From contig NZ_AOMC01000091.1 in assembly GCF_000336695.1 (NCBI RefSeq), positions 38,830 to 102,829 of the forward strand: a DNA stretch of 64,000 nucleotides, written 5' to 3'. The DNA is from Halococcus morrhuae DSM 1307. GTDB taxonomy: Archaea; Halobacteriota; Halobacteria; Halobacteriales; Halococcaceae. A program made the position numbers and the translations under genes. The stretch's first letter is position 1, and each line of letters begins with the position of its first letter. The notes below the pieces were generated by a model. It was given only the letters and a program-made list of their open reading frames with translations, did not search any database and was not told the origin of the DNA. Below, in pieces: positions 1 through 64,000 of this stretch.

Positions 1-26
1 CGCTCAGAGATGTGTATAAGAGACAG
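1..26. other. Sequencing adapter (Tn5/Nextera mosaic end) at contig edge
   Basis: Bases 8-26 read AGATGTGTATAAGAGACAG, which is exactly the 19-base Tn5 mosaic end used in Nextera libraries. It lies at the very end of the contig and interrupts the mnhD reading frame. It is therefore an untrimmed adapter rather than archaeal DNA; the seven bases before it are probably adapter or chimeric sequence too. Confidence 0.95.
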
Positions 27-298
27 AGCGAGACGATTGCCGTCAGCCCGAGCATGAACAGCGAGAGCGCGTCGGCGACGAGCGTGATGCCGAACGGTGA
101 GGGCCACGCCGAGAGCTGGTAGACCAGGATCGATTCGTCGGCGACCCGCCCGGCGAGCAGCGCCACCGCGCCGAGATAGCCGAGCGCACCCAGGATACTC
201 GCCGCCCGCTGGGCGCGCGGGAATCGCCGCAGCGGCAGGGTAGCGATCGCCGTGAAGAGGGCGATCAGCAGCGGCGCGATGACGATCTGAGCGGCCAT
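27..298 (-). CDS. mnhD: Mrp Na+/H+ antiporter subunit D (MnhD), partial
   Basis: This is the N-terminal part of the NuoM/NuoN-like subunit D of the multisubunit Mrp cation/proton antiporter, a membrane complex that expels Na+ in exchange for H+. The translated start, MAAQIVIAPLLIALFTAI, is followed by a segment containing WPSPFGITLVADALS and LFMLGLTAIVSL, the usual N-terminal signature of MnhD (W..PFGI.L..D.LS..M). Only about 90 residues are present, because the contig ends and adapter sequence follows. Its ATG directly follows the mnhC stop codon (TAA then ATG, no gap), so translation is likely coupled. Confidence 0.88.
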
Positions 299-652
299 TT
301 AGCTCTCGCCCCCCGTCTCGCCGAGTTCACGCAGATCGATCGTGCCGTGCTCTTCGTGGATGCGGTAGGTGAGCACGAGCGCGAAGGCGGTCGTCCCGAA
401 GCTGATGACGATCGCCGTCAGGACAAGCGCCTGCACCAGCGGATCGGTGATCGTCGCGGGATCGTCGGGCGGGCCATGGCCGAGAATCGGCACGCTTCCC
501 GCGAGCCCGCCCATCGTGACGAGATAGACGTTCGCGGCCTGAGAGATGATCGTCACGCCCCAGACGACGCGAACGATGTCCCGGCGAAGCACCAGGAAGG
601 TGCCGAACGCGAACAGCAGGCCGAGCACGCCGGCGAGGACGAACTGCGTCAT
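299..652 (-). CDS. mnhC: Mrp Na+/H+ antiporter subunit C (MnhC)
   Basis: A 117-residue NuoK-like membrane subunit of the Mrp antiporter with three predicted membrane helices. The first is in MTQFVLAGVLGLLFAFGTFL; the last, VQALVLTAIVISFGTTAFAL, carries the conserved TAIVI segment of the NuoK/MnhC family. The start was chosen at the ATG that overlaps the mnhB stop as ATGA; a much longer upstream extension in the same frame would run antisense-like through mnhB and has no hydrophobic character. Third gene of the mnhA-B-C-D operon. Confidence 0.93.
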   Translation of the reverse strand: MTQFVLAGVLGLLFAFGTFLVLRRDIVRVVWGVTIISQAANVYLVTMGGLAGSVPILGHGPPDDPATITDPLVQALVLTAIVISFGTTAFALVLTYRIHEEHGTIDLRELGETGGES

Positions 653-1119
653 TCGTCGCCCACCACCGTGAGGATCGTCAGGAGTCCACCGATGACGACG
701 AGATAGACCCCGAGATCGAAGACGAACGCGCTGGCGAGTTCGAGCTCGTGGAATATCGGGAGATCGTGGACGAAGAGGACGGCCTGCGAGAGGAACGGCT
801 GGCCCAGCAGGATGGCGACGACGCCGCCACCAGCGGCGATCGCGAGCCCGCCCGCGAACACGTTGAGGAAGTCGGCGACGATCGCCGGACCGCCCTCGAC
901 GTCGTCGCCGGTGCGCCCGAGCAGGTCTTCCTGGAGGTAGTCGAGCCCGTTGACGATGTAGACGAGCGCGAACGCCGCCACGGTGAGAACGCCCGCGATG
1001 AACCCGCCGCCGGGGAGGTTGTGACCCTGGAAGAGCAGCGCGAGCGCCGTCAACAGGATGAGCGGGAAGACGACGCGGGTGACGGTGCGGGTGATGACCG
1101 ACATGTCGCGGGCGCTCAC
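649..1119 (-). CDS. mnhB: Mrp Na+/H+ antiporter subunit B (MnhB)
   Basis: A 156-residue membrane subunit of the Mrp antiporter (MnhB domain). About four membrane helices are visible, with the typical HNLPGGGFIAG motif near residue 35 (the [GH].x.PGGGF signature of MnhB). I chose the GTG at 1119, which overlaps the mnhA stop as GTGA; an ATG five codons later (1104) is the alternative. The gene overlaps mnhC by four bases, so A, B, C and D are translationally linked. Confidence 0.93.
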   Translation of the reverse strand: MSARDMSVITRTVTRVVFPLILLTALALLFQGHNLPGGGFIAGVLTVAAFALVYIVNGLDYLQEDLLGRTGDDVEGGPAIVADFLNVFAGGLAIAAGGGVVAILLGQPFLSQAVLFVHDLPIFHELELASAFVFDLGVYLVVIGGLLTILTVVGDE

Positions 1120-3587
1120 GAGGACTCACCCCGGCCCCGCATGGCGACGAGCGTGAGGACGCCGAGGGCGGCCATCGCCACCACCGATATCTCGCCCATC
1201 GTATCGAACGCACGGAAGTCGACCAGAATGACGTTGACGATGTTGCTCCCGCCGCCGAAGTCGGCGAGGATCGAGCCGTGTTCGGCCGGCACGGGCGCGC
1301 GCTCGACGAAAAAGCGGGCGATCGCGTCGGGACTGCCCGCGGTCGCCACGAGCACGCTGATCGTCACCGTCAGCCCGACGCCACCGGCGAGCACCGCGTC
1401 ACGGGCGACTTTCCCCCGATCGGCATCGCCGTAGAACGCCGGCAGCCGATCGAGGACAAGCAAGAAGATGACGAGCACGAGCGTCTCGACGACCAACTGC
1501 GTGAGCGCGAGATCGGGCGCACTGGAAAGCACGTAGAAGAGCGCGACCATGAAGCCGAGCACTGACAGCGTGAGCACGCCCGCGATATGCGAGGGGGCCC
1601 GCGTCACCGCCGCGGCCCCGACGATCGCCACGAGCAACACGATGACGACCGGCGCGGTGATCGAAAGGTCGGAGAACGCCGGCACGGAGATCCCGGCCGC
1701 GAGATAGCCCGCGAGCGCGAGCAGGCTCGTCACGCCGAGCATCCAGGCGGCGTAGGTGCGGAACTGACCCGTCTGGATGCGGGGTAGCGCCAACCCGCTC
1801 GCGCGTTCGAGCCCGTAGACCGCCTTGTCGTAGTACCAATCGGCCGAGAGCGGCCCGTGCGTGAGTCGCCGGACACCGTCGCGTAGACGGTCGTAGAACG
1901 GCGAGAGGGCGATCCCCGAGAGGATCGTGATGGCGCTCATCGCCACCGCCGGCGTGAGCTCGGTCGGGAGATGGATGCTCATCGTGTGGGCCTCGCCGGC
2001 GACCGCGCTGCCGAAGGCCGACTGGACGATCGTGTCGACGGCGAGCTGTGGGTCGATGCCGACGATCATGGCGAGCCCGGCGAGGACGACGGGTGGTGCG
2101 AGCAGCGCCAGCGAGGGGCGATGGACTTCGCCGAGCCCGGCGGGTTTCTCGCCCATGAACAGCCAGAGAAAGCGAATGGAGTAGAGGAAGGTGAAGACGC
2201 TGCCGAAGACGGCGACGGCGGGGAAGAGCCACGCCAGCCCGCCGAGTTCGTGGGCCACCTCGTAGGCCGACTCGAAGAGCAGTTCCTTCGAGTAGAACCC
2301 GTTGAACGGCGGGACGCCGGCCATCCCGAGCGCGGCAATCGCCGTGATGATCCCCGTGATCGGGAGGTCGTGGCGCAGTCCACCCAGTTCCGAGATCGCG
2401 CGAGTGCCCGCCTCGTGGGCGATGATCCCGGCGACGAGGAACAGCGTCGCCTTGAACAGCGCGTGGTTCAGGATGTGGAACGCGCCCGTCTCGGCACCCA
2501 ACTGGTTGGCGAAGCCGAAGCCGGCGGTGATGAGTCCGAGATGTGAGGCCGTCGAGTAGGCCAACAGCTCCTTGATGTCGCTCGCACCCACGGCGAGCAG
2601 TGCCGTAACGGTCATCGTGACGAGTCCGAGCGTGCCGAGCAGCAGCATCCACTCGTCGCCGACGAGCAGGGGGCGCATCCGGCCGATGAGGTAGACGCCC
2701 GCCTTGACCATCGTCGCCGAGTGGAGGAACGCCGAAACGGGGGTCGGGGCCTCCATCGCGTTCGGCAGCCAGACGTGGAGCGGGACCTGTGCGGATTTGG
2801 CGGCCGCGCCGATCGCGACGAGAACGAGCACCGGGACGAACAGACCCGCGCTCTCCAGGGCGGTGCGCATCGCGTCGGCGTTGGCGATCATCGAGTCGGG
2901 CGTGCCGATGAGGGTGAACGTCGTGCTGCCGAGCGCATCGCCGGAGACGAACGCGAGCAGGACGAAGCCGACGAGCATGAACAGGCCGCCGGAGACGGTG
3001 ATGAGCATCGACTTCCGGGCGGCGTAGAGTGAACTCTCGCTCTCGCGGTAGTGACCGATGAGTCCGAACGAGGTGATGCTCGTGAGTTCCCAGAAGACGA
3101 ACAGCGCGATGAGATCGGCCGCGAGCGCGACGCCGAGCATCGAGCCCATGAACGCGAGTAGTGTGCCGTAGTAGCGCGCCTGGCCGGGTTCGCCGTGCAT
3201 GTAGCCCGCCGAGTAGACGAACACCAGCACGCCGACGCCGCTCGCGAGTAACGAGATGAGCAGCGAGAGCCCGTCGAGATAGAGGCTCAGCGAGACGCCG
3301 AGCGTCGGAATCCACTCGATCGAGACCGAACCGGTGGTGCCGAACTGGCTCGCCACCAGCCCGAACGAGGCGAATGCGACGAGCGCCGCGAACCAGGCCG
3401 TGCGTTCGCCGAGCGCGCGGTAGACCAGCGGCGTGACGAGCGCGCCCAGAAACGGCAGCGCGAGCGCGGCGAACAGCGCCACCCCCGCAGGATCGGCGGT
3501 CGCTTGCGCGAGCGTGGCGGCTCCCGTCCCGAGTTGCCCCGTTGTCGAAGCCTCGGCGATCGCTGACGGGAGCGCCACGAGAGACAT
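1116..3587 (-). CDS. mnhA: Mrp Na+/H+ antiporter subunit A (MnhA/MbhA-like)
   Basis: The large (823 aa) NuoL-like subunit of the Mrp antiporter, which carries the proton path. The N-terminal and central part has the quinone-oxidoreductase/Mrp membrane domain: the segment around YSAGYMHGEPGQARYYGTLL, FWELTSITSFGLIGHY, and the KSAQVPLHVWLPNAMEAPTP region with conserved Lys and His. The last ~200 residues contain the MbhD/DUF4040-like block (SAPDLALTQLVVETLVLVIF) and an MbhE-like tail (DFRAFDTMGEISVVAMAALG), as expected for full-length MrpA. The ATG at 3587 was preferred over a longer open frame because the family starts here. The E, F and G subunits are not upstream, so they must lie beyond mnhD or elsewhere. 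Confidence 0.93.
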   Translation of the reverse strand: MSLVALPSAIAEASTTGQLGTGAATLAQATADPAGVALFAALALPFLGALVTPLVYRALGERTAWFAALVAFASFGLVASQFGTTGSVSIEWIPTLGVSLSLYLDGLSLLISLLASGVGVLVFVYSAGYMHGEPGQARYYGTLLAFMGSMLGVALAADLIALFVFWELTSITSFGLIGHYRESESSLYAARKSMLITVSGGLFMLVGFVLLAFVSGDALGSTTFTLIGTPDSMIANADAMRTALESAGLFVPVLVLVAIGAAAKSAQVPLHVWLPNAMEAPTPVSAFLHSATMVKAGVYLIGRMRPLLVGDEWMLLLGTLGLVTMTVTALLAVGASDIKELLAYSTASHLGLITAGFGFANQLGAETGAFHILNHALFKATLFLVAGIIAHEAGTRAISELGGLRHDLPITGIITAIAALGMAGVPPFNGFYSKELLFESAYEVAHELGGLAWLFPAVAVFGSVFTFLYSIRFLWLFMGEKPAGLGEVHRPSLALLAPPVVLAGLAMIVGIDPQLAVDTIVQSAFGSAVAGEAHTMSIHLPTELTPAVAMSAITILSGIALSPFYDRLRDGVRRLTHGPLSADWYYDKAVYGLERASGLALPRIQTGQFRTYAAWMLGVTSLLALAGYLAAGISVPAFSDLSITAPVVIVLLVAIVGAAAVTRAPSHIAGVLTLSVLGFMVALFYVLSSAPDLALTQLVVETLVLVIFLLVLDRLPAFYGDADRGKVARDAVLAGGVGLTVTISVLVATAGSPDAIARFFVERAPVPAEHGSILADFGGGSNIVNVILVDFRAFDTMGEISVVAMAALGVLTLVAMRGRGESS

Positions 3588-3718
3588 GTTCGGAATCTGC
3601 AAGCGATGGCTCTTAACGGTTCTCAAATCCGTCGCCGGCGGGTCGGTTTCACACCGCCTCGTCGGTGGTTCAACCCGGTGGACGAGCCCCACACCGACCC
3701 ACCAGGCCGGCACGTAGA

Positions 3719-3726
3719 TTTATATA
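3719..3726 (+). promoter_or_regulatory. TATA box of the pilin gene
   Basis: TTTATATA lies about 105 bases before the pilin ATG, in an otherwise GC-rich stretch. The distance implies a transcript with a leader of roughly 75-80 bases, unusual in this window where most promoters sit about 26 bases from the start codon. Confidence 0.55.
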
Positions 3727-3828
3727 CGATACCGCGGCCAGACCGCCCCAACGCACCGGCCCGCCGGGGAACGCGACCGAGCGGTCGGGCCACCCCGGCT
3801 TGGACCGGTGTGCAGATTCCAGGAAACC

Positions 3829-4269
3829 ATGAAGGAAAGACTCAAACAGTTCGTTGCGGACAAGCGCGGCGTCAGCCCCGTGATCGGTGTCGTACTGATG
3901 GTCGCCGTGGTCGTGATTCTCGCGGCCGTGATCGGCGCGTTCGTGCTCGGTCTTGGCGGGAATCAGCAAGCGACTCCACAGGCGAGTTTTAGCTATGATG
4001 CACAATCTGAAACATTAACGATGTCGAGTGGTGACTCGATCCCGAAAGCACAATTATCGGTTGAGGGAGGAGCAGCCGATTTCGGTTCTGACCCCGTGAC
4101 AGCCGGCTCTACGATGACCGGTGTAACCGACTCCAACGGTGATGGTTCAATCACAGTGAGTTGGACCAGCGAAGACGGTAGCAATTCGGCGACACTCACC
4201 TCCATCAATGTCGGTAGCGGCGGGGGAGGGGGAGGCGGCGGTGGCGGTGGCGGTGGCGGCGGGGTCTAA
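3829..4269 (+). CDS. Archaeal type IV pilin, glycine-tailed
   Basis: A 146-residue archaeal pilin subunit (PilA/DUF1628 type) for surface adhesion pili. Residues 12-20 (KRGVSPVIG) give the class III signal peptide; prepilin peptidase PibD should cut after Gly14. The hydrophobic assembly helix VIGVVLMVAVVVILAAVIGA follows at about 18-37. The body (40-125) is polar and rich in Ser, Thr, Asp. The protein ends in SG15V, a run of 15 glycines encoded by mixed GGN codons. The ATG at 3829 has an AGGA Shine-Dalgarno-like site at 3821. The body uses more A/T-ending codons (TTA, CAA, GAT) than neighbours, suggesting a variable or acquired module. No other pilus genes are adjacent. Confidence 0.9.
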   Translation: MKERLKQFVADKRGVSPVIGVVLMVAVVVILAAVIGAFVLGLGGNQQATPQASFSYDAQSETLTMSSGDSIPKAQLSVEGGAADFGSDPVTAGSTMTGVTDSNGDGSITVSWTSEDGSNSATLTSINVGSGGGGGGGGGGGGGGGV

Positions 4270-4370
4270 TCCGGTTATTCACTCACCCCGCGAAAAGAAC
4301 TAATCGACTTTTTTGAATGTGGAATAAAATAGATACATTTTTGATGTTGTTTTCGCTCCGAAACAAGTGG

Positions 4371-4556
4371 TTATCTAGTCCCATTGCTCTCGATGATCTC
4401 GATTTCGACGGATTCGTTCGGCTCCAGATCGTCGATGAGCAGCGAGACTGCGCCCTCGATGTTCGTCAGGCTCGCGCTCGGCTCGACCTCGCCGTCTCGA
4501 TGACAGACGATTTCGAGCTGGCCGTTCTCGCCGGATGTGGCGGTCGTGCTTGGCAT
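4371..4556 (-). CDS. Small uncharacterised acidic protein (61 aa)
   Basis: I do not recognise a family. The 61-residue product starts [18 protein letters not shown] and ends with a very acidic, regularly patterned stretch ([20 protein letters not shown]) that reads like a beta-strand/turn/strand. It has a composition typical of real haloarchaeal proteins, while the competing plus-strand frame does not. The gene converges on the pilin gene and is divergent from hpt. Without homologues the call rests on composition only. Confidence 0.55.
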
Positions 4557-4740
4557 GGATGTATGTTGCAGACGAGCACAGATGAGCGTAATCCTGGCAC
4601 ATGCGTGGTATCCATCGGCGTGCAATGCGATGATTTTCGATTTCGTCGTGGCGATCGCGTTCCGATCGTCGGTTCGCGCTCGCTGCGAACGGGTGCGGCT
4701 CGGGATGCGATTCCGTAGCGTTCGGTTCGGCGACCGTCAA

Positions 4741-4749
4741 GCTTTACCC
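4741..4749 (+). promoter_or_regulatory. TATA-like box of hpt
   Basis: GCTTTACCC lies with its centre about 26 bases before the hpt ATG at 4771, the spacing expected for a leaderless archaeal transcript. The match to a TATA box is weak. Confidence 0.45.
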
Positions 4750-4770
4750 ACGACTGGCTGTACCCGCAGC

Positions 4771-5337
4771 ATGAATCAGCTGGAGGAGTCGCTGCTCGAC
4801 GCCCCCATCATCGAAAAAGAGGGCTATCAGTACTTCGTCCATCCGATCAGCGACGGCGTGCCGATGCTCGAACCCGAGCTCCTGCGCGAGATCGTCATCA
4901 AGATCATCCGCAAGGCCGACGTCGACGTCGACAAGATCGTCACGCCCGCCGCGATGGGCATCCACATCTCGACGGCGGTCTCGCTGATGACCGACATCCC
5001 CCTCGTCGTCGTCCGCAAGCGCCAGTACGGCCTGGATGGCGAGGTCGCGCTCTCACAGGTGACGGGCTACTCGGAAAACGAGATGTACATCAACGACGTC
5101 GATGCCGGCGATCGCGTGCTCCTGCTCGACGACGTGCTCTCGACGGGTGGCACGCTCCGCGGGATCACCGGCGCACTCGAGGAGATCGGTGCGGAGATCG
5201 CCGACGTGGTTGCTGTGATCAAAAAAGAGGGTGGTGGCAACGAACTCGAAGACACCGATTACGACGTGCGGACGCTGATCAACGTCGACGTCGAGGACGG
5301 AGCGGTCGTCATCACCGATTCACACGGCGACGACTGA
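4771..5337 (+). CDS. hpt: Archaeal purine phosphoribosyltransferase (Hpt)
   Basis: A 188-residue cytosolic enzyme of purine salvage that joins hypoxanthine/guanine (or adenine in some archaea) to PRPP. The PRPP-binding loop is clear at residues 116-129 ([14 protein letters not shown]), and the N-terminal region matches the archaeal HGPRTase family ([20 protein letters not shown], with [11 protein letters not shown] next). The ATG at 4771 was chosen because it fits the family's N-terminus and the TATA-like box 26 bases upstream. A DJ-1 family gene follows 40 bases downstream on the same strand. Confidence 0.9.
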
Positions 5338-5377
5338 GGGCACGGGGCTTTTGCGTGCGGCGCTCCCATCGTGAGTG

Positions 5378-6061
5378 ATGCCAAGCGCACTGTTCGTCGT
5401 CAGCGAGGAAGGCTATTGGGGAGAGGAATGTACGACACCGCTCACGATGCTCTCGGACGCGGGCGTCGATATCACCGTGGCGACGCCGAGCGGCTCGCCG
5501 CCGGTGATCGACGAACGCTCGATCGATCCCGACGAGGTGGGCGAGGAGACCGCCGAGGAAGTCACGGAGATCCACGAGTCCGACGAGCGCCTGAACGATC
5601 CGATCCCGCTCACGACTGCCGACGCCGCCGACTACGATCTCGTGGCGATCCCCGGCGGCCACGGCACCGAATGGGACGTTAACCAGGACCGCCACGCCCG
5701 CGCGCTGCTCGTCGATGCGGTCTCCGGCGACGAGGGCAAGGGCTACGTCGTCTGCCACGCGGCGGGCATCCTCGCCTTCGCCCGCGAGGAGGACGGCTCG
5801 CCGTTCGTCGAGGGCCGCGACGTGACCGGGTTCCCGAATGCGTGGGAGGAGGGGATCGTCGACGACCACGACCGGATGCCCGACGGCCGGAAACTCCCCT
5901 ACTGGGTCGAAGACGAGGTCGAAGCCGTCGGCGGCAACTGGGACGCCGAACTCGATGCCGATACGAGCGTGACCGTCGACGGCGATCTCGTCACCGCCCG
6001 CGGCCCCGGCTCCTCGGCCGCCGGTGGCGAGAAACTGCTCGAAGAGCTGGATATCGAATAA
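5378..6061 (+). CDS. DJ-1/PfpI family protein
   Basis: A 227-residue member of the DJ-1/ThiJ/PfpI superfamily (class I glutamine amidotransferase-like fold), closest in layout to Hsp31-like proteins. The nucleophilic elbow is at KGYVVCHAAG with Cys126; IPGGHGTEWD (91-100) and the N-terminal EEGYWGEECTTP supply the usual acidic partner residues. Such proteins act as glyoxalase III, deglycase-like enzymes or chaperones; which applies here cannot be told. Start set at the ATG at 5378, one codon after an in-frame GTG. It is probably co-transcribed with hpt. Confidence 0.85.
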   Translation: MPSALFVVSEEGYWGEECTTPLTMLSDAGVDITVATPSGSPPVIDERSIDPDEVGEETAEEVTEIHESDERLNDPIPLTTADAADYDLVAIPGGHGTEWDVNQDRHARALLVDAVSGDEGKGYVVCHAAGILAFAREEDGSPFVEGRDVTGFPNAWEEGIVDDHDRMPDGRKLPYWVEDEVEAVGGNWDAELDADTSVTVDGDLVTARGPGSSAAGGEKLLEELDIE

Positions 6062-6382
6062 GCCGATTCCGGGCGACGGTGCGGTGCGACCGTGTGGCTG
6101 CTGCGGTGCGGGTCCGGGCGTCTGCGGTCGCGGAGCGACCGGAGGCTCAGGCGACCGTTCTCTCCTGGTGAATGAAGGGCGAGAGGCGCGAGTGAAACGA
6201 GCGCCCGAGGGCTTCGGCGGTGCGGTCGCGGTACTGTGCGGTTGTGGTGATGATAGGATGCTCGACCGCGAGCGAACGGAGTGAGCGAGCGGGCCGACGA
6301 CTGACCAACGGGAAGGAGGAGGCTTTTGGTGCAGATTTTGCGAGGGAGCAAACGAAGTGAGCGACCGTAGCAAAAGGTGCAG
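6062..6382. other. Gene-free stretch with haloarchaeal intergenic repeat
   Basis: No convincing gene is present. The stretch contains GCGAACGGAGTGAGC (6272-6286), whose exact reverse complement recurs at 35456-35470 after polB, and a related form AAACGAAGTGAGCG (about 6352-6365). These GC-rich, partly self-complementary elements resemble dispersed intergenic repeats common in haloarchaea. Short open frames crossing this region are on both strands and look spurious. Confidence 0.5.
6272..6286 (+). repeat. Dispersed 15-mer GCGAACGGAGTGAGC (copy 1)
   Basis: The 15-mer occurs here and, inverted, at 35456-35470. It is flanked by further GCGAGCG-type sequence that lets it fold on itself. Both copies lie in intergenic DNA downstream of a gene. 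Confidence 0.6.
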
Positions 6383-6457
6383 TAGCGGGAGGTAGATTTG
6401 AACTACCGGTCTGCGGGTTATGAGCCCGCCGGAATCTCCTGGCTATCCCATCCCGCT
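6383..6457 (-). tRNA. Initiator tRNA-Met (CAU)
   Basis: The minus strand folds as a complete tRNA: acceptor AGCGGGA (6457-6451) pairs with TCCCGCT (6390-6384), discriminator A at 6383; T-loop contains GTTCAAATC; the anticodon loop is CTCATAA with anticodon CAT. The anticodon stem ends in three G:C pairs (GGG/CCC), the hallmark of initiator tRNAs. The sequence agrees with what I remember of the haloarchaeal initiator. CCA is not encoded and no intron is present. Confidence 0.95.
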
Positions 6458-6496
6458 ACCCATTCATATCGCAGTCGACCCATTAACGGTTGTGAT

Positions 6497-7018
6497 TCAG
6501 TCGTTGCCTGTCGTCGTGTGAACGCGCCACGTGAACAGGCTTTCGGCGATGTAGTTGACGATCATGCCGGCGGCGATGCCGGCGACCTTCGCGACGACGA
6601 ACCAGCCGTCGATGCCCAGAAGGGTGAGATCGACGGCGATCATACGATAGAGAACGCGGAAGGCGGCGAGCTGGACGAGGATGCCGCCGATGCGGACGAC
6701 GTTCGAGCGGACCAGCCGGCGGACCATCGGGAAGCGACCGGCAGCTCCCTCGCCCGAGAACGTCCAGGTATCGTTCAGCACGAACATGACGAGAATCGAG
6801 ATTTCGATGCCGACGAAGACCGCCAGCTCCGGGAACACGCCGAGTTCGCGCAACGCGGTCGCCGTCGTTACGTCGAACAGCGCGCCGACGACGCCGACCG
6901 AGACGAACCGCCCGAAGCGCGAGCCGGAGGCGAGTGCGGAGAGTCGCTGGCCGATGCCGGAGCGCGCCGATCGGTTGCCGGCGGATGCGAGCGAGTCGCC
7001 GGTACGGTCGTCGGTCAT
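6497..7018 (-). CDS. GtrA-like membrane protein
   Basis: A 173-residue protein with four predicted membrane helices after a polar N-terminus (residues ~35-55, 65-85, 110-130, 145-165), matching the GtrA family. GtrA proteins are thought to flip or pass polyprenyl-linked sugars across the membrane. NDTWTF near the middle is a typical GtrA motif. The ATG at 7018 overlaps the stop of the upstream glycosyltransferase as ATGA, so the two are coupled and probably act on the same lipid-linked sugar. Confidence 0.85.
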   Translation of the reverse strand: MTDDRTGDSLASAGNRSARSGIGQRLSALASGSRFGRFVSVGVVGALFDVTTATALRELGVFPELAVFVGIEISILVMFVLNDTWTFSGEGAAGRFPMVRRLVRSNVVRIGGILVQLAAFRVLYRMIAVDLTLLGIDGWFVVAKVAGIAAGMIVNYIAESLFTWRVHTTTGND

Positions 7019-7782
7019 CGCTCGTCCGGGTCGACGAGCGGGTGCTCTTCGCGTTGTGCAGCGATCATGCCGTGCAGCCGGTTCTCGTTGATGAGCGCCG
7101 CACGGTGGCGTGCGGCGAGCAGCCCGCGTGCGAGCGTGATCGAGGTTCCCACTGGCGAGACGGTCGAGTCGGGCTGATCGTGCCACTCGATCGGGATTTC
7201 AGCGATCCGCTGGCCGAGCGCGCCCGCGATCGCCACCAGTTCGATGTCCCACGCGAAGCCCGGCTCGTAGAGGTGTTCGCGCACCGTCGCCCACGCCTCA
7301 CGGGAGATGGCCTTCGCACCACATTGGTAGTCGAACAGTTGTGGATCGAGCAGTCGACGGGCGAGCCACGCGAAGGTGTCGCCGAGTCGACGGCGGGCGA
7401 ACGTCCGGTGGCGAGCGATTCGTGCGTTGGGATGGCGGCGTGAGCCGACCGCGAGTTCCGCATCGTCGTCGAGAACGGGTCGAGCGACCGCGGCGAGCGA
7501 GTCGGCGGGCGTGCTGCCGTCGGCATCGGCGAATACTAATATATCCGTGTCGAGCGCTTCGAACCCCATCGTGATCGCTCGGCCCTTGCCGCGGCGGTAG
7601 GGTGCCGTGGCGACGGTCGCCGGCAGCGAGGAGAGGCGTTCGACCACGTCCGGTCGGGGAACGTCGAGTTCGATACGGATGACTGCCGGGTCGAGCCGCT
7701 CGGCGATGGCGGTGACGTACTCGGCGAGCCGCCCGACGTCGGGCCGGTAGGCCGGCACGACGACCCCGACGGAGCGCTGCAT
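7015..7782 (-). CDS. Family 2 glycosyltransferase
   Basis: A 255-residue GT2 enzyme of the dolichyl-phosphate-sugar synthase type. Evidence: VGVVVPAYRPD at the N-terminus, RRGKGRAITMGF near 63-74 (nucleotide-sugar binding), the DxD metal motif in FADADGSTPAD at 86-88, and FDYQCGAKAISREAW further on. It has no membrane helices of its own; the coupled GtrA protein probably supplies them. A TATA box (CTTTTATTC, 7802-7810) lies 24 bases before the ATG. Divergent from the DUF2298 gene. Confidence 0.88.
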   Translation of the reverse strand: MQRSVGVVVPAYRPDVGRLAEYVTAIAERLDPAVIRIELDVPRPDVVERLSSLPATVATAPYRRGKGRAITMGFEALDTDILVFADADGSTPADSLAAVARPVLDDDAELAVGSRRHPNARIARHRTFARRRLGDTFAWLARRLLDPQLFDYQCGAKAISREAWATVREHLYEPGFAWDIELVAIAGALGQRIAEIPIEWHDQPDSTVSPVGTSITLARGLLAARHRAALINENRLHGMIAAQREEHPLVDPDER

Positions 7783-7801
7783 GGGCGAGGTCCCGACGGA
7801 G

Positions 7802-7810
7802 CGAATAAAA
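7802..7810 (-). promoter_or_regulatory. TATA box of the GT2-gtrA operon
   Basis: On the minus strand CTTTTATTC is centred about 24 bases upstream of the ATG at 7782, which predicts a leaderless transcript. Confidence 0.55.
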
Positions 7811-7874
7811 GGAGTTCGGAAGCGCGGCTGCCGGATCCCACAAGAGAGATATGCGCCGCTTCCCCGCCTTCGCT

Positions 7875-10232
7875 ATGGAGTACGGTCTCGTCGTCCTCTG
7901 GCTGGCGGTCTATCTCGCCGTCGGGCTTCTGGGAACACCGCTCGCCGCCCGGCTCTTTCGGGGCTTTCCCGATCGTGGGGTCGCCCTCTCGCTACCGCTA
8001 TCGCTCGCGGTCGTCGGTATCGTCGCCTACTGGCTCGGCCACCTCTCGCTCACCGCCGGCCTCGTCATCGGACTGATCGTTCTCGCTGCTCTCTCCGTAC
8101 TCTCGCTTCGCACACTCGATAGGGAGACGTTCGATCTCCGGGCGATGGCCGGCCCGGTGCTCGTCTTCGTGCTCGCCGTCGCGTTCATGCTCGCGGTGCG
8201 GGCGCTCGATCCGGCCGTCCATCCGGGCGGCGGCGAGAAATTCCTGGATTTCGGGCTGCTCAAATCGCTCCTGCAAACGTCACAGCTCCCGCCGGGGGAC
8301 GTCTGGTTTGCCGGCGAACCGGTCAAATACTACTACGGTGGCCATCTCCTCACGGCGCTGCTCGCGAAGCTCACGGTCACCGAGGCGCGCTACGCCTACA
8401 ACCTCGCACTCGCGGGCTTTTTCGGCATGCTCGTCACCGCGGCCTACGGTCTCGCCGGCGCGATCGCCGACGCGCGTGGGCGCTCGGCGCGGACGGCCGG
8501 CATTGCGGCCGCCTTCTTCGTCGGCTTCGCGAGTAACCTCGAACCGGCCGGTCGCGCCGTGCTCTGGCTGCTGTCGGACGATCTCGCACAAACGATCGCC
8601 GACGCACTCGGTGTGACGATCGAGGGACTCGCGGCCTCACCCGCCGAGTTCAGTTATTGGGGGGCGAGTCGGGTGATCCCGGGGACCGTCAACGAATTCC
8701 CGCTGTTCGCGTGGCTCAACGGCGATCTCCACGCGCACATGCTGAGCACCCCGTTCCTCCTGCTGGCCGTTGCCTGCTGGTTCGCCTACTACCGAACGCC
8801 GGCCGACGAACTTGGGCGTCGTCGGTTGCTCGTTTTCGGCGTGCTTCCACCGCTTGCCGGCCTGCTCACGGTGATCAACACCTGGAGCTTCCCGACCGTC
8901 GCCGGCGTCGGCTGGCTCGCGCTCACCTTCGCCGACAGCGATCCCACGACGCTTGTGCCACGACTCGGCGATCGTCTTTCGCATGGGCGCTCCCTGTTCG
9001 GGCGGGAGCTCCGTCGGACGGCGAGCGCGCTGGCGGTCGCGGTGGGTGTTCTCGTCCTCGGCGGGCTGTGGTCGCTGCCGTTCTGGCTCGGGTCGGCGAG
9101 CGGGCGCGCCGTCGCCTTCCTCCCCGATCGGAGCGCGCTCGGGCCGATCGTGATCGTCTACGGTGCGTTCGTTCTCGTGTTCGTCCCGTATCTCGTCTCC
9201 CGCTCGCGCGCGCTCACAGCACGCACGCGACGGATCGCGCTCGTGGCGACGGCCGGACTGGTCGTGCTCGCGTGGCTCGTCAACGCCGCCGCGATCGCAC
9301 TGTTCGGCCCGCTCCTGCTCGTCGGCTGGCTGGTGCTCGCCGCGCGACGGAACGGTGCGGGTTCCGCTCGGATGGACTCGGACGCAGTCAGAGGGGCTCA
9401 ACCCGCCGAATCTGATGGCGGCGTCGACGGCCGAAGCGGGCTGCCCGATGTGGGCTTCGAGACCGTGCTGGTGGTCGCCGGCGTCGGCCTCGTCCTGCTC
9501 GTGGAGTTTATCTACATTCAGGAGGACGCTGGCCCGGGTCGGTTCAACACCGTCTTCAAGACCTACGCGCAGGTGTGGGTCATCTTCGGGACGGCAGCGG
9601 GCGCGATCACCGCATGGCTCGTCGGCGCGGGGCGGCCGACTGTCAGCCTCTCGGGCAGCGCTCGCACGGCTGGCCGCGTGCTGCTCGCGCTGCTCGTGCT
9701 CTCGACGTCGATCTACGGCGCGCTCGCGCTCACCGATCAGGCGACGAGCGAGGCAAGCCTCGCGACCGTCGACGACCCGACGCTCGACGCGCTGGAGTTC
9801 GTCTCGGCGACCCATCCCGAAGAGGCCGACGCCATCGCCTGGCTCGATGCACGGGCGGGCCAGCCACACATCGTCTCGGCACCCGGCTGTTACTGCAACG
9901 AAAACGATGATTTGACGAGCTACAACTGGGTCAACGCCCCGTCGAGTCTCACGGGGCTTCCGACGGTCGTCGGCTGGGACCACGAGATCGGCTACCGCGG
10001 CGAGGGGCCGTATCTCGACCGCGTGGCGGACGTCGAAACGATCTATCAGGGAACGCCCGCAGCACGCGCGCGATTGCTCGACAAATACGACGTGCGTTAC
10101 ATCTACGTCGGGCCGAACGAGCGAGACGCCTACGGCCCGACGGCGTTCGACGATCTCCAAGGCATCACCGTCGCCAAACAGTGGGAGGAGGTCACGATCT
10201 ATCGAGTGGACCAGCAGCGACTGGCCGGGTAG
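7875..10232 (+). CDS. DUF2298 polytopic membrane protein
   Basis: A 785-residue integral membrane protein of the DUF2298 (Chlor_Arch_YYY) family, with about a dozen helices in the first ~610 residues. The name-giving motif is seen in EPVKYYYGGHLLTALLAKLT (around 150). FNTVFKTYAQVW and the C-terminal soluble segment with PGCYCNENDDLTSYNW and RYIYVGPNERDAYG are also typical. The family is usually viewed as a membrane-bound glycosyltransferase-like (GT-C) protein. I chose ATG 7875 (MEYGLVVLWL), 25 bases after a TATA-like GAGATATG; ATG 7851 is the alternative. It is transcribed divergently from GT2-gtrA, suggesting a shared surface-glycan role. Confidence 0.85.
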   Translation: MEYGLVVLWLAVYLAVGLLGTPLAARLFRGFPDRGVALSLPLSLAVVGIVAYWLGHLSLTAGLVIGLIVLAALSVLSLRTLDRETFDLRAMAGPVLVFVLAVAFMLAVRALDPAVHPGGGEKFLDFGLLKSLLQTSQLPPGDVWFAGEPVKYYYGGHLLTALLAKLTVTEARYAYNLALAGFFGMLVTAAYGLAGAIADARGRSARTAGIAAAFFVGFASNLEPAGRAVLWLLSDDLAQTIADALGVTIEGLAASPAEFSYWGASRVIPGTVNEFPLFAWLNGDLHAHMLSTPFLLLAVACWFAYYRTPADELGRRRLLVFGVLPPLAGLLTVINTWSFPTVAGVGWLALTFADSDPTTLVPRLGDRLSHGRSLFGRELRRTASALAVAVGVLVLGGLWSLPFWLGSASGRAVAFLPDRSALGPIVIVYGAFVLVFVPYLVSRSRALTARTRRIALVATAGLVVLAWLVNAAAIALFGPLLLVGWLVLAARRNGAGSARMDSDAVRGAQPAESDGGVDGRSGLPDVGFETVLVVAGVGLVLLVEFIYIQEDAGPGRFNTVFKTYAQVWVIFGTAAGAITAWLVGAGRPTVSLSGSARTAGRVLLALLVLSTSIYGALALTDQATSEASLATVDDPTLDALEFVSATHPEEADAIAWLDARAGQPHIVSAPGCYCNENDDLTSYNWVNAPSSLTGLPTVVGWDHEIGYRGEGPYLDRVADVETIYQGTPAARARLLDKYDVRYIYVGPNERDAYGPTAFDDLQGITVAKQWEEVTIYRVDQQRLAG

Positions 10233-10273
10233 CGATCCGATTGAGACGGGCGAACGGGTCCCGATTAGACTCG

Positions 10274-10642
10274 CTATTCCGTCTGATCTTGTTTGGCGAG
10301 TTGTTTTCGGATTTCGTCAGCAAGCGGCCGGCCAGTTTCATTGAATAGCGAGTAAGATTCCTGAAATTCCGTCCCAGTCAACTCAAGTGTCCCGGCACCG
10401 GGGTTTTGGTGATATTCTACCCGCGAAAGGCGGTCGAACAGTATATCGGTGAATGTTTCGGACACCCAGAAACTTCTATACTGGATCAACCGGCGATCCG
10501 TGACGATGAAAAACGGGTTTGTCGTTGCGAGGAATTTCTCATCCCGAACCGCCATGACGAACCGTTCGTCTCCGGTTAGCGATTTTTCCAGTTGTGTATG
10601 AGCGCCGTCGGGAAGTTCGTCGGGCGTCTCGTAAGTCGCCAT
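10274..10642 (-). CDS. PH-like domain protein (122 aa)
   Basis: A small protein resembling bacterial PH-like (YokE-type) domains: after a short N-terminus, LTGDERFVMAVRDEKFLATTNPFFIVTDRRLIQY has the characteristic alternation ending in the TDRRLI motif, followed by the IPLSRV-like FDRLSRVEYHQ segment. The domain fold is usually about 100 residues, as here. Function is unknown; such domains often act in membrane or stress settings. Its GC content is distinctly lower than its neighbours, suggesting recent acquisition. Convergent with the DUF2298 gene. Confidence 0.65.
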   Translation of the reverse strand: MATYETPDELPDGAHTQLEKSLTGDERFVMAVRDEKFLATTNPFFIVTDRRLIQYRSFWVSETFTDILFDRLSRVEYHQNPGAGTLELTGTEFQESYSLFNETGRPLADEIRKQLAKQDQTE

Positions 10643-10677
10643 GCGCTGTTTACGGTCTCACCTATGGTAAAACTATC

Positions 10678-10986
10678 TCACCGTTCGCGCTCTTCGAGCG
10701 GGCCGTAACGGTCCTCAACCAGCTCCTCGTAGTGGGCGAGAAACGTCTCCTGTGAGCAGCTGCCGAGCTCGGTCTGGATCTCGACCAGTAGCGCTTCGAG
10801 TTCGTCGCGTGGTTGGTGACAGAGATCGCGATAGCAGGCCTTACAGAGGTGTTCGAACGCCTTGTTCCGTCGCTCCCACCGATCGCCGTGTTTGTCGTAC
10901 TCGCGCGCTTCGGAGCGCCGCACGTCCTCCCCGCAGGCGATACAGGTGATACGCTTCGCCCCCCGGTTCCGCCGGGACCCCCACAT
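10678..10986 (-). CDS. Zinc-finger-like haloarchaeal protein (102 aa)
   Basis: A small protein with two Cys pairs: CIACGED (C15, C18) and LCKACYRDLCHQ (near 45-55), a likely treble-clef/zinc-ribbon metal site. The rest is helical and charged (ETFLAHYEELVEDRYGPLEERER). Proteins with this layout are conserved in haloarchaea but uncharacterised. The ATG at 10986 was preferred because the upstream extension is not conserved-looking. It is divergent from the PUA-domain RNA-binding protein gene, which could hint at a role in RNA metabolism. Confidence 0.7.
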   Translation of the reverse strand: MWGSRRNRGAKRITCIACGEDVRRSEAREYDKHGDRWERRNKAFEHLCKACYRDLCHQPRDELEALLVEIQTELGSCSQETFLAHYEELVEDRYGPLEERER

Positions 10987-11068
10987 GCTCGGAGAATGCA
11001 CGCGGGGGCACTTACCTCTTCGCGTCGGCCAGCGCACGATTTATCCCCAACCGCCGAGAGGATAGCCC

Positions 11069-11548
11069 ATGCAGGTCAAATCCCGCCATCACCTCCGCAG
11101 CGACGCGGTGGACGACATCGAGGAGAACCTCGCCGCGACGCTCGGCGTCACCCTCGACGGCGACAGCTACGAACGAGTCGAGTTCGCCGATGCCGAGCGC
11201 GACCTCGTGCTGGTCGACGGCGATCCCGTCGTCTGCTATTTCGACGACGAACCGTTCCTCACCGTGCGCGGCGCGAACGACTTTCCGCCGGAGAGCCACG
11301 TCGTGACGGTTGATGCGGGCGCGATCTCGTTCGTTTCCGACGGCGCGGACGTGATGCGACCGGGAATTACCGAGGCCGATTCCGACATCGAACCGGGTGA
11401 TCTCGTGGCCATCGCCGAGGAAAACCATGGAAAGGTGCTCGCTATCGGGCGCTCGATGGCCGACGGCGGGGAGATGGTCGGTGAGTCGGGCAAGGTCGTC
11501 GAGTCGCTCCACCACGTCGGCGACGATCTCTACGAGTTTTCGATCTGA
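11069..11548 (+). CDS. PUA-domain RNA-binding protein
   Basis: A 159-residue protein matching the archaeal Tma20/MCT-1-like family: an N-terminal pre-PUA region (MQVKSRHHLRSDAVDDIEEN) and a C-terminal PUA domain (about 75-155) with VVTVDAGAISFVSDGADVMRPGI, then DLVAIAEENHGKVLAIGRS. PUA domains bind structured RNA; eukaryotic relatives act in translation initiation and recycling. A short gene of unknown function follows 46 bases downstream. Confidence 0.85.
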   Translation: MQVKSRHHLRSDAVDDIEENLAATLGVTLDGDSYERVEFADAERDLVLVDGDPVVCYFDDEPFLTVRGANDFPPESHVVTVDAGAISFVSDGADVMRPGITEADSDIEPGDLVAIAEENHGKVLAIGRSMADGGEMVGESGKVVESLHHVGDDLYEFSI

Positions 11549-11594
11549 ATTCCGTGTTTTCGGGCATCACAACCCCCGAATCGGGGCATCGGCC

Positions 11595-12014
11595 GTGAAC
11601 CGGGAGCAGATCGTCCGTAAATCCGTCCTCGACGATCACGAGTCACTGCTCGAAACGATTCTCGACTGTGCCGACGAGGTCGTCGCATCGTGGGACGACG
11701 AGGCGACGACCGAGCGCCGGCACGTCGTCGAACCGTTCGAGAATACTCTTGTCGATCGAGACATCACCGGCCGGCTGCCCGCTCTACTCGCCGGTGCCGT
11801 CGACGCCCTCGGCGAGGAACTCCCGGCAGAGCCGGTCGCAGCGCCGCCGTATCTCACTATCACGAGCGTCGGCCCGGTGCTGCGCGCGACGCTTGCGGAT
11901 GCACGGCTCGTGATGACGATTCGGGTCTTCGCGATCGAGCGCGATCCGACGCGCTACGTCCGCGGAGCGACGACGCCTTCGGAAGCGCTCGCCGTCGCGC
12001 TCAAAAGCCGCTGA
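11595..12014 (+). CDS. Uncharacterised haloarchaeal protein (139 aa)
   Basis: I do not recognise a named family. The product starts MNREQIVRKSVLDDHESLL from a GTG codon at 11595; no ATG fits. It is soluble, mostly helical in the first half (ETILDCADEVVASWDDEATT), and has a beta-rich second half (PPYLTITSVGPVLRATLADARLVMTIRVF). It overlaps the 3' end of the convergent SDR gene by 14 bases and follows the PUA gene, with which it may be co-transcribed. Confidence 0.65.
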   Translation: MNREQIVRKSVLDDHESLLETILDCADEVVASWDDEATTERRHVVEPFENTLVDRDITGRLPALLAGAVDALGEELPAEPVAAPPYLTITSVGPVLRATLADARLVMTIRVFAIERDPTRYVRGATTPSEALAVALKSR

Positions 12015-12735
12015 ACTTGTCGCGCCGGAAGAGATCGAGTTCGCTCACGGTCGAGGTTTCCTGGCGGGCAGCGAAGGCGACGGCGTCGGCGATCTCCGCG
12101 GGTTCGGTGACCTCGCCCTCGTCGAATCGTTCCTCGAACGTCTCGTCGCCGCCGAACTCGGTGCGAACTTCCGAGGGGTTGATCACGCTGACGGCGACGC
12201 CTTTCTCGCCCACGGCGGCCGCCACGCTGAGCGCGAACCCGCGAACCCACCACTTCGTCGCGGCGTAGACGGGGTTCGACGGGCGTGGATACTGGCCCGC
12301 GAAACTTCCGAGACAGATCAGGTTGCCCTCGGTTTCTTCGAGAAGCGGCAACGCCGCCCGCGTGACGAAGAAGGTCCCGTCGACGTTCACGTCGATCATC
12401 GTCCGGTACTCTTCATTCGAGAGTTCTGCGACGTCGCCACCGCGGGTGAGCCCCGCGTTGTTCACGAGCACATCGAGCCGCCCGAATGCCTCGACGGTCT
12501 CCGTGAGGAGTTCTTCGACCGCTCCCTCGTCGGTCACGTCGGTCGGGACGACGATCGCCTCGATGTCGTGATCGTCCTCGATGTCCGCGGCGATCTCTTC
12601 CAATCGTTCCTCGCGGCGCGCGGCGAGCGCGACGTTCGCCCCGTCGCGGGCGAGCGCGCGGACCGTCTCGCTGCCGATGCCCGAGCTCGCGCCGGTGACG
12701 ATCGCGCTCTTGCCGTCGAGTGAATGGGACGCCAT
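12001..12735 (-). CDS. Short-chain dehydrogenase/reductase
   Basis: A 244-residue classical SDR. Coenzyme motif TGASSGIG at 14-21, NNAG at 92-95, and the catalytic Ser144, Tyr157 and Lys161 (YAATK) are all present. A basic residue pair after the second strand (AARREER, 38-44) suggests NADPH preference. It oxidises or reduces an unknown alcohol/carbonyl. The best general match is the YdfG-like SDR group. It stands alone between an MFS gene and the convergent uncharacterised gene. Confidence 0.88.
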   Translation of the reverse strand: MASHSLDGKSAIVTGASSGIGSETVRALARDGANVALAARREERLEEIAADIEDDHDIEAIVVPTDVTDEGAVEELLTETVEAFGRLDVLVNNAGLTRGGDVAELSNEEYRTMIDVNVDGTFFVTRAALPLLEETEGNLICLGSFAGQYPRPSNPVYAATKWWVRGFALSVAAAVGEKGVAVSVINPSEVRTEFGGDETFEERFDEGEVTEPAEIADAVAFAARQETSTVSELDLFRRDKFSGF

Positions 12736-12854
12736 ATCAGGGCATGGATGTGTGAAGAGTTCGGTCTTTCGGCGGTCGTCGTCCGATCGAACGCGACGAC
12801 AACACGGGTCGACTCTGGCCCGACTCCACCGATGTGGCTACTCGGTGTGAGAGA

Positions 12855-14204
12855 TCACCGGCCTGCGGGTTCAAACTCCTTGCCAAAGACGAGGAAATAG
12901 CCTGTACCGACGAGGCCGATGACCGTCGCTATGCCGAAGGCGAGCGGCGGACTTCCGATGGTGCCGATACCCGGTAGCGACACCCCACCGTAGAGCGCGC
13001 CGCCGAGCGCGGCGCTCGGGATGACGACGACGTTGCGCACGAGGTAGTACGTCCCCGTGACGCGCCCGCCAGTTCCCTGCTCGGCGGGACCGACGATGAG
13101 CGCCTTGTGCGCCGGGAGACCGGCGAAGCGCAGTCCGGAGAAGGCGAACAGGAGCGCGAGCACGCCGGCGTCCGCGGGTGCGGTGATCAAGAGAACGGGA
13201 AAGACCGCGTAGACTGCGAAACCGAGCGCGACGACGGGTTTGAGGCCGATTCGCTCGGCGAGTTTCGCTACTGGGACCATCGTCAGGAGTGCGACGGCCA
13301 TCTCGATGCCCAGGAGAACGCCGAAATACGCCTGCGGCGAGAGGTCGATCTCGCCGAGAATCGGGAGCTCCATCGACAGTCCGACGCCGAGAAAGCGGGT
13401 GACGACGATGACGAAGAAGACGTAGACCATCCCGTTGGCGAACCGGACGAGCGTGTCGCCGACCAGCAGCGGGCGCAACTCGTCGGGTAGGGTTCGGAGA
13501 TCCTCGACGATCTGAGAAACACCCGCGAACGACTTGCCGTAGTCGTCGCCGGACGCGTCGTAGAGGACGTGCTGGGCGAGCGTCCCGAGAAGGGCGAAGA
13601 CGACCGCGAGCGCGAGGATGACCCCAAACGCGGTGACGATCGCCGAGTCGGTCATCGAGCCGACGTCCGCCGGTCCGAACAGGACGAAGATCCCGGCGGC
13701 GAGCAGCGGGCCGACGAGGAACGCGGTCCGGCGGACGGTCTCGGTGCTGGCGAACCCCTCGGCGAGGCGCTCTGGCGCGACGCTCTGTTTGACGATGGCG
13801 AACGTCGCGCCGAGCCCGAACGATTTCCAGGCCTGCGCGAACACGACGCCGACGAAGAGCAGCGGGACGGCGAGCGCGCCCGCGGCAGGGGCGATCAGCC
13901 AGATGCCGAAGCCGATCGCCGAGAGCAGCCCGAACAGGGTGAGCGCGTAGCGCGAGCCGATCCGATCGGAGATGACGCCGCCGGGATAGGGGTAGACCGC
14001 GCTGATGACGTTCGAGACGGTGCCGTAGAGACCGACGACGAACGCGCTCGCGCCCAGCGCGACCATATACTCGGAGAGATACCGACTCGTCATCTGGAAG
14101 CCGAGGCTGAACGCGAACATCGCGATCGAGAGCACGAGCACGTCCCGGGAGAGCGCGAAGAACTCGCGGAACTGCGCGCGGACGCTCGTCGGTTCGCCGG
14201 CCAT
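12855..14204 (-). CDS. MFS transporter
   Basis: A 449-residue major facilitator with twelve predicted helices. The loop 2-3 motif appears as GGVISDRIGSRYAL (around 75-88), and the matching loop 8-9 motif as VAKLAERIGLKPV. The N-terminus (MAGEPTSVRAQFREFFALSR) is cytosolic. Substrate cannot be inferred; the sequence looks like drug/metabolite exporters of the 12-TM type. No enzyme genes are coupled with it. Confidence 0.85.
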   Translation of the reverse strand: MAGEPTSVRAQFREFFALSRDVLVLSIAMFAFSLGFQMTSRYLSEYMVALGASAFVVGLYGTVSNVISAVYPYPGGVISDRIGSRYALTLFGLLSAIGFGIWLIAPAAGALAVPLLFVGVVFAQAWKSFGLGATFAIVKQSVAPERLAEGFASTETVRRTAFLVGPLLAAGIFVLFGPADVGSMTDSAIVTAFGVILALAVVFALLGTLAQHVLYDASGDDYGKSFAGVSQIVEDLRTLPDELRPLLVGDTLVRFANGMVYVFFVIVVTRFLGVGLSMELPILGEIDLSPQAYFGVLLGIEMAVALLTMVPVAKLAERIGLKPVVALGFAVYAVFPVLLITAPADAGVLALLFAFSGLRFAGLPAHKALIVGPAEQGTGGRVTGTYYLVRNVVVIPSAALGGALYGGVSLPGIGTIGSPPLAFGIATVIGLVGTGYFLVFGKEFEPAGR

Positions 14205-14278
14205 GATCCGGATTCAGCTGTCGGTGGAATAACCGTTCCGTCCTCCACCCGGACACCGAATGGGTGGTCACGGAAGCC

Positions 14279-14476
14279 TCAGAGCCAGCGACGGGCGGCC
14301 TCACGGGCGAGTGCCCACGGGACGAACACGGCGAGCAGCACGAACGTGACCGTCTCCGGTGTCGGTGGCCCGGCGGTGAGAGCCGCGTAGAACGCCACCG
14401 CGCCGGTCGCGAGCACGCCGACGACCGTACCGACGTACTCCGGATCGCGCCACGAGCTCGGGAATTCGTCGGCCAT
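14279..14476 (-). CDS. Small two-helix membrane protein (65 aa)
   Basis: A short protein with a polar start (MADEFPSSWRDPEYVGT) and two hydrophobic stretches (VVGVLATGAVAFYAALTAG and VTFVLLAVFVPWALA) ending in a basic tail (REAARRWL). The ATG at 14476 gives a compact product; a longer frame upstream is out of character. It is unrecognised but composition and the positive-inside tail suggest a real inner-membrane protein. Confidence 0.6.
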   Translation of the reverse strand: MADEFPSSWRDPEYVGTVVGVLATGAVAFYAALTAGPPTPETVTFVLLAVFVPWALAREAARRWL

Positions 14477-14540
14477 GTCGGCGAACGCTCGCGCTCGGGG
14501 AATAACGATTGCGAACGATTGTCGACATATCGAATCGATC

Positions 14541-15476
14541 CTATCGACGGCCGCTGCGCTCGCCATCCATCGCCGCGATGCAGTTGTCGACCTCTTCCGG
14601 CGTCACCAGCGGTATCGGTCCCGGAACGGTGCGCGCGAGTGCCCTGCAAGCAACCCCGGCAGCGAGCGCCTCGTTCACGCTGTCGCCGGCGATCCGGCGG
14701 CCGAGAAAGCCGCCACAAAGTGCGTCGAACGCGCCGCGCTCGTCGACCGTCTCGGTGTCCGGCGGATCGTGCTCGTGGACCGTCCGTTCGTGCCAGACGA
14801 GCGCGCCGCTCCTGGGATCGGCGAGCACCACGGTGTCGAGATCGTGGGCGGCGGCGAGCGCGTGGGCCGCCTCGGGCGGCGTTCCGTCCTCGCCGAGCGC
14901 CGCCGCACCCGCCTCGCTCGCCAGAAGCACGTTCGTCGTCGATAGCATCGACTCGACGCGCGCGACCGACGAATCAAGCGCCCGGGAACGGCTCAGAGCG
15001 AGCGCAGTCCGTCCGTCGAACGCCGCGAACAGCTCTTCGACCGTCCCGGCGAGCGTGTCCGAGAGCGCCAGCGTCGCCGCACTCGTGAACAGGGTTTCAG
15101 CCCCCTGCAAATCCAGCGCGGGGAGATCGTCCGGCGTCAGTGATGCGACCGCCGCGCCCGCCCGGTCGTCGATGCGACCATCGTCGCGCGGAGCCGTCGC
15201 CCGCTCGACGAAGCTCAGTCCTTGCCGGCCTTCGTCCCAGCAGACCGCCGGCTCGACGCCGTGCCGACGGAGTTCGCCCGCGACGCGCCGACCGAGGGAA
15301 TCATCCGGGAGCTTCGAGAGCCACGCGCTTGCGGTGCCGAGACGACTCGCCGCGATCGTGGCGTTCGATGCCGGTCCCGTCACCGAGACGCTCAGTTCGG
15401 TCGCCGTTTCGAGCCGCTCGTCATCCGGGGGTGTGAGTTCCAGAGCAGTCGCACCGACCGCGAGGAGGTCGACCAT
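14541..15476 (-). CDS. PfkB-family carbohydrate kinase, divergent
   Basis: A 311-residue ribokinase/PfkB-fold protein. The N-terminal MVDLLAVGATALELTPP and the GPASNATIAASRLG segment (34-47; usual form GG...N.A..LA.LG) match the family. The C-terminal active-site motif reads DERGAFDALCGGFLGR instead of DTTGAGDAF..G, so the catalytic Asp is kept but the glycine before it is Phe. Substrate unknown; haloarchaeal relatives include sugar and 2-keto-3-deoxygluconate kinases. It has its own TATA box 26 bases upstream, so it can be expressed separately from mutL. Confidence 0.75.
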   Translation of the reverse strand: MVDLLAVGATALELTPPDDERLETATELSVSVTGPASNATIAASRLGTASAWLSKLPDDSLGRRVAGELRRHGVEPAVCWDEGRQGLSFVERATAPRDDGRIDDRAGAAVASLTPDDLPALDLQGAETLFTSAATLALSDTLAGTVEELFAAFDGRTALALSRSRALDSSVARVESMLSTTNVLLASEAGAAALGEDGTPPEAAHALAAAHDLDTVVLADPRSGALVWHERTVHEHDPPDTETVDERGAFDALCGGFLGRRIAGDSVNEALAAGVACRALARTVPGPIPLVTPEEVDNCIAAMDGERSGRR

Positions 15477-15497
15477 AATTTCGGATCTCGACGGTGG

Positions 15498-15506
15498 TAT
15501 ATTATA
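15498..15506 (-). promoter_or_regulatory. TATA box of the PfkB-family gene
   Basis: On the minus strand TATAATATA is centred 26 bases before the ATG at 15476, a near-ideal archaeal TATA box predicting a leaderless mRNA. It sits in the 47-base gap after mutL. Confidence 0.75.
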
Positions 15507-15523
15507 CGTCCGATCGACGATCG

Positions 15524-17584
15524 CTATGGGTCGTGGCTCGCCCGCCGGCCAGCATGACCGGGATAGTCGCGCTCGAAGCGCTCGTCGAGTGCGCGCTCGC
15601 TCAGTTCGATGACGACGGGACGCCCGTGCGGGCAGGCATAGGGGTTCTCGCAGGCGTCGAGCGCGCGCAGTAGCTCCGTCACCGATCCTTCCGACAGCGA
15701 CGTGTTGGCCGTGATCGACGGATAGCAGGCGAGATCGGCCAGCAACGCGTCACTGACCTGCGTGATCGGCTCGTCGGGATCGCGCTCGTCGACGAACGCC
15801 GACAGGGCGTCCCGCAGCAGTTCGGGATCGGCCGCGCCCGCGAGCACCGCCGGCACTGCCGCCACCTCGACGGCCCGCCCGTCGCTCGGGCTGGCACGAA
15901 AGCCAAGCGCCGAAAGCGCCTCGGTGAACTCCTCGAACAGCGCGCTCTCGGCGGCCGTCAGCTCGATCGTGACCGGCTCGGCGAGCTCTTGGATGTTCGT
16001 TTCGCCGGCGACCCGCTTGCGCAGTCGTTCGTAGTTGACCCGCTCGTGGGCCGCGTGCTGGTCGACGAGCACGAGTCCGTCGGGCGACTCGCAGACGAAA
16101 TACGTGTCGTGGAGCTGGCCGAGCACACGCAGGCGCGGGAGCTGTTCGAAGTCCGGTTCGTCGGCGACCGTCTCACCATCGAGCGTCGCCTGCGCGGGCG
16201 TCTCGGTGAATTTTCGCCCTTCGGTTCCCGCTTCGTTCGCCGCACCATCCGTCGTCCGTTCCGGTGACCGCGATCTCTCAACAGACTCCGAAGTCTCTCC
16301 CGGTTCCGTTGGTTCGGTTGGCTCCGCCTGCTGCTCGCCGACTGGTTCGTCGTCTCTCGACGCTGGCTCTGCTGTGGAGGTCGATCCGATTGGGTCGGCT
16401 GCCGATGCAGGGTCAGCTGGTTCCGTCTCGTTGGCCGTCGTCCCGTCCGCTCGTGCGTCGTTCGTCTCTTGGTCGGTCGTCTCCTGCTCGTTCGCCCCGT
16501 CGTCGGTCGAATGCGGGTCGATGGCCGTCTGCTCGGGGGCTGACCGGCCGCGCGGCGCGCCCGAACGCACGAGACCCGCCTCCAGCAGTGCGTTCTCGAC
16601 GGTCGTTTCGACCTGCTCTCGCACCGTCTCCTCGTCGGCGAACCTGATCTCCTGCTTTCGGGGGTGGACGTTCACGTCGACCGTGTTCGGCGGGACCGAG
16701 AGGAAGACGACGGCGAAGGGGTAGCGGTCGGTAGCGAGCTGGCCGCCGTAGGCCTTCACGATCGCGTCGCGGACGGCCCCCGCGCGGACGTACCGACCGT
16801 TGACGAACACCGTACACTGCTGCGTGCTCGCGCGCGTCGTCTCGGGATGGCTGACGACGCCGTCGATGCCGTCGAGCGGGCCTTCCTCGTCGAGATCGCC
16901 GGCGAGTGGGATCATCGCCTCGGCGACCTCGCGGCCGTAGACCGCCAGTACCGTGCTTTCGAGGCTTCCCTGGCCGGTCGTCGAGAACACCTCGCTGTCG
17001 TCGTGCGAGAGCGTGAGCGAGCGGTCGGGGTTCGAGAGCGCGTAGCCCGTCGCCACGCGACTGACGTGGCCGAACTCGGTCTGGTCCTGCTTCAGATACT
17101 TCCGTCGTGCCGGGACGTTGTAGAACAGGTCGTCGATCTCGACGGTCGTACCGACGGGACAGCCGGCCGGTTCGATGCTCTCGATCTCGCCGCCGACCAT
17201 CGTCAGTTCGGTGCCCCGATCGGCCTCGCTAGCCTTCGTGCGGATCGTGAGCCGCGAGACCGCGCCGATCGCCGCGAGCGCCTCGCCCCGGAACCCCAGG
17301 CTCTCGACGCCCGCTTCGAGATCCTCGATGTCGCCGATCTTGCTCGTCGTGTGTTTCTCGACGGCCGTCTCGACGGCGGACTCGCTCATCCCGGTGCCGT
17401 CGTCGGTCACGCGCACGCCGTCCTTGCCGCCGCGCTCGACGGCGATGCGCACGCGCGAGGCACCCGCATCGAGGCTGTTCTCGACGAGCTCCTTCACCAC
17501 CGAGGCGGGCCGTTCGACCACCTCGCCAGCGGCGATGCGCTCGATCGTCGACTGGTCGAGCCGGTGGATCTCCCCGTCGGTCAT
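15524..17584 (-). CDS. mutL: DNA mismatch repair protein MutL
   Basis: A 686-residue MutL. The GHKL ATPase domain has ELVENSLDAG (E32-G41), DDGTGM (61-66) and GFRGEAL. Then comes a long acidic, low-complexity linker rich in Thr, Glu, Asp and Pro (about 350-480). The C-terminal domain keeps the endonuclease motif DQHA-x2-E-x4-E at 508-519 and CPHGRP at 651-656, so this MutL should nick DNA itself, as in organisms lacking MutH. The ATG at 17584 fits the MTDGEIHRLDQSTIERIAAG family start. No mutS lies next to it, whereas the pair is often adjacent. Confidence 0.93.
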   Translation of the reverse strand: MTDGEIHRLDQSTIERIAAGEVVERPASVVKELVENSLDAGASRVRIAVERGGKDGVRVTDDGTGMSESAVETAVEKHTTSKIGDIEDLEAGVESLGFRGEALAAIGAVSRLTIRTKASEADRGTELTMVGGEIESIEPAGCPVGTTVEIDDLFYNVPARRKYLKQDQTEFGHVSRVATGYALSNPDRSLTLSHDDSEVFSTTGQGSLESTVLAVYGREVAEAMIPLAGDLDEEGPLDGIDGVVSHPETTRASTQQCTVFVNGRYVRAGAVRDAIVKAYGGQLATDRYPFAVVFLSVPPNTVDVNVHPRKQEIRFADEETVREQVETTVENALLEAGLVRSGAPRGRSAPEQTAIDPHSTDDGANEQETTDQETNDARADGTTANETEPADPASAADPIGSTSTAEPASRDDEPVGEQQAEPTEPTEPGETSESVERSRSPERTTDGAANEAGTEGRKFTETPAQATLDGETVADEPDFEQLPRLRVLGQLHDTYFVCESPDGLVLVDQHAAHERVNYERLRKRVAGETNIQELAEPVTIELTAAESALFEEFTEALSALGFRASPSDGRAVEVAAVPAVLAGAADPELLRDALSAFVDERDPDEPITQVSDALLADLACYPSITANTSLSEGSVTELLRALDACENPYACPHGRPVVIELSERALDERFERDYPGHAGRRASHDP

Positions 17585-17745
17585 GCTGTAGTTCGTGCTC
17601 GTCGACGGTGTGCTCCGTGGCGACGCGCTCGCCGCCAGCCGATCGTCGAAGAAGGATATCCACCGCTCGGTTCGATGCTCATTATCTCTCCGGAGGACAC
17701 AGAAACGCATCAATCCACCGCTGTCGACGGGTCGGGTGCTACAGC

Positions 17746-17752
17746 TTTATTA
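17746..17752 (+). promoter_or_regulatory. TATA box of the 65 aa membrane protein gene
   Basis: TTTATTA lies with its centre 27 bases before the ATG at 17776, predicting a leaderless mRNA. Confidence 0.6.
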
Positions 17753-17775
17753 GCGTCGTCCACGTCTATATATAC

Positions 17776-17973
17776 ATGAGTCAGAGTAGTACCGAGGACG
17801 ACGACGGCGAACTCCCGGGAGCGACGCCGACGGTCACGGCCGATGCCGGAGTACAGCCGAACGGCGAGATGAACGTCGTCGGTCTCGTGATCTTCGCGGG
17901 GATGCTCGTAGTGATGCTGCCGCTGTTGCCCCTGGCCGCGCTCGGCTGGGTCGCGATGAAACTCTTCGGCTGA
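17776..17973 (+). CDS. Small haloarchaeal membrane protein (65 aa)
   Basis: The product starts with an acidic soluble half (MSQSSTEDDDGELPG...) and ends with one or two membrane spans in NVVGLVIFAGMLVVMLPLLP and LAALGWVAMKLFG. Proteins of this size and layout are common and conserved in haloarchaea but have no assigned role. The start is supported by a TATA box 27 bases upstream. It is divergent from mutL. Confidence 0.7.
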   Translation: MSQSSTEDDDGELPGATPTVTADAGVQPNGEMNVVGLVIFAGMLVVMLPLLPLAALGWVAMKLFG

Positions 17974-18140
17974 TTCACCGCAACGATTCCTCACCGTGCA
18001 GCGATCGATCAGCACATGCTCTCGCGATGCGGCCGTGATCAAATAGCGTCACTCTATCGCCGATTCAAGCGTCTCTCGGTCCCTGTTCCGAAAGAGACGT
18101 TCGCGTCGCTCCCCGATATATAATCCAGTTTTATTCGATA

Positions 18141-18149
18141 GTTATATCA
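18141..18149 (+). promoter_or_regulatory. TATA box of the tenA operon
   Basis: GTTATATCA is centred about 28 bases before the tenA ATG, which would give an almost leaderless transcript. Other TATA-like sequences nearby are GATATATAA (18115-18123) and TTTTATTCG (18129-18137). Confidence 0.5.
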
Positions 18150-18150
18150 G

Positions 18151-18174
18151 TCAGGGAGCGTAGCGTTTCCCTGA
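18151..18174. promoter_or_regulatory. Inverted repeat over the tenA start, possible operator
   Basis: TCAGGGA (18151-18157) and TCCCTGA (18168-18174) form a perfect 7 bp inverted repeat with a 10-base spacer. It fills the space between the TATA box and the start codon; the last base is the A of the ATG. A protein bound here would block initiation, so thiamine-responsive repression is plausible but not shown. Confidence 0.5.
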
Positions 18175-18854
18175 TGAGTTTCAGCGACCATCTCGTCGAG
18201 ACCGAATCGGAACTGTGGACCGCCCAGAAGAACCACCCGTTCATCCGCGAGCTGGCCGACGGCACCCTCGACGAAGCGGCGTTCCGGACGTGGGTCGAGC
18301 AGGACTACCGCTATCTCCACGATTACGCACAGACCTTCGCTGTTCTCGGGGCGAAAGCGCGCGAGGAGGAGACGATGGCGCACTGTTTCTCGGTCGCCGG
18401 CACGATCGTCGACGAGGAGATGGATCTCCACCGGGAGTTCGCCGCCGACTACGGGCTCACGCCCCAGGATCTCGCGAGCGTCGAGAAGGTCCCCACCTGT
18501 GTCGCCTACACGAACTACCTGCTGCGGACGGCCACCGAGCGCCCGCTCGGTGTCGGCGCGGCCGCGATCTACCCCTGTGGGCGTGGCTATCTCGACATCG
18601 CCGAGCACATGGCCGAGCGCTCCGACGGCGATCACCGCTACACGCCGTTCATCGAGAAATACACCAGCGACGAGTTCCGCGAATCGGTGGCGTGGATGAC
18701 CGAGTTGGTCGACCGCTGTGCCGAGCGCCACCCGTCGCTTCGCGACGAGATGGAGACCGCCTTCCGGCGCTGCACGCAGCTCGAACACGCCTTCTGGGAG
18801 ATGGCCTACACCGAGGAAGCCTGGCCGCACGAACGCCGGCAGGAGGTCGTCTGA
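18174..18854 (+). CDS. tenA: TenA-family aminopyrimidine aminohydrolase
   Basis: A 226-residue TenA (thiaminase II fold) protein that salvages the pyrimidine half of thiamine by hydrolysing aminopyrimidine products to HMP. The active-site cysteine is Cys135 in AIYPCGRGYLD, the same number as in Bacillus subtilis TenA; the D44-Y45 and Y47-Y51 region (VEQDYRYLHDYA) and the C-terminal acidic/aromatic motif EHAFWEMAY are conserved. First gene of an operon with a transporter, a small membrane protein and thiDN, with zero or overlapping spacing throughout. Confidence 0.92.
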   Translation: MSFSDHLVETESELWTAQKNHPFIRELADGTLDEAAFRTWVEQDYRYLHDYAQTFAVLGAKAREEETMAHCFSVAGTIVDEEMDLHREFAADYGLTPQDLASVEKVPTCVAYTNYLLRTATERPLGVGAAAIYPCGRGYLDIAEHMAERSDGDHRYTPFIEKYTSDEFRESVAWMTELVDRCAERHPSLRDEMETAFRRCTQLEHAFWEMAYTEEAWPHERRQEVV

Positions 18855-20405
18855 GTGGTCACGACCGCGCTCGCGCTCGGGGTCACGGTCACGGTGCTCG
18901 CGGCCATGACCGCACTCGGGGTCGCCCACTCGCGCACGCGCATGCTCTCGGTCGAGGACTACATCAGCGCGCGCAATTCGGCGGATACGGGAACGACGGC
19001 GGCCACGCTGATCGCCTCCGGGATGGGTGCCTGGATACTGTTCAGCCCCGCCGAGGCCGGCGCGGGCTTCGGCGGGCTCGCGGCGGTCGGCGGCTACGCC
19101 ATCGGCAGCGCCGTTCCATTGCTCCTGTTCATCTCGGTCGGCGTCCGCCTGCGCGAGTATCTCTCACAGGGCCACTCGCTGACCGAGTACGTCTACGGGC
19201 GCTACGGCGCGTGGATGTACGGCTACGCCCTCCTGATCGCGGTCTTCTACATGTTCATCTCGCTCGCGGCGGGGATGACCGCCGCCGCGGACGCGCTCGC
19301 GTTCGTCGCCGACGTGCCACCCTGGATCACCGCGACCATCATCGGCGGCTTCGTGCTCGTCTACACCGGCTACGGCGGGCTCGTGGCGAGCATCTTCACC
19401 GACACGGTCCAGACGCTCGTTATCCTGCCGCTGCTCACGCTCAGTTTCGCGGCGGTCGTCGTCGGGCTCGGCGGCACCGGTGCCATCCACCAGGCCATCG
19501 CGAGCGCGAACCCACACCTGCTCGATCTCGGCTTCGTGCCCGGCCTCGCCTTCGGCGGCTACGTCGTCATCGCCATCACCGGCTCCAGCGTGTTCAATCA
19601 GGGCCGCTGGCAGCGCGTCTTCGCCGCCGCCGACGATGCGTCGCTCCGGCGCGGGTTCGCCATCGCGGCGGTCGTCACCGTCCCGATGATCCTGCTGGCG
19701 GGGCTGCTCGGCGTCTCGGCCGCCGGGCTCGGGCTAATGGGCGATGCGGGCCCGAGCGTCGCGCTGTTCGTCGCCATCGCCGCGGCGCTGCCCGACTGGG
19801 CGACGCTCGGGGTCGTCGTGCTCGTCGTGTTGCTCGTGACGAGCACGACCGACACGCTGTTCAACGGGATCGCGAGCATCGTCACCGCCGACCTCTCGCG
19901 CGTGCTCGACGACCCCGACGAGCGAACGCTCCAGTACGCCGCCCGCGCGCTGACGGTCGTCGTCGCGATCGCGGCCATCGCGGTCGGCGCACAGGGCTAC
20001 TCGGTGCTCGAACTGTTCTTGCTCGCCGACCTCCTCGGCGCGGCGACGTTCATTCCATTTCTGCACGGCCTCTACTCCGGCCGAGCGACCGAGCGCGGCG
20101 TCCTGCTCGCCAGCGTCGCCGGCCTGCTTGTCGGACTCGCCTATTTCCCGACGTTCCACGGCGCGCTGGTCGCGCTGCCGATTATCGGACCGCTGCTGCC
20201 CGGTGGCTCGTTCATCCACTCCTTTGCGGGCGCAGCGGGCGTCTCCGCCCTGCTCTCGCTGCTCGCGGCGCGACTGTCCGATGGACGGTTCGATCTCGAT
20301 AGCCTCGCGGCCGAGGTCCACTCGCTCGACGACGCAGCCGGTCCCGTGGCCGACGGCGGACGGCCGACGGACGACGGGACGGGGTCCGAGGGGGTAGAGC
20401 GATGA
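18855..20405 (+). CDS. SSS-family sodium:solute symporter, thiamine operon
   Basis: A 516-residue member of the solute:sodium symporter family with about 13 helices. SVEDYISARNSADTG (32-46) matches the SSS start, with GYGGLVASIFTDTVQTLVI around 172-190 and FNQGRWQRVFAA as typical SSS landmarks. The GTG start immediately follows the tenA stop codon. Sitting between tenA and thiDN, it most likely imports a thiamine precursor such as HMP or a formylaminopyrimidine; that is inference from context. The last ~60 residues are an acidic cytosolic tail. Confidence 0.85.
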   Translation: MVTTALALGVTVTVLAAMTALGVAHSRTRMLSVEDYISARNSADTGTTAATLIASGMGAWILFSPAEAGAGFGGLAAVGGYAIGSAVPLLLFISVGVRLREYLSQGHSLTEYVYGRYGAWMYGYALLIAVFYMFISLAAGMTAAADALAFVADVPPWITATIIGGFVLVYTGYGGLVASIFTDTVQTLVILPLLTLSFAAVVVGLGGTGAIHQAIASANPHLLDLGFVPGLAFGGYVVIAITGSSVFNQGRWQRVFAAADDASLRRGFAIAAVVTVPMILLAGLLGVSAAGLGLMGDAGPSVALFVAIAAALPDWATLGVVVLVVLLVTSTTDTLFNGIASIVTADLSRVLDDPDERTLQYAARALTVVVAIAAIAVGAQGYSVLELFLLADLLGAATFIPFLHGLYSGRATERGVLLASVAGLLVGLAYFPTFHGALVALPIIGPLLPGGSFIHSFAGAAGVSALLSLLAARLSDGRFDLDSLAAEVHSLDDAAGPVADGGRPTDDGTGSEGVER

Positions 20406-20548
20406 TCCTCGGCGAGGTCGCGTTCGCGCTGCTCGTCTGGGGCAGTCTGGCGGCGGTCGCCGTCGTCTTCGCCTTCCTCATCGTGATGCTCGCCTGCGGA
20501 GCGCGGGCCGAAACGGATTCGGCGGCGGGAGCCGAGGTGCAGCCATGA
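20402..20548 (+). CDS. 48 aa single-span membrane protein in the thiamine operon
   Basis: A short frame of 48 residues begins with ATGA overlapping the symporter stop and ends with ATGA overlapping the thiDN start. The product (MILGEVAFALLVWGSL, then AAVAVVFAFLIVMLACGA) is one long membrane helix plus a short polar tail (RAETDSAAGAEVQP). Four-base overlaps on both sides leave no other reading of this gap and argue strongly that it is translated. Some SSS transporters have such small companion subunits; a role as partner of the upstream symporter is inferred. Confidence 0.8.
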   Translation: MILGEVAFALLVWGSLAAVAVVFAFLIVMLACGARAETDSAAGAEVQP

Positions 20549-21888
20549 CCGAGCGTGACATCGCGCTGACGGTTGCGGGATCGGACAGCGGCGGCGGGGC
20601 CGGCATCCAGGCTGACCTGAAGACGATCGAGGCACACGGCGTCTTCGGGACGAGCGCCCTGACGAGCGTCACCGCCCAGAACACGCGCGGCGTCGCGGCG
20701 ATCGAGGACGTCCCGACCGAAACCATCGCGGCACAGATCGACGCCGTCACGGACGATTTCGCCGTCAGCGCGGCGAAGACGGGCATGCTCAGCTCGGCGG
20801 CCATCATCGAGACGGTCGCCGATAGCTTGGAGGAGCACGAATTCCCGCTCGTCGTCGATCCCGTGATGGTCGCCCAGAGCGGCGATCGCCTGCTCGCCGC
20901 GGAGGCCGAAACGGTGCTCAAGAAACAGTTGCTCCCACAGGCGACGCTCGTGACGCCAAATCTGCCGGAGGCAGCGGTGCTCACCGACGTGGAGATCGAG
21001 GACGAGGAGGACATGCGCGCGGCCGCCGCGGAGATCGCTGCCGATGGCCCCGACGCAGTGCTCGTGACCGGAGGCCACCTCCACGAGGACGAGCTCGTCG
21101 ACGTGCTCGCCGCCGACAGCGAGACGCACACGTTCCGCAAGGCGCGCCGGGACACCGACAACACCCACGGCAGCGGCTGTACGATCTCGGCGTCGATCGC
21201 CGCCGAACTCGCCGGCGGGGCGACGATGCCGGCGGCCGTCGAGCACGCCGAGGCGTTCATCGACCGCGCCGTGCGCTACGGGCTCGCCGTCGGCAGCGGC
21301 GACGGACCGGTCAACCATCTCGCCGGGCTGTACGACGATGCCGCCCGTGCCGACGCGCTCGACGACGTGCGTGCTCTCGTCGAAACACTCGAACGAAGCG
21401 GGATCGACGCGCTCGTTCCCGAGATCGGACTGAACGTCGCCGTCGCCACACCGTACGCGATGGACGCCGACGACGTGGCCGCCGTCGATGGGCGACTCCA
21501 CCGGACCGCCGACGGCGTGGCGGCCGCCGGCTGTCCCCGGTTCGGCGTGTCGGATCACGTCGCCCGGTCGTTGCTCGCCGCTCGCGAACACGATCATTCG
21601 GTCGTCGCTGCCGCGACCGTCCGCCTCGACGACACGGTGGCGGAGGCCGTCACCGACGAGTTCGATGCTGTCGAAGTCGATCGAACCCGATCCGACACCG
21701 ATTCGATCGGCGAATCCGGAGGCGAGTCGGCGGCGTGGGCGATCGAGCGGGCGATGGGCAATCGGGAAACGGTCCCTGACGCGGTGTTCGATCGCGGTGT
21801 GGTCGGCGAGGAATCGATCTGTCGACTGTTCGCAGCCTCGCCGGTCGTTCTGGAGGAGCGACTACTGGCGCTTGCCGACGCGGTCTGA
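20545..21888 (+). CDS. thiD: ThiD-ThiN fusion: HMP/HMP-P kinase and thiamine-phosphate synthase
   Basis: A 447-residue fusion. Residues 1-260 are ThiD, the kinase that makes HMP-PP from HMP: AGSDSGGGAGIQADLKT (11-27), VVDPVMVAQSGDRL, and the phosphate-binding NTHGSGCTISASIAAELAGG. Residues ~275-445 are ThiN, which in many archaea replaces ThiE for joining HMP-PP to the thiazole phosphate: LVPEIGLNVAVATPYA, then GCPRFGVSDHVARSLLAARE, with Arg and His residues known to matter in archaeal ThiN. It is the last gene of the tenA operon, coupled by ATGA overlap. A separate thiE exists at 45813. Confidence 0.92.
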   Translation: MTERDIALTVAGSDSGGGAGIQADLKTIEAHGVFGTSALTSVTAQNTRGVAAIEDVPTETIAAQIDAVTDDFAVSAAKTGMLSSAAIIETVADSLEEHEFPLVVDPVMVAQSGDRLLAAEAETVLKKQLLPQATLVTPNLPEAAVLTDVEIEDEEDMRAAAAEIAADGPDAVLVTGGHLHEDELVDVLAADSETHTFRKARRDTDNTHGSGCTISASIAAELAGGATMPAAVEHAEAFIDRAVRYGLAVGSGDGPVNHLAGLYDDAARADALDDVRALVETLERSGIDALVPEIGLNVAVATPYAMDADDVAAVDGRLHRTADGVAAAGCPRFGVSDHVARSLLAAREHDHSVVAAATVRLDDTVAEAVTDEFDAVEVDRTRSDTDSIGESGGESAAWAIERAMGNRETVPDAVFDRGVVGEESICRLFAASPVVLEERLLALADAV

Positions 21889-21977
21889 TTTTTCGCGAGC
21901 AACACCCCGGTCGTCGGATCGACGACTGCTCGTGGTTCACCGGATATATTCGATTCGTTGTGGAGAATCCTCGATCG

Positions 21978-22316
21978 CTACACGAGCCAGCGCGAAAGCG
22001 CTCCGAGGGTCGCCGTCGCGACCGGGATGACGGCGCTCACGGCGGTGATCTGCCCCATCGCCAGGTAGGCATCGAAATCGCCGCTCACAGCCAGCGAGAG
22101 CGCGAAGACGACCCAGACGAGCACGCCGAACCCGAACCCGGCGAGCAGCGCCCGCCGACGATCGGCGGCCACCGCACCGCAGAGCACGCCACCCACGAAC
22201 AGGCCGGTCCAGTGGAGCGCGCTCGCGGCGAGTCCGATCGCGATGGCTGCGACCATCGCCAGCCACCTGACGCGCCCGTCGGCGACCGCCGTCCGCACGC
22301 GGTTCGTGGCGCTCAT
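21978..22316 (-). CDS. Small polytopic membrane protein (112 aa)
   Basis: A 112-residue protein with about four hydrophobic stretches (VRWLAMVAAIAIGLAASALH, LFVGGVLCGAVAAD, LLAGFGFGVLVWVVFALSLA, and the C-terminal ITAVSAVIPVATATLGALS). No family recognised. The ATG at 22316 overlaps the stop of the upstream acylase gene as ATGA, so the two are translationally coupled, perhaps linking it to export or anchoring of that enzyme. Confidence 0.7.
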   Translation of the reverse strand: MSATNRVRTAVADGRVRWLAMVAAIAIGLAASALHWTGLFVGGVLCGAVAADRRRALLAGFGFGVLVWVVFALSLAVSGDFDAYLAMGQITAVSAVIPVATATLGALSRWLV

Positions 22317-24688
22317 TTGCTCCCTCGCTCGAAAGTGTAGGTCGGGGTTCCACGGAGCTTCCGTGACATGGATTTGTACTCGCCGTCGGCCCACATCTGG
22401 AGCTGGTCGTCGTAGTGCGGCGAGAAGTGGTTCCCGGAGTTCCCGCCGGGAAGGATTGCTTGAGAGTTGCCGGCCATCGGCACGATCATCCGCCAACTGC
22501 TGCCGGTGGGGTTCTCGACGGCGTAGTTGTTCACCGTCGCGCGCGAGCCGTCGGTCGGTTCGGCGGGATAGCCGAGGAACTCGAGACCCAGCGGGTGGTC
22601 CATCGCGCCGGTGGTGTTGTAGTCGCCGTATCGCTCCTCGCCGTTTCTCTCGATCGTCGCGACGGCTGCCCGCAGTGCCTCGATCATCACCGTTGCGCGC
22701 GAGTCCGCACCGAACCACCGGCTCTCCCGATCGAGATGTTGGAGCACCCAGTCGGCGGGGAAGTACGATTCGTCCAGTCCGGCAGCGCGGAATTCCGGGC
22801 CGAACGTCGCCTTGCGATACTGCTCGAACCAGCGAACGAACACGAGCGCCGCGAGCGAGTCGCGCTCCATCCGATGGTTCCAGGAGTCGAGCGCGTCGAC
22901 GTACCGATCCAGCTCGTCGGTGTCGTCCGCGTCGCGTGTGGCCGCGACGAGCGGCGGGACGAGTGCTTGCGCCCGGAGATCGAGCGTGTCGCGCTGCATG
23001 CGCTTCACGAACGCGCGGTCGATCGGTTTGTCCGACGTCGCTCGCCGATCGAGCAGATCGTAGATCCGGATGCCGCGGTAGGGATCGGAGTACGCCTCGG
23101 CGATGTAATGCGCCGGATCGTCGACGATGCGCTGGTTCGCCGTCCCGATGTAGTCGGGGTTGACGACGCCCGGCTTCTCGTCGAACGGGATGAACCCCTC
23201 CCAGGAGGAACGTCCGTAGGGCGTGAACCCCTGCCACTCGCCTTCGCCCGCGGAGCCGTCGAAGATCTGCGCTCCGGAGACTTCCTTGCCGTCAACGGTG
23301 CGGATCGGGATTCGTCCGGTGACGGAGTAGAGCGTGTTGCCGTCCCGATCCGCGTAGACGAGGTTCTGTGTCGGCGTGTCGAATTTTTCCGTCGATTTCA
23401 GCATATCGTCGAGCCCGTCGCTGTGGCTGTACTCGTAGATCGCCTGTGGCGTCCGTTCGGCCGACAGCCCTGTCCAGGCGACGCCGACGCGACTGCCCTC
23501 GCGCTCGATGACCGGCCCGTGGACGGTCTTTTTGACCGTTACCGTCCTGTTCTCGCCACCGCTGACCGGGATCTCACGACGTTCGGTGTCGAACGCGCGC
23601 CACTCGTTTTTGTACCGATACTGGCCATCCCGCGTGTCGTATCGATAGAAATCGATCACGTCCGCGCCGGTGTTGGTAAAGCCCCACGCGCCGGCGTCGT
23701 TCTCGCCGATGACGACGAACGGGACGCCGGGGAAGGTCACGCCGCGCACGCTCACGTCGTCGGTCCGGAGGTTCATCTCGTACCACACAGGGGGACTCAT
23801 CAGGCTCAGATGCGGGTCGTTCGCCACGATCGGCAGGCCGCTTTTCGTCTGCTCGCCCGAGACGACCCAGCTGTTCGAGCCGATCCCCGCTGGAGACTCG
23901 TAGCTGCTCAGCCAATCGACGAGTCCCGGATCGACGGTGTGTTTGCCCGACGACGATCGGCCCGCCGATCCGTTCGACGACGATCCTGCCGCGCGCTGCC
24001 CGCGGATGATGGGCGAATCGTGATCGAAACGGTCGGGGTAGAGTTGGCGGGCCGCCGCCTTCCCCAATCGGTCGGCGACGAGCGCCTTTCTGAGCGTTCT
24101 GAAACTCCCCGTGAGCGTCCAGGCGATCTGTTTCTGGAGCAACATCGTATCAACCGGTTTCCAGGGGTCCGGCTGGTAGTCGAGCAGCGAGAACTCGATC
24201 GCCGAAGGATCGTCGGTCAGCACCGCGTTGACGCCCTCGGCGTAGGTCTCGCCGAGTGCTCCTGCTTCGGTGTCCTCGAGCAGTGCGACGTTCGCCTGCG
24301 CCGCGCCGTCGAAGTCCATCTTCGTATGGAATATGTCGGAGTCGAGCGTCGCGTCGCCGACGACTTCCGAGAGCCGCCCGCGCATCTGCCGGCGCTGGAG
24401 ATCCATCTGGAAGGCGCGATCGCGTGCCTGCGTGTAGCCGACCGCGAAGTAGAGCGCGTCCTCGTTCTCGGCGTCGATGTGGGGCGTTCCGTAGTCGTCG
24501 TAGCGCACCGTAGCGTTCCCGTGGGAGCTCTCGACGGTCTCCGTTTCGCGCTCGGTCGATTCCCAGGCCGAGCCCGTGAGCGGCGCGAACCGTTCGAGAT
24601 AGCCACGCACTGGCGAGAGCGCACCGACCGCGCCGCCGCCCGCCAGGATCGCCCCGACGAGCGCGCGGCGCGTGAGATCGCGTGCCAT
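22313..24688 (-). CDS. Secreted penicillin-acylase-family amidohydrolase
   Basis: A 791-residue N-terminal-nucleophile hydrolase (PF01804 type). The N-terminus LTRRALVGAILAGGGAVGAL is a likely twin-arginine export signal. YDDYGTPHIDAENEDALYFA and QARDRAFQMDLQRRQMRGRL are typical of the alpha chain. The processing site is GIGSNSW, with the expected nucleophile Ser271 beginning the beta chain, followed by IVANDPHLSLMSPPVWYEM. Substrates of archaeal members are not known; relatives cleave acyl-homoserine lactones, penicillins or N-acyl amino compounds. ATG 24688 is supported by a TATA box 27 bases upstream. A small membrane protein gene follows, coupled by overlap. Confidence 0.88.
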   Translation of the reverse strand: MARDLTRRALVGAILAGGGAVGALSPVRGYLERFAPLTGSAWESTERETETVESSHGNATVRYDDYGTPHIDAENEDALYFAVGYTQARDRAFQMDLQRRQMRGRLSEVVGDATLDSDIFHTKMDFDGAAQANVALLEDTEAGALGETYAEGVNAVLTDDPSAIEFSLLDYQPDPWKPVDTMLLQKQIAWTLTGSFRTLRKALVADRLGKAAARQLYPDRFDHDSPIIRGQRAAGSSSNGSAGRSSSGKHTVDPGLVDWLSSYESPAGIGSNSWVVSGEQTKSGLPIVANDPHLSLMSPPVWYEMNLRTDDVSVRGVTFPGVPFVVIGENDAGAWGFTNTGADVIDFYRYDTRDGQYRYKNEWRAFDTERREIPVSGGENRTVTVKKTVHGPVIEREGSRVGVAWTGLSAERTPQAIYEYSHSDGLDDMLKSTEKFDTPTQNLVYADRDGNTLYSVTGRIPIRTVDGKEVSGAQIFDGSAGEGEWQGFTPYGRSSWEGFIPFDEKPGVVNPDYIGTANQRIVDDPAHYIAEAYSDPYRGIRIYDLLDRRATSDKPIDRAFVKRMQRDTLDLRAQALVPPLVAATRDADDTDELDRYVDALDSWNHRMERDSLAALVFVRWFEQYRKATFGPEFRAAGLDESYFPADWVLQHLDRESRWFGADSRATVMIEALRAAVATIERNGEERYGDYNTTGAMDHPLGLEFLGYPAEPTDGSRATVNNYAVENPTGSSWRMIVPMAGNSQAILPGGNSGNHFSPHYDDQLQMWADGEYKSMSRKLRGTPTYTFERGSK

Positions 24689-24710
24689 ATTCGACCCTGG
24701 ATGGCCCGTG

Positions 24711-24720
24711 ATATAAAACC
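24711..24720 (-). promoter_or_regulatory. TATA box of the acylase gene
   Basis: On the minus strand GGTTTTATAT is centred 27 bases before the ATG at 24688, predicting a leaderless mRNA. Confidence 0.7.
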
Positions 24721-24737
24721 ACGAGCGCCCCGGTGGG

Positions 24738-25229
24738 CTACTCGCGCTCGCGATCGAGCGTCCGCAGGAGATCCTCGCGAGTGATGATGCCGACGATCTC
24801 ATCGTCGTCGATCACCGGTACGCGATTGATGTCGCGCTCCGCGTCGGCCAGCACCGAGAGCACTTCGTCAAGACTGGCGTCGGGCTCGACGGTGACGACG
24901 TCCTCGGTCATCACGGTGCTGATCGGCTTACCGGCGTGTTTCGCGAGATCGAGGTTGACGTCGAGATCGTCCCACGAGAAATCGAAGGCGTAGTCGATCG
25001 GTTCGATGAACGGCGGAAAGCCGATCGGGATCCAGAGCGTGCGGTCGCTCGGCTGGAACAGGTCGACGAGATCGCCCTGTGTGACGATCCCGACCAGCTG
25101 GCCGTCGTCGACGACCGGGAACCCGTTGAACTCGGCCCGCGAGAGCCGCGTCAGCACGGTGCTGATCTCCTCGTCCGAGCCGACGCTTTCGACCTCGCTC
25201 GTCATGATGTCACGCGCGCGAACGGACAT
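24738..25229 (-). CDS. CBS-domain protein
   Basis: A 163-residue protein made of two CBS domains (about 7-60 and 100-157). Each carries the usual pattern: MTSEVESVGSDEEISTVL...FPVVDDGQLVGIVTQGDLVDL, and MTEDVVTVEPDASLDEVL...VPVIDDDEIVGIITREDLL. CBS pairs bind adenine nucleotides and sense energy state; the regulated partner is unknown. It ends 50 bases before the acylase start on the same strand, so the acylase promoter lies between them. Confidence 0.88.
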   Translation of the reverse strand: MSVRARDIMTSEVESVGSDEEISTVLTRLSRAEFNGFPVVDDGQLVGIVTQGDLVDLFQPSDRTLWIPIGFPPFIEPIDYAFDFSWDDLDVNLDLAKHAGKPISTVMTEDVVTVEPDASLDEVLSVLADAERDINRVPVIDDDEIVGIITREDLLRTLDRERE

Positions 25230-25311
25230 ACTGGAACGCCTCGCGGCGCGATGGTAGCTCTTGCGGTGTCGCTCCCGGTGTCGGACACCACCTACCCGGC
25301 GTTCCCGACGG

Positions 25312-27537
25312 TCAGGAGTTGTCTCCCGCCAACGAACGGCGGCTATTGAGGACGACGAGAAGCGTGCCGACGACGAGCAACGCGGACGCGACGACAGGAG
25401 TGACGACGCCCGCGACTGCCAGCATCATCCCGACGACCGGAACGGCGATCGCGAGCACGAGATTCCCGACGAACCGCCGGCGCGTCCTGCGAGCGATGGC
25501 GAGACAGTCGATGAACGAGTCGAGATCGTCGCTCGTCAACAGCGCGTCGGCGGCCGTGGCGGTGAAATCGCTGCCCGCCAGCATCGCCACGCCGACGTCG
25601 GCCGCCGCGAGCGCCGGCGCGTCGTTGGTGCCGTCGCCGACCATCGCCACCGTCCCCGCCTCCCCGAGCTCCTGAACGATCTCCTCCTTTGCCTCGGGTG
25701 CCACGTCGGCGAACACCTCGTCGATGGCCGATTCCTCGAACCGGGCGGCGACCTGCGGATCGTCGCCCGTGATGCAGACCACACGCCGGCCGTCGGCCGC
25801 GAGGCGCTCGACGACTTCGTTCCATCCCTCCCGTGGTGCGTCCGCAAGCGCGACGACGCCCGTCGCCGCGTCGTCCCAGCCGACGACCGCCGGGAGTTCG
25901 CCCGCCGCACGGATCTCAGCGACCCGTGATCGTACCGTTTCGGGGATTTCCCAATCGAGTTCGTCGAACAGCGCCGGGTTGCCGACTGCCGTCCGCGACC
26001 CCTCGACGGTGGCGCTGACGCCGTAGCGATGGTACTCGAACTCGCCGACGTCCTCGGTCGGTGTCGCTTGCTCGCCGATGGCCGCCGCGATCGGATGGCC
26101 CGAGCGCGATTCGACGGCGGCCGCACGCGCGAGGAGTTCCTCCCGATCGCCGAGCGCCGTGATGCCGGTCACGTGCAGTTCGCCGGTCGTGAGCGTCCCG
26201 GTCTTGTCGAACGCGACGATATCGACGTCGGTGATCCGTTCGAGCAGCGTCCGATCGAGGACGGCCACCCCGCAGTCGGCCGCCGTCGCGAGACCGCGCC
26301 CGAGCGCGAGCGGGCCGGCCAGCGCCAGCGCCACCGGGCAGGCGACGACCAGCACCGACAGCCCCGTCAGCAACGCCGTATCGAGCGTCGCACCGGCGAG
26401 CAGCCAGCCCGCGAACGTCACGACGGCGAGCGCGGAGACCAGCGGGACGTACCGTCTGGCGATCCGACTCGTGAGCCGGGCGGCGTTCGTCCGCGTCGCC
26501 CGCAGATCCCAGACGAGTGCGCGGAGTCGGTCGAGCAGGCTGGTCGCGCCGTCGCCGACTCGAATCTCGAAGGCACCGTCGATCGCGATCGAGCCGCCGA
26601 CCACGCCGTCGCCAGGGACCTTTCGCTGTGGGCGCGCCTCGCCGGTGACGAGCGCCTCGTCGACCGCCCCACGACCGTCGATCACCCGGCCGTCGAGCGG
26701 GACGTGCTCGCCGGGCTTGACCAGCAGCGTGTCGCCGGCCTCGCAGTCGTCGGCCGGGAGCGTCTCGGTACCACCATTGGTGAGTCGCGTCGCACGCGAT
26801 TGCGAGCCGTCGAGTCGTTCGGCGAGGTCAGTGATGGTGCGCTGCTCGTCGGCGGCGCGCACGTAGTTGGCGATCGTCGCCACGACGATGATCGTCATCG
26901 CGACGTCGAACGAGAGGTAGGCCTTGTCGAAGAACGCGAGCGAGAGCACCGAATACGCATACGTGGCGAGCGCCGACAGCGCGATCAGCACGTCGAGGGT
27001 GAGTCGGCGCTCGCGGAGGCTGATATATGCCGAGCGGAAGATCGGGAAGCCGACGCCGAAGACGGTGATCGTCGTGAACAGGACGACCGGGCCGTACAGC
27101 CCGACGACGATGGCGTTGGCGTCGAGATACGCGTCGGGATAGAAGCCGAGATAGACCGGATAGAAGAAAACCAGATAGAGCATGTAGACCGGCGCGACGA
27201 CGATGATCGCGAAGGCCGTCCTGACGCGGTCGAACGCGAGCGCGCTACGGTCCTCGTCGGTCGCGTCCGGCGAGGGGGCCGATGCCCGGTAGCCCCACCG
27301 CGAGAGCCCGTCGGCGATGGCGTCGGTGTCGACCCGTTCAGGATCGTAGGTCACGCGGACCGACTCGGCGCTGTAGCTCGCCGCCGCGTCGCGAACGCCG
27401 TCGATATCGGTCGCGAGCGTTTCGAGAAACGACTCGCAGGCGCGGGTGTGCATTCCGCGCAGCGAGAAATACGCCGTCTCGGCGGCCGCTGTGTCGGTTG
27501 TCGTGCGCGAGTCGTGGGTGGTGGAATCAGCGTACAT
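25312..27537 (-). CDS. P1B-like heavy-metal ATPase with altered metal sites
   Basis: A 741-residue P-type ATPase. An N-terminal heavy-metal-associated domain (about 22-85) is present but its CxxC is reduced to TRAC (Thr31, Cys34). Eight membrane helices fit the P1B layout. The transport helix has CPV at 400-402 instead of the usual CPC. The catalytic parts are intact: phosphorylated Asp444 in DKTGTLTTG, SGHPIA, TGDDPQ and GDGTNDAPALAAADVGVAM. So it should hydrolyse ATP, but metal preference cannot be read from the standard motifs. It could export or supply a metal other than Cu+ or Zn2+. The gene stands alone, divergent from an uncharacterised gene. Confidence 0.82.
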   Translation of the reverse strand: MYADSTTHDSRTTTDTAAAETAYFSLRGMHTRACESFLETLATDIDGVRDAAASYSAESVRVTYDPERVDTDAIADGLSRWGYRASAPSPDATDEDRSALAFDRVRTAFAIIVVAPVYMLYLVFFYPVYLGFYPDAYLDANAIVVGLYGPVVLFTTITVFGVGFPIFRSAYISLRERRLTLDVLIALSALATYAYSVLSLAFFDKAYLSFDVAMTIIVVATIANYVRAADEQRTITDLAERLDGSQSRATRLTNGGTETLPADDCEAGDTLLVKPGEHVPLDGRVIDGRGAVDEALVTGEARPQRKVPGDGVVGGSIAIDGAFEIRVGDGATSLLDRLRALVWDLRATRTNAARLTSRIARRYVPLVSALAVVTFAGWLLAGATLDTALLTGLSVLVVACPVALALAGPLALGRGLATAADCGVAVLDRTLLERITDVDIVAFDKTGTLTTGELHVTGITALGDREELLARAAAVESRSGHPIAAAIGEQATPTEDVGEFEYHRYGVSATVEGSRTAVGNPALFDELDWEIPETVRSRVAEIRAAGELPAVVGWDDAATGVVALADAPREGWNEVVERLAADGRRVVCITGDDPQVAARFEESAIDEVFADVAPEAKEEIVQELGEAGTVAMVGDGTNDAPALAAADVGVAMLAGSDFTATAADALLTSDDLDSFIDCLAIARRTRRRFVGNLVLAIAVPVVGMMLAVAGVVTPVVASALLVVGTLLVVLNSRRSLAGDNS

Positions 27538-27774
27538 GGAGTGCGTACGCTCGCCGGTCGGTTACCGTTCGTCGAACCGTGACGCGAGCGCTTCGCCGTC
27601 GGATTCAATGAGCACCACGGTTCGCCCGGAGCGATCTCGGCGGGAACACGCCATCCGAACCGACGGGGTTTTGAGCCTCGATCGACCGAGAGCCGGTATG
27701 GTCGCACAGACGATGGATCGTGTTCCGCGATAGTCGCTGCAACCCTGTTCTTCGATCCCGGCTGGTGATCGCCC

Positions 27775-28581
27775 GTGAGTGATCTCGGCGAATTCGCGAG
27801 CGGGTTCGACGCCGTCGCACTCAAGCCGACCGAGATCGACATCGAATCGGTCGATCTCGCCGACGTCGAACGTGCAGTCATCGACTACGAGGGTCGCGAA
27901 CACCTCCCGGAGCCAGCACTGCTCGCCGACCGCGCCCGCGAGACGGCGCTGTCGGTCACGACGCCGGTCCGTGCCGACGGGTTCGACCCGCTCGGCGACG
28001 ACGGCCTCTCGGCATCGCTTCCCGAGTCCGTCGGTCGCGTGCTCGTCGCGGGCAACCCCGCCTATCTCACCGAAACGGAGCGAACGCGTGCCATCGCCCC
28101 GCGGCTCGGCGCGGCCCGCGAGCGCGCGCCGACAGCGTGGGTCGGCACCGAGGGGATCGGGCGGGTCGCGCTCGCAGCCGGCGGCACCCAGTTCGAACTG
28201 CTCGCGCCGACGACCGTCCGCGAGGTGCGCGCGCTCCGGGCGGCGGGGTTCGACGACGGGATCGCCGTCTACACCCCCGTCGTGCGCAGCGCCGACGAGG
28301 ACGTTCTCCTGGACGCGCTCGGCGACTACGTTGCCCGTCGGGGTTCGGTCGCCGCCGCCCTCGACGATGCGCGCGGGGATGTCGCGACCGCCGCCGACGG
28401 GATGCGAACCGATGCGGGAGCGACGGGCGAACCCCGTTCGGTACTGCTCTCGGCGATCGAGCGGTTCGCGCTCGTTGGCACCGACAACACGATCGATAAA
28501 CGCATCGACGAACTCCGCTCGGCCGGCGTCGACACGCTCGTCGGCTATCCGGCGCGCGGTCCCGCGGCGCTCGGGCGCTGA
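27775..28581 (+). CDS. Uncharacterised haloarchaeal protein, luciferase-like tail
   Basis: A 268-residue soluble protein starting at GTG 27775. The middle has alternating strands and helices as in a TIM-barrel (SVGRVLVAGNPAYLTETE, TAWVGTEGIGRVALAAGG, AVYTPVVRSADEDVLL). The end, FALVGTDNTIDKRIDELRSA plus GVDTLVGYPARG, resembles the tail of F420-dependent luciferase-like oxidoreductases (VGTPEE...L...GVDxxVG.P). I consider it a distant relative of that family, without cofactor motifs I can confirm. Conserved-looking in haloarchaea; role unknown. Confidence 0.65.
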   Translation: MSDLGEFASGFDAVALKPTEIDIESVDLADVERAVIDYEGREHLPEPALLADRARETALSVTTPVRADGFDPLGDDGLSASLPESVGRVLVAGNPAYLTETERTRAIAPRLGAARERAPTAWVGTEGIGRVALAAGGTQFELLAPTTVREVRALRAAGFDDGIAVYTPVVRSADEDVLLDALGDYVARRGSVAAALDDARGDVATAADGMRTDAGATGEPRSVLLSAIERFALVGTDNTIDKRIDELRSAGVDTLVGYPARGPAALGR

Positions 28582-28995
28582 TCGCCGGCATTCGTCGATA
28601 TCGACGTACTGGGAAGCGACCGCTTCGAGCAGGATGACCTACGCGAGGAGACGAACGTCGCCTGAGGACGCCGCGAAACGCCCCATGTGAATCGTTTCCT
28701 CTTCGATGTGGCTCGTGGTTACTGTTCGGTGATAGGATCTCCGCAGTTTGACGGCGGCCGCCGGGGACACGGGGGCGCGGTGATGCCAGAGACACGCGCT
28801 GCGGAGGCCCATGAACTATCCGTCCTCCGCTGTGCCGTGTTCCCGCTCGGATGCAGACAGCCATCCGTCAAAGAGGTGGGCCATGACGACTCAAGGTGGT
28901 ATATACTCGGGTCGTATTCGTCGGTTCATGCGCGACGGTTATCGAACCGTGTTCGACCCGGCGTGAGGCGAATATCGGAACGCTCCAACCGACGA
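28582..28995. other. Gene-free stretch with a nested hairpin
   Basis: No gene is supported between the uncharacterised gene and the AI-2E transporter gene. The notable element is a nested inverted repeat at 28908-28960: CGGGTCG (28908-28914) pairs with CGACCCG (28954-28960), enclosing ACGGTT-ATCG-AACCGT (28935-28950). A TATA-like GGTATATAC (28898-28906) sits just before it. It may be a terminator for the minus-strand transporter gene or part of a small RNA. Confidence 0.4.
28908..28960. terminator. Nested hairpin, possible terminator or small RNA
   Basis: Outer stem of 7 bp and inner stem of 6 bp with an ATCG loop, both perfect. It lies 36 bases beyond the stop codon of the AI-2E transporter gene, on its downstream side. 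There is no T-run, so termination is only a guess. Confidence 0.35.
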
Positions 28996-30051
28996 TCAGC
29001 TAGCGCGACGCCCTCCATCGCCCGGACCTGCCGGTGCGCGCTCGCGGGCGAACAGCTCGACGACCACCTTGAGGATCCCGAGAACGACGGGGCCGAAGAA
29101 CACGCCGAGAAAGCCGAAGACGAACAGCCCACCGGCGATGCCGAGGACGAACAGGCCAGGGTTGAGACCCGCCTCGCGGCCGCCGATGACCGGTCTGAGG
29201 TAGTTGTCGGAGAGGCTCACGACCGTGGCTCCGTAGACGAACAGCACCACGGCGGCGACGGGACGACCGATGATCAGCAGATAGGCCGCCGCCGGTGCCC
29301 AGACGATGAACGCGCCGATGAGCGGCAGTAGTCCGAGCACCACCGTGACGACTGTCCAGAAGACGGCGCTCGGGAAATCGAGGACTACCAGCCCGATGCC
29401 GGTGAGCACGCCCTGGACGACCGCCACCGCGACGTTGCCGACGATCACGGCCCACACGAGCTGATCGACGCGCTCGACGAGCTCCGACCAGGCGGCATCG
29501 GACAGCGGGGAGACGCCGCGCAGCCAGCGCATCGAGGCCGAGCCGTCGACGAGCAGGTAATACGTGAGAAAGAGCAACACCGTCAGACCGAGGGCGACGT
29601 CCGAGAGCCCGCCGAAGACCTTCATCACGCCGCCGAACAGCGCCGATCCCCCGCTGCCCTCGACCACGTTGACGAGCTCGTTCGGATTGAACTCGCCGAG
29701 CAATCGGCTGACGTCGACGGCGACGCCGAACTGCTCGCCGATGAACTGCTCGACGGTGTCGACCCCGAGGTTGCCGGAACGGATGGCCCGGTAGACCTGC
29801 AACGCCTGCCGCGCGGCGATCGTGATCACCGTCCCGAGCGGGATCAGAACCACGAGCGCCGTCGCGAGGATGAGCGAGCCCGAGGCGATCCGCGCGCCGA
29901 TCCGCGGAGCGAGGCGTCTCTGAAGCGGATAGAGCACGTAACCGAGCAGTAGCGCGAGCAGGACGTACTGGGCGAGCGGGAGAACCACCAGCAACGAGAG
30001 TGCCGCGAAGACGACGATGGCCGCGGCGAGCACCCCTTGATCGAGTTCCAT
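28996..30051 (-). CDS. AI-2E (PerM) family transporter
   Basis: A 351-residue membrane protein of the AI-2E/PerM/TqsA family, with about eight helices: an N-terminal block of four, a hydrophilic segment (about 85-160), then FLTYYLLVDGSASMRWLRGV and a C-terminal block with GLVVLDFPSAVFWTVVTVVLG. Members export autoinducer-2, Na+ or unknown solutes. ATG 30051 was chosen over an ATG eight codons upstream because TAGTTTA (about 30077-30083) lies ~28 bases before it. Confidence 0.85.
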   Translation of the reverse strand: MELDQGVLAAAIVVFAALSLLVVLPLAQYVLLALLLGYVLYPLQRRLAPRIGARIASGSLILATALVVLIPLGTVITIAARQALQVYRAIRSGNLGVDTVEQFIGEQFGVAVDVSRLLGEFNPNELVNVVEGSGGSALFGGVMKVFGGLSDVALGLTVLLFLTYYLLVDGSASMRWLRGVSPLSDAAWSELVERVDQLVWAVIVGNVAVAVVQGVLTGIGLVVLDFPSAVFWTVVTVVLGLLPLIGAFIVWAPAAAYLLIIGRPVAAVVLFVYGATVVSLSDNYLRPVIGGREAGLNPGLFVLGIAGGLFVFGFLGVFFGPVVLGILKVVVELFARERAPAGPGDGGRRAS

Positions 30052-30075
30052 GCCGATGATCCTCGCGGCTGCCAC

Positions 30076-30413
30076 TAAACTATGGGCGGTTACTCCCCCA
30101 GCGCGACGGTCGTGTTTCGATCCGGTCGTGATGGCATCGATCGGTTCATTTCGTTATATATCGCCGGACGGACCATCGGTTCAGATAGAATTAGAATGAT
30201 TCAATCGTGAATCGGACTGACTTCGGATAATGTGAGCAAAACAACCGAGTGGGAAGTCGTATGATCATACCCGCATGGATCGGCGTTTTGTGGGAAATAC
30301 GTTATCGAATTGCGAACATGGACTGCTGTTGTGATCGGATTCACCAGTTCCAAGTATGACAGTAATGATTTATTAACGAGAAACACTATACGACTGTTCG
30401 ATGAACACGGGGT
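30076..30413. other. AT-rich intergenic region upstream of the P450 gene
   Basis: About 340 bases, clearly richer in A+T than the surroundings. It holds GATTCA-ATCG-TGAATC (30198-30213), the perfect palindrome GTATGATCATAC (30259-30270) and TTTATTA (30367-30373), the likely TATA box about 44 bases before the P450 ATG. A 61-codon minus-strand frame here lacks protein-like composition. Long AT-rich leaders with palindromes suggest regulation or an insertion scar. Confidence 0.5.
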
Positions 30414-31628
30414 ATGGCAACGTCAGGCATGTCAGGACCGGTGGCGCAGCCGGAGGCGCTCTCGACGCGGGACGCACGCCTCGATCCGTTCCCGTGGTAT
30501 CGGGAGATGCACGAGGAGTCGCCGATCCGCTACGACGAGGATCGCGAGTGTTGGGACGTGTTTCGATACGACGACGTTCACGACGTGCTCCACGATCCGG
30601 AAACGTTCTCCTCGGAGCGACCGTTGACGGCGCAGGGTGAGGGCGAAACCGACGGCATGGCGCTCGAAACCATGCTCAACACCGACCCACCTCGCCACGA
30701 TGAACTCCGAAAAGTCGTCGACGATCCGTTCAAACCCGGCGCGGTGAAACATCTCGCCCCGCACATCCGCGACATCACCAACGAGTATATCGATGCCGTC
30801 GTCGATGACGGCGAACTGGATGTCGTCGCGGATCTCGCCACGCCGCTCCCGGTCACCGTGATCGCCGAACTCATCGGCGTCCCGGCGGACGACCGCGAGC
30901 AGTTCAAACAGTGGTCCGACACCATCGTCGAAGGGCCGGAGGCGGCCACAGTGAGCGCGGAGACCGTCAAAGAGGCGCAGCTACAGGCCCAAGCCGAGAT
31001 GGCGACGTATTTCACGGAACTGATCGAACGGCGTCGGGAAGACCCGCGCGACGATCTCATCAGTGACGTCATCCACGCCGAAGTCGAGGGCACCACGCTC
31101 TCGGAGGGCGAAACGCTCGGTTTTCTCGCATTGCTGTTGATCGCCGGCAATATCACGACGACGAACCTGATCACGAACGCGATTCGGTGTTTCGCAACGC
31201 TCCACGATGGGATCGAATCGGTTCGCGACATCGCCTCGCTCGAACTCGCCGTCGAAGAAGTGCTACGATACCAATCGCCGATTCAAGCGGTTTCACGCGT
31301 CGCGACGACCGACACGCGGCTCGGCGAGCATTCCGTCGAGGCGGGCGACAGAGTGGTCGTGTGGAACGGCGCAGCGAACCACGATGGTGACAAGTTCGAC
31401 GATCCCGGCACGTTCGTTCCGGACCGATCACCGAATCAGCATCTCGCCTTCGGCAGCGGCGTTCACTTCTGTCTCGGGGCACATCTGGCACGCCTCGAAG
31501 CCAGAGTCGCCCTCTCGACGCTGTTCGACCGCTTCGAGACGATGCAGCTCGCCGAGACGGAGCTCCAACCCGTCGAGAGCACGTTCCTCTACGGTGTCCA
31601 GCGACTGCCGGTTCAGTTCAGTACCTGA
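30414..31628 (+). CDS. Cytochrome P450
   Basis: A 404-residue soluble class I-type P450. The heme loop FGSGVHFCLGAH gives the thiolate ligand Cys353; the I-helix oxygen motif is AGNITT (around 246-251); the K-helix ExxR is EEVLR. Early residues DPFPWYREMHEESP and PPRHDELRKVVDDPFKP are typical. Haloarchaeal P450s (CYP174 and relatives) are suspected in carotenoid or fatty-acid hydroxylation, but the substrate is unknown. No ferredoxin or reductase gene is adjacent. Confidence 0.92.
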   Translation: MATSGMSGPVAQPEALSTRDARLDPFPWYREMHEESPIRYDEDRECWDVFRYDDVHDVLHDPETFSSERPLTAQGEGETDGMALETMLNTDPPRHDELRKVVDDPFKPGAVKHLAPHIRDITNEYIDAVVDDGELDVVADLATPLPVTVIAELIGVPADDREQFKQWSDTIVEGPEAATVSAETVKEAQLQAQAEMATYFTELIERRREDPRDDLISDVIHAEVEGTTLSEGETLGFLALLLIAGNITTTNLITNAIRCFATLHDGIESVRDIASLELAVEEVLRYQSPIQAVSRVATTDTRLGEHSVEAGDRVVVWNGAANHDGDKFDDPGTFVPDRSPNQHLAFGSGVHFCLGAHLARLEARVALSTLFDRFETMQLAETELQPVESTFLYGVQRLPVQFST

Positions 31629-31733
31629 CCGTTCCGTGTCGGCGTCGTCTTCTGGAGGCAGTCGACGGGTATCCAGAGTGATCGTCTAGCCGGCCTCGAT
31701 CGACGATCGTGTCGAACTCACAGACGACAGTCC

Positions 31734-32156
31734 TCACTCCTCGCGGAGGGTGGCAAGCGCCGTGCTCGCGTCGGCGGTCGTCCGATAGCCGCGCTCGCCG
31801 GCGACCTCACAGGGTTCGATCAGTTCGGCTGCTCGGAACTCCCCGCAGAGACCGTGGAGATCGCTTTCACAGAGATCGTATCCCAGAAGGTCGCGGACCG
31901 CGACCGGCCCCCGAGCATCGATTTCGCGGAGCAGTCCGAGCGCACGATTATTGGGTACGGCGCTCATCAGCCGGCGAACCGGTTCCGGAATCGCGCTGGC
32001 GGCCGTGTCGAGCGCCGACTCATCGGGGAGTGTTTCGAGGCGTTCGGTGGCGAGGCTGCGTTCCTCGCCGGTCGCGGGATCGCGCACACGACTGGATTCG
32101 CCGGAACGACGGACGAGGAGATAGCGGTCGCCGTCATCGGTACGAACGGTCTGCAT
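31734..32156 (-). CDS. Winged-helix-like haloarchaeal protein (140 aa)
   Basis: A small protein with an N-terminal beta-rich part (MQTVRTDDGDRYLLVRRSGE) and a C-terminal half that reads as a winged helix (NNRALGLLREIDARGPVAVR, then DLLGYDLCESDLHGLCGEFR and AAELIEPCEVAGERGYRTT). This is a plausible DNA-binding or transcription-related protein, uncharacterised. It starts 24 bases after the stop of the small membrane protein gene on the same strand, so they may be one operon divergent from polB. Confidence 0.7.
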   Translation of the reverse strand: MQTVRTDDGDRYLLVRRSGESSRVRDPATGEERSLATERLETLPDESALDTAASAIPEPVRRLMSAVPNNRALGLLREIDARGPVAVRDLLGYDLCESDLHGLCGEFRAAELIEPCEVAGERGYRTTADASTALATLREE

Positions 32157-32180
32157 GTCGCCGTTTGGAACCGCGTCCCG

Positions 32181-32528
32181 TTAGCGGTTCTGATGGGCTC
32201 GGTAGCGGCGATAGCCCGAGAGCAGCGCCACGACCCCGAGGGCGATCGCGGTCGCGCCGAGTTGCCACTGGCCCCGAAAGACGGCGACCATGAGGCCGAG
32301 GGAAACCGCGAACAGGCCGATATTGACCGCGACGACCGCACCCCAGAACGCTCGCGCCAGCCCCGGCGGCACGTCGGTGTCGCCGATCTCGGGGATCGAG
32401 ACCGATGGGATGTTTTCCGTCGCGTCGGGAACCGAAACCGACGGGATATCGGGGCCGTATTCGGCTTCGGGGTCCGGCTCGTCCGGTTCGAACCGGTCGA
32501 TCGAGCCGTCGACGGGATCGTCGGACAC
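32181..32528 (-). CDS. Small membrane protein divergent from polB (115 aa)
   Basis: A 115-residue protein with an acidic, Pro/Ser-rich N-terminal half (PDIPSVSVPDATENIPSVSI, an imperfect IPSVS repeat) and two membrane helices (AFWGAVVAVNIGLFAVSLGL and LGATAIALGVVALLSGY). The GTG at 32528 is the only sensible start. It overlaps a perfect 16 bp palindrome. Conserved-looking in haloarchaea, unnamed. Transcribed away from polB, 90 bases apart. Confidence 0.68.
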   Translation of the reverse strand: MSDDPVDGSIDRFEPDEPDPEAEYGPDIPSVSVPDATENIPSVSIPEIGDTDVPPGLARAFWGAVVAVNIGLFAVSLGLMVAVFRGQWQLGATAIALGVVALLSGYRRYRAHQNR

Positions 32529-32542
32529 GATATCGATATCGT
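32527..32542. promoter_or_regulatory. Perfect 16 bp palindrome in the polB divergent promoter
   Basis: ACGATATCGATATCGT is its own reverse complement and covers the GTG start of the minus-strand gene, about 50 bases before the polB TATA box. It could be an operator; chance cannot be excluded. Confidence 0.4.
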
Positions 32543-32590
32543 GCCGTCGTGAACAACCGTGTTTCGGTTCGTCGCGGACGACCGCCGGTG

Positions 32591-32597
32591 TTTTTAC
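32591..32597 (+). promoter_or_regulatory. TATA box of polB
   Basis: TTTTTAC lies with its centre about 25 bases before the ATG at 32619, which supports that start and a leaderless transcript. Confidence 0.55.
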
Positions 32598-32618
32598 CGG
32601 CGGTGGCGAATGACGGTC

Positions 32619-35351
32619 ATGACCGGGACCGACGCCACACAGCAGGCGACGCTTGGGGACAGCGCCGCCGACGAGACGGCGGCCGCGGGGACGGCGGCAG
32701 CGGCGGCGCGGACGGTCGCCGGCGACGGCGGCGACGAGGCCGAACTCGTCGATCCGAGCGCCCGTCGCTACCCCGACCCCGACGGAACGCTCGACCTCGC
32801 CGTCACGCAGGTCGACTACACCATCGAGGGATCGGGCAAAAAGGAAACGCCGATCATCCACGTCTTCGGGCGAACCGAAGAAGGCGAGGCCGAGCACGTC
32901 CGCGTCCACGGCTTTCGCCCGTACTTCTACGCGCCGACGGCGAACATGGATGGCGAGTTCGACCACGACCGCATCACCGGCTCGGAAGCGACCGACGAGA
33001 ACGGTGAGCCCTACGAAAGCATCCGTGGCGAGAAACTCACCAAGGTGTTCGGCCAGACGCCCCGCGACGTCGGCCAGATCCGCGATCGGTTCGATCACTA
33101 CGAGGCGGATATCCTCTTCCCGAACCGGTTTCTCATCGACAAGGACATCGGCGGCGGCGTTCGCGTACCTGTCCGCCGCGCGAGCGACGACGCACTCGTC
33201 GTTCCCCACGAGGAGGTCGAAGCGACCGAGATGGAAGCCGACGCGCGTGTCTGCACCTTCGATATCGAGGTCGACGACCGCTCGGGCTTCCCCGAGGACG
33301 GCGAGGAGACGATCATCTGTCTGTCGAGTCACGACTCGCGCACCGACGAGTACATCGTCTGGCTCTACGAGGCCAGCGACGGGATCGGCCCCGACGAACT
33401 CGACGGGTACGAGGGGATCGAAGACGAGATCGACGCCATCGTCAACTGCTACGGGAGCGAAGAGGCGATGCTCGCCGCGTTTCTGGACTACATCGACGAC
33501 ACCGATCCCGATATTCTGACTGGCTGGAACTTCACCGATTTCGACGCGCCCTATCTCCTCGATCGGCTGGAGGTACTCGGCGGGGCCGACTGCGAGAGCC
33601 ACGATCTCGATCCGAACCGACTCTCGCGGGTGAACGAGGTCTGGCGCTCGGACTGGCAGGGCCCCGACGTCAAGGGCCGAGTCGTCTTCGACCTGCTCTA
33701 CGCCTACCAGCGCACGCAGTTCTCCGAGCTCGACTCCTACCGACTCGATGCCGTCGGCGAGGTCGAGCTCGGCGTCGGCAAGGAGCGGTATGCGGGCTCG
33801 ATCGGCGATCTCTGGGAGGAGAACCCCGAACGGCTGCTCGAATACAACCTTCGCGACGTCGAACTCTGCGTCGAGATCGACCGCCAGCAGGACGTGATCC
33901 CGTTCTGGCAGGAGGTCGCTTCGTTCGTGGGCTGCAAGCTCGAAGACGCCACGACGCCGGGTGACACGGTCGACATGTACGTCCTCCACGAGGCCCACGG
34001 GAAGTTCGCGCTCCCGTCGAAGGGCCAGCAGGAGGCGGAGGACTACGAGGGCGGCGCGGTGTTCGAGCCCATTACGGGCGTCCGTGAGATGGTGGCGGTG
34101 CTCGACCTCAAGAGTCTCTATCCGATGTGTATGGTCACGACGAACGCGAGCCCGGAGACGAAAGTCGACCCCGAGCGCTACGACGGCGAGACCTATCACG
34201 CACCCAACGGCACGCACTTCCGAAAGAAGCCGGACGGGATCATCCGGGAGATGGTCGACGAGCTGCTCGCCGAGCGCGACGAGAAGAAGGCCCGACGAGC
34301 CGACCACAGCCCGGGCAGCGGGGCCTACGAGCGCTTCGATCGTCAGCAGTCCGCCGTCAAGGTCATCATGAACTCCCTCTACGGGGTGCTCGGCTGGGAA
34401 CGGTTCCGCCTCTACGACCGCGAGATGGGCGCGGCCGTGACCGCGACCGGGCGTGAGGTCATCGAACACACCGAAAACGCTGCAAACGAACTGAACTATC
34501 AAGTTGCTTATGGTGACACTGACAGCGTCATGCTCGAACTCGGCGGCGACGTCGCCAAGGAGTCGGCCATCGAGCAGGCCGGTACCATCGAAGGACACAT
34601 CAACGACTCCTACGACGCCTTCGCCAGCGAGCAGTTGGGAGCCGACAACCATCGCTTCGAGATCGAGTTCGAGAAGCTCTACCGACGGTTCTTCCAAGCG
34701 GGCAAGAAGAAACGCTACGCTGGCCACATCGTCTGGAAGGAGGGCCAGGACGTCGACGACGTCGACATCACGGGCTTCGAATACAAGCGCTCGGATATCG
34801 CACCGATCACCAAGAACGTCCAGCACGAGGTGATCGACCGTATCGTCCACGGTGAGGATCTGGACGACGTCAAACGCTACGTCCGGGGGGTCATCGAACG
34901 GTTTGAGGACGGCGACGTGGACATCGACGAGGTCGGCGTCCCCGGCGGGATCGGCAAACGACTCGGCAACTACGACACCGACACCGCACAGGTCCGCGGC
35001 GCGAAATACGCGAACCTCCTACTGGGCACGAACTTCCAGCGCGGCAGCAAACCCAAACGGCTCTATCTCGACCGCGTCGACGACCGTTTCTTCCAACGCA
35101 TCGAATCCGACCAGCCGGAGATCGCCGAGGACGACCTCTACCGTGAGTTCAAGCGCGACGTGAGCAACGGCGACGGCGTCATCTGCTTCGAGTACGCCGA
35201 CCAGATTCCCGACGAGTTCGCCATCGACTGGCCGAAGATGCTCGACAAGACGCTCAAAGGTCCGATCGCGCGCGTGCTCGAAGCGCTCGACATCTCCTGG
35301 GACGAGGTCAAATCCGGCCAGACACAGACCGGGCTCGGGAGCTTCACCTGA
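32619..35351 (+). CDS. polB: Family B DNA polymerase (PolB), intein-free
   Basis: The replicative/repair family B polymerase, 910 residues. The 3'-5' exonuclease has FDIE at 214-217 and TGWNFTDFDAPYL. Polymerase motifs: SLYP at 499-502 (A), K..MNSLYG with Asn585 (B) and YGDTDS from 631 (C). The first ~40 residues are Ala/Thr-rich and variable. ATG 32619 is preferred over 32610 because of the TATA spacing. None of the three known intein sites is occupied, but codons 621-634 around motif C (34479-34520) are mostly A/T-ending (GCT, GCA, TAT, CAA, GTT, GCT, TAT, GGT, ACT), unlike the rest of the gene. Confidence 0.95.
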   Translation: MTGTDATQQATLGDSAADETAAAGTAAAAARTVAGDGGDEAELVDPSARRYPDPDGTLDLAVTQVDYTIEGSGKKETPIIHVFGRTEEGEAEHVRVHGFRPYFYAPTANMDGEFDHDRITGSEATDENGEPYESIRGEKLTKVFGQTPRDVGQIRDRFDHYEADILFPNRFLIDKDIGGGVRVPVRRASDDALVVPHEEVEATEMEADARVCTFDIEVDDRSGFPEDGEETIICLSSHDSRTDEYIVWLYEASDGIGPDELDGYEGIEDEIDAIVNCYGSEEAMLAAFLDYIDDTDPDILTGWNFTDFDAPYLLDRLEVLGGADCESHDLDPNRLSRVNEVWRSDWQGPDVKGRVVFDLLYAYQRTQFSELDSYRLDAVGEVELGVGKERYAGSIGDLWEENPERLLEYNLRDVELCVEIDRQQDVIPFWQEVASFVGCKLEDATTPGDTVDMYVLHEAHGKFALPSKGQQEAEDYEGGAVFEPITGVREMVAVLDLKSLYPMCMVTTNASPETKVDPERYDGETYHAPNGTHFRKKPDGIIREMVDELLAERDEKKARRADHSPGSGAYERFDRQQSAVKVIMNSLYGVLGWERFRLYDREMGAAVTATGREVIEHTENAANELNYQVAYGDTDSVMLELGGDVAKESAIEQAGTIEGHINDSYDAFASEQLGADNHRFEIEFEKLYRRFFQAGKKKRYAGHIVWKEGQDVDDVDITGFEYKRSDIAPITKNVQHEVIDRIVHGEDLDDVKRYVRGVIERFEDGDVDIDEVGVPGGIGKRLGNYDTDTAQVRGAKYANLLLGTNFQRGSKPKRLYLDRVDDRFFQRIESDQPEIAEDDLYREFKRDVSNGDGVICFEYADQIPDEFAIDWPKMLDKTLKGPIARVLEALDISWDEVKSGQTQTGLGSFT

Positions 35352-35409
35352 ACCTTTTTACTGCGGGGGATCGCGCCCTGCGGGCGCTCAACCCCTTGCA
35401 AAAAGGTTC
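35350..35409. terminator. Long inverted repeat overlapping the polB stop codon
   Basis: GAACCTTTTT (35350-35359) and AAAAAGGTTC (35400-35409) form a perfect 10 bp stem. Inside are GCGCCC-TGC-GGGCGC and GGGG/CCCC pairs, so the whole element folds strongly. The outer stem includes two bases of the polB stop codon. T-runs on both strands fit a bidirectional terminator between polB and the convergent Nramp-like gene; similar elements recur in haloarchaea. Confidence 0.65.
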
Positions 35410-35455
35410 ATCAAAAACTCCCGCTCGTTCCCTCCGGTCACTCGCGGCGAACCGC

Positions 35456-35470
35456 GCTCACTCCGTTCGC
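35456..35470 (-). repeat. Dispersed 15-mer GCGAACGGAGTGAGC (copy 2, inverted)
   Basis: GCTCACTCCGTTCGC is the exact reverse complement of the 15-mer at 6272-6286. It lies in the 200-base gap between polB and the Nramp-like gene. Confidence 0.6.
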
Positions 35471-35554
35471 GCGGACACTACCCGCTCACCGCGACGCACA
35501 GCACCGCGTGTGCCCTCATTTTTGGAGAACAATCGACAATCGGTTCAGTGGGAA

Positions 35555-36796
35555 CTACAGAAGCGTGCTGAGTTCGTTCGCCAGCAGGACGATGAACAGG
35601 AGGGCGCTGGCGGTCAGCAGCGTGTTGAACACCATCCCGTTCCTGTGCGCAGCGGCCACGCGGTCGGAGTTGAGCAGCAACAGGAGCGTGATGGCCAGAA
35701 ACGGCATGAAGACCGCGCCGAGCACGCCGTAGATGATGATTATGAAGACCGGCTCACCGAGGAAATGCAGCAGTAGCGGTGGGAACGTCAGCCAGAGTAC
35801 GTAGAACGTGTAGGCGCGGGTGTCCCGAAGCTGATCGGCCTCGACCGGGTTCGAGGAAAATTCGCCCACGAAGTCGGCGAACAGGTACGAGACGCCGTGC
35901 CACGTGCCGAGCAACGACGTGAACGAGGCCGACCAGAAGCCGATCAGGAAGGCATACCGGAGCACAGGGTGGAGCTGGTTTCCGAGGTTGTCGGCCAGCG
36001 CGACCAGTCCATCCTCGCCGGAGACGCTCGCGCCGGTGCCGTAGAGCAGCGCCGCGCTCATGACGATCAACGCGATGACGAACAGCCCGGTGATGAGATA
36101 GGCCGAGGAGGCATCGCGGCGCATCACCGGGATGTAGTTCGGGCTGTCCCAGTCCTTCTCGGCGAGCCAGTAGCCGTAGGACGCCATCGTGATCGTCCCA
36201 CCCGTGCCGCCGATGAGCCCGAGCGCGTAGACGATCGATCCCTCCGGCAGCGCGGGGACGCCGGTCCCGATGATTGCACCGAGCTGGGGGAGTACGGCGA
36301 TCGCGGAGCCGATGACGGTGACGACCATCAACACGATGAAGACCGTGATCACGTTCTCGAACGTCTCGTAGCGGTTGGCCAGCACCAACACGGCTCCGAG
36401 AATCGGGTGGGCGACCAGGTAGATCCAGAACGGTATCGCCGGGAAGAGGGCATTGGCCGCGAGCGACGCCGACGAACTGACCGCAGCGCCGTAGACAAAC
36501 CCCCACAGAAGGGAGTAGCCACCGAAGAAGCCGCTCGCCCACCGCCCCAGCGAGTGGATCCCTTCGAGGATGGTTTCGTCAGTTGCCAAGTGATAGCGTC
36601 CAACACCCTCGTTCAGTGCGAATTTGATAACGATGCCGACGAGCACCGCCCAGATGAAGTTCAATCCGTATCGGTTGCCCGCAACGAGTCCGGCCGCGAG
36701 GTCACCGGCACCCACGCCAGTCGCAGCGACGAGCAAGCCGGGCCCAATCAGCGACCATTCCGGTTCGTCAGATGAATCGTCCGTGTGAGCACTCAT
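35555..36796 (-). CDS. Nramp-related metal transporter, divergent
   Basis: A 413-residue membrane protein with eleven helices, related to Nramp divalent-metal transporters. The N-terminus is WSLIGPGLLVAATGVGAGDL. Canonical Nramps bind metal with DPGN in helix 1 and MPH in helix 6; here helix 1 has GVGAGDL and helix 6 GGTGGTITMASYGYW, so both motifs are missing. It therefore belongs to the divergent Nramp-related clade, some of whose members move Mg2+ or other substrates. ATG 36796 is supported by a TATA box (GGATAAATC, 36823-36831) about 31 bases upstream. Confidence 0.82.
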   Translation of the reverse strand: MSAHTDDSSDEPEWSLIGPGLLVAATGVGAGDLAAGLVAGNRYGLNFIWAVLVGIVIKFALNEGVGRYHLATDETILEGIHSLGRWASGFFGGYSLLWGFVYGAAVSSSASLAANALFPAIPFWIYLVAHPILGAVLVLANRYETFENVITVFIVLMVVTVIGSAIAVLPQLGAIIGTGVPALPEGSIVYALGLIGGTGGTITMASYGYWLAEKDWDSPNYIPVMRRDASSAYLITGLFVIALIVMSAALLYGTGASVSGEDGLVALADNLGNQLHPVLRYAFLIGFWSASFTSLLGTWHGVSYLFADFVGEFSSNPVEADQLRDTRAYTFYVLWLTFPPLLLHFLGEPVFIIIIYGVLGAVFMPFLAITLLLLLNSDRVAAAHRNGMVFNTLLTASALLFIVLLANELSTLL

Positions 36797-36822
36797 CGAG
36801 TGTACAGCGGGTCGTGGCTATC

Positions 36823-36831
36823 GGATAAATC
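36823..36831 (-). promoter_or_regulatory. TATA box of the Nramp-like gene
   Basis: On the minus strand GATTTATCC is centred about 31 bases before the ATG at 36796. Confidence 0.55.
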
Positions 36832-36923
36832 TAGCTGTGGTCGATCGGATAACTGTAAGTCCTTCGATCGTTGTTTTCACGAACGGTGTGGCGATTTGTG
36901 GCACTCACCCCGAGATCGGTTTC

Positions 36924-37406
36924 CTACTGCTCGGTCGCTGGCACACCAGCAACCGTCGCGCCCGCTGGAACGTCCTCGGCCACGAGCGAGTTCGCAGCCA
37001 CGCGCGCGTCGGCACCGATCTCGACACCCGGCAGGACGATCGCCCCCGCGCCGACCATCGCGCGCTCGCCGACGACGACCTCGCCGGTTCGATACTCGTC
37101 CTGAAGGAATTCGTGACAGAGCAGGGTCGCGTCGTAGCCCACGATAGCGTCCTCCCGGAGGGTGATCAGCTCCGGCCAGAAAACGTCGGGTGTGGCTTCG
37201 AGGCCCCACGAGACGCCCCGTTCGACGGTGACGCCGATGCGCCGGAGCGCCCAGTTCTTGAGTCGTAGCGATGGAGCGATGCGCGCGACGAGCACGAAAA
37301 CGTAGTTGTGCATGATCCGCAACGTGCTCTTCGCGTCGGGCCAGTGCCACAGCGAGTTCCGCCGTCCCGGCGTCGAATGGACCGACAGTCGGTCGTGACG
37401 GCCCAT
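36924..37406 (-). CDS. Hexapeptide-repeat acyltransferase
   Basis: A 160-residue left-handed beta-helix protein of the maltose/galactoside O-acetyltransferase type. After a helical N-terminus, hexapeptide repeats run from about 75 to 155: ITLREDAIVGYDATLLCHEF, VVVGERAMVGAGAIVLPGVE, and IGADARVAANSLVAEDVPAG. The catalytic-type His is in LLCHEF. Acetylates a sugar or small thiol-like substrate; not known which. Its ATG overlaps the purD stop (TGATG), so it is coupled to purine synthesis genes, which is unexplained. Confidence 0.82.
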   Translation of the reverse strand: MGRHDRLSVHSTPGRRNSLWHWPDAKSTLRIMHNYVFVLVARIAPSLRLKNWALRRIGVTVERGVSWGLEATPDVFWPELITLREDAIVGYDATLLCHEFLQDEYRTGEVVVGERAMVGAGAIVLPGVEIGADARVAANSLVAEDVPAGATVAGVPATEQ

Positions 37407-38701
37407 CAGCCCTCGTGGCCACGCAGCTCGGCCATGTGTTCGATGCGGGATTCGACGAGATCGGCCGTCCCGATATCCTCGCGCACCCGCAGCCCGTCCG
37501 TGTCGGCCGCGTCGAGCGCATCGGCCGCGATCTCCTCGGCCTCCTCGATGCTCTCGGCGACCCCGACGACCGCGAACGCCCGCGAGGTCGTCGTGTAGAT
37601 GCCGTCGTCGCGCTCGTCGACGCTCGCGTAGAACAACAGCGCGTCGCCTGCGCTCTCGGGGTCGATCCCGACTTTCGCACCCGCGTCAGGGTCTTCGGGA
37701 TAGCCTGCGGGCACGGCGTACTTGCAGACGGTCGCCCGCTCGTTGAAGGCGAGCTCGGGGAGGTCGCCGTCACGGGCCGCCGTGAGAACGTCGAGGAAGT
37801 CGGTGTCGAGGAGCGGCAGGGTGTTCATCGCCTCGGGATCGCCGAAGCGCGCGTTGAATTCGACGACTGTCGGCCCCTCTGCCGTGAGCATGAACTGGCC
37901 GTAGAGCACGCCCGTGTAGTCGTCGAGGGCGTCTACCGTCTCCTCGATGATCGACACGGCCGCGTCGTAGTCCGCCTCGGTCATGAACGGGAGTTCGCGT
38001 GTGGCGGCGCTGTAACTTCCCATCCCGCCCGTATTGGGCCCCTCGTCGCCCTCGTAGGCACGCTTGTGGTCCTGGACGGCCGGCGTCGTCCGCACTTCGC
38101 CGTCGGCCACGAACGCCTGCACGGTGAACTCCTCACCGACGAGACGCTCTTCGAGCACGACACGGTCGTAGTCCGACTCGCGGAGGTACTCCTTCGCCTC
38201 TTCAGGAGTGAGCTGCTCGCCGATGACGCGCACGCCCTTGCCGCCGGTGAGGCCGGCGGGTTTCACCACCAGATCGCCGTCGCTGTCGTCGATATGTTCG
38301 CAGGCCCGTTCCGTATCGTCGAACGTCGCGAACCCTGGGCAGCCGGGGATGTCGTGCTCGCGCATGAACCGGCGCTGATAGGCCTTGTCGGTCTCGATGC
38401 GTGCCGCGTCGGCCCGCGGACCGAACGGAAAAACCCCATTTTCGGCGAGCGCGTCGGCGACACCCGCCTGAAGCGGAGCCTCGGGGCCGACGACCGCGAG
38501 CGTCGCGTCGACTTCCTCGGCGTAGGCGACGACGGCCTGCGGGGTCGTCGTATCCAGGCTCTCGAACCCTGCCGCAAGATCGGCGATCCCCGGGTTCCGG
38601 GTGCCCGCACAGCCGTAGAGCTCCGCGTCGCTGTCGGCGAGGGCGCGCGCGATGGCGTGTTCGCGACCGCCGCCACCGACGAGAAGCACGGTCTCGTGCA
38701 T
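37406..38701 (-). CDS. purD: Phosphoribosylamine-glycine ligase (PurD)
   Basis: The second enzyme of de novo purine synthesis, joining glycine to phosphoribosylamine with ATP. At 431 residues it is of usual length. ATP-grasp landmarks are clear: VLLVGGGGREHAIARALA at the start, VVKPAGLTGGKGVRVIG, the family signature RFGDPEAMNTLPLL, and QDHKRAYEGDEGPNTGGMGS. It overlaps the downstream acyltransferase gene by one base. Confidence 0.95.
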   Translation of the reverse strand: MHETVLLVGGGGREHAIARALADSDAELYGCAGTRNPGIADLAAGFESLDTTTPQAVVAYAEEVDATLAVVGPEAPLQAGVADALAENGVFPFGPRADAARIETDKAYQRRFMREHDIPGCPGFATFDDTERACEHIDDSDGDLVVKPAGLTGGKGVRVIGEQLTPEEAKEYLRESDYDRVVLEERLVGEEFTVQAFVADGEVRTTPAVQDHKRAYEGDEGPNTGGMGSYSAATRELPFMTEADYDAAVSIIEETVDALDDYTGVLYGQFMLTAEGPTVVEFNARFGDPEAMNTLPLLDTDFLDVLTAARDGDLPELAFNERATVCKYAVPAGYPEDPDAGAKVGIDPESAGDALLFYASVDERDDGIYTTTSRAFAVVGVAESIEEAEEIAADALDAADTDGLRVREDIGTADLVESRIEHMAELRGHEG

Positions 38702-38800
38702 GTGCAGTGGGCCGGCGCGGGCGACCTAAGCGTTGTCCTTCACGGACTGGTTCGGATCGCGGGACGACGGATGGACCATCCGAGTGGACAGCAGAACGGC

Positions 38801-39616
38801 TCAGAGACCAATTTTCGTCGCGAGCTGCTCGTCGATTCCGCCGCCGATCTCGAAGAGGCGTCTCATCTCCTCGTCGGCAAGTTCGAAATCGAAGACATCG
38901 GCGTTCCGCTCGATGTGGTCGGGATTCGACGACCGCGGGATCGTCGCAACCATCGGCTGCTGGAGCAGCCACCGGAGCGCGATCTGTCGGACCGTCTTTC
39001 CGTGTGTCTCGGCAATGGCTGCGAGTTCCTCGTCTTCGAGCGCCGAGCCGAGCTTGAGCGGACTGTAGGCGGTGAGCAGTACGTCTTCGTCGATGCAGAA
39101 CGGGAGGAGATCGGGCTGATGGCTGGTGAGACTGTACTCGACCTGATTGGTGAAGATCGGTGCCGTCGAGTGCTCGATGGCGTTCCGTGTCTCCTCGACC
39201 GAGAAGTTCGAGACGCCGATATGGCGGACGGCTCCGTCTGCGACGAGTTCGTTCATCGCGTCGAGCGTCTCCTCGTGAGGGACGTTCTGCTCCGGCGAGT
39301 GGATGAGCAACAGATCGACGTACTCCATGTCGAGCCGGTCGAGGCTGGCGTGTGTCGAGTCGATGACCGCCTCGTGGGCGCGGTTGTCCCGTGTCAGTTT
39401 CGTCGTCACGAACAGCTCCTCGCGCGCGACGTCCGACTCGTCGACCGCCGCCCCGACCGCCGACTCGCTGTCGTACATCTGTGCGGTGTCGATATGTCGA
39501 TAGCCGGCCGCGAGCGCCGCCTCGACGGCCCGTTGGCGCTCCTCGTCGGTGTCCATGCCGGCGGTGCCGAAGCCGAGCGCGGGGACGTCCACACCACCGA
39601 CCGTGACGTGTCTCAT
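38801..39616 (-). CDS. Aldo/keto reductase
   Basis: A 271-residue NAD(P)H-dependent reductase of the AKR superfamily. The catalytic tetrad is complete: Asp43, Tyr48 (HIDTAQMYDSE), Lys73 (TTKL) and His106 (LLLIHSPE). VRHIGVSNFS and TIPRSSNPDHIERN (coenzyme phosphate loop) are standard. It resembles 2,5-diketo-gluconate-reductase-like AKRs that reduce aldehydes. Divergent from a small gene at 39719, with an inverted repeat in the shared promoter region. Confidence 0.92.
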   Translation of the reverse strand: MRHVTVGGVDVPALGFGTAGMDTDEERQRAVEAALAAGYRHIDTAQMYDSESAVGAAVDESDVAREELFVTTKLTRDNRAHEAVIDSTHASLDRLDMEYVDLLLIHSPEQNVPHEETLDAMNELVADGAVRHIGVSNFSVEETRNAIEHSTAPIFTNQVEYSLTSHQPDLLPFCIDEDVLLTAYSPLKLGSALEDEELAAIAETHGKTVRQIALRWLLQQPMVATIPRSSNPDHIERNADVFDFELADEEMRRLFEIGGGIDEQLATKIGL

Positions 39617-39659
39617 ACACCGGCATGGATGGCCACGGTCAAACGACTGTCGGGGACAA

Positions 39660-39688
39660 AACGGGGAAACGGAAGGGGGTTCCCCGTT
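39660..39688. promoter_or_regulatory. 9 bp inverted repeat upstream of the 95 aa gene
   Basis: AACGGGGAA (39660-39668) and TTCCCCGTT (39680-39688) are perfect inverted repeats with an 11-base spacer. They end one base before the TATA box of the plus-strand gene and lie between two divergent genes, an operator-like position. Confidence 0.5.
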
Positions 39689-39689
39689 G

Positions 39690-39696
39690 TTTATAC
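39690..39696 (+). promoter_or_regulatory. TATA box of the 95 aa gene
   Basis: TTTATAC is centred 26 bases before the ATG at 39719 and predicts a leaderless mRNA. Confidence 0.7.
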
Positions 39697-39718
39697 CGCT
39701 TGCCCGAGAGCCATCGGT

Positions 39719-40006
39719 ATGGCAGACGTAACCATCGACATGAGCGACCGATTGCTCGAAGAGGCCGCCGCACGACTCGACGAGACGGACACGGGGGATG
39801 CTGGCAGCCCGCTGACCGTCGCGCTCGAAAATCTGGATCCGCGCGAGGCGGTCGGGTTCGTCGAGGGCGCGCTCGATGCGGGCTACGCGGTCTCAGTCAC
39901 CGGGATCGAGACGGACGTCTCGCGCCACGGCTCGGTCATCGAGATGGTCCAGAACGACGCCGAGGTCGTCCACATCGATCGACTGACCGCCGACCTCGAC
40001 GCCTGA
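39719..40006 (+). CDS. Uncharacterised small protein (95 aa)
   Basis: A 95-residue acidic soluble protein (MADVTIDMSDRLLEEAAARL ... GYAVSVTGIETDVSRHGSVI ... VVHIDRLTADLDA). The pattern strand-helix-strand-helix suggests a compact alpha/beta fold, but I recognise no family. Its start is fixed by a good TATA box at the leaderless distance, which makes it more convincing than the much longer open frame running through it from upstream, which is antisense to purD and the aldo/keto reductase. Confidence 0.7.
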   Translation: MADVTIDMSDRLLEEAAARLDETDTGDAGSPLTVALENLDPREAVGFVEGALDAGYAVSVTGIETDVSRHGSVIEMVQNDAEVVHIDRLTADLDA

Positions 40007-40034
40007 GATCGTTACGGTTCACCGTTAGGGGAAG

Positions 40035-40529
40035 CTACTCGGTCGAATCGTCGTGTGCGCTCTGTATCGACTGGTTTTGTAGCGCGGCGGCCGTGTTCTG
40101 GATCGAACGCATCGTGCTCGCCGTCGCCATCACCGAGTTCATCAGCGCCTGCTGGCTCGCGCCGTCGGGATAGAGACGGTCTTCGAGGAGGATCGAGTGG
40201 ATGCGGGGGAACTCGCAGGGGTCGCCCTCGTCGTCGAGAAAGGTGTAAAAGCCCGGTGCGCCGGCGAGAACCGGGTTCAGGCCCAACAGGAGCTCCTGGC
40301 GGCGCTCCGCGTTCTCGACGAGCGCCGCGACGCGATCGGTGTCGAAGGTACACTCGCCGACGACGCGCAGCGGCCCCCAGGTCTCCTCCTTGATCACGTG
40401 CAGGGGCAGTCGCGACAGCTGGAGCTGGAGGTTGTACTCGGCTCCGTCCCCGGATTCGCTCTCAACACCCTGAACGACCGACTCGTCGAGCCACGCCTCG
40501 GTCTGCTCGCGGCTGAGGTGGGTCGCCAT
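40035..40529 (-). CDS. DUF2299-like archaeal protein
   Basis: A 164-residue soluble protein resembling the archaeal DUF2299 family. Visible: MATHLSREQTEAWLDESVVQ, a beta-rich core (EYNLQLQLSRLPLHVIKEET, WGPLRVVGECTFD), and a helical, Gln/Asn-rich tail (MNSVMATASTMRSIQNTAAA). Such proteins resemble type III secretion chaperone-like folds in outline, but their role is unknown. ATG 40529 was chosen over an upstream ATG. Divergent from the YyaL-like gene. Confidence 0.65.
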   Translation of the reverse strand: MATHLSREQTEAWLDESVVQGVESESGDGAEYNLQLQLSRLPLHVIKEETWGPLRVVGECTFDTDRVAALVENAERRQELLLGLNPVLAGAPGFYTFLDDEGDPCEFPRIHSILLEDRLYPDGASQQALMNSVMATASTMRSIQNTAAALQNQSIQSAHDDSTE

Positions 40530-40617
40530 CCCGGATGGTGGGCTCGCGCTCGGCAAGAACCTACTGCCGGCGAGGGCGGGCGATGGTGTTTACCCGTCCG
40601 CGGTGTCTATCGGATCC

Positions 40618-42747
40618 ATGAGCACCAGCCGCAACCGACTCGACGAGGAGGCGAGCCCGTATCTCCGCCAGCACGCCGACAACCCGGTCCACTGGCAGCC
40701 CTGGGACGACGACGCGCTCGACGCGGCCCGCGAGCGCGACGTGCCGATCTTCCTCTCGATCGGCTATTCGGCCTGTCACTGGTGTCACGTCATGGCTGAC
40801 GAGAGCTTCGACGACCCGGTAGTGGCCGAACGGCTCAACAAGGATTTCGTTCCGATCAAGGTCGATAGAGAAGAGCGGCCCGATCTCGACCGGCTCTATC
40901 AGACCGTCGCCGCGATGGTCTCCGGACAGGGTGGCTGGCCGCTGTCGGTCTGGCTCACGCCCGACGGTCGCCCGTTTTACGTGGGTACGTACTTCCCGCG
41001 CAAGGCCAAGCGCGGCCAGCCGGGCTTTCTCGACCTCCTCGACTCCATCGCCGACTCGTGGGACGACGAACGCGAGGACATCGAGGGTCGCGCCGACCAG
41101 TGGGCCGACGCGATGGCCGGCGAACTTGAGGGAACGCCCGACAGCCCGGGCGAGGTTTCTCCGGGACTGCTCGAAACCGCCGCCCAGCGCGCGGTCAGCG
41201 ACGCCGATCGCGAGCACGGCGGATTCGGCCGCGGGCAGAAGTTCCCCCAGACCGGGCGGCTCCACCTCCTCATGCAGGCCTACGAACGGACCGGAAGGGA
41301 TGCCTTTCGCGAGGTCGCCGTCGAGGCACTCGACGCGATGGCCGACGGCGGACTGCGCGATCACGCCGGCGGCGGCTTCCACCGGTACGTCACCGACCGC
41401 GAGTGGACGGTGCCCCACTTCGAGAAGATGCTCTACGACAACGCCGAGCTCGTGCGCGCCTACATCGCGGGCTATCGCCTCACCGGCGAGGAGCGCTACG
41501 CGGAGATCGCCCGCGAGACGCTCGGGTTCGTCGAGCGCGAACTGCGCCACCCCGACGGCGGCTTCTTCAGCACGCTCGACGCCCAGAGCGAAGGCGAATC
41601 GGGCGAACACGAGGAGGGCGCGTTCTACGTCTGGACGCCCCCGGAAGTCCACGAGGCAATCGACGACGAGTTCGCCGCCGACCTGTTCTGCGAGCGCTAC
41701 GGCATCACCGAGGCAGGCAACTTCGAGGACGGGAAGACGGTGTTGACGCTCGACACCGCGATCGACGGTCTGGCCGACGAGCACGGAACGACGACAGAGG
41801 AGATCGAAGCCGATCTCGAACGCGCTCGTGAGGCGATCTTCGCCGCACGGACCGACCGCGACCGCCCGGCGCGCGACGAGAAGGTCCTGGCGGGCTGGAA
41901 CGGGCTGATGATCTCGGCGTTCGCCGAGGCAGGGCTCGCGCTCGATGAAACCTACGGCGAGACGGCCGTCGCAGCACTCGATTTCGTCCGCGAGCAGCTG
42001 TGGGACGAAGACGAACAGCAACTTGCGCGGCGATTCAAGGGCGGAGAGGTGAAAATCGATGGCTATCTCGAAGACTACGCCTTCCTCGCACGCGGTGCGC
42101 TCAACTGCTACGAGGCGACCGGTGAGGTCGAATACCTGACATTCGCGCTCGATCTCGGGCGCGCCGTCGTCCGCGAGTTCTTCGACGCCGAGGAGGGGAC
42201 GCTGTATTTCACACCCCAGAGCGGCGAGTCGCTCGTCGCCCGTCCCCAGGAACTCGACGACCAGTCGACGCCCTCCAGTACCGGCGTGGCCGTCGACACG
42301 CTGCTCGCGCTGTCACAGTTCGCGCCCGGCGAGGAGTTCGGGGAAATCGCCGAGACGGTGCTCGAAACCCACGCCGAATCGATCGAGGCGAGCCCGCTCC
42401 GACGTGCGTCGCTCGCGCTCGCGGCCGACCGCCACACTGCGGGCTCGCTCGAACTGACGATCGTCGCCGACGAACTCCCTACCGAATGGCGCGAGCGCAT
42501 CGGGCGCACGTATCTCCCCAAACGGCTGCTCGCACGCCGCCCGCCGACCGACGCCGAGCTCGACGGCTGGCTCGATCGGCTCTCGCTCGACGATGCGCCG
42601 CCGATCTGGGCCGACCGAACGGGAGAGAACGGCGAACCGACGGCGTACGTCTGTCGTGCGTTCACCTGCTCGCCGCCCCAGACCGAGATCGACGAGGCGC
42701 TGTCGTGGGCCGACCGGCTCGCGCCCGAGAGTCCGGGATCGGAGTAG
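40618..42747 (+). CDS. YyaL/SSP411-type thioredoxin-fold protein
   Basis: A 709-residue protein with an N-terminal thioredoxin-like domain (DUF255, about 1-165) and a six-hairpin-glycosidase-like (N-acylglucosamine 2-epimerase fold) domain. Family start: SRNRLDEEASPYLRQHADNP, then VHWQPWDDDAL. The redox motif SACHWCHVM gives Cys53 and Cys56. GGWPLSVWLTPDGRPFYVGT is also diagnostic. Members (YyaL, SSP411) are widespread but their reaction is unknown. ATG 40618 lies about 28 bases after a TATA-like GTGTTTACC (40586-40594). Confidence 0.88.
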   Translation: MSTSRNRLDEEASPYLRQHADNPVHWQPWDDDALDAARERDVPIFLSIGYSACHWCHVMADESFDDPVVAERLNKDFVPIKVDREERPDLDRLYQTVAAMVSGQGGWPLSVWLTPDGRPFYVGTYFPRKAKRGQPGFLDLLDSIADSWDDEREDIEGRADQWADAMAGELEGTPDSPGEVSPGLLETAAQRAVSDADREHGGFGRGQKFPQTGRLHLLMQAYERTGRDAFREVAVEALDAMADGGLRDHAGGGFHRYVTDREWTVPHFEKMLYDNAELVRAYIAGYRLTGEERYAEIARETLGFVERELRHPDGGFFSTLDAQSEGESGEHEEGAFYVWTPPEVHEAIDDEFAADLFCERYGITEAGNFEDGKTVLTLDTAIDGLADEHGTTTEEIEADLERAREAIFAARTDRDRPARDEKVLAGWNGLMISAFAEAGLALDETYGETAVAALDFVREQLWDEDEQQLARRFKGGEVKIDGYLEDYAFLARGALNCYEATGEVEYLTFALDLGRAVVREFFDAEEGTLYFTPQSGESLVARPQELDDQSTPSSTGVAVDTLLALSQFAPGEEFGEIAETVLETHAESIEASPLRRASLALAADRHTAGSLELTIVADELPTEWRERIGRTYLPKRLLARRPPTDAELDGWLDRLSLDDAPPIWADRTGENGEPTAYVCRAFTCSPPQTEIDEALSWADRLAPESPGSE

Positions 42748-42785
42748 ACGCCAGCGTTCTTGATCCCGGCGGGTGAATGCCCGCT

Positions 42786-43544
42786 ATGGACACGGAAACG
42801 TTCGTCGAGCGCCTCGACGACCGCCTCGACACCGCCGCCTACGCCGATCTCGACGCGAGCGCAAACAGCCTCCAGGTCGCCGGGCCGGACGAAATCGACC
42901 ACGCCGCCTTCGCGGTCGATGCCGCGATCGAAACCGCCGAGCGCGCCGTCGAGGCGGGTGCGGACGCGCTCGTCGTGCACCACGGCCTGTTCTGGGGCGA
43001 GTTCGAGCGCGCGACCGGTTCCATTCACGACCGGCTCGCACCCTTTTTCGAGCACGACATGGCGCTGTACGTCTCGCACCTCCCGCTCGACGGCCACCAG
43101 GAACTCGGCAACGCTGCCGGCATCGTCGACGCGCTCGCCCTCGACGATCGCGAGCCGTTCGGCACGCTTGGCGACGAACAGATCGGCCAGTTCGGTCGTT
43201 CTACAGGCATCTCACCGACCGAATTTCACGATCGGCTCACAACCGAGTGCGACCCCGAAAACGGCGTGACGGCACTCGAATTCGGTCCCGACGAGATCGA
43301 GGAGGTCGCCATCGCGACCGGGGCCGCCGCCGACTGGTTCGACGAGGCCGTCGAACGGGGTGCCGACGCGTTCGTCACCGGCGAGGGCAAACAGAAGCTC
43401 TACCACGAGGCGCGCGAGGCGGGCGTCCACGTGTATCTGGCCGGGCACTACGCGACTGAGACCTTCGGCGTGCGCTCGCTCCAATCGCTCGCCGAGGAGT
43501 GTGACATCGAAACGACGTTCATCGACTGTCCGACCGGGCTGTAG
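42786..43544 (+). CDS. Nif3-like dinuclear metal protein
   Basis: A 252-residue NIF3/YbgI/GTP cyclohydrolase-I-type-2-like protein. Metal-binding His motifs: DALVVHHGLFWGE (His-His), VSHLPLDGH, and AGHYATETFGVRSL at the C-terminus. The family forms toroidal hexamers with a dinuclear metal site; proposed roles vary (DNA or nucleotide related, cofactor hydrolysis). ATG 42786 was chosen; an ATG three codons upstream is possible. It follows the YyaL-like gene by 38 bases on the same strand. Confidence 0.88.
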   Translation: MDTETFVERLDDRLDTAAYADLDASANSLQVAGPDEIDHAAFAVDAAIETAERAVEAGADALVVHHGLFWGEFERATGSIHDRLAPFFEHDMALYVSHLPLDGHQELGNAAGIVDALALDDREPFGTLGDEQIGQFGRSTGISPTEFHDRLTTECDPENGVTALEFGPDEIEEVAIATGAAADWFDEAVERGADAFVTGEGKQKLYHEAREAGVHVYLAGHYATETFGVRSLQSLAEECDIETTFIDCPTGL

Positions 43545-43679
43545 TCGCGAGAGCCGTCGATTCGGATTGTCGGTGTCGCGAGAACAGGGAGAAAACGAAG
43601 AGAAGTGGTCGCGGGACTAGTCGAGCAGAGTTCGGTGATTCCAACGGATGGGGCGACCTCCTCGTCGAGTGCGAGCGGC

Positions 43680-45116
43680 TTACGCCGACGCGTCCGACCG
43701 GTAGTCCCGGCTCACCTGCTTCCACTTCTCGCTGTTGAAGCGGTAGTAGTTGAGCACGGCGGGAACGGTCGTCTCGGCGAGGAAGGCCAGCGAGAGCCCG
43801 GTGAGACCGAGCGATGTCGTCGCGCCGAGATAGGCGATCGGGATGGAGACGCCGAAGATGCCGAGCAGCTGGCTGTAGAACGTCCAGTTGGTGTCGCCGC
43901 TGGCGTCGAGCGGGCCGGCGGCCGCGCCCGACACCCCGCGAAGAACGATGGCGAAACAGGCCGCCGAGACGAGCGAAACCGCGACCGGCACCACCGACGA
44001 GGTGGGATCGCCGACGAACGCGGCGACGATCTCGTCGACGAAGACGAAGACGAGCCCCGCCGAGACGAGGTAGACCGCGACCGCGAACCGGACGATCTCG
44101 CGGCCGTAGGCTTCGGCGGTCTCCTCGTGGCCGCTCCCGAGTTCCTGGCCGACCAGGCTGGAGGAGGCGAGACCGAAGCCCCAGCCGGGCGTGTTCATCA
44201 ATCCCCAGATGCGCCGTGCGATGACGTAGGCGGCGACGACGTCGCTGCCGAACAGCGCAACGATGACGAGCATCGGGAACTCCGCGACGGTGAAGACGAG
44301 CTCGCGACCGATGACGGGCGTCCCGATCGAGACGACGTGGCGGATATCGGTGCCAAGATAGTTTCCGCGCGGGTCGATCCGAACGGGAAGTGTACCGAGT
44401 CCAGGAAGGCGACCCTTGACGAGACCGACGGCGAAGAGGCCGGTGACGACAGCGCTCGACAGGACGGTGCCGAGCGCCGCGCCGACGACGCCGAGGCCGA
44501 AGCCGAAGATCAACACGGCGTTGATGGCGATGTTCGCGAGCGCGCCGGCGCTGCGAAGCATCATCGGCGTCCGGGCGTCGTCGACGCCGATATAGACGCG
44601 GCTCCCGATGAGGTTGAGCGCCGCAAAAGGGATGCCGAGCGCGACGACTTTGAGGTAGTCGGCACCGAAGGCGATCGCCGCCGGATCGTCACCGATCAGT
44701 GAGACCAGCGGGGTGGGGACGAGCCAGAGCGCGGCGACGATCGGCAGCGTGAGCGCGATCACGACGGCGACGCTCGATCGGACGGCGCGATCGATGTCGC
44801 CGAGGCGTTTCGCGCCGTAGCGCTGTGAGACCAGTGCGATCGTGCCGGCGGCGATGCCGCCGCCGATGGCGAAGGCAAAGCCCCAGTAGGGACTGGCGAA
44901 GCCGACGCCGGCGATCGCCGTCGAGCCGAGCGCGATGCCGATCATGGCGATGTCGACGGCGTTCTTCGACATCCGGGCGATGCCGGTGATGATGCGTGGC
45001 CAGGCGAGCTTCGTCGTGCGACGTGCTCGCTCGGATTCGAGCAATCCGGCACGAACGAGCAAGCGACCAATGTACAGTACGACTAACCGAACGGGATTTG
45101 ACGCGCGAAATTTCAA
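43680..45116 (-). CDS. MATE-family efflux protein
   Basis: A 478-residue multidrug-and-toxin-extrusion transporter with twelve helices in two halves: KNAVDIAMIGIALGSTAIAG, then a first core with IALVSQRYGAKRLGDIDRAV; second half GRELVFTVAEFPMLVIVALF and SSSLVGQELGSGHEETAEAY. Such proteins export organic cations using Na+ or H+. No ATG fits the start; I used TTG 45116, which follows a TATA-like CATATAAAC (about 45142-45150) by ~30 bases. A later TTG is possible. Divergent from the GlcG-like gene. Confidence 0.85.
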   Translation of the reverse strand: MKFRASNPVRLVVLYIGRLLVRAGLLESERARRTTKLAWPRIITGIARMSKNAVDIAMIGIALGSTAIAGVGFASPYWGFAFAIGGGIAAGTIALVSQRYGAKRLGDIDRAVRSSVAVVIALTLPIVAALWLVPTPLVSLIGDDPAAIAFGADYLKVVALGIPFAALNLIGSRVYIGVDDARTPMMLRSAGALANIAINAVLIFGFGLGVVGAALGTVLSSAVVTGLFAVGLVKGRLPGLGTLPVRIDPRGNYLGTDIRHVVSIGTPVIGRELVFTVAEFPMLVIVALFGSDVVAAYVIARRIWGLMNTPGWGFGLASSSLVGQELGSGHEETAEAYGREIVRFAVAVYLVSAGLVFVFVDEIVAAFVGDPTSSVVPVAVSLVSAACFAIVLRGVSGAAAGPLDASGDTNWTFYSQLLGIFGVSIPIAYLGATTSLGLTGLSLAFLAETTVPAVLNYYRFNSEKWKQVSRDYRSDASA

Positions 45117-45279
45117 CCTTAAAGAGTTCGCGACGGGTGTTTATATGGGTTTTCTTTCTCATCGAACCTACATATATAATCGATCGTGATAGATTGTCCG
45201 CAACGACACGGCAGCGTTTTCCGCGGCATGGTCGTGTGGGCCTCCACCTTTTTGTACACTGGAGTGAAACGAACGGACG

Positions 45280-45699
45280 ATGGTAGCGACGATCCCACTC
45301 GAACGAGCGACGACGGTGATCGAAGCGGGCGAACAACACGCCGAGGAGATCGGGGTGCCGTCGGTGCTCACGGTGTCGAACTCCGAGGGCAACCTCGTCG
45401 CCCAGCACCGGATGGACGGCGCGTGGCTGCCGAGCGTCACCATCTCCCGGAACAAGGCCTACACGGCCGCCGGCCTGAAGATGCCGACGCACGAACTCGC
45501 CGACGTGGCACAGCCCGGTGAGACGCTGTATGGGCTTCAGACGGTCGACGAGGGTCGTATCGTCATCTTCGGCGGCGGGTTCCCGCTCGAAGTCGACGGT
45601 GAGGTCGTCGGGGCGGTCGGATCGAGCGGCGGGATGCCCGACGAGGACGTCGAGATCGCACGGGCGGCCGTCGAGAAGTTCCAAGAACTGACTGAGTAG
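45280..45699 (+). CDS. GlcG/HbpS-like protein
   Basis: A 139-residue protein of the GlcG/HbpS (Haem_degrading) family. Diagnostic: SVLTVSNSEGNLVAQHRMDG (26-45), SRNKAYTAAGLKMPT, and GGFPLEVDGEVVGAVGSSGG. Relatives bind or degrade heme, or act in glycolate and propanediol utilisation clusters (PduO C-terminal). Its place before thiE may mean only shared orientation. Promoter: a TATA-like TTTTTGTAC about 28 bases upstream. Confidence 0.85.
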   Translation: MVATIPLERATTVIEAGEQHAEEIGVPSVLTVSNSEGNLVAQHRMDGAWLPSVTISRNKAYTAAGLKMPTHELADVAQPGETLYGLQTVDEGRIVIFGGGFPLEVDGEVVGAVGSSGGMPDEDVEIARAAVEKFQELTE

Positions 45700-45812
45700 C
45701 ACCACCCGTCCGCGATCGGGAACTTGGAAGCGCCCACGAACGGATCGCCGACGAGCGAACGCGGCGACCGACATTCATATCCCGCCCCTTCGACCACTTC
45801 GATATACAACGC

Positions 45813-46448
45813 ATGAATGTCTCCGGTGCGTATCTCGTGACGCAGGCGAACCGTTCGCGCGACCGTTCGACCGAGGAGATCGTCGCGGCGGCGATCGATG
45901 GCGGGGTGACGGCCGTCCAGTTGCGCGAGAAGAACGCGACCGTCCGGGAGCGCTACGAACTCGCGACGGAGCTCCGCGAGCAGACGCGGACCGCCGGCGT
46001 CACCTTCATCGTCAACGACCGAGTCGATATCGCGGCCGCCGTCGACGCCGATGGCGTTCACTTGGGCGACGACGATCTCCCGATCCCCGCCGCGCGCGAG
46101 GTTCTCGGATCGGAGCGCTGTATCGGCCGCTCGGTCTCGACGGTCGAAGCCGCCGAGGCCGCCGAACGCGCGGGCGCGGACTATCTGGGCGTCGGCGCGA
46201 TCTACGCGACGACCTCGAAGGACGTACCCGATACCGAGGCGGAGATCGGGACCGAGACCGTCGCCGACATCGTGGCCGCCGTCGATATCCCGATCGTCGG
46301 CATCGGTGGCGTGACACCCGAAAACGCTCGCGACGTCGTCGCCGCCGGCGCGGACGGCGTCGCAGTCATCTCGGCCATTACCGCCGCCGACGATCCGGCG
46401 GCTGCAACGCGACAGCTCGCCGATACCGTCGAGGAGGTGGTCCAATGA
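45813..46448 (+). CDS. thiE: Thiamine-phosphate synthase (ThiE)
   Basis: A 211-residue TIM-barrel enzyme that joins HMP-PP to hydroxyethylthiazole phosphate. Signature motifs: GGVTAVQLREKNATVRER (pyrophosphate binding), FIVNDRVDIAAAVDADGVHL, and IGRSVSTVEAAEAAERAGAD, then YLGVGAIYATTSKDV and IVGIGGVTPENARDVVAAGA. It overlaps thiM by ATGA. A second, unrelated thiamine-phosphate synthase (ThiN) is fused to ThiD at 20545, so the organism appears to have both. Confidence 0.93.
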   Translation: MNVSGAYLVTQANRSRDRSTEEIVAAAIDGGVTAVQLREKNATVRERYELATELREQTRTAGVTFIVNDRVDIAAAVDADGVHLGDDDLPIPAAREVLGSERCIGRSVSTVEAAEAAERAGADYLGVGAIYATTSKDVPDTEAEIGTETVADIVAAVDIPIVGIGGVTPENARDVVAAGADGVAVISAITAADDPAAATRQLADTVEEVVQ

Positions 46449-47281
46449 ACGCGCTCGACGGACTCGATCTCACCGACGCTCTGGATGCGGTCGACGAGAC
46501 CGAACCGCTGATCGACGCGCTCACCAACGACGTGACGGTCAACGACGTGGCCAACATCGCCCTTCATTGGGGTGGGCTCCCCGTGATGTCCGACGACGAG
46601 CGCGAGGTCGGCGAGATGGTCGCGGCCGCCGACGCCTGCCTGCTCAACATGGGAACGGTGAGCGAGAGCGGCGAGAACACGATGCTGGCCGCCGGCGAGG
46701 CGGCGAACGAGGCCGGAACGCCTGTCGTGGTTGATCCGGTCGGCGTCGGCTCGACGTCGACCCGCGATCACGTCGCCGAGCGACTGACGACCGAGATCGA
46801 CGTGAGCATCGTCAGCGGCAACTACGGCGAAGTGTCGGCGCTGGCGGGCGAAGACGCGACCGTCCGCGGCGTCGAATCGGTCGGCGAGTACGGCGACATC
46901 GCCGAGACCGCCATCACCTGCGCACGTGAGACAGAGAGCGTCGTCGTCGCCTCCGGCGCGGTCGACATCGTCGCGATCGCCGACGGGGCGTTCGAGATCC
47001 ACGGCGGCGACGAGCTGCTCGGCTCGGTCGTCGGCACCGGCTGCATGCTCGGGATGACGCTCGCGGTGTTCACGGCCGCGCTGGACGACGAACGGGCGGC
47101 GCTCGCCGGCACGCTCGCGTTCGGGCTGGCCGGCGAGGCCGCCGCCGACGAGCAATTCGGCGAATACGCCGGTCCGGACAGCTATCGGACGTGTTTCCAC
47201 GACGCCGTCGCCGGGCTCTCGGAGACCGATCTCGTCGATCCAGCCGAGCGGATCGAACTGGCCGTGCAAAGCGACGAATAG
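46445..47281 (+). CDS. thiM: Hydroxyethylthiazole kinase (ThiM)
   Basis: A 278-residue ribokinase-fold enzyme of thiazole salvage. Motifs: PLIDALTNDVTVNDVANIAL (15-35; usual PLVH.ITN.V..N..AN), TPVVVDPVGVGSTSTR, ISGN-like VSGNYGEVSALAG, and the anion-hole VVGTGCMLG. The gene is coupled to thiE by a four-base overlap, as in many bacterial thiME operons, and supplies thiazole phosphate to ThiE or ThiN. Confidence 0.93.
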   Translation: MNALDGLDLTDALDAVDETEPLIDALTNDVTVNDVANIALHWGGLPVMSDDEREVGEMVAAADACLLNMGTVSESGENTMLAAGEAANEAGTPVVVDPVGVGSTSTRDHVAERLTTEIDVSIVSGNYGEVSALAGEDATVRGVESVGEYGDIAETAITCARETESVVVASGAVDIVAIADGAFEIHGGDELLGSVVGTGCMLGMTLAVFTAALDDERAALAGTLAFGLAGEAAADEQFGEYAGPDSYRTCFHDAVAGLSETDLVDPAERIELAVQSDE

Positions 47282-47423
47282 GGGAAGAAGCCGCGTTCGC
47301 CGGGTTGCTACGGGTGGGAGTACTAGCAGCCGTCGCCGCAGCGATGCCGGCGAACCGGCGATCGATCGGGGCCCGAGGTGGGGCCGCCGATCGGGGTCGG
47401 GGTTCGGGAATGTATCGGTCGCT

Positions 47424-48353
47424 TCAGTCGTCGGCCGGTGCGGGTGCGCTCATGTCGACGGGCTCGGCGTCGACGCCGAGCTCGTCGATGGCGGCCTGGG
47501 CCGCGCGCTTGCCCGAGAGGAGCATCGCACCGAAGGTCGGGCCCATCCGGGGGAGGCCGTAGGTCGTCGCGGTCGCCATCCCCGAGACGATCAGGCCGGG
47601 GTGAGCGACGCCCGTGTTCTCGACGACCGCGTCCTCGCTCTGGCCGACCCACATCGAGTCGTGACCCGGCGAGTCGTGACCGGGAGCGCCGTACTGGCCG
47701 TCCTCGGTCTGGTCCATGCCGGTGGCGTTCTCGGCGGCGTCGGCGATGCCGGGTGCGTCGAGCACGCCCCGCTCGTCGAGTTTCGAGACGGCCATCGCCT
47801 CGTGACCGGTCGCGTCGATGACGAGGTCCGATTCGACGGCGATGGGGTCGACACACGTGATCTCGCGCGGGAGCGCGTGGACGGGCGTCCAGTTCATCAC
47901 GATCCCGCCGACACGGTGGTCCTCGCGCACCACGATGTCGGTGAACTCCGTCATGTTCTGCATCTTCGCGCCGGCGTCACAGGCGGCCTTGATGAGGCCC
48001 GATGCCGCCTCGGGACCGTTGGCGACGTAGAGCCCCTCGCTGTCCTGCGAGCGCTTGTAGTCGACGTCGATCTCGTCGAGCACTGTCTGTGCGGGGTCGC
48101 GAACGGTGATCTTGTTCATCAGGAAGCCACCGAGCCAGAACCCGCCGCCGAGATAGTTGTTCTTCTCGACGACCATCGCCTTCACGCCGCGCTCGCCGAG
48201 CTCCTTGGCGGCCATCAGCCCCGAGGGACCGCCACCGATGATGATCACGTCGGACTCGGTGTAGTCCATGAACTCCTCGGTCCACTCCTGACTGATCGCT
48301 CGGGTTACCTGTGCTTCGCCGACGTCGCTGAACTGCTCGAACTCATCCGTCAT
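47424..48353 (-). CDS. thi4: Thiazole synthase Thi4, cysteine type
   Basis: A 309-residue FAD/NAD-fold protein that builds the thiazole moiety from NAD, glycine and sulfur. N-terminal dinucleotide motif [20 protein letters not shown] (34-53); C-terminal [16 protein letters not shown]. At residue 167, in REITCVDPI, it has Cys at the place of yeast Cys205, whose sulfur is consumed by the reaction. Methanogen Thi4s have His there and use sulfide. The haloarchaeal protein is therefore expected to be a single-turnover, sulfur-donating enzyme, in line with work on Haloferax showing this Cys is essential. ATG 48353 is supported by a TATA box 30 bases upstream. Confidence 0.93.
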
Positions 48354-48377
48354 GCAACCCAGTGTTACTACCGGTGA

Positions 48378-48388
48378 ATAATATATCT
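48378..48388 (-). promoter_or_regulatory. TATA box of thi4
   Basis: On the minus strand AGATATATTAT is centred about 30 bases before the ATG at 48353, predicting a leaderless mRNA. Confidence 0.7.
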
Positions 48389-48493
48389 TTCCATCGTCGT
48401 GTCCCACCGATCACGACTGCACGGCGTCGTTACTGGCCGATTGTGAGGAATGATCGGAGAAAGATACCGTTCCGTCGCTGTCCGTCCGGTCGT

Positions 48494-48667
48494 TCAGCCG
48501 AAGTGAGGGTAGTCCTCCATCTCGACGAATTCGGTGCTCCCGCAGGCGGCACACTCGCCCGGCGCGTCGTACCGATGGTCCTCCGGGCCGCCCGAGACGG
48601 TTCCGGCGTGGACGCTCTGACAGCCCGTGCAGACGTACAGCTTCGGTCGTTCTGGTGTATGTGACAT
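48494..48667 (-). CDS. Small zinc-ribbon protein (57 aa)
   Basis: A 57-residue protein with two CxxC knuckles: Cys13/Cys16 (YVCTGC) and Cys39/Cys42 (ECAAC), the layout of a rubredoxin-like zinc ribbon. The tail FVEMEDYPHFG is acidic. Such mini-proteins are very common in haloarchaea and probably mediate protein-protein contacts. It starts 8 bases after the stop of the putative glycerol transporter and so probably belongs to the glpK operon. Confidence 0.8.
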   Translation of the reverse strand: MSHTPERPKLYVCTGCQSVHAGTVSGGPEDHRYDAPGECAACGSTEFVEMEDYPHFG

Positions 48668-48675
48668 TGTGGTGG

Positions 48676-49749
48676 TTAGAGACCGAGGTAGCCCGAGGTC
48701 GGGATCACGCCGACGAGGTAGAGTACGCCCACGATGGTCATCGCGACCACGATCGCCATCGCCGGCGGGTCGACGTGCGTGCCGGAGTGCGAGTAGAAGA
48801 CCCGCTGTGTCGCCTCGCCGATGACGCCGGTGAGTCCGCCGAAGAGGGCGGCCCCGAGGATCGCAGGGATCGGGCCACCGATCATCTCCGTCGCGACGAT
48901 GGCCCCGACCGACCCGAGCAGCGTGATGTGATGGGTGACGGGGATCTTCGCGACGCCGAGGTTGAGAAAGAGCAGGCTCATCGCCGAGAAGGCGTAGCCG
49001 AGGAAGATGCTCCCGGTCTCGATCCAGATGTAGCCGCTGAGGATCCCGCCGACGACACCGATGAGGGCGACGCCGGACCACTTGTACTGGTGGCCGAGCC
49101 ACGGCTCGGTCGCCAGCCGCATGCTGTCGGTGCCGCCGTCGGCCACCGCACGCTGTTCCTCGCGCTCGAACGGCGACATATCGAACAGCGAGGAGCCGGA
49201 CGGCGAGCCGACCAGCGGGTAGCCGAAGACGAGTCGGGCGAGCAGCGCCGTCAGGACGACCGACAGCGCGATACCGTCGGTCGGCAAGCCGATCCCGCTC
49301 GCCAACTGATTGATGAGCATGCCGACGACGCCGAAGACCGCGCCGACCGCGAGGATGTCGGGTTTCGTACCGTACGCCTCCGTGATGACCTTCCCTGGAT
49401 GGTAGTCCCAGCCGTCGGGCTCCATCTCGGGATATTTCTTGCCGACGTAGGCCGAGGCGGCCACGCCGGCCGCGAAGGAGATGTGTGGGCCGAAGACCAT
49501 CCCGAAGCCGATCGTACCGGTCAGATCGACACCGAGCGATCCCGCGCCGATCGAGCCGACGTTCGAGGCGAGTTCCCCCTGGAGGATGTTGAGTCCCTCA
49601 CCGAGGAAGATCGCGAAGCCGGTGAAGACGAACGCGGGGAGCGCACCGAGGGCTGCCCCGAACGCCCCACCGGCGAGCGCGGCGATGAACAGCAGGGCGA
49701 ACTCCTCGACGCCGAGACCGATGATCGGGAGCTGGAGCAACGCCTGCAT
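48676..49749 (-). CDS. Putative glycerol transporter downstream of glpK
   Basis: A 357-residue membrane protein with about ten helices (for example MQALLQLPIIGLGVEEFALL at the start, TGTIGFGMVFGPHISFAAGV, and HHITLLGSVGAIVATEMIGG). It starts two bases from the glpK stop. In Haloferax volcanii a gene at the same place (next to glpK) is proposed to be the glycerol uptake protein and has been called GlpF. The sequence has no NPA motifs, so it is not an aquaglyceroporin; if it moves glycerol, it does so with a different fold. ATG 49749 is preferred over longer frames. Confidence 0.72.
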   Translation of the reverse strand: MQALLQLPIIGLGVEEFALLFIAALAGGAFGAALGALPAFVFTGFAIFLGEGLNILQGELASNVGSIGAGSLGVDLTGTIGFGMVFGPHISFAAGVAASAYVGKKYPEMEPDGWDYHPGKVITEAYGTKPDILAVGAVFGVVGMLINQLASGIGLPTDGIALSVVLTALLARLVFGYPLVGSPSGSSLFDMSPFEREEQRAVADGGTDSMRLATEPWLGHQYKWSGVALIGVVGGILSGYIWIETGSIFLGYAFSAMSLLFLNLGVAKIPVTHHITLLGSVGAIVATEMIGGPIPAILGAALFGGLTGVIGEATQRVFYSHSGTHVDPPAMAIVVAMTIVGVLYLVGVIPTSGYLGL

Positions 49750-49750
49750 C

Positions 49751-51283
49751 CTATGCCTCCCGTGCCCAGTCGCGCGAGCGCTCGACCGCCTCACTCCAGC
49801 GCTCGTAGCGGCCATCGACCGATGCGTCCTCGTCAGGCGTGAACTCGCGGTCGATCCGCCAGTTGTCGCGCAGCTTCTCGGGATCGTCCCAGTAGCCGAC
49901 GGCGAGCCCGGCGGCGTAGGCCGAGCCGAGCGCCGTCGTCTCGTCGACCTCCGGGCGCACGATGTCGGTGCCGACGATGTTCGCCTGGAGCTGACAGAGG
50001 AAGTTGTTCTTCACCGCGCCGCCGTCGACCTGAAGACTGCTGATGTCGATCCCCGCGTCGGCCTCCATCGCCTCGGCGACGTCGCGGGTCTGGTAGGCGA
50101 TCGATTCGAGCGCCGCACGGACGATGTGTGCACGCTCCGTTCCGCGGGTCATCCCGACGATCGTTCCCCTTGCACGGCCGTCCCAGTGGGGTGCGCCCAG
50201 TCCCGTGAAAGCGGGAACGAGATAGACGCCGTCGGTCGAGTCGACGCTGCGGGCGACGGTTTCGGACTCCATCGCGTTGTCGAGCAGTTCGACGTCTTCG
50301 AGCCACTCGATGGCCGCACCCGTGACGAAGATCGAGCCTTCGAGGGCGTACTGCACCGGTTCGCCCGAGCGCTGGAACCCGATCGTGGTGAGCAGGCCGT
50401 GATCGCTCTCGACTGCCTCCTCGCCGGTGTTGAGCAGGAAGAACGACCCGGTGCCGTAGGTGTTCTTCGCATCACCGGGGTCGAAACAGGTCTGACCGAA
50501 GAGGGCGGCCTGCTGGTCGCCAAGCGCGCCGGCAACGGGGATCTCCGCGCCGAGGAACCCGTCCGCGTCGGTCGTCCCGTAGAGGTTCTCGTCGCTCGAC
50601 GGACGGACTTCGGGCAGCGCCGCGCGCGGCACCCGGAACTCCTCCAGGAGCTCGTCGTCCCAGTCCATCTCGTGGATGTTGAACAGCATCGTCCGGGAGG
50701 CGTTCGTCACGTCGGTGATGTGGTTGCCCGTGAGGTTCTCGATGAGCCACGAGTCGATCGTGCCGAAGCGCACCTCGCCGTCGGCGGCGCGCTCACGGAT
50801 GTCCTGCGGGCGCGAGCGCTGGAGTTTGATCGGATCGGCGTTGTCGAGGATCCACTCGGCCTTCGTCGCCGAGAAATACGCATCGGGTTCGAGACCCGTC
50901 TTCGCCTGGATCGTCTCGGCCTTGCCGTTCGTTTCGAGCCCCTCGATCCGGTCGGTGGTCCGACGATCCTGCCAGACGATCGCCCGCATGATCGGCCGGT
51001 GGGTGTCGGCATCCCAGAACAGCGTCGTCTCGCGCTGGTTGGTGACGCCGATCGCGTCGAGCCGCGTCGCGTCGATGCCGGCGCTGTCGAGCGCGTCGGC
51101 GATGACCGACTTCGTGTTCTCCCAGATCTCCATCGGGTCGTGCTCGACCCAGCCCGGTTCCGGGTAGTACTGTTCGTGTTTCTCGTAGGCACTGGCGACG
51201 ACCCCGCCACCGTGGTCGAACACCATGAACCGCGTGCCCGTCGTCCCTTGGTCGATCGCGCCGACGTACGTCCCCTCGCTCAT
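49751..51283 (-). CDS. glpK: Glycerol kinase
   Basis: A 510-residue FGGY-family kinase making sn-glycerol-3-phosphate from glycerol and ATP. Signatures: YVGAIDQGTTGTRFMVFDHG (5-24), INQRE-type VTNQRETTLFWDADTHRPIM, YGTGSFFLLNTGEEAVESDH, the FGGY-like VPAFTGLGAPHWDGRARGTI, and LQVDGGAVKNNFLCQLQANI. In haloarchaea this enzyme is the main route of glycerol catabolism. A motif shared with the promoter of the Orc1/Cdc6-like gene lies 41-68 bases upstream of the ATG. Confidence 0.96.
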   Translation of the reverse strand: MSEGTYVGAIDQGTTGTRFMVFDHGGGVVASAYEKHEQYYPEPGWVEHDPMEIWENTKSVIADALDSAGIDATRLDAIGVTNQRETTLFWDADTHRPIMRAIVWQDRRTTDRIEGLETNGKAETIQAKTGLEPDAYFSATKAEWILDNADPIKLQRSRPQDIRERAADGEVRFGTIDSWLIENLTGNHITDVTNASRTMLFNIHEMDWDDELLEEFRVPRAALPEVRPSSDENLYGTTDADGFLGAEIPVAGALGDQQAALFGQTCFDPGDAKNTYGTGSFFLLNTGEEAVESDHGLLTTIGFQRSGEPVQYALEGSIFVTGAAIEWLEDVELLDNAMESETVARSVDSTDGVYLVPAFTGLGAPHWDGRARGTIVGMTRGTERAHIVRAALESIAYQTRDVAEAMEADAGIDISSLQVDGGAVKNNFLCQLQANIVGTDIVRPEVDETTALGSAYAAGLAVGYWDDPEKLRDNWRIDREFTPDEDASVDGRYERWSEAVERSRDWAREA

Positions 51284-51323
51284 CGTCGGCTCCCGTCCGC
51301 ACGCCGCGCGCTTCGACCGGTTT

Positions 51324-51351
51324 TTACTACTACCATGTATCCGTCCGTAAA
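51324..51351. promoter_or_regulatory. Shared glycerol-region motif, glpK copy
   Basis: TTACTACT (51324-51331), 13 bases, then CCGTAAA (51345-51351). The same two blocks with the same spacing occur at 52728-52755. The ends TTAC and GTAA are inverted, suggesting a dimer site. It lies downstream of a TATA-like GATTTATG (minus strand, about 51363-51370), around the expected start of transcription, as a repressor site would. Confidence 0.6.
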
Positions 51352-51445
51352 CAGTATCTTCTATTCACATAAATCTTGCGCAGGCCGTGGTTTCGGCGGC
51401 CGGTCAGCTTCTCGGCGTGGAGCGACGCGCGATCCGTCCCGCTCG

Positions 51446-52675
51446 CTACGCGTTCGCGAGGCCGTGAAGCCGGCCGAAGACCCGTGTCGGGAACCGTGGT
51501 TCGAGGCGGCTCGGCGATCGGCCAGCGCCGACCGAGCGCTCCTCGTTCACCCGTTCGACGATCCCGATCTCGGCGAGTTCGTAGAGCAGCCGCTTCACCG
51601 TCCCCTTCGAGAGCTCCACGCTCGGTGTGGCGGCGACGGCGGTGGCCGCGGCGTCGACCGACGCACGCTGATCGTCGTCGATCTCGACGAGTCGGGCCAG
51701 CACCTGCTGGCGGTTCACCGAGAGCGCGAACACGCGCCCAAGCGAGACCGCCGGCCGCGGGAGGGCGTCCATGCCGACGTGGAGGTCGTGCTCGCGGACG
51801 CCCGAAACCCCCGCGATCGCCGCCTCGTCGGCCGCCGCGAACAGCACACAGAGCGCGTCGTGGGCGTTCCCGTCGGCCCAGACGGCGATGCGACGGAGCT
51901 GTTCGTGCTCGATGGCCCGCCGCGCCATCCCCGCCGACGCGCGAGCCGTCAGGATGTCGACCAGTGCAAGGTCGCGGTAGCCCGGAACCTCGATACGCTC
52001 GGGCGGGCCGTCGATCGAAAGCTCCGACGGCGGTCGATGGCCGATGGCGAGCCAGGAGAGCGAGTCGGCCATCCCGTCGAACGCCGAGACGAGCGACGCG
52101 AGCGACTGCGTGCCGGGTTCGTCGACGTGATCGAACACGACGAGCAGCCGGCGATCGTCCGCAAGCGTCTCGGCCAGCCGCGAGCGGAGCGTGTCCGTCC
52201 CGACGCCGTGTTTCGGCACCGATTCGTCGAGCATCCCGTCGAGAACCGTCTGATAGAGGCCGAACTCGCTGCTCGCGTGGCGCGTGTCGACGTAGACGAG
52301 CGCCGGTGCCGCGTTCGTCCCGCCACGAGTCGAGGTGTGGATCACCGAACCGGAACGCGTTCCCACGCGACGGAGCTGGTCGAGCAGCGCGGTGACGACG
52401 GCCGATTTCCCGCTCCCGGACGGTCCCCAGACGTAGGCGTTCGGCGGGAGGCGGCCGTCGAACACCGGATCGACGTAGTCGAGCAGCCGTTCGAGCACCG
52501 TCCCCCGGTTGGTCGGTTCGTCGACGTGGGCGATGGGGCTGATCGCGTGGTAGTCGAGTACGACCCGTGTCTCCCCAACCGATTCCCGTCGCCGTCGGAT
52601 GCGAGCAGCGAGGTCCACGGTTATCGACCGTACCGGCTCGGTCGTCGACCGCCGATCGACCGAACTCGTCGCCAT
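51446..52675 (-). CDS. Orc1/Cdc6-like AAA+ ATPase with winged helix
   Basis: A 409-residue AAA+ protein. Walker A is GPSGSGKSAV, the Walker B region is LLVVFDHVDEPG (ordinary Orc1/Cdc6 has LDEID-like), sensor and lid parts follow: VPGYRDLALVDILTARASAG and DGNAHDALCVLFAAADEAA, which is the Orc1/Cdc6 GNARKAL-type helix. The last ~85 residues form a winged helix (FALSVNRQQVLARLVEIDDD ... LLYELAEIGIVERV). It lies between glpK and glpA and no origin repeats are seen, so it may be a transcription regulator rather than an initiator. ATG 52675 is likely; ATG 52759 is possible. Confidence 0.75.
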   Translation of the reverse strand: MATSSVDRRSTTEPVRSITVDLAARIRRRRESVGETRVVLDYHAISPIAHVDEPTNRGTVLERLLDYVDPVFDGRLPPNAYVWGPSGSGKSAVVTALLDQLRRVGTRSGSVIHTSTRGGTNAAPALVYVDTRHASSEFGLYQTVLDGMLDESVPKHGVGTDTLRSRLAETLADDRRLLVVFDHVDEPGTQSLASLVSAFDGMADSLSWLAIGHRPPSELSIDGPPERIEVPGYRDLALVDILTARASAGMARRAIEHEQLRRIAVWADGNAHDALCVLFAAADEAAIAGVSGVREHDLHVGMDALPRPAVSLGRVFALSVNRQQVLARLVEIDDDQRASVDAAATAVAATPSVELSKGTVKRLLYELAEIGIVERVNEERSVGAGRSPSRLEPRFPTRVFGRLHGLANA

Positions 52676-52727
52676 CGACGCCGTTCCTCGCCGTCCGACC
52701 CCCTCCCGTTCTCCCGTCTGCTGTCTG

Positions 52728-52755
52728 TTACTACTGACACGTGTTCGGCCGTAAA
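52728..52755. promoter_or_regulatory. Shared glycerol-region motif, Orc-like gene copy
   Basis: TTACTACT (52728-52735), 13 bases, then CCGTAAA (52749-52755); 8 of the 13 spacer bases also match the glpK copy. The centre ACACGTGT (52737-52744) is palindromic. It is 53-80 bases upstream of the Orc-like ATG, just downstream of a TATA-like GCTTATCA (minus strand, 52772-52779). Confidence 0.6.
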
Positions 52756-52905
52756 TCATTGTATGCGGTGATAAGCCTTGTGCGAACGGCGACGAACACC
52801 GCAACTGGCTCGGCGATCGATCGGGAGAATCGGACCGATCGCTCGGCTCGTTCACCGCTCGATTCCCCTTGGAAAGCCGTTATCTACGGCCACTAACCCC
52901 CCACC

Positions 52906-52916
52906 GATAAAATAAA
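52906..52916 (+). promoter_or_regulatory. TATA box of glpABC
   Basis: GATAAAATAAA is centred about 36 bases before the glpA ATG, implying a short leader of roughly 10 bases. A short inverted repeat GCATG-N8-CATGC (52918-52935) follows, at the expected start of transcription. Confidence 0.6.
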
Positions 52917-52946
52917 GCATGTGGAGCGTCATGCACACACGGACAG

Positions 52947-54698
52947 ATGGCAACCGAAACCGAGGCGCTCGTCATCGGCGGCGGCTCGACGGGCTGTGGT
53001 ATCGCGCGTGATCTCGCGCTGCGTGGCGTCGACACCACGCTCGTCGAGCGCGGCAATCTCACCCACGGGACGACGGGCCGGATGCACGGGCTGCTCCACA
53101 GCGGCGGGCGATACGCGGTCTCGGATCAGGAGAGCGCCGCCGAGTGCATCGCGGAGAGTCGCGTCCTCCGCGAGATCGCGAGCCACTGCGTCGAGATGAC
53201 CGGCGGGCTGTTCGTCCAACTGCCTGCGGACGACGACGAGTATTTCGAGGAGAAGCTCGCGGGCTGTCGCGACTGTGACATTCCGGCCGAAGTGATCTCG
53301 GGCGAGGAAGCTCGGGAGATCGAACCGTATCTCACTCGTGACGTCGAGCGCGCGATCCGGGTGCCCGACGGCGCGATCGACCCCTTTCGCCTCTGTGTTG
53401 CCAACGCCGCCGACGCCGAGAAGCACGGCGCGCGCATCGAGACCCACGCCGAGGTCACGGACGTGCTCGTTGAGGATGACCAAGTAACGGGCGTCGAGGT
53501 GCGCCACGAGAGTGGCCCGGGCAAGCGCTCACACCACGAACCCGGCACGACCGAGCGCATCGAGGCCGATCACGTGGTGAACGCGACCGGCGCGTGGGCC
53601 GGGGAGCTGGGCGCGATGGCGGGCGTCGAGGTCGAGGTCCGCCCGTCGAAGGGCGTGATGACCGTGATGAACACCCGACAGGTCGATACGGTCGTCAACC
53701 GCTGTCGGCCGAAGGGTGACGCCGACATCATCGTCCCCCACGAGACGGCCTGCATTCTCGGGACGACGGATGTGGAGGTCGAGGACCCCGACGACTACCC
53801 CGAAGAGCAGTGGGAGATCGACATGATGATCGACACCCTCTCGGAGCTCGTGCCGATCCTGAGCGAGGCCAGAACGATCAGATCCTTCTGGGGCGTGCGC
53901 CCGCTGTACGAACCGCCTGACACCGGCACGACCGATCCGACGGATATCACACGGCAGTTCTTCCTGCTCGATCACGCCGATCGCGACAGTCTGGAAGGGA
54001 TGACGTCGATCGTGGGCGGCAAACTCACCACCTATCGGCTGATGGCCGAGCAGATCACGGATCACGTCTGTGAGAAACTCGGCATCGAGGGGAACTGTCG
54101 CACCGCCGAGCAACCCCTCCCGGGCAGCGAGGATTTCTCGGTGCTTCGTGACTACATGGAGGAGTTCGGGCTGCGCTCGCCGGTCGGCCGCCGGAGCGCC
54201 GAACGACTGGGGAGCAAGGCCGACGAGGTGCTGAAAACCGACGATCCCAACCCCGTTGTCTGCACCTGCGAGGCGGTCACGCGCGCGGAACTCGACCACG
54301 CCATCGCGGACGCGGGCACCGATCTGAACGCGACGCGCATCCGCACTCGTGCCTCGATGGGCAACTGTCAGGGTGGGTTCTGTGCCCATCGGATCGCCGC
54401 ACTGCTCCATCCCGAATACGACGAGGCGACGACGAGAACGGCCCTCGACGAACTGTACGAGGAGCGCTGGAAGGGCCAGCGCCACGCGCTCTGGGGCGAA
54501 CAGCTCTCCCAGGCGATGCTCAACCACGCGCTCCACGCGACCACGATGAACCGGGATCGCGATCCGGCGGCATCGGATGACGGAATCGAGTACGACCGCT
54601 TCGATGCGGGCCCGCCCACGCCGGAAGCGGCAGCCGATGGCGGTCGTGCTGGTGCGTGCGACGGAATCGACGACGGGGAGGACGACCGTGGCGATTGA
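52947..54698 (+). CDS. glpA: Glycerol-3-phosphate dehydrogenase subunit A
   Basis: The FAD-containing catalytic subunit (583 aa) of the membrane-associated glycerol-3-phosphate dehydrogenase GlpABC, making dihydroxyacetone phosphate. FAD motif [20 protein letters not shown] (7-26), then [22 protein letters not shown]-terminal BFD-like [2Fe-2S] domain is seen in [17 protein letters not shown] ... [14 protein letters not shown] (about 432-482). The tail is acidic and repetitive. Its 3' end overlaps the GTG start of glpB by 11 bases. Confidence 0.95.
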
Positions 54699-55965
54699 GG
54701 ACGAGGTCTGCGTGATCGGCGGCGGGCTCGCCGGCATGACGGCCGCGCTCCGAGCGGCCCACGAGGGCGCACGGGTGCGACTGCTTTCACACAAGAAGAG
54801 CACGCTCCGGCACGCGAGCGGGCTCGTCGATATTTTGGGCTACGCCGACGGCGAACTCGTCGCCGACCCGTTCGACGCACTCTCCTCGCTCCCCAAAACT
54901 CATCCCTACCGGCGGGTCGGGAACGATGCCGTGCGAGCCGGACTATCCCTGTTCGACGACGTGACAGGCGACGCCTACCGGGGAACCCACACCGACGCGA
55001 ACGCGCTCGTGGCGACCCACGGCGGCACCGTGAAACCGACCGCGCGCTACCCGGCGCGCGTGGCCCCGGGGCTGGCGAGTCGGGATCGGAAGACGCTGCT
55101 CGTGGGGTTCGATTCGCTGACCGCCTTCGACGCGCCGCTCGCAGCCGACCACCTCGCTGCCGCCGGCGTTCCAGGCACGACGCGCGGCGTCACCGTCGCG
55201 TTCCCCGGCGATTTCAGGGCCGACTCGCGCGTGACGCGCTTCGCCCGCGCGCTCGACGATGACGAGACCGTCGAAACCGCGAGCGGATCGACGCCGGTAC
55301 GGCGCGCGCTCGCGCGGACTCTCGAATCCCATCTCGGGGACGCGGAGCGGGTCGGGTTTCCGGCGGTGCTCGGCGAGGGGGAGTCTCAGGAAGTCCGCGA
55401 AGCGCTCGAATCGTCTCTCGGGATCGACGTGTTCGAGGTCCCGATGGGACCGCCGAGCCTGCTCGGACTCCGGCTCGAAGCGCTGTTCCAGGAAGCGCTG
55501 GACGAGGCGGGCGTACGACGGACGACCGGCAACCCCGTCACGGAGTTCGACGCGAGCGACGGACGGATCCAAAGCGTGTCGACCGACCGCAACGGCCGAC
55601 CGACACCGTTCCACGCCGACGAGTTCGTGCTCGCGACCGGTGGACTGGTCGGCAAGGGGATCGACTCGGATCGCGAGGGGGTCGTCGAACCGGTCTTCGA
55701 CTGTCACGTCCCCCACCCCGACGACCGCTACGAGTGGTTCGACGACGAGGCGTTCGGCGACCACCCGTTCGCGCGCTTCGGGGTCGACGTCGACGACGAT
55801 CTGCGACCGCTCGACGCGGACGGAGGAGCGGAGTACGACAACCTCCGTGCCGCCGGGGGCGTTCTCGGCGGGGCGGATTTCGCGGCGGAGAAGTCAGGTA
55901 GCGGCATCTCGCTGGCGACCGGTCACGCGGCCGGCCGTGCGGCGGGCGCGGCGGCGAACCAGTGA
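54688..55965 (+). CDS. glpB: Glycerol-3-phosphate dehydrogenase subunit B
   Basis: The 425-residue GlpB flavoprotein. The N-terminus [20 protein letters not shown] is an FAD-binding motif; [20 protein letters not shown] and the C-terminal [20 protein letters not shown] are typical of GlpB. GTG 54688 was chosen: it gives the FAD motif at the right distance and couples to glpA by an 11-base overlap. GlpB passes electrons from GlpA to GlpC at the membrane. Confidence 0.93.
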
Positions 55966-55970
55966 TACAC

Positions 55971-57332
55971 ATGAGCGACGCACCAACCCACGACGCCGAC
56001 GAGTTCGAACCGGTGGACGTCTTCGAGACGACCGAGATGGATCTCCGCCCGGGCGCGGACGACTGTTACAAGTGTTCGACGTGTGATACGTCCTGTCCGG
56101 TCGCCGAGGTCGACGACGAGTTCCCCGGCCCGAAGTTCCAGGGCCCCGAACAGTGGCGGCTCAAGCGTAAGGAAGATCACGAGATCGACGACTCGATCAC
56201 CTCCTGTTCGAACTGTATGCGCTGTGACGACGCCTGTCCCTCCTCGGTGCCGCTGAGCCAGATGCACAACACCGCACGCGGCGAGTACGTCGAGAATCAG
56301 CGGTTCGGCCGGGAGGCGCTGTCGGCGCTCGTCGACGGCAGTCCACGCGAGGCGCTCGAAATCGTCCGTGAGGGCCAGGACGGGCTCGTCGAACGACTCA
56401 GGAATCGAATTCTCGCGAACTACCACACGTCGGCGTGGCTCGCCTCCTACGCCCCGAGCGTCGCGAACTTCGTCATGAACTTCGGGCCGGCGCGCTGGGC
56501 GATGGCAAAGACGATGGGCGTGACGAGCGAGCGCGAGTTCCCGGCGTTCGCCGACCACACCTTCCGCGAGTGGTGGACCGCCCGCGGTGGTGCGCAGGTT
56601 TCGAATCCCGACAAGCGGGTGGCGTACTTCCACGGCTGTTACTCGAACTTCAACACGCCCGAGGTCGGCAAGGCGATGGTCAGAGTGTACGAGGAGTTCG
56701 GCTACGAGATCCTCGTTCCGCCACAGAAGTGCTCGGGTACGCCGATGTTCGCCAACGGGATGCTCGGCGACGCGCGCCGCCACGCCGAGACCAACGTGAA
56801 GAACCTCGCCGCAGCGATCGAGAACGGAGCCGAGATCGTCGCCTCCTGTACCTCCTGTTCGATGGCGCTCGGCCAGGAGTACCCCGAACTGTTCGATCTC
56901 GACGGCATCGAGGACGTCGCCGCCCACACCTACGAGGGCGTCGAGTATCTCCGCCTGCACGAGGATCTGGAGGGCGCACTCGATGAAGCGTCCGTCGAGG
57001 GAAGCGAGTTCGCCTACCACGCCCCGTGTCACGCACGCAATCAGGGGCTCGACACGCAGGCCGTCGAACTGTTCTCGGATCTCGACGGCGTCGCCATCGA
57101 GGACGTCGGCGATTCCTGTTCGGGGATTTCAGGGACTTACGGCTGGAAAGAGGAGAAGTACGACTACTCGATGGAGATCGGCGAGGAGATGTTCGAGCAT
57201 ATGGAGCACGCCGACGGCGAGACCGGGATGACCGAGTGTCCGACCTGCGCGATGCAGATGGAACACGGCACCGGCTACGAGATCCGCCACCCGCTCGAAC
57301 TGCTCGAAGAGGCACTGGTCACGGGCTCGTAA
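55971..57332 (+). CDS. glpC: Glycerol-3-phosphate dehydrogenase subunit C
   Basis: A 453-residue iron-sulfur membrane-anchor subunit. Two [4Fe-4S] motifs CYKCSTCDTSCP (32-43) and CSNCMRCDDACP (82-93 region), followed by two CCG domains (VAYFHGCYSNFNTPEVGKAM with KCSGTP; YHAPCHARNQGL with SCSGISGTYG) as in GlpC and heterodisulfide reductase-like subunits. It hands electrons to the quinone pool. ATG 55971 was chosen; a GTG three codons earlier overlaps the glpB stop (GTGA) and is possible. Confidence 0.94.
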   Translation: MSDAPTHDADEFEPVDVFETTEMDLRPGADDCYKCSTCDTSCPVAEVDDEFPGPKFQGPEQWRLKRKEDHEIDDSITSCSNCMRCDDACPSSVPLSQMHNTARGEYVENQRFGREALSALVDGSPREALEIVREGQDGLVERLRNRILANYHTSAWLASYAPSVANFVMNFGPARWAMAKTMGVTSEREFPAFADHTFREWWTARGGAQVSNPDKRVAYFHGCYSNFNTPEVGKAMVRVYEEFGYEILVPPQKCSGTPMFANGMLGDARRHAETNVKNLAAAIENGAEIVASCTSCSMALGQEYPELFDLDGIEDVAAHTYEGVEYLRLHEDLEGALDEASVEGSEFAYHAPCHARNQGLDTQAVELFSDLDGVAIEDVGDSCSGISGTYGWKEEKYDYSMEIGEEMFEHMEHADGETGMTECPTCAMQMEHGTGYEIRHPLELLEEALVTGS

Positions 57333-57372
57333 CGTCGATACGGTCGACCATCCCAGCGACCGTTCCTACTGT

Positions 57373-57386
57373 TTCGGCAAGCCTAA
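57373..57386. promoter_or_regulatory. Upstream DtxR-like box of the iron-binding protein gene
   Basis: TTCGGC-AA-GCCTAA differs at one base from a perfect TTAGGC-NN-GCCTAA palindrome. It lies just upstream of the TATA box (57399-57405), where the BRE would be, and pairs with a perfect copy downstream of it. Confidence 0.65.
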
Positions 57387-57398
57387 AAACCGAAACCG

Positions 57399-57405
57399 AT
57401 ATATC
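57399..57405 (+). promoter_or_regulatory. TATA box of the iron-binding protein gene
   Basis: ATATATC is centred 26 bases before the ATG at 57428, so the mRNA is probably leaderless. The box is flanked by two palindromic operators. Confidence 0.75.
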
Positions 57406-57408
57406 GTT

Positions 57409-57422
57409 TTAGGCTGGCCTAA
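57409..57422. promoter_or_regulatory. Downstream DtxR-like box of the iron-binding protein gene
   Basis: TTAGGC-TG-GCCTAA is a perfect palindrome. It resembles DtxR/IdeR boxes (TTAGGTTAG...CTAACCTAA) and covers the region between TATA box and start codon. Repression by an iron-loaded DtxR-family protein is the natural reading. Confidence 0.75.
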
Positions 57423-57427
57423 CTCGT

Positions 57428-58603
57428 ATGGACACCGAGCCGACGACACACCGGGTACCGACGCGACGCGACTGTCTGAAATACGGCGGTGCGGCGGTTG
57501 GCGGGGGACTGCTCGCGGGTTGCACAGGAAAGGGCGAGTCGGGCAACGGGACGAGCGGCTCCAGCGGGACGACGACAGGATCGGGGAGATCGCACTCGGT
57601 GACGATGGCACCGGTGGGCGACGTCGAGTTCGAGAGCATCCCGGAGACGTGGATCGCGAACAACGGCAGCTGGGCGGACATGGGGATCGCGCTCGGCCGG
57701 GAACCGCCGAAGGGGCTCTGGCGACCCAACCGGTATCACACGCACGTCTACGACGACGTCCCGGGCATCGACGTGCACTGGAAGGACCTCGACGAGCTGT
57801 GGGGCAAGTCGCTCAGCAAGGAGCGGTTCTACGAGCTCGGTGCCGACGTCCACGTGTTCGATCCCGTCTTCGTGCTGAGCCGATCGAAATGGAAGCAGGC
57901 CGATCTCGACGAAATCCGCGAGAACGTCGGCCCCGTGTTCGGCAACAGCAGCTACTCTCGCGCGTTCCAGTGGCACGACCATCGGTACTACTCCCTCTAC
58001 GAGGCGTTCGAGAAGCTCGCGCAAGTCTTCGGCGCGGAGCAGCGCTATCGCGCGTTCGAGCAGCTCCATGACGAGTTCATCGGTCGGGTGCAAGACCGCC
58101 TCCCGCCGGAATCCGAGCGCCCCTCCGTGGCGATCCTCCTCGTTTCCTCGAACGAGCCCGAGGAGTTCTATCCCTACCCGATCAACGAGGGAACGTCGTA
58201 CAAACAGTGGCGCGATCTCGGTGCCACGAGCGCCCTCGAAGAAGCTGGAATAAAGGACTACTACGTCTCCGGCGGGACGATCGACTACGAGACGCTGGTC
58301 GAGGCCGATCCGGACGTCCTGCTCATGTGGGACGGCCGCGGTCGCTTCGAGCGCATGTCCCGCGAGGAATTCCAGGACACGCTCGTCTCGTTCATGGAGA
58401 ACCACGACGTGGCGAGCCAGCTGACCGCCGTCGAGAACGACGCCGTTCACCGCGGTGCCGGCATCTATCAGGGGCCGATCATCAACCTCGCGTGGACCGA
58501 GCGCGGCGCGTGGCAGCTCTATCCCGACGAGTTCGATCGGGACGAACAATTATTCGATCGCCAGCGCGTCGCCGACATCGTCGCGGGGAGCGTCTCGCCG
58601 TGA
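57428..58603 (+). CDS. Iron(III)/siderophore-type ABC substrate-binding lipoprotein
   Basis: A 391-residue periplasmic-binding-protein-like lipoprotein (PF01497 type). The N-terminus has a Tat motif (TRRDCLKYGG) and a lipobox (LLAGC, Cys32 as lipid anchor), then a Gly/Ser/Thr linker. The core has two lobes with DVHVFDPVFVLSRSKWKQAD and ETLVEADPDVLLMWDGRGRF, as in siderophore/cobalamin-binding proteins. The iron-box promoter supports a role in iron uptake. No permease or ATPase gene is next to it, so it must share components encoded elsewhere. Confidence 0.88.
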   Translation: MDTEPTTHRVPTRRDCLKYGGAAVGGGLLAGCTGKGESGNGTSGSSGTTTGSGRSHSVTMAPVGDVEFESIPETWIANNGSWADMGIALGREPPKGLWRPNRYHTHVYDDVPGIDVHWKDLDELWGKSLSKERFYELGADVHVFDPVFVLSRSKWKQADLDEIRENVGPVFGNSSYSRAFQWHDHRYYSLYEAFEKLAQVFGAEQRYRAFEQLHDEFIGRVQDRLPPESERPSVAILLVSSNEPEEFYPYPINEGTSYKQWRDLGATSALEEAGIKDYYVSGGTIDYETLVEADPDVLLMWDGRGRFERMSREEFQDTLVSFMENHDVASQLTAVENDAVHRGAGIYQGPIINLAWTERGAWQLYPDEFDRDEQLFDRQRVADIVAGSVSP

Positions 58604-58715
58604 GCCGGAACACGCCGTTCGACCGTGCGAACTACTCCGTCGATCGTCCGTCGACCGTTTCGTGCCGGAACAGCACGGTTGGGCCGCCAACTGAGGAGCG
58701 GGGGTAGAGCGGATC

Positions 58716-59627
58716 ATGATCGGGACGACGCTCGGCGACATCCGCGATCACATCGAATCGCTCGCCAGCGATGACGGCGAGTACACCCTCGTCTGTAGCC
58801 GATACGGCGATCGACCCGTTCCAGCCGCCGAGCTCCGATTCCCGAACCGGGCCACAGCCCGCGCGGCCGCACAGGCCGCCGAGCAGTATCGGGCCGCGCT
58901 CCGCCGGTACGATCCCCGACTTCCCTATCACGACGTGATCGTCCAGCAAAACGCGCCGCGATACGACGGGGGCGGCCCGTCGGATCGGCGCTCGTCGGAT
59001 CGAAGCAACCGCGTCGAGCCCGATATTGCAGGACGGATCGAGCGCCACGAACTCGTCGAGTTCTGCCATCGTACCGCCGCTGCCGTCTTCGAGACGCTCT
59101 CCGAAGCGGGCTACGACGCCGTCGAAACGGCCGTCATGGATCGCTATTTCGATCTCGCCGAGTCCATCTCCGAACCCGACGATCTCTGTCTCTGCCTGCT
59201 CGAAGGGATGGCCGTCGAACTCGACACGCGACTCGATCCGACGGCTCAGCGTGACGTCCTCTCGGCTGCCGCGCGTCGTCTCTCTTCGCCCATCCGATCG
59301 ACCGACGGGGAGCCGGTCGCGGCGACGCTTGCGTATCTCCGTGACCGCGGCGTGCTCCGTGGTTCGGCTCGTTCGTCGGGCGCGATCGAACCCGATGACG
59401 GCGTGCGGTCGGTCGTGGTGGAGCTGTCGGAGTACGCGCTGACGCCACACGACGGGCGGCTCCCGACGCTCCCGCTGGTCGTCGAACTCTCCCGTCGTCG
59501 TTCCGAGTGGCTGCCGGCACCGGTTCGAGTGGAGGCCATCGACGACGGCTGGCGCATCCGGTTCGCGCCCGCACGCGAAACCGATCCGATCGGGGTGGTG
59601 GGCGCGCCGATCGTTGCTGACCGCTGA
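58716..59627 (+). CDS. Uncharacterised haloarchaeal protein (303 aa)
   Basis: I do not recognise a named family. The first ~75 residues (MIGTTLGDIRDHIESLASDD, GEYTLVCSRYGDRPVPAAEL, ARAAAQAAEQYRAALRRYD) look like a small alpha/beta module; a linker at about 85-105 is charged; the remainder is helical, then beta-rich near the C-terminus (SVVVELSEYALTPHDGRLPT, LPLVVELSRRRSEW). The two-part layout resembles haloarchaeal conserved hypothetical proteins. It follows the iron-binding protein gene by 112 bases on the same strand but has no clear link to it. Confidence 0.65.
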   Translation: MIGTTLGDIRDHIESLASDDGEYTLVCSRYGDRPVPAAELRFPNRATARAAAQAAEQYRAALRRYDPRLPYHDVIVQQNAPRYDGGGPSDRRSSDRSNRVEPDIAGRIERHELVEFCHRTAAAVFETLSEAGYDAVETAVMDRYFDLAESISEPDDLCLCLLEGMAVELDTRLDPTAQRDVLSAAARRLSSPIRSTDGEPVAATLAYLRDRGVLRGSARSSGAIEPDDGVRSVVVELSEYALTPHDGRLPTLPLVVELSRRRSEWLPAPVRVEAIDDGWRIRFAPARETDPIGVVGAPIVADR

Positions 59628-59695
59628 TCGACTGGCCAGCAAAAAATCGCGTTCGGAAATCGGGACGGGAGGGTCAGTTTCGTGCGCTGTGGATC

Positions 59696-61075
59696 TCAGT
59701 CTTCGTCCACGACGCCACCGTCACCCGAGATGGACGGTTCGGCGTCGGCGGGCGGTTCGGGTTCGATGTCCGCACCGCTCGATCCGGGAATGACGATGTT
59801 GAGCAGGAGCGCGCTGATCCCACCCATGATGAGCCCCGAGCCGAGCACCGTCTGGAACAGTTCGGGGAAGCTCGCGATGGCGTCCGGCCGGAACTCGACG
59901 GCCAGCCCGAGCGCGACCGAGACCGCCAGAATAGTCGTGTTCCGGTGGTTGAGGTCGACATCGCGGTCGATGATGCTGACGCCGCTCGAGAAGATCGTCG
60001 AGAACAGGATGAGCGCGCCGCCGCCGAGCACGGCGTCGGGCATCGCGGTGACGAGCGCGGCGACCTTCGGGACGAAGCCGGCGACGATCAGCAGTCCGCC
60101 GCCGATGGCGACGACGTACCGGCTGAGAACGCCCGTGAAGTTGATGACGCCGACGTTCTGCGAGAACGACGTGTTCGGGAAGGCGCTGAAGATCGCCGCG
60201 ATCGCGCTCATGATACCGTCGGCGAACAGTCCGCCGCGGATCTCGTCGCGCGTCGGCTCGCGGTTCGCCGCGGCGACGATCCCGGTCATATCGCCGATCG
60301 TCTCGACCGCGGTGACGGCGTAGAGGAAGGCGATCGTGATGATGGCGCTCGGCTCGAAGGCGATGCCGAACTCCAGCGGCGTCGGGATCGCGATCCAGCC
60401 GGCCTGTGCGACCGCCGAGAAGTCGGCGACGCCGAGCATGATGGCGGCAATGTAGCCGACGAGAATGCCGAGGAACACGCTCGTGATCCGGAGGAAGCCG
60501 GTGAAGAACTGGTTCAGCCCGAGCGTGACGAAGAACACGAGCGAGGCGAGCCCGATGTTCATCAGCGAGCCGTAGTTCTCCGCGCCCGCACCGCCGGCGG
60601 CGTAGTCCATCCCGACCGGGATGAGCGTCAGCCCGATCAGCATGACGACGATCCCGCTCACCAGCGGCGGGAAGAACCGGTCGATGTAGTCGTACGAGAA
60701 ACCGATGCCGATCTCGACGAACGCGCCGACGAGACAGGCACCGAACACCGCCGGTAAGCCGAACTGCGTGCTGATGGCGACGAGCGGGCCGACGAACGCG
60801 AAGCTCGTCCCCATCATCACGGGGAGGTTCGAGCCGACGGGACCGACGGTGAACACCTGGACGAGCGTCGCCACGCCCGCGACGAGCAGCGCCATCTGGA
60901 CCAGGAACGTGGTTCTGCCGGTCGCGAGCCCGACGGCACCCGCGATGATCAGCGGTGGTGCGACGTTCCCGAGGAACATCGCGAACACGTGCTGGAGACC
61001 GAGCGGGAGCGCCTCCGGAAGCGGTGGTTTGTCGTCCAAGTCGTACTGTATGTGATCCGCAGATTCCTGTGACAT
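59696..61075 (-). CDS. NCS2 nucleobase permease (xanthine/urate type)
   Basis: A 459-residue permease of the nucleobase-ascorbate (NCS2/NAT) family with about 13 helices. The NAT signature is FSQNVGVINFTGV: the QN-x-G core with TGV at the end is the bacterial xanthine/urate form, unlike uracil permeases. Early LGLQHVFAMFLGNVAPPLII and AVETIGDMTGIVAA are also characteristic. The tail (SGADIEPEPPADAEPSI) is acidic. It is downstream of an amidohydrolase gene on the same strand, suggesting uptake of the substrate. Confidence 0.88.
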   Translation of the reverse strand: MSQESADHIQYDLDDKPPLPEALPLGLQHVFAMFLGNVAPPLIIAGAVGLATGRTTFLVQMALLVAGVATLVQVFTVGPVGSNLPVMMGTSFAFVGPLVAISTQFGLPAVFGACLVGAFVEIGIGFSYDYIDRFFPPLVSGIVVMLIGLTLIPVGMDYAAGGAGAENYGSLMNIGLASLVFFVTLGLNQFFTGFLRITSVFLGILVGYIAAIMLGVADFSAVAQAGWIAIPTPLEFGIAFEPSAIITIAFLYAVTAVETIGDMTGIVAAANREPTRDEIRGGLFADGIMSAIAAIFSAFPNTSFSQNVGVINFTGVLSRYVVAIGGGLLIVAGFVPKVAALVTAMPDAVLGGGALILFSTIFSSGVSIIDRDVDLNHRNTTILAVSVALGLAVEFRPDAIASFPELFQTVLGSGLIMGGISALLLNIVIPGSSGADIEPEPPADAEPSISGDGGVVDED

Positions 61076-61420
61076 GATACCACGTTACGCAAGTACAGGT
61101 GTGGTAAAATATATGTTCGTTTGAGAAACAGACCTCGTATTACTGCATATTTATATACGATTATTATTAATCCTCGATCGGGTATGCGCTCGTAATGAGT
61201 TCCGTCGCGTACACGGATCCGTGAGAGCAGCGTCGATATACTGTCGGACGGAACTGATCGGAAACCGTGAGGCGAACTGTCGCTCGTTACAATGGATTTT
61301 CGCAATTCGAACGTCACGTACTTCCGTCCGACAGTATAGTCGTCCGTTCCGTTTGGCGGCGGCTATCGGCTCCGAGGAACGTTCGGATCCCGACCCGGGA
61401 TAACCCGGCGATGGAGCGAG
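61076..61420. other. AT-rich intergenic region with 17 bp inverted repeat
   Basis: No gene is supported. The first ~120 bases are AT-rich and carry the permease promoter: on the minus strand ACATATATTTTACC (about 61103-61116), 30-35 bases before its ATG. The region also holds a 17 bp perfect inverted repeat at 61237-61253 and 61322-61338. Confidence 0.6.
61237..61338. repeat. 17 bp perfect inverted repeat pair with 68-base spacer
   Basis: TATACTGTCGGACGGAA (61237-61253) and its exact reverse complement (61322-61338) enclose 68 bases. There is no obvious target-site duplication. It could be a pair of operators, a long hairpin in RNA, or the ends of a very small mobile-element remnant. Confidence 0.7.
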
Positions 61421-62890
61421 TCAGTTGGCCGAGCGGCTGGTCCACTCACGATCGGCCACCGAATCCAGGCCCGCACGGGAGCGTACGTCGTCGGCGCGTG
61501 TTTGCGCTTCTACGAGTAGATCGGGATAGCGCTCCTCGATGCCGGGCACCGTTCCGTTCTCCAGCACGATCTCGCCCTCACAGATCACCGTATCGATCTC
61601 GTGGCCGTGTGTCTGAAAGACCAGCGTCGACGCGATGTTGCGGATCGGCGTCAGCTGCGGGTAGTCGAGATCGACGAGCGCCAGATCGGCGCGCTTGCCC
61701 GTTTCGATCGAGCCGAGTTCGTCCGCCCGGCCGATGGTGCGCGCCCCGTCGATGGTGGCCATCTCCAGGACCTTCTCGGCGGTGACGGCTCCCGCATCCC
61801 GGCGGTCAGCCCGGTGGATGAGGGCGGCGTACTGCATGTCCGAGAGCGGGTTGATCGTGTCGTTGCCGCTCGGGTTGTCGGTGCCGAGACCGACCGTGAC
61901 CCCGTAGTTGGTCATCGTGGGGACCGGTGCGATGCCGGAGCCGAGCACCAGGTTCGTGAGCGGGTTGTGGACGATCTTCGTGTCGGTCGCCGCACACAGA
62001 CGGATATCATGCTCGTCGACGTGCACGCAGTGAGCCAAAACCGTGCGCTCGCCGAGATAGTCGACGGCGTCGAGATACTCCACGTGGCTCATCTCACCGT
62101 GTTCCTCGTGAACTGTCTCCGAGGCGTGGGTCGTCGTCATCGTCTCCCGTTGCGCGGCGAACTCGGCGGCCGCAGTCAGCCCGTCGTCCGTCGCCGTCAC
62201 GACGTTCTCGGGCGCGATCCAGACCTGCTGTCGGCTATCCGGCGACGGATCGTGGTATCGATCGAAGACGTCGCCGACCCGTTCGAGGGCGGCGTCGGTT
62301 CCGCTCAACGAGGCGTCCGTCGGAACGTGCTCGACGGCCGGCTCCTTGCGCGTGACGCGATCGACGAACTCGGTCAGGGTTCGCGGGAGGTCGTCGTTGT
62401 CGCGAAACGCCTGCGCGTAGATATTTCGGATGCCCGCGGCGTCATACTCGTTCAGTTTCGCTTCGAGAATGGCCTCGGACTCGTCGTCCCACATGAGGAA
62501 CACCTCCGGGAACTCGACGAAGGTCGTGATCCCCGCACGGAGCACCTCGGTGGCGAACAGCGCCGACGCGACGGCGTGATCGTCGGGCGTCATGGCGTAA
62601 ATTGCTGGCTTTTTGACGTTGAACAGCCAGTCGTACAGCGCCCGCTCGTTGCTCACGCCGCCACGAGCGAGGATGTCCGCGACGTGCGTATGCGGATCGA
62701 TGAACCCAGGGAGGACGGCGTGACCGCTCGCATCGACGATCCGATCGCCATCGTACTGATCGGTGACATTTGCCATCGATCCGACAGCGACGATCTCTCC
62801 GCCGTCGATGGCGATTGCGCCGTCGTCGATGACGTCGCGCGCCGGGTTCATCGTCACGATGCGACCGTTTTCGACGAGCAGCTCGACCAT
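61421..62890 (-). CDS. Amidohydrolase (cytosine/guanine deaminase-like)
   Basis: A 489-residue metal-dependent hydrolase of the TRZ/ATZ/cytosine-deaminase group. It starts with the usual beta-sandwich part (MVELLVENGRIVTMNPARD), then the metal motif in GFIDPHTHVADIL, a His in THASETVHEEH, AHCVHVDEHD and the Asp in GLGTDNPSGND. It ends with the returning sandwich (GKRADLALVDLDYPQL). Substrate is a deaminated heterocycle such as a purine, pyrimidine or pterin; I cannot tell which. Upstream of the permease gene, and divergent from the formamidase-family gene. Confidence 0.87.
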   Translation of the reverse strand: MVELLVENGRIVTMNPARDVIDDGAIAIDGGEIVAVGSMANVTDQYDGDRIVDASGHAVLPGFIDPHTHVADILARGGVSNERALYDWLFNVKKPAIYAMTPDDHAVASALFATEVLRAGITTFVEFPEVFLMWDDESEAILEAKLNEYDAAGIRNIYAQAFRDNDDLPRTLTEFVDRVTRKEPAVEHVPTDASLSGTDAALERVGDVFDRYHDPSPDSRQQVWIAPENVVTATDDGLTAAAEFAAQRETMTTTHASETVHEEHGEMSHVEYLDAVDYLGERTVLAHCVHVDEHDIRLCAATDTKIVHNPLTNLVLGSGIAPVPTMTNYGVTVGLGTDNPSGNDTINPLSDMQYAALIHRADRRDAGAVTAEKVLEMATIDGARTIGRADELGSIETGKRADLALVDLDYPQLTPIRNIASTLVFQTHGHEIDTVICEGEIVLENGTVPGIEERYPDLLVEAQTRADDVRSRAGLDSVADREWTSRSAN

Positions 62891-63028
62891 GCCCTTCGGT
62901 CAATCACCGACGATATAAACGTGTCCTCCGCTATCATCCCTCAGTTCTGTCGGATCCATGCGGGCCGACCGACGTGAGCAACGTACCGGCAGGTGGTTTT
63001 TTGCTCGTCCCCCTCGAACCATTCAGTA

Positions 63029-63943
63029 ATGTCACGAACGACCGTATCGTACACGGATGACCGCATCTACGAGTTCACGCCGGCGCTCGAACCGGCCGAC
63101 ACCGCTGCGGACGGCGAATCGCTGACCGTCGAGACGGTCGACAGTCTCGAAGGGGCGATCCAGAAGGATACCGACCGATTGCAGTCGATCCCGGACGAAG
63201 TCAACGCCGCGACCGGCCCCATCGCCGTGGCGGGAGCCACACCGGGCGACGTCCTCCGGGTCGACATCGAGGCGATCCGCGTCACCGAGGATCGCGGCCG
63301 CGTCGTCACCGCACCGGCGTTCGGCCTCCAGCAGGACGCAGCCGACATCGAACACCCGTTCACGCGCATGACGCCCATCGATGGGGACTCCGTCGAGTTC
63401 GGGGACGTTTCCGTCCCGATCCAGCCGGTCATCGGAACGATCGGGGTCGCACCGGCCACCGATTCCTATTCGACACTCGTCCCGCACGATCACGGTGGGA
63501 ATCTCGACACGACGGATATGACCGCCGGCACGACGGCGTACTTCCCGGTCTTCCAGGACGGTGCGATGCTCGCGATGGGCGACGCGAAGGCCGCGATGGC
63601 CGACGGAGAGATGTGCGGCACCGGCGTCGAGATCGGGACCGAGATCGACGTCACCCTCGACGTGGTGTCCGATCCGACCGTCTCGCTCGACCGACCGCTG
63701 GTCGAAACCGATTCGGCGTGGAAGACGATCGCGAGCGCCGAAACGATGGAGATCGCCGCGACGCTCGCCAACCGTGATCTGATGGCGTTGCTCGAAGCCA
63801 CGCACGACTGGGAGACGACCGAAGCGTATCTGTTCTCCAGCCTCGTCGGTGGGCTGGAGATCAGCCAGGTCGTCGATCCGCTCGTCACGGTGCGAAACGC
63901 CGTTCCGAAGGAGTATCTCGACGATCCGTTCGGCGCTGCGTAG
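63029..63943 (+). CDS. Acetamidase/formamidase family protein
   Basis: A 304-residue FmdA/AmdA-family amidase that hydrolyses short amides to acid plus ammonia. Landmarks: TGPIAVAGATPGDVLRVDIE (60-80), the metal-binding VPHDHGGNLDTTDMTAGTTA with His residues, and the FPVFQDGAMLAMGDAKAAMA segment. It is somewhat short compared with the ~400-residue bacterial FmdA but normal for archaeal forms. ATG 63029 was chosen over a longer frame. With the divergent amidohydrolase and permease it may form a nitrogen-scavenging set. Confidence 0.9.
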   Translation: MSRTTVSYTDDRIYEFTPALEPADTAADGESLTVETVDSLEGAIQKDTDRLQSIPDEVNAATGPIAVAGATPGDVLRVDIEAIRVTEDRGRVVTAPAFGLQQDAADIEHPFTRMTPIDGDSVEFGDVSVPIQPVIGTIGVAPATDSYSTLVPHDHGGNLDTTDMTAGTTAYFPVFQDGAMLAMGDAKAAMADGEMCGTGVEIGTEIDVTLDVVSDPTVSLDRPLVETDSAWKTIASAETMEIAATLANRDLMALLEATHDWETTEAYLFSSLVGGLEISQVVDPLVTVRNAVPKEYLDDPFGAA

Positions 63944-64000
63944 CGTCCGCACTCCCGATCCCGAATCGCTAGGGTGATGAACGCCACGCGCGACGGTCGA

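Follow-up and report, generated by a model that had tools for sequence, protein, structure and literature searches.

The glycerol genes of the window (the whole 64,000-nucleotide stretch of DNA that was analysed) are grouped around orcR, a gene whose product, OrcR, is related to the Orc1/Cdc6 replication initiators. The genes and predicted sites are as follows.

51446-52675, minus strand: orcR, encoding a degenerate Orc1/Cdc6-type AAA+ plus winged-helix protein (OrcR), 409 aa from ATG 52675
49751-51283, minus strand: glpK, glycerol kinase (FGGY family), predicted target
48676-49815, minus strand: gene for a conserved membrane protein, next to glpK on its downstream side, unmatched in Pfam and NCBIfam
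52947-54698, plus strand: gpdA, FAD glycerol-3-phosphate dehydrogenase subunit A, predicted target
54577-55965, plus strand: gpdB, in an operon with gpdA
55962-57332, plus strand: gpdC, CCG-domain Fe-S subunit, in an operon with gpdA
52727-52755, minus strand: predicted operator in the orcR promoter (TTTACGGCCGAACACGTGTCAGTAGTAAC, 0 mismatches), with a TATA-like CTTATCA about 20 nt upstream
51323-51351, minus strand: predicted operator in the glpK promoter (TTTACGGACGGATACATGGTAGTAGTAAA, 0 mismatches); a TATA-like TTTATG (51373-51368) begins 22 nt upstream of it
52883-52911, plus strand: predicted operator in the gpdA promoter (TCTACGGCCACTAACCCCCCACCGATAAA, 1 mismatch), its right half overlapping the TATA box AAATAAAG (52910-52917)

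orcR is flanked downstream by glpK and the membrane protein gene and upstream by the divergent gpdA-gpdB-gpdC operon. Its position between glpK and gpdABC agrees with the first-pass annotation, which had placed it inside a glycerol gene cluster. The membrane protein gene (48676-49815, minus strand) directly follows glpK in most loci. A role in glycerol uptake has been suggested for its Haloquadratum homologue HQ1732A (PMC5496347), and the protein is possibly a co-regulated glycerol uptake protein. Beyond gpdC, positions 57428-59627 (plus strand) hold a periplasmic-binding-protein gene and then one for a DUF7552/DUF7551 protein; SBP relatives recur near some glp loci.

The minus-strand open reading frame of orcR (51446-52675) was verified from its ATG. 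The real start is probably GTG 52618 (V20), which would give a protein of 390 aa and place the ATG 19 codons too early, because most OrcR homologues begin with M-D/N-L at residue 20. A 1096-aa open frame lying antisense to glpK and orcR (49481-52771, plus strand) is probably only a G+C-rich shadow frame.

OrcR is an AAA+ protein, matching Pfam PF13191 (AAA_16) at 63 bits and also AAA_22, with a weak match to the Cdc6 lid. Against the TIGR02928 orc1/cdc6 model it scores 68.5 bits, below the curated cut-off of 181.3, which five other genes in the same genome (full Orc paralogues) exceed. The nearest solved chains, by sequence and by profile, are the archaeal Orc1/Cdc6 proteins 2qby and 2v1u, and the predicted fold (AlphaFold model, mean pLDDT 77.6) matches 2qby_A with E = 1.8e-17. 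Homology to Orc1/Cdc6 extends over the AAA+ domain, lid and winged helix in both sequence and predicted fold; the initial description of an origin-binding-type AAA+ protein with a winged helix is upheld by the PF13191 match and by the sequence and fold matches to 2qby and 2v1u. A protein from Halococcus thailandensis is 96% identical to OrcR, and the winged-helix segment TVKRxLYELAE...GRxPS is among the best-conserved parts of the family. Residues ~101-124 (52303-52375, minus strand) form a family-specific insertion with an invariant I-x-T-x-T-R and low model confidence, which is possibly a DNA- or ligand-contacting loop.

The ATPase of OrcR is degenerate, as was seen when 85 OrcR sequences were aligned. 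Walker B retains its Asp, but the catalytic Glu is replaced by His in 85 of 85; the altered Walker B first noticed in the window (FDHVDE) is thus an invariant feature of the family. In sensor 1, Arg, Gln or His has mostly taken the place of Asn; no Arg-finger segment is left; and at sensor 2, 84 of the 85 sequences have His instead of Arg. The Lys of Walker A (GxxGxGK[ST]) is retained in 78, the other seven, all Natrialbaceae loci, having Thr. In these loci (L011-L017, GAGTS) the last nucleotide-binding hallmark has gone in one lineage. Most of these features survive in the genome's five full Orc paralogues: each has the Lys of Walker A, the Arg of sensor 2 and an Arg-finger segment that can be recognised, and the Walker B residue is Glu in four and Asp in one. 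Since the catalytic residues have gone, ATP hydrolysis is very unlikely to be part of the OrcR mechanism and, on this reading of the alignment, is essentially excluded; nucleotide binding seems possible in most members and dispensable in some. Sensing of ATP, which the first-pass annotation had suggested, was accordingly rejected as a hydrolysis-based mechanism, as catalytic residues are lost and the Natrialbaceae proteins are without even the Walker A Lys.

The distribution of orcR follows that of glpK. In a survey of 394 genomes of the class (OrcR at E ≤ 1e-20, glpK at E ≤ 1e-150), OrcR was found in 302 haloarchaeal genomes and glpK in 343. Both were present in 300 genomes, OrcR only in two, glpK only in 43 and neither in 49, so that 49 of the 51 glpK-less genomes were also without OrcR (Fisher P = 3e-34, the cells being genomes and not independent events). 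Conservation beside glp clusters, proposed early on as a check, is borne out by the fact that orcR adjoins glpK, gpdA or their paralogues in nearly all of 73 loci. Within the cluster, which it does not leave, orcR is found in several arrangements (orcR-glpK-X, glpK-X-orcR, gpdABC-orcR or orcR divergent to gpdA). Extra OrcR paralogues occur in G221 (L102 and L103) and G302 (L101); both of those in G221 adjoin divergent FGGY sugar kinases with 47 to 55% identity to GlpK, and are perhaps regulators for other substrates.

The promoters of glpK, orcR and gpdA share a 29-bp inverted repeat, TTTAC-N19-RTAAM, with one mismatch at gpdA. Of the two copies recognised at first, at glpK and orcR, both are exact; the degenerate third copy at gpdA (52883-52911) had been missed. 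Exact matches in the organism's own 3-Mb genome are confined to the glpK and orcR copies, no further exact site being found in the whole genome and one-mismatch sites being otherwise at control level, although this exclusivity counts for less than independent tests as the pattern was partly derived from these same loci. Across OrcR-containing genomes, the best site had no more than one mismatch in 56 of 76 glpK and 34 of 62 gpdA upstream regions, compared with about 1% in shuffled sequences, and the half-site spacing in these regions peaks sharply at 19. The motif common to these promoters is confirmed, at a frequency far beyond chance.

These sites are also phased with the promoter. In 42 of the 56 glpK sites, the distance from the start of a TATA-like box to the site is exactly 22 nt, and ten of the 76 glpK promoters have an additional upstream site (O2) directly before the TATA box. 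For gpdA, 25 of 34 sites have the start of the TATA box at +27, and some 35 nt separate the end of the site from the start codon. Assuming a transcription start about 27 nt beyond the TATA box, the glpK site spans approximately -8 to +21; the gpdA site overlaps BRE/TATA.

Gene and site have been lost together. A site with ≤ 1 mismatch was present at glpK or gpdA in 62 of 72 genomes with OrcR and in 0 of 14 genomes that lack OrcR and keep glpK, nearly all of them with gpdABC (P = 4e-10). A profile search of these OrcR-less genomes revealed distant Orc paralogues only (≤ 53 bits). Within six genera (g1, g16, g31, g33, g52 and g61), species with and without OrcR differ accordingly in the site. 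Two apparently OrcR-less genomes with sites (G284 and G384) are incomplete assemblies whose contigs end at the expected orcR position. Exact sites cluster at the glp locus in 16 genomes with OrcR; in 13 without it they are few, and none is at glp. Ten of the 72 OrcR-containing genomes have no such site, and at glpK it is diverged or missing in Haloferax and Halorubrum-like genomes. These cases weigh against OrcR acting through the site; in the two groups named, the site may have co-evolved or may be read differently.

Sites away from the glp locus are informative. In G278, a genome-wide search revealed an exact site immediately preceding another gpdABC operon, which lies 1.7 Mb away from glpK and orcR. 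In G179 (genus g40), a site precedes an operon for a type-2-G3P-oxidase/GlpA-like FAD enzyme, with near-identical sites in sister species. Such positions would fit a trans-acting regulator and make an effect of local neighbourhood hard to invoke. The extended set in G179 (L220, L221 and L222) also includes sites preceding a NiFe-hydrogenase operon and close to a gene of PhsA/DMSO-reductase type. Some extra sites in other genomes, for example a near-identical pair in G330 and G129, were set aside, having the appearance of chance or coding matches.

OrcR, derived from an Orc1/Cdc6 initiator, is therefore very likely to act through the 29-bp site as a local regulator that controls the transcription of glycerol-catabolism genes and of its own gene. 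The first-pass annotation had proposed a replication-initiator-derived transcription factor controlling glpK and itself; synteny, motif exclusivity and within-genus co-loss strongly support that proposal, to which gpdABC is now added as a predicted target. In the mechanism envisaged, OrcR would bind the TTTAC-N19-GTAAA repeat through its C-terminal winged helices at the promoters of glpK, gpdABC and orcR itself. It would probably do so as a dimer, since the site is an inverted repeat with half-site centres 24 bp apart. Repression would be lifted when glycerol or a metabolite derived from it is present, and the AAA+ domain, without ATP hydrolysis, would probably serve in dimerisation and/or ligand binding. 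The gene, its degenerate ATPase, its genomic linkage and the motif, with the exclusivity, phasing and co-loss of that motif, are observed; binding, sign and signal are inferred, and it is by co-occurrence that the motif is assigned to OrcR. A more doubtful suggestion is that the emptied AAA+ pocket, with invariant or near-invariant His replacing the Glu of Walker B and the Arg of sensor 2, senses a phosphorylated glycerol metabolite such as glycerol-3-phosphate.

As to the sign of the predicted control, repression is somewhat favoured because the glpK site covers the expected transcription start and the gpdA site covers BRE/TATA; overlap with the start region or with BRE/TATA is typical of repression. 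Activation or dual control retains a substantial share of the probability. OrcR acting as an activator, bound just upstream of BRE/TATA (at gpdA and at O2 of some glpK promoters) and recruiting TBP/TFB when glycerol is available, is a realistic if less probable alternative. The gpdA site ends at the TATA box in fixed phase, that box (AAATAAAG in the window) is non-consensus, and sites placed upstream of TATA, as at gpdA, would suit activation, as would the extra glpK site directly before TATA and the retention in Haloferax glpK of the upstream half-site only. There is also a precedent in Sulfolobus Orc1-2, which activates genes with its motif in their promoters (PMC10470591). However, the main glpK site and the orcR site lie downstream of TATA over the start region, which is unusual for an activator.

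The remaining alternatives to a glycerol regulator of this kind are much weaker. Given its Orc1/Cdc6 homology and fold, and since haloarchaeal initiators usually recognise sites adjoining their own gene (PMC3528665), OrcR might be a genuine though divergent initiator, with an origin at the glp locus whose unusual ORBs are the inverted repeats. This is very improbable: the sites are single and in nucleotide-exact phase with the TATA boxes of separate genes, they recur at unlinked glycerol operons, all ATPase-catalytic residues are lost, and orcR and site have repeatedly been lost together while glpK stays. Nor has any origin been assigned to orc15 of Hfx. volcanii (PMC2841640). The window holds eight ORB-like repeats against 10.8 expected (one ORB-like pattern), hence no excess, in keeping with the early remark that none were visible. 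It is unlikely, though less so, that the motif is read by another, co-inherited regulator (for example, of TrmB or GlpR type) and that OrcR is a mere neighbour with a different role. The co-occurrence behind the pairing of motif and OrcR leaves room for this, but the co-loss in six genera, the absence of the site from 14 of 14 OrcR-less genomes and the presence of a site in orcR's own promoter argue against it, as does the fact that OrcR is the only regulator-like gene consistently seen in the locus. Finally, the glpK repeat lies within the likely 5' UTR and could in principle be an RNA hairpin rather than a DNA operator. This can hardly be so, as folding is no better than that of shuffled sequences (z ~0 to 0.6) and the gpdA site, upstream of TATA, would stay untranscribed.

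There is a known case of an Orc1/Cdc6 paralogue with a role in transcription: Orc1-2 of Saccharolobus/Sulfolobus islandicus regulates the DNA-damage response (PMC10470591). OrcR would resemble it as a paralogue that regulates through a conserved promoter motif; what is seen is the motif at the predicted targets and its co-occurrence with orcR. Whereas Orc1-2 belongs to the DNA-damage network of a thermoacidophilic crenarchaeon and has other targets, OrcR has a degenerate ATPase, its predicted site is a 29-bp inverted repeat found at glycerol genes, and its predicted role is metabolic and local; this metabolic pseudo-ATPase version is new. With archaeal Orc1/Cdc6 initiators (2qby, 2v1u), including the haloarchaeal Orc/Cdc6 proteins that use ORBs (PMC3528665), OrcR shares the AAA+, lid and winged-helix architecture. 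It differs in the loss of the Walker B Glu, of both sensors and of the Arg finger, in having no ORBs and in its predicted DNA site. Two haloarchaeal regulators of glycerol and sugar choice, GlpR (DeoR family) and GfcR of H. volcanii, control sugar catabolism (PMC12853182) and belong to protein families unrelated to OrcR.

In H. volcanii, orc15 (HVO_1537) is annotated as an Orc1/Cdc6 replication protein with no origin assigned (PMC2841640, Table 4). Haloferax genomes were recognised by means of a published H. volcanii glpK primer (PMC12366361). In these genomes orcR is divergent to gpdA-gpdB-gpdC-glpK-X, and by gene order Haloferax OrcR matches orc15, HVO_1537 lying four loci before glpK (HVO_1541). 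The intervening HVO_1538-1540 are presumably gpdA1B1C1. Unlike those of the window, the main glp promoters of Haloferax retain a diverged, partial site. A canonical site does accompany the second OrcR copies seen in that genus (L077 and L078, g24), one of which adjoins a second glpK. In the literature searched, of limited coverage and hence no proof of absence, neither a function for orc15 nor a glycerol role for any haloarchaeal Orc was found.

One widespread group of "replication" genes is thus very probably a glycerol regulator. OrcR is relevant to the retention of so many orc genes by haloarchaea (PMC3936714) and to the control of glycerol genes, the activation of glycerol metabolism in H. 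volcanii being "not yet fully understood" (PMC12853182). It comes with an exact DNA site and, in orc15 (HVO_1537), a test gene in a tractable laboratory species. If the role is confirmed, replication-initiator annotations of OrcR-type genes will need correction, and if the AAA+ pocket were indeed a metabolite sensor, OrcR would be an initiator turned into a one-component repressor of metabolism, a type hitherto undescribed.
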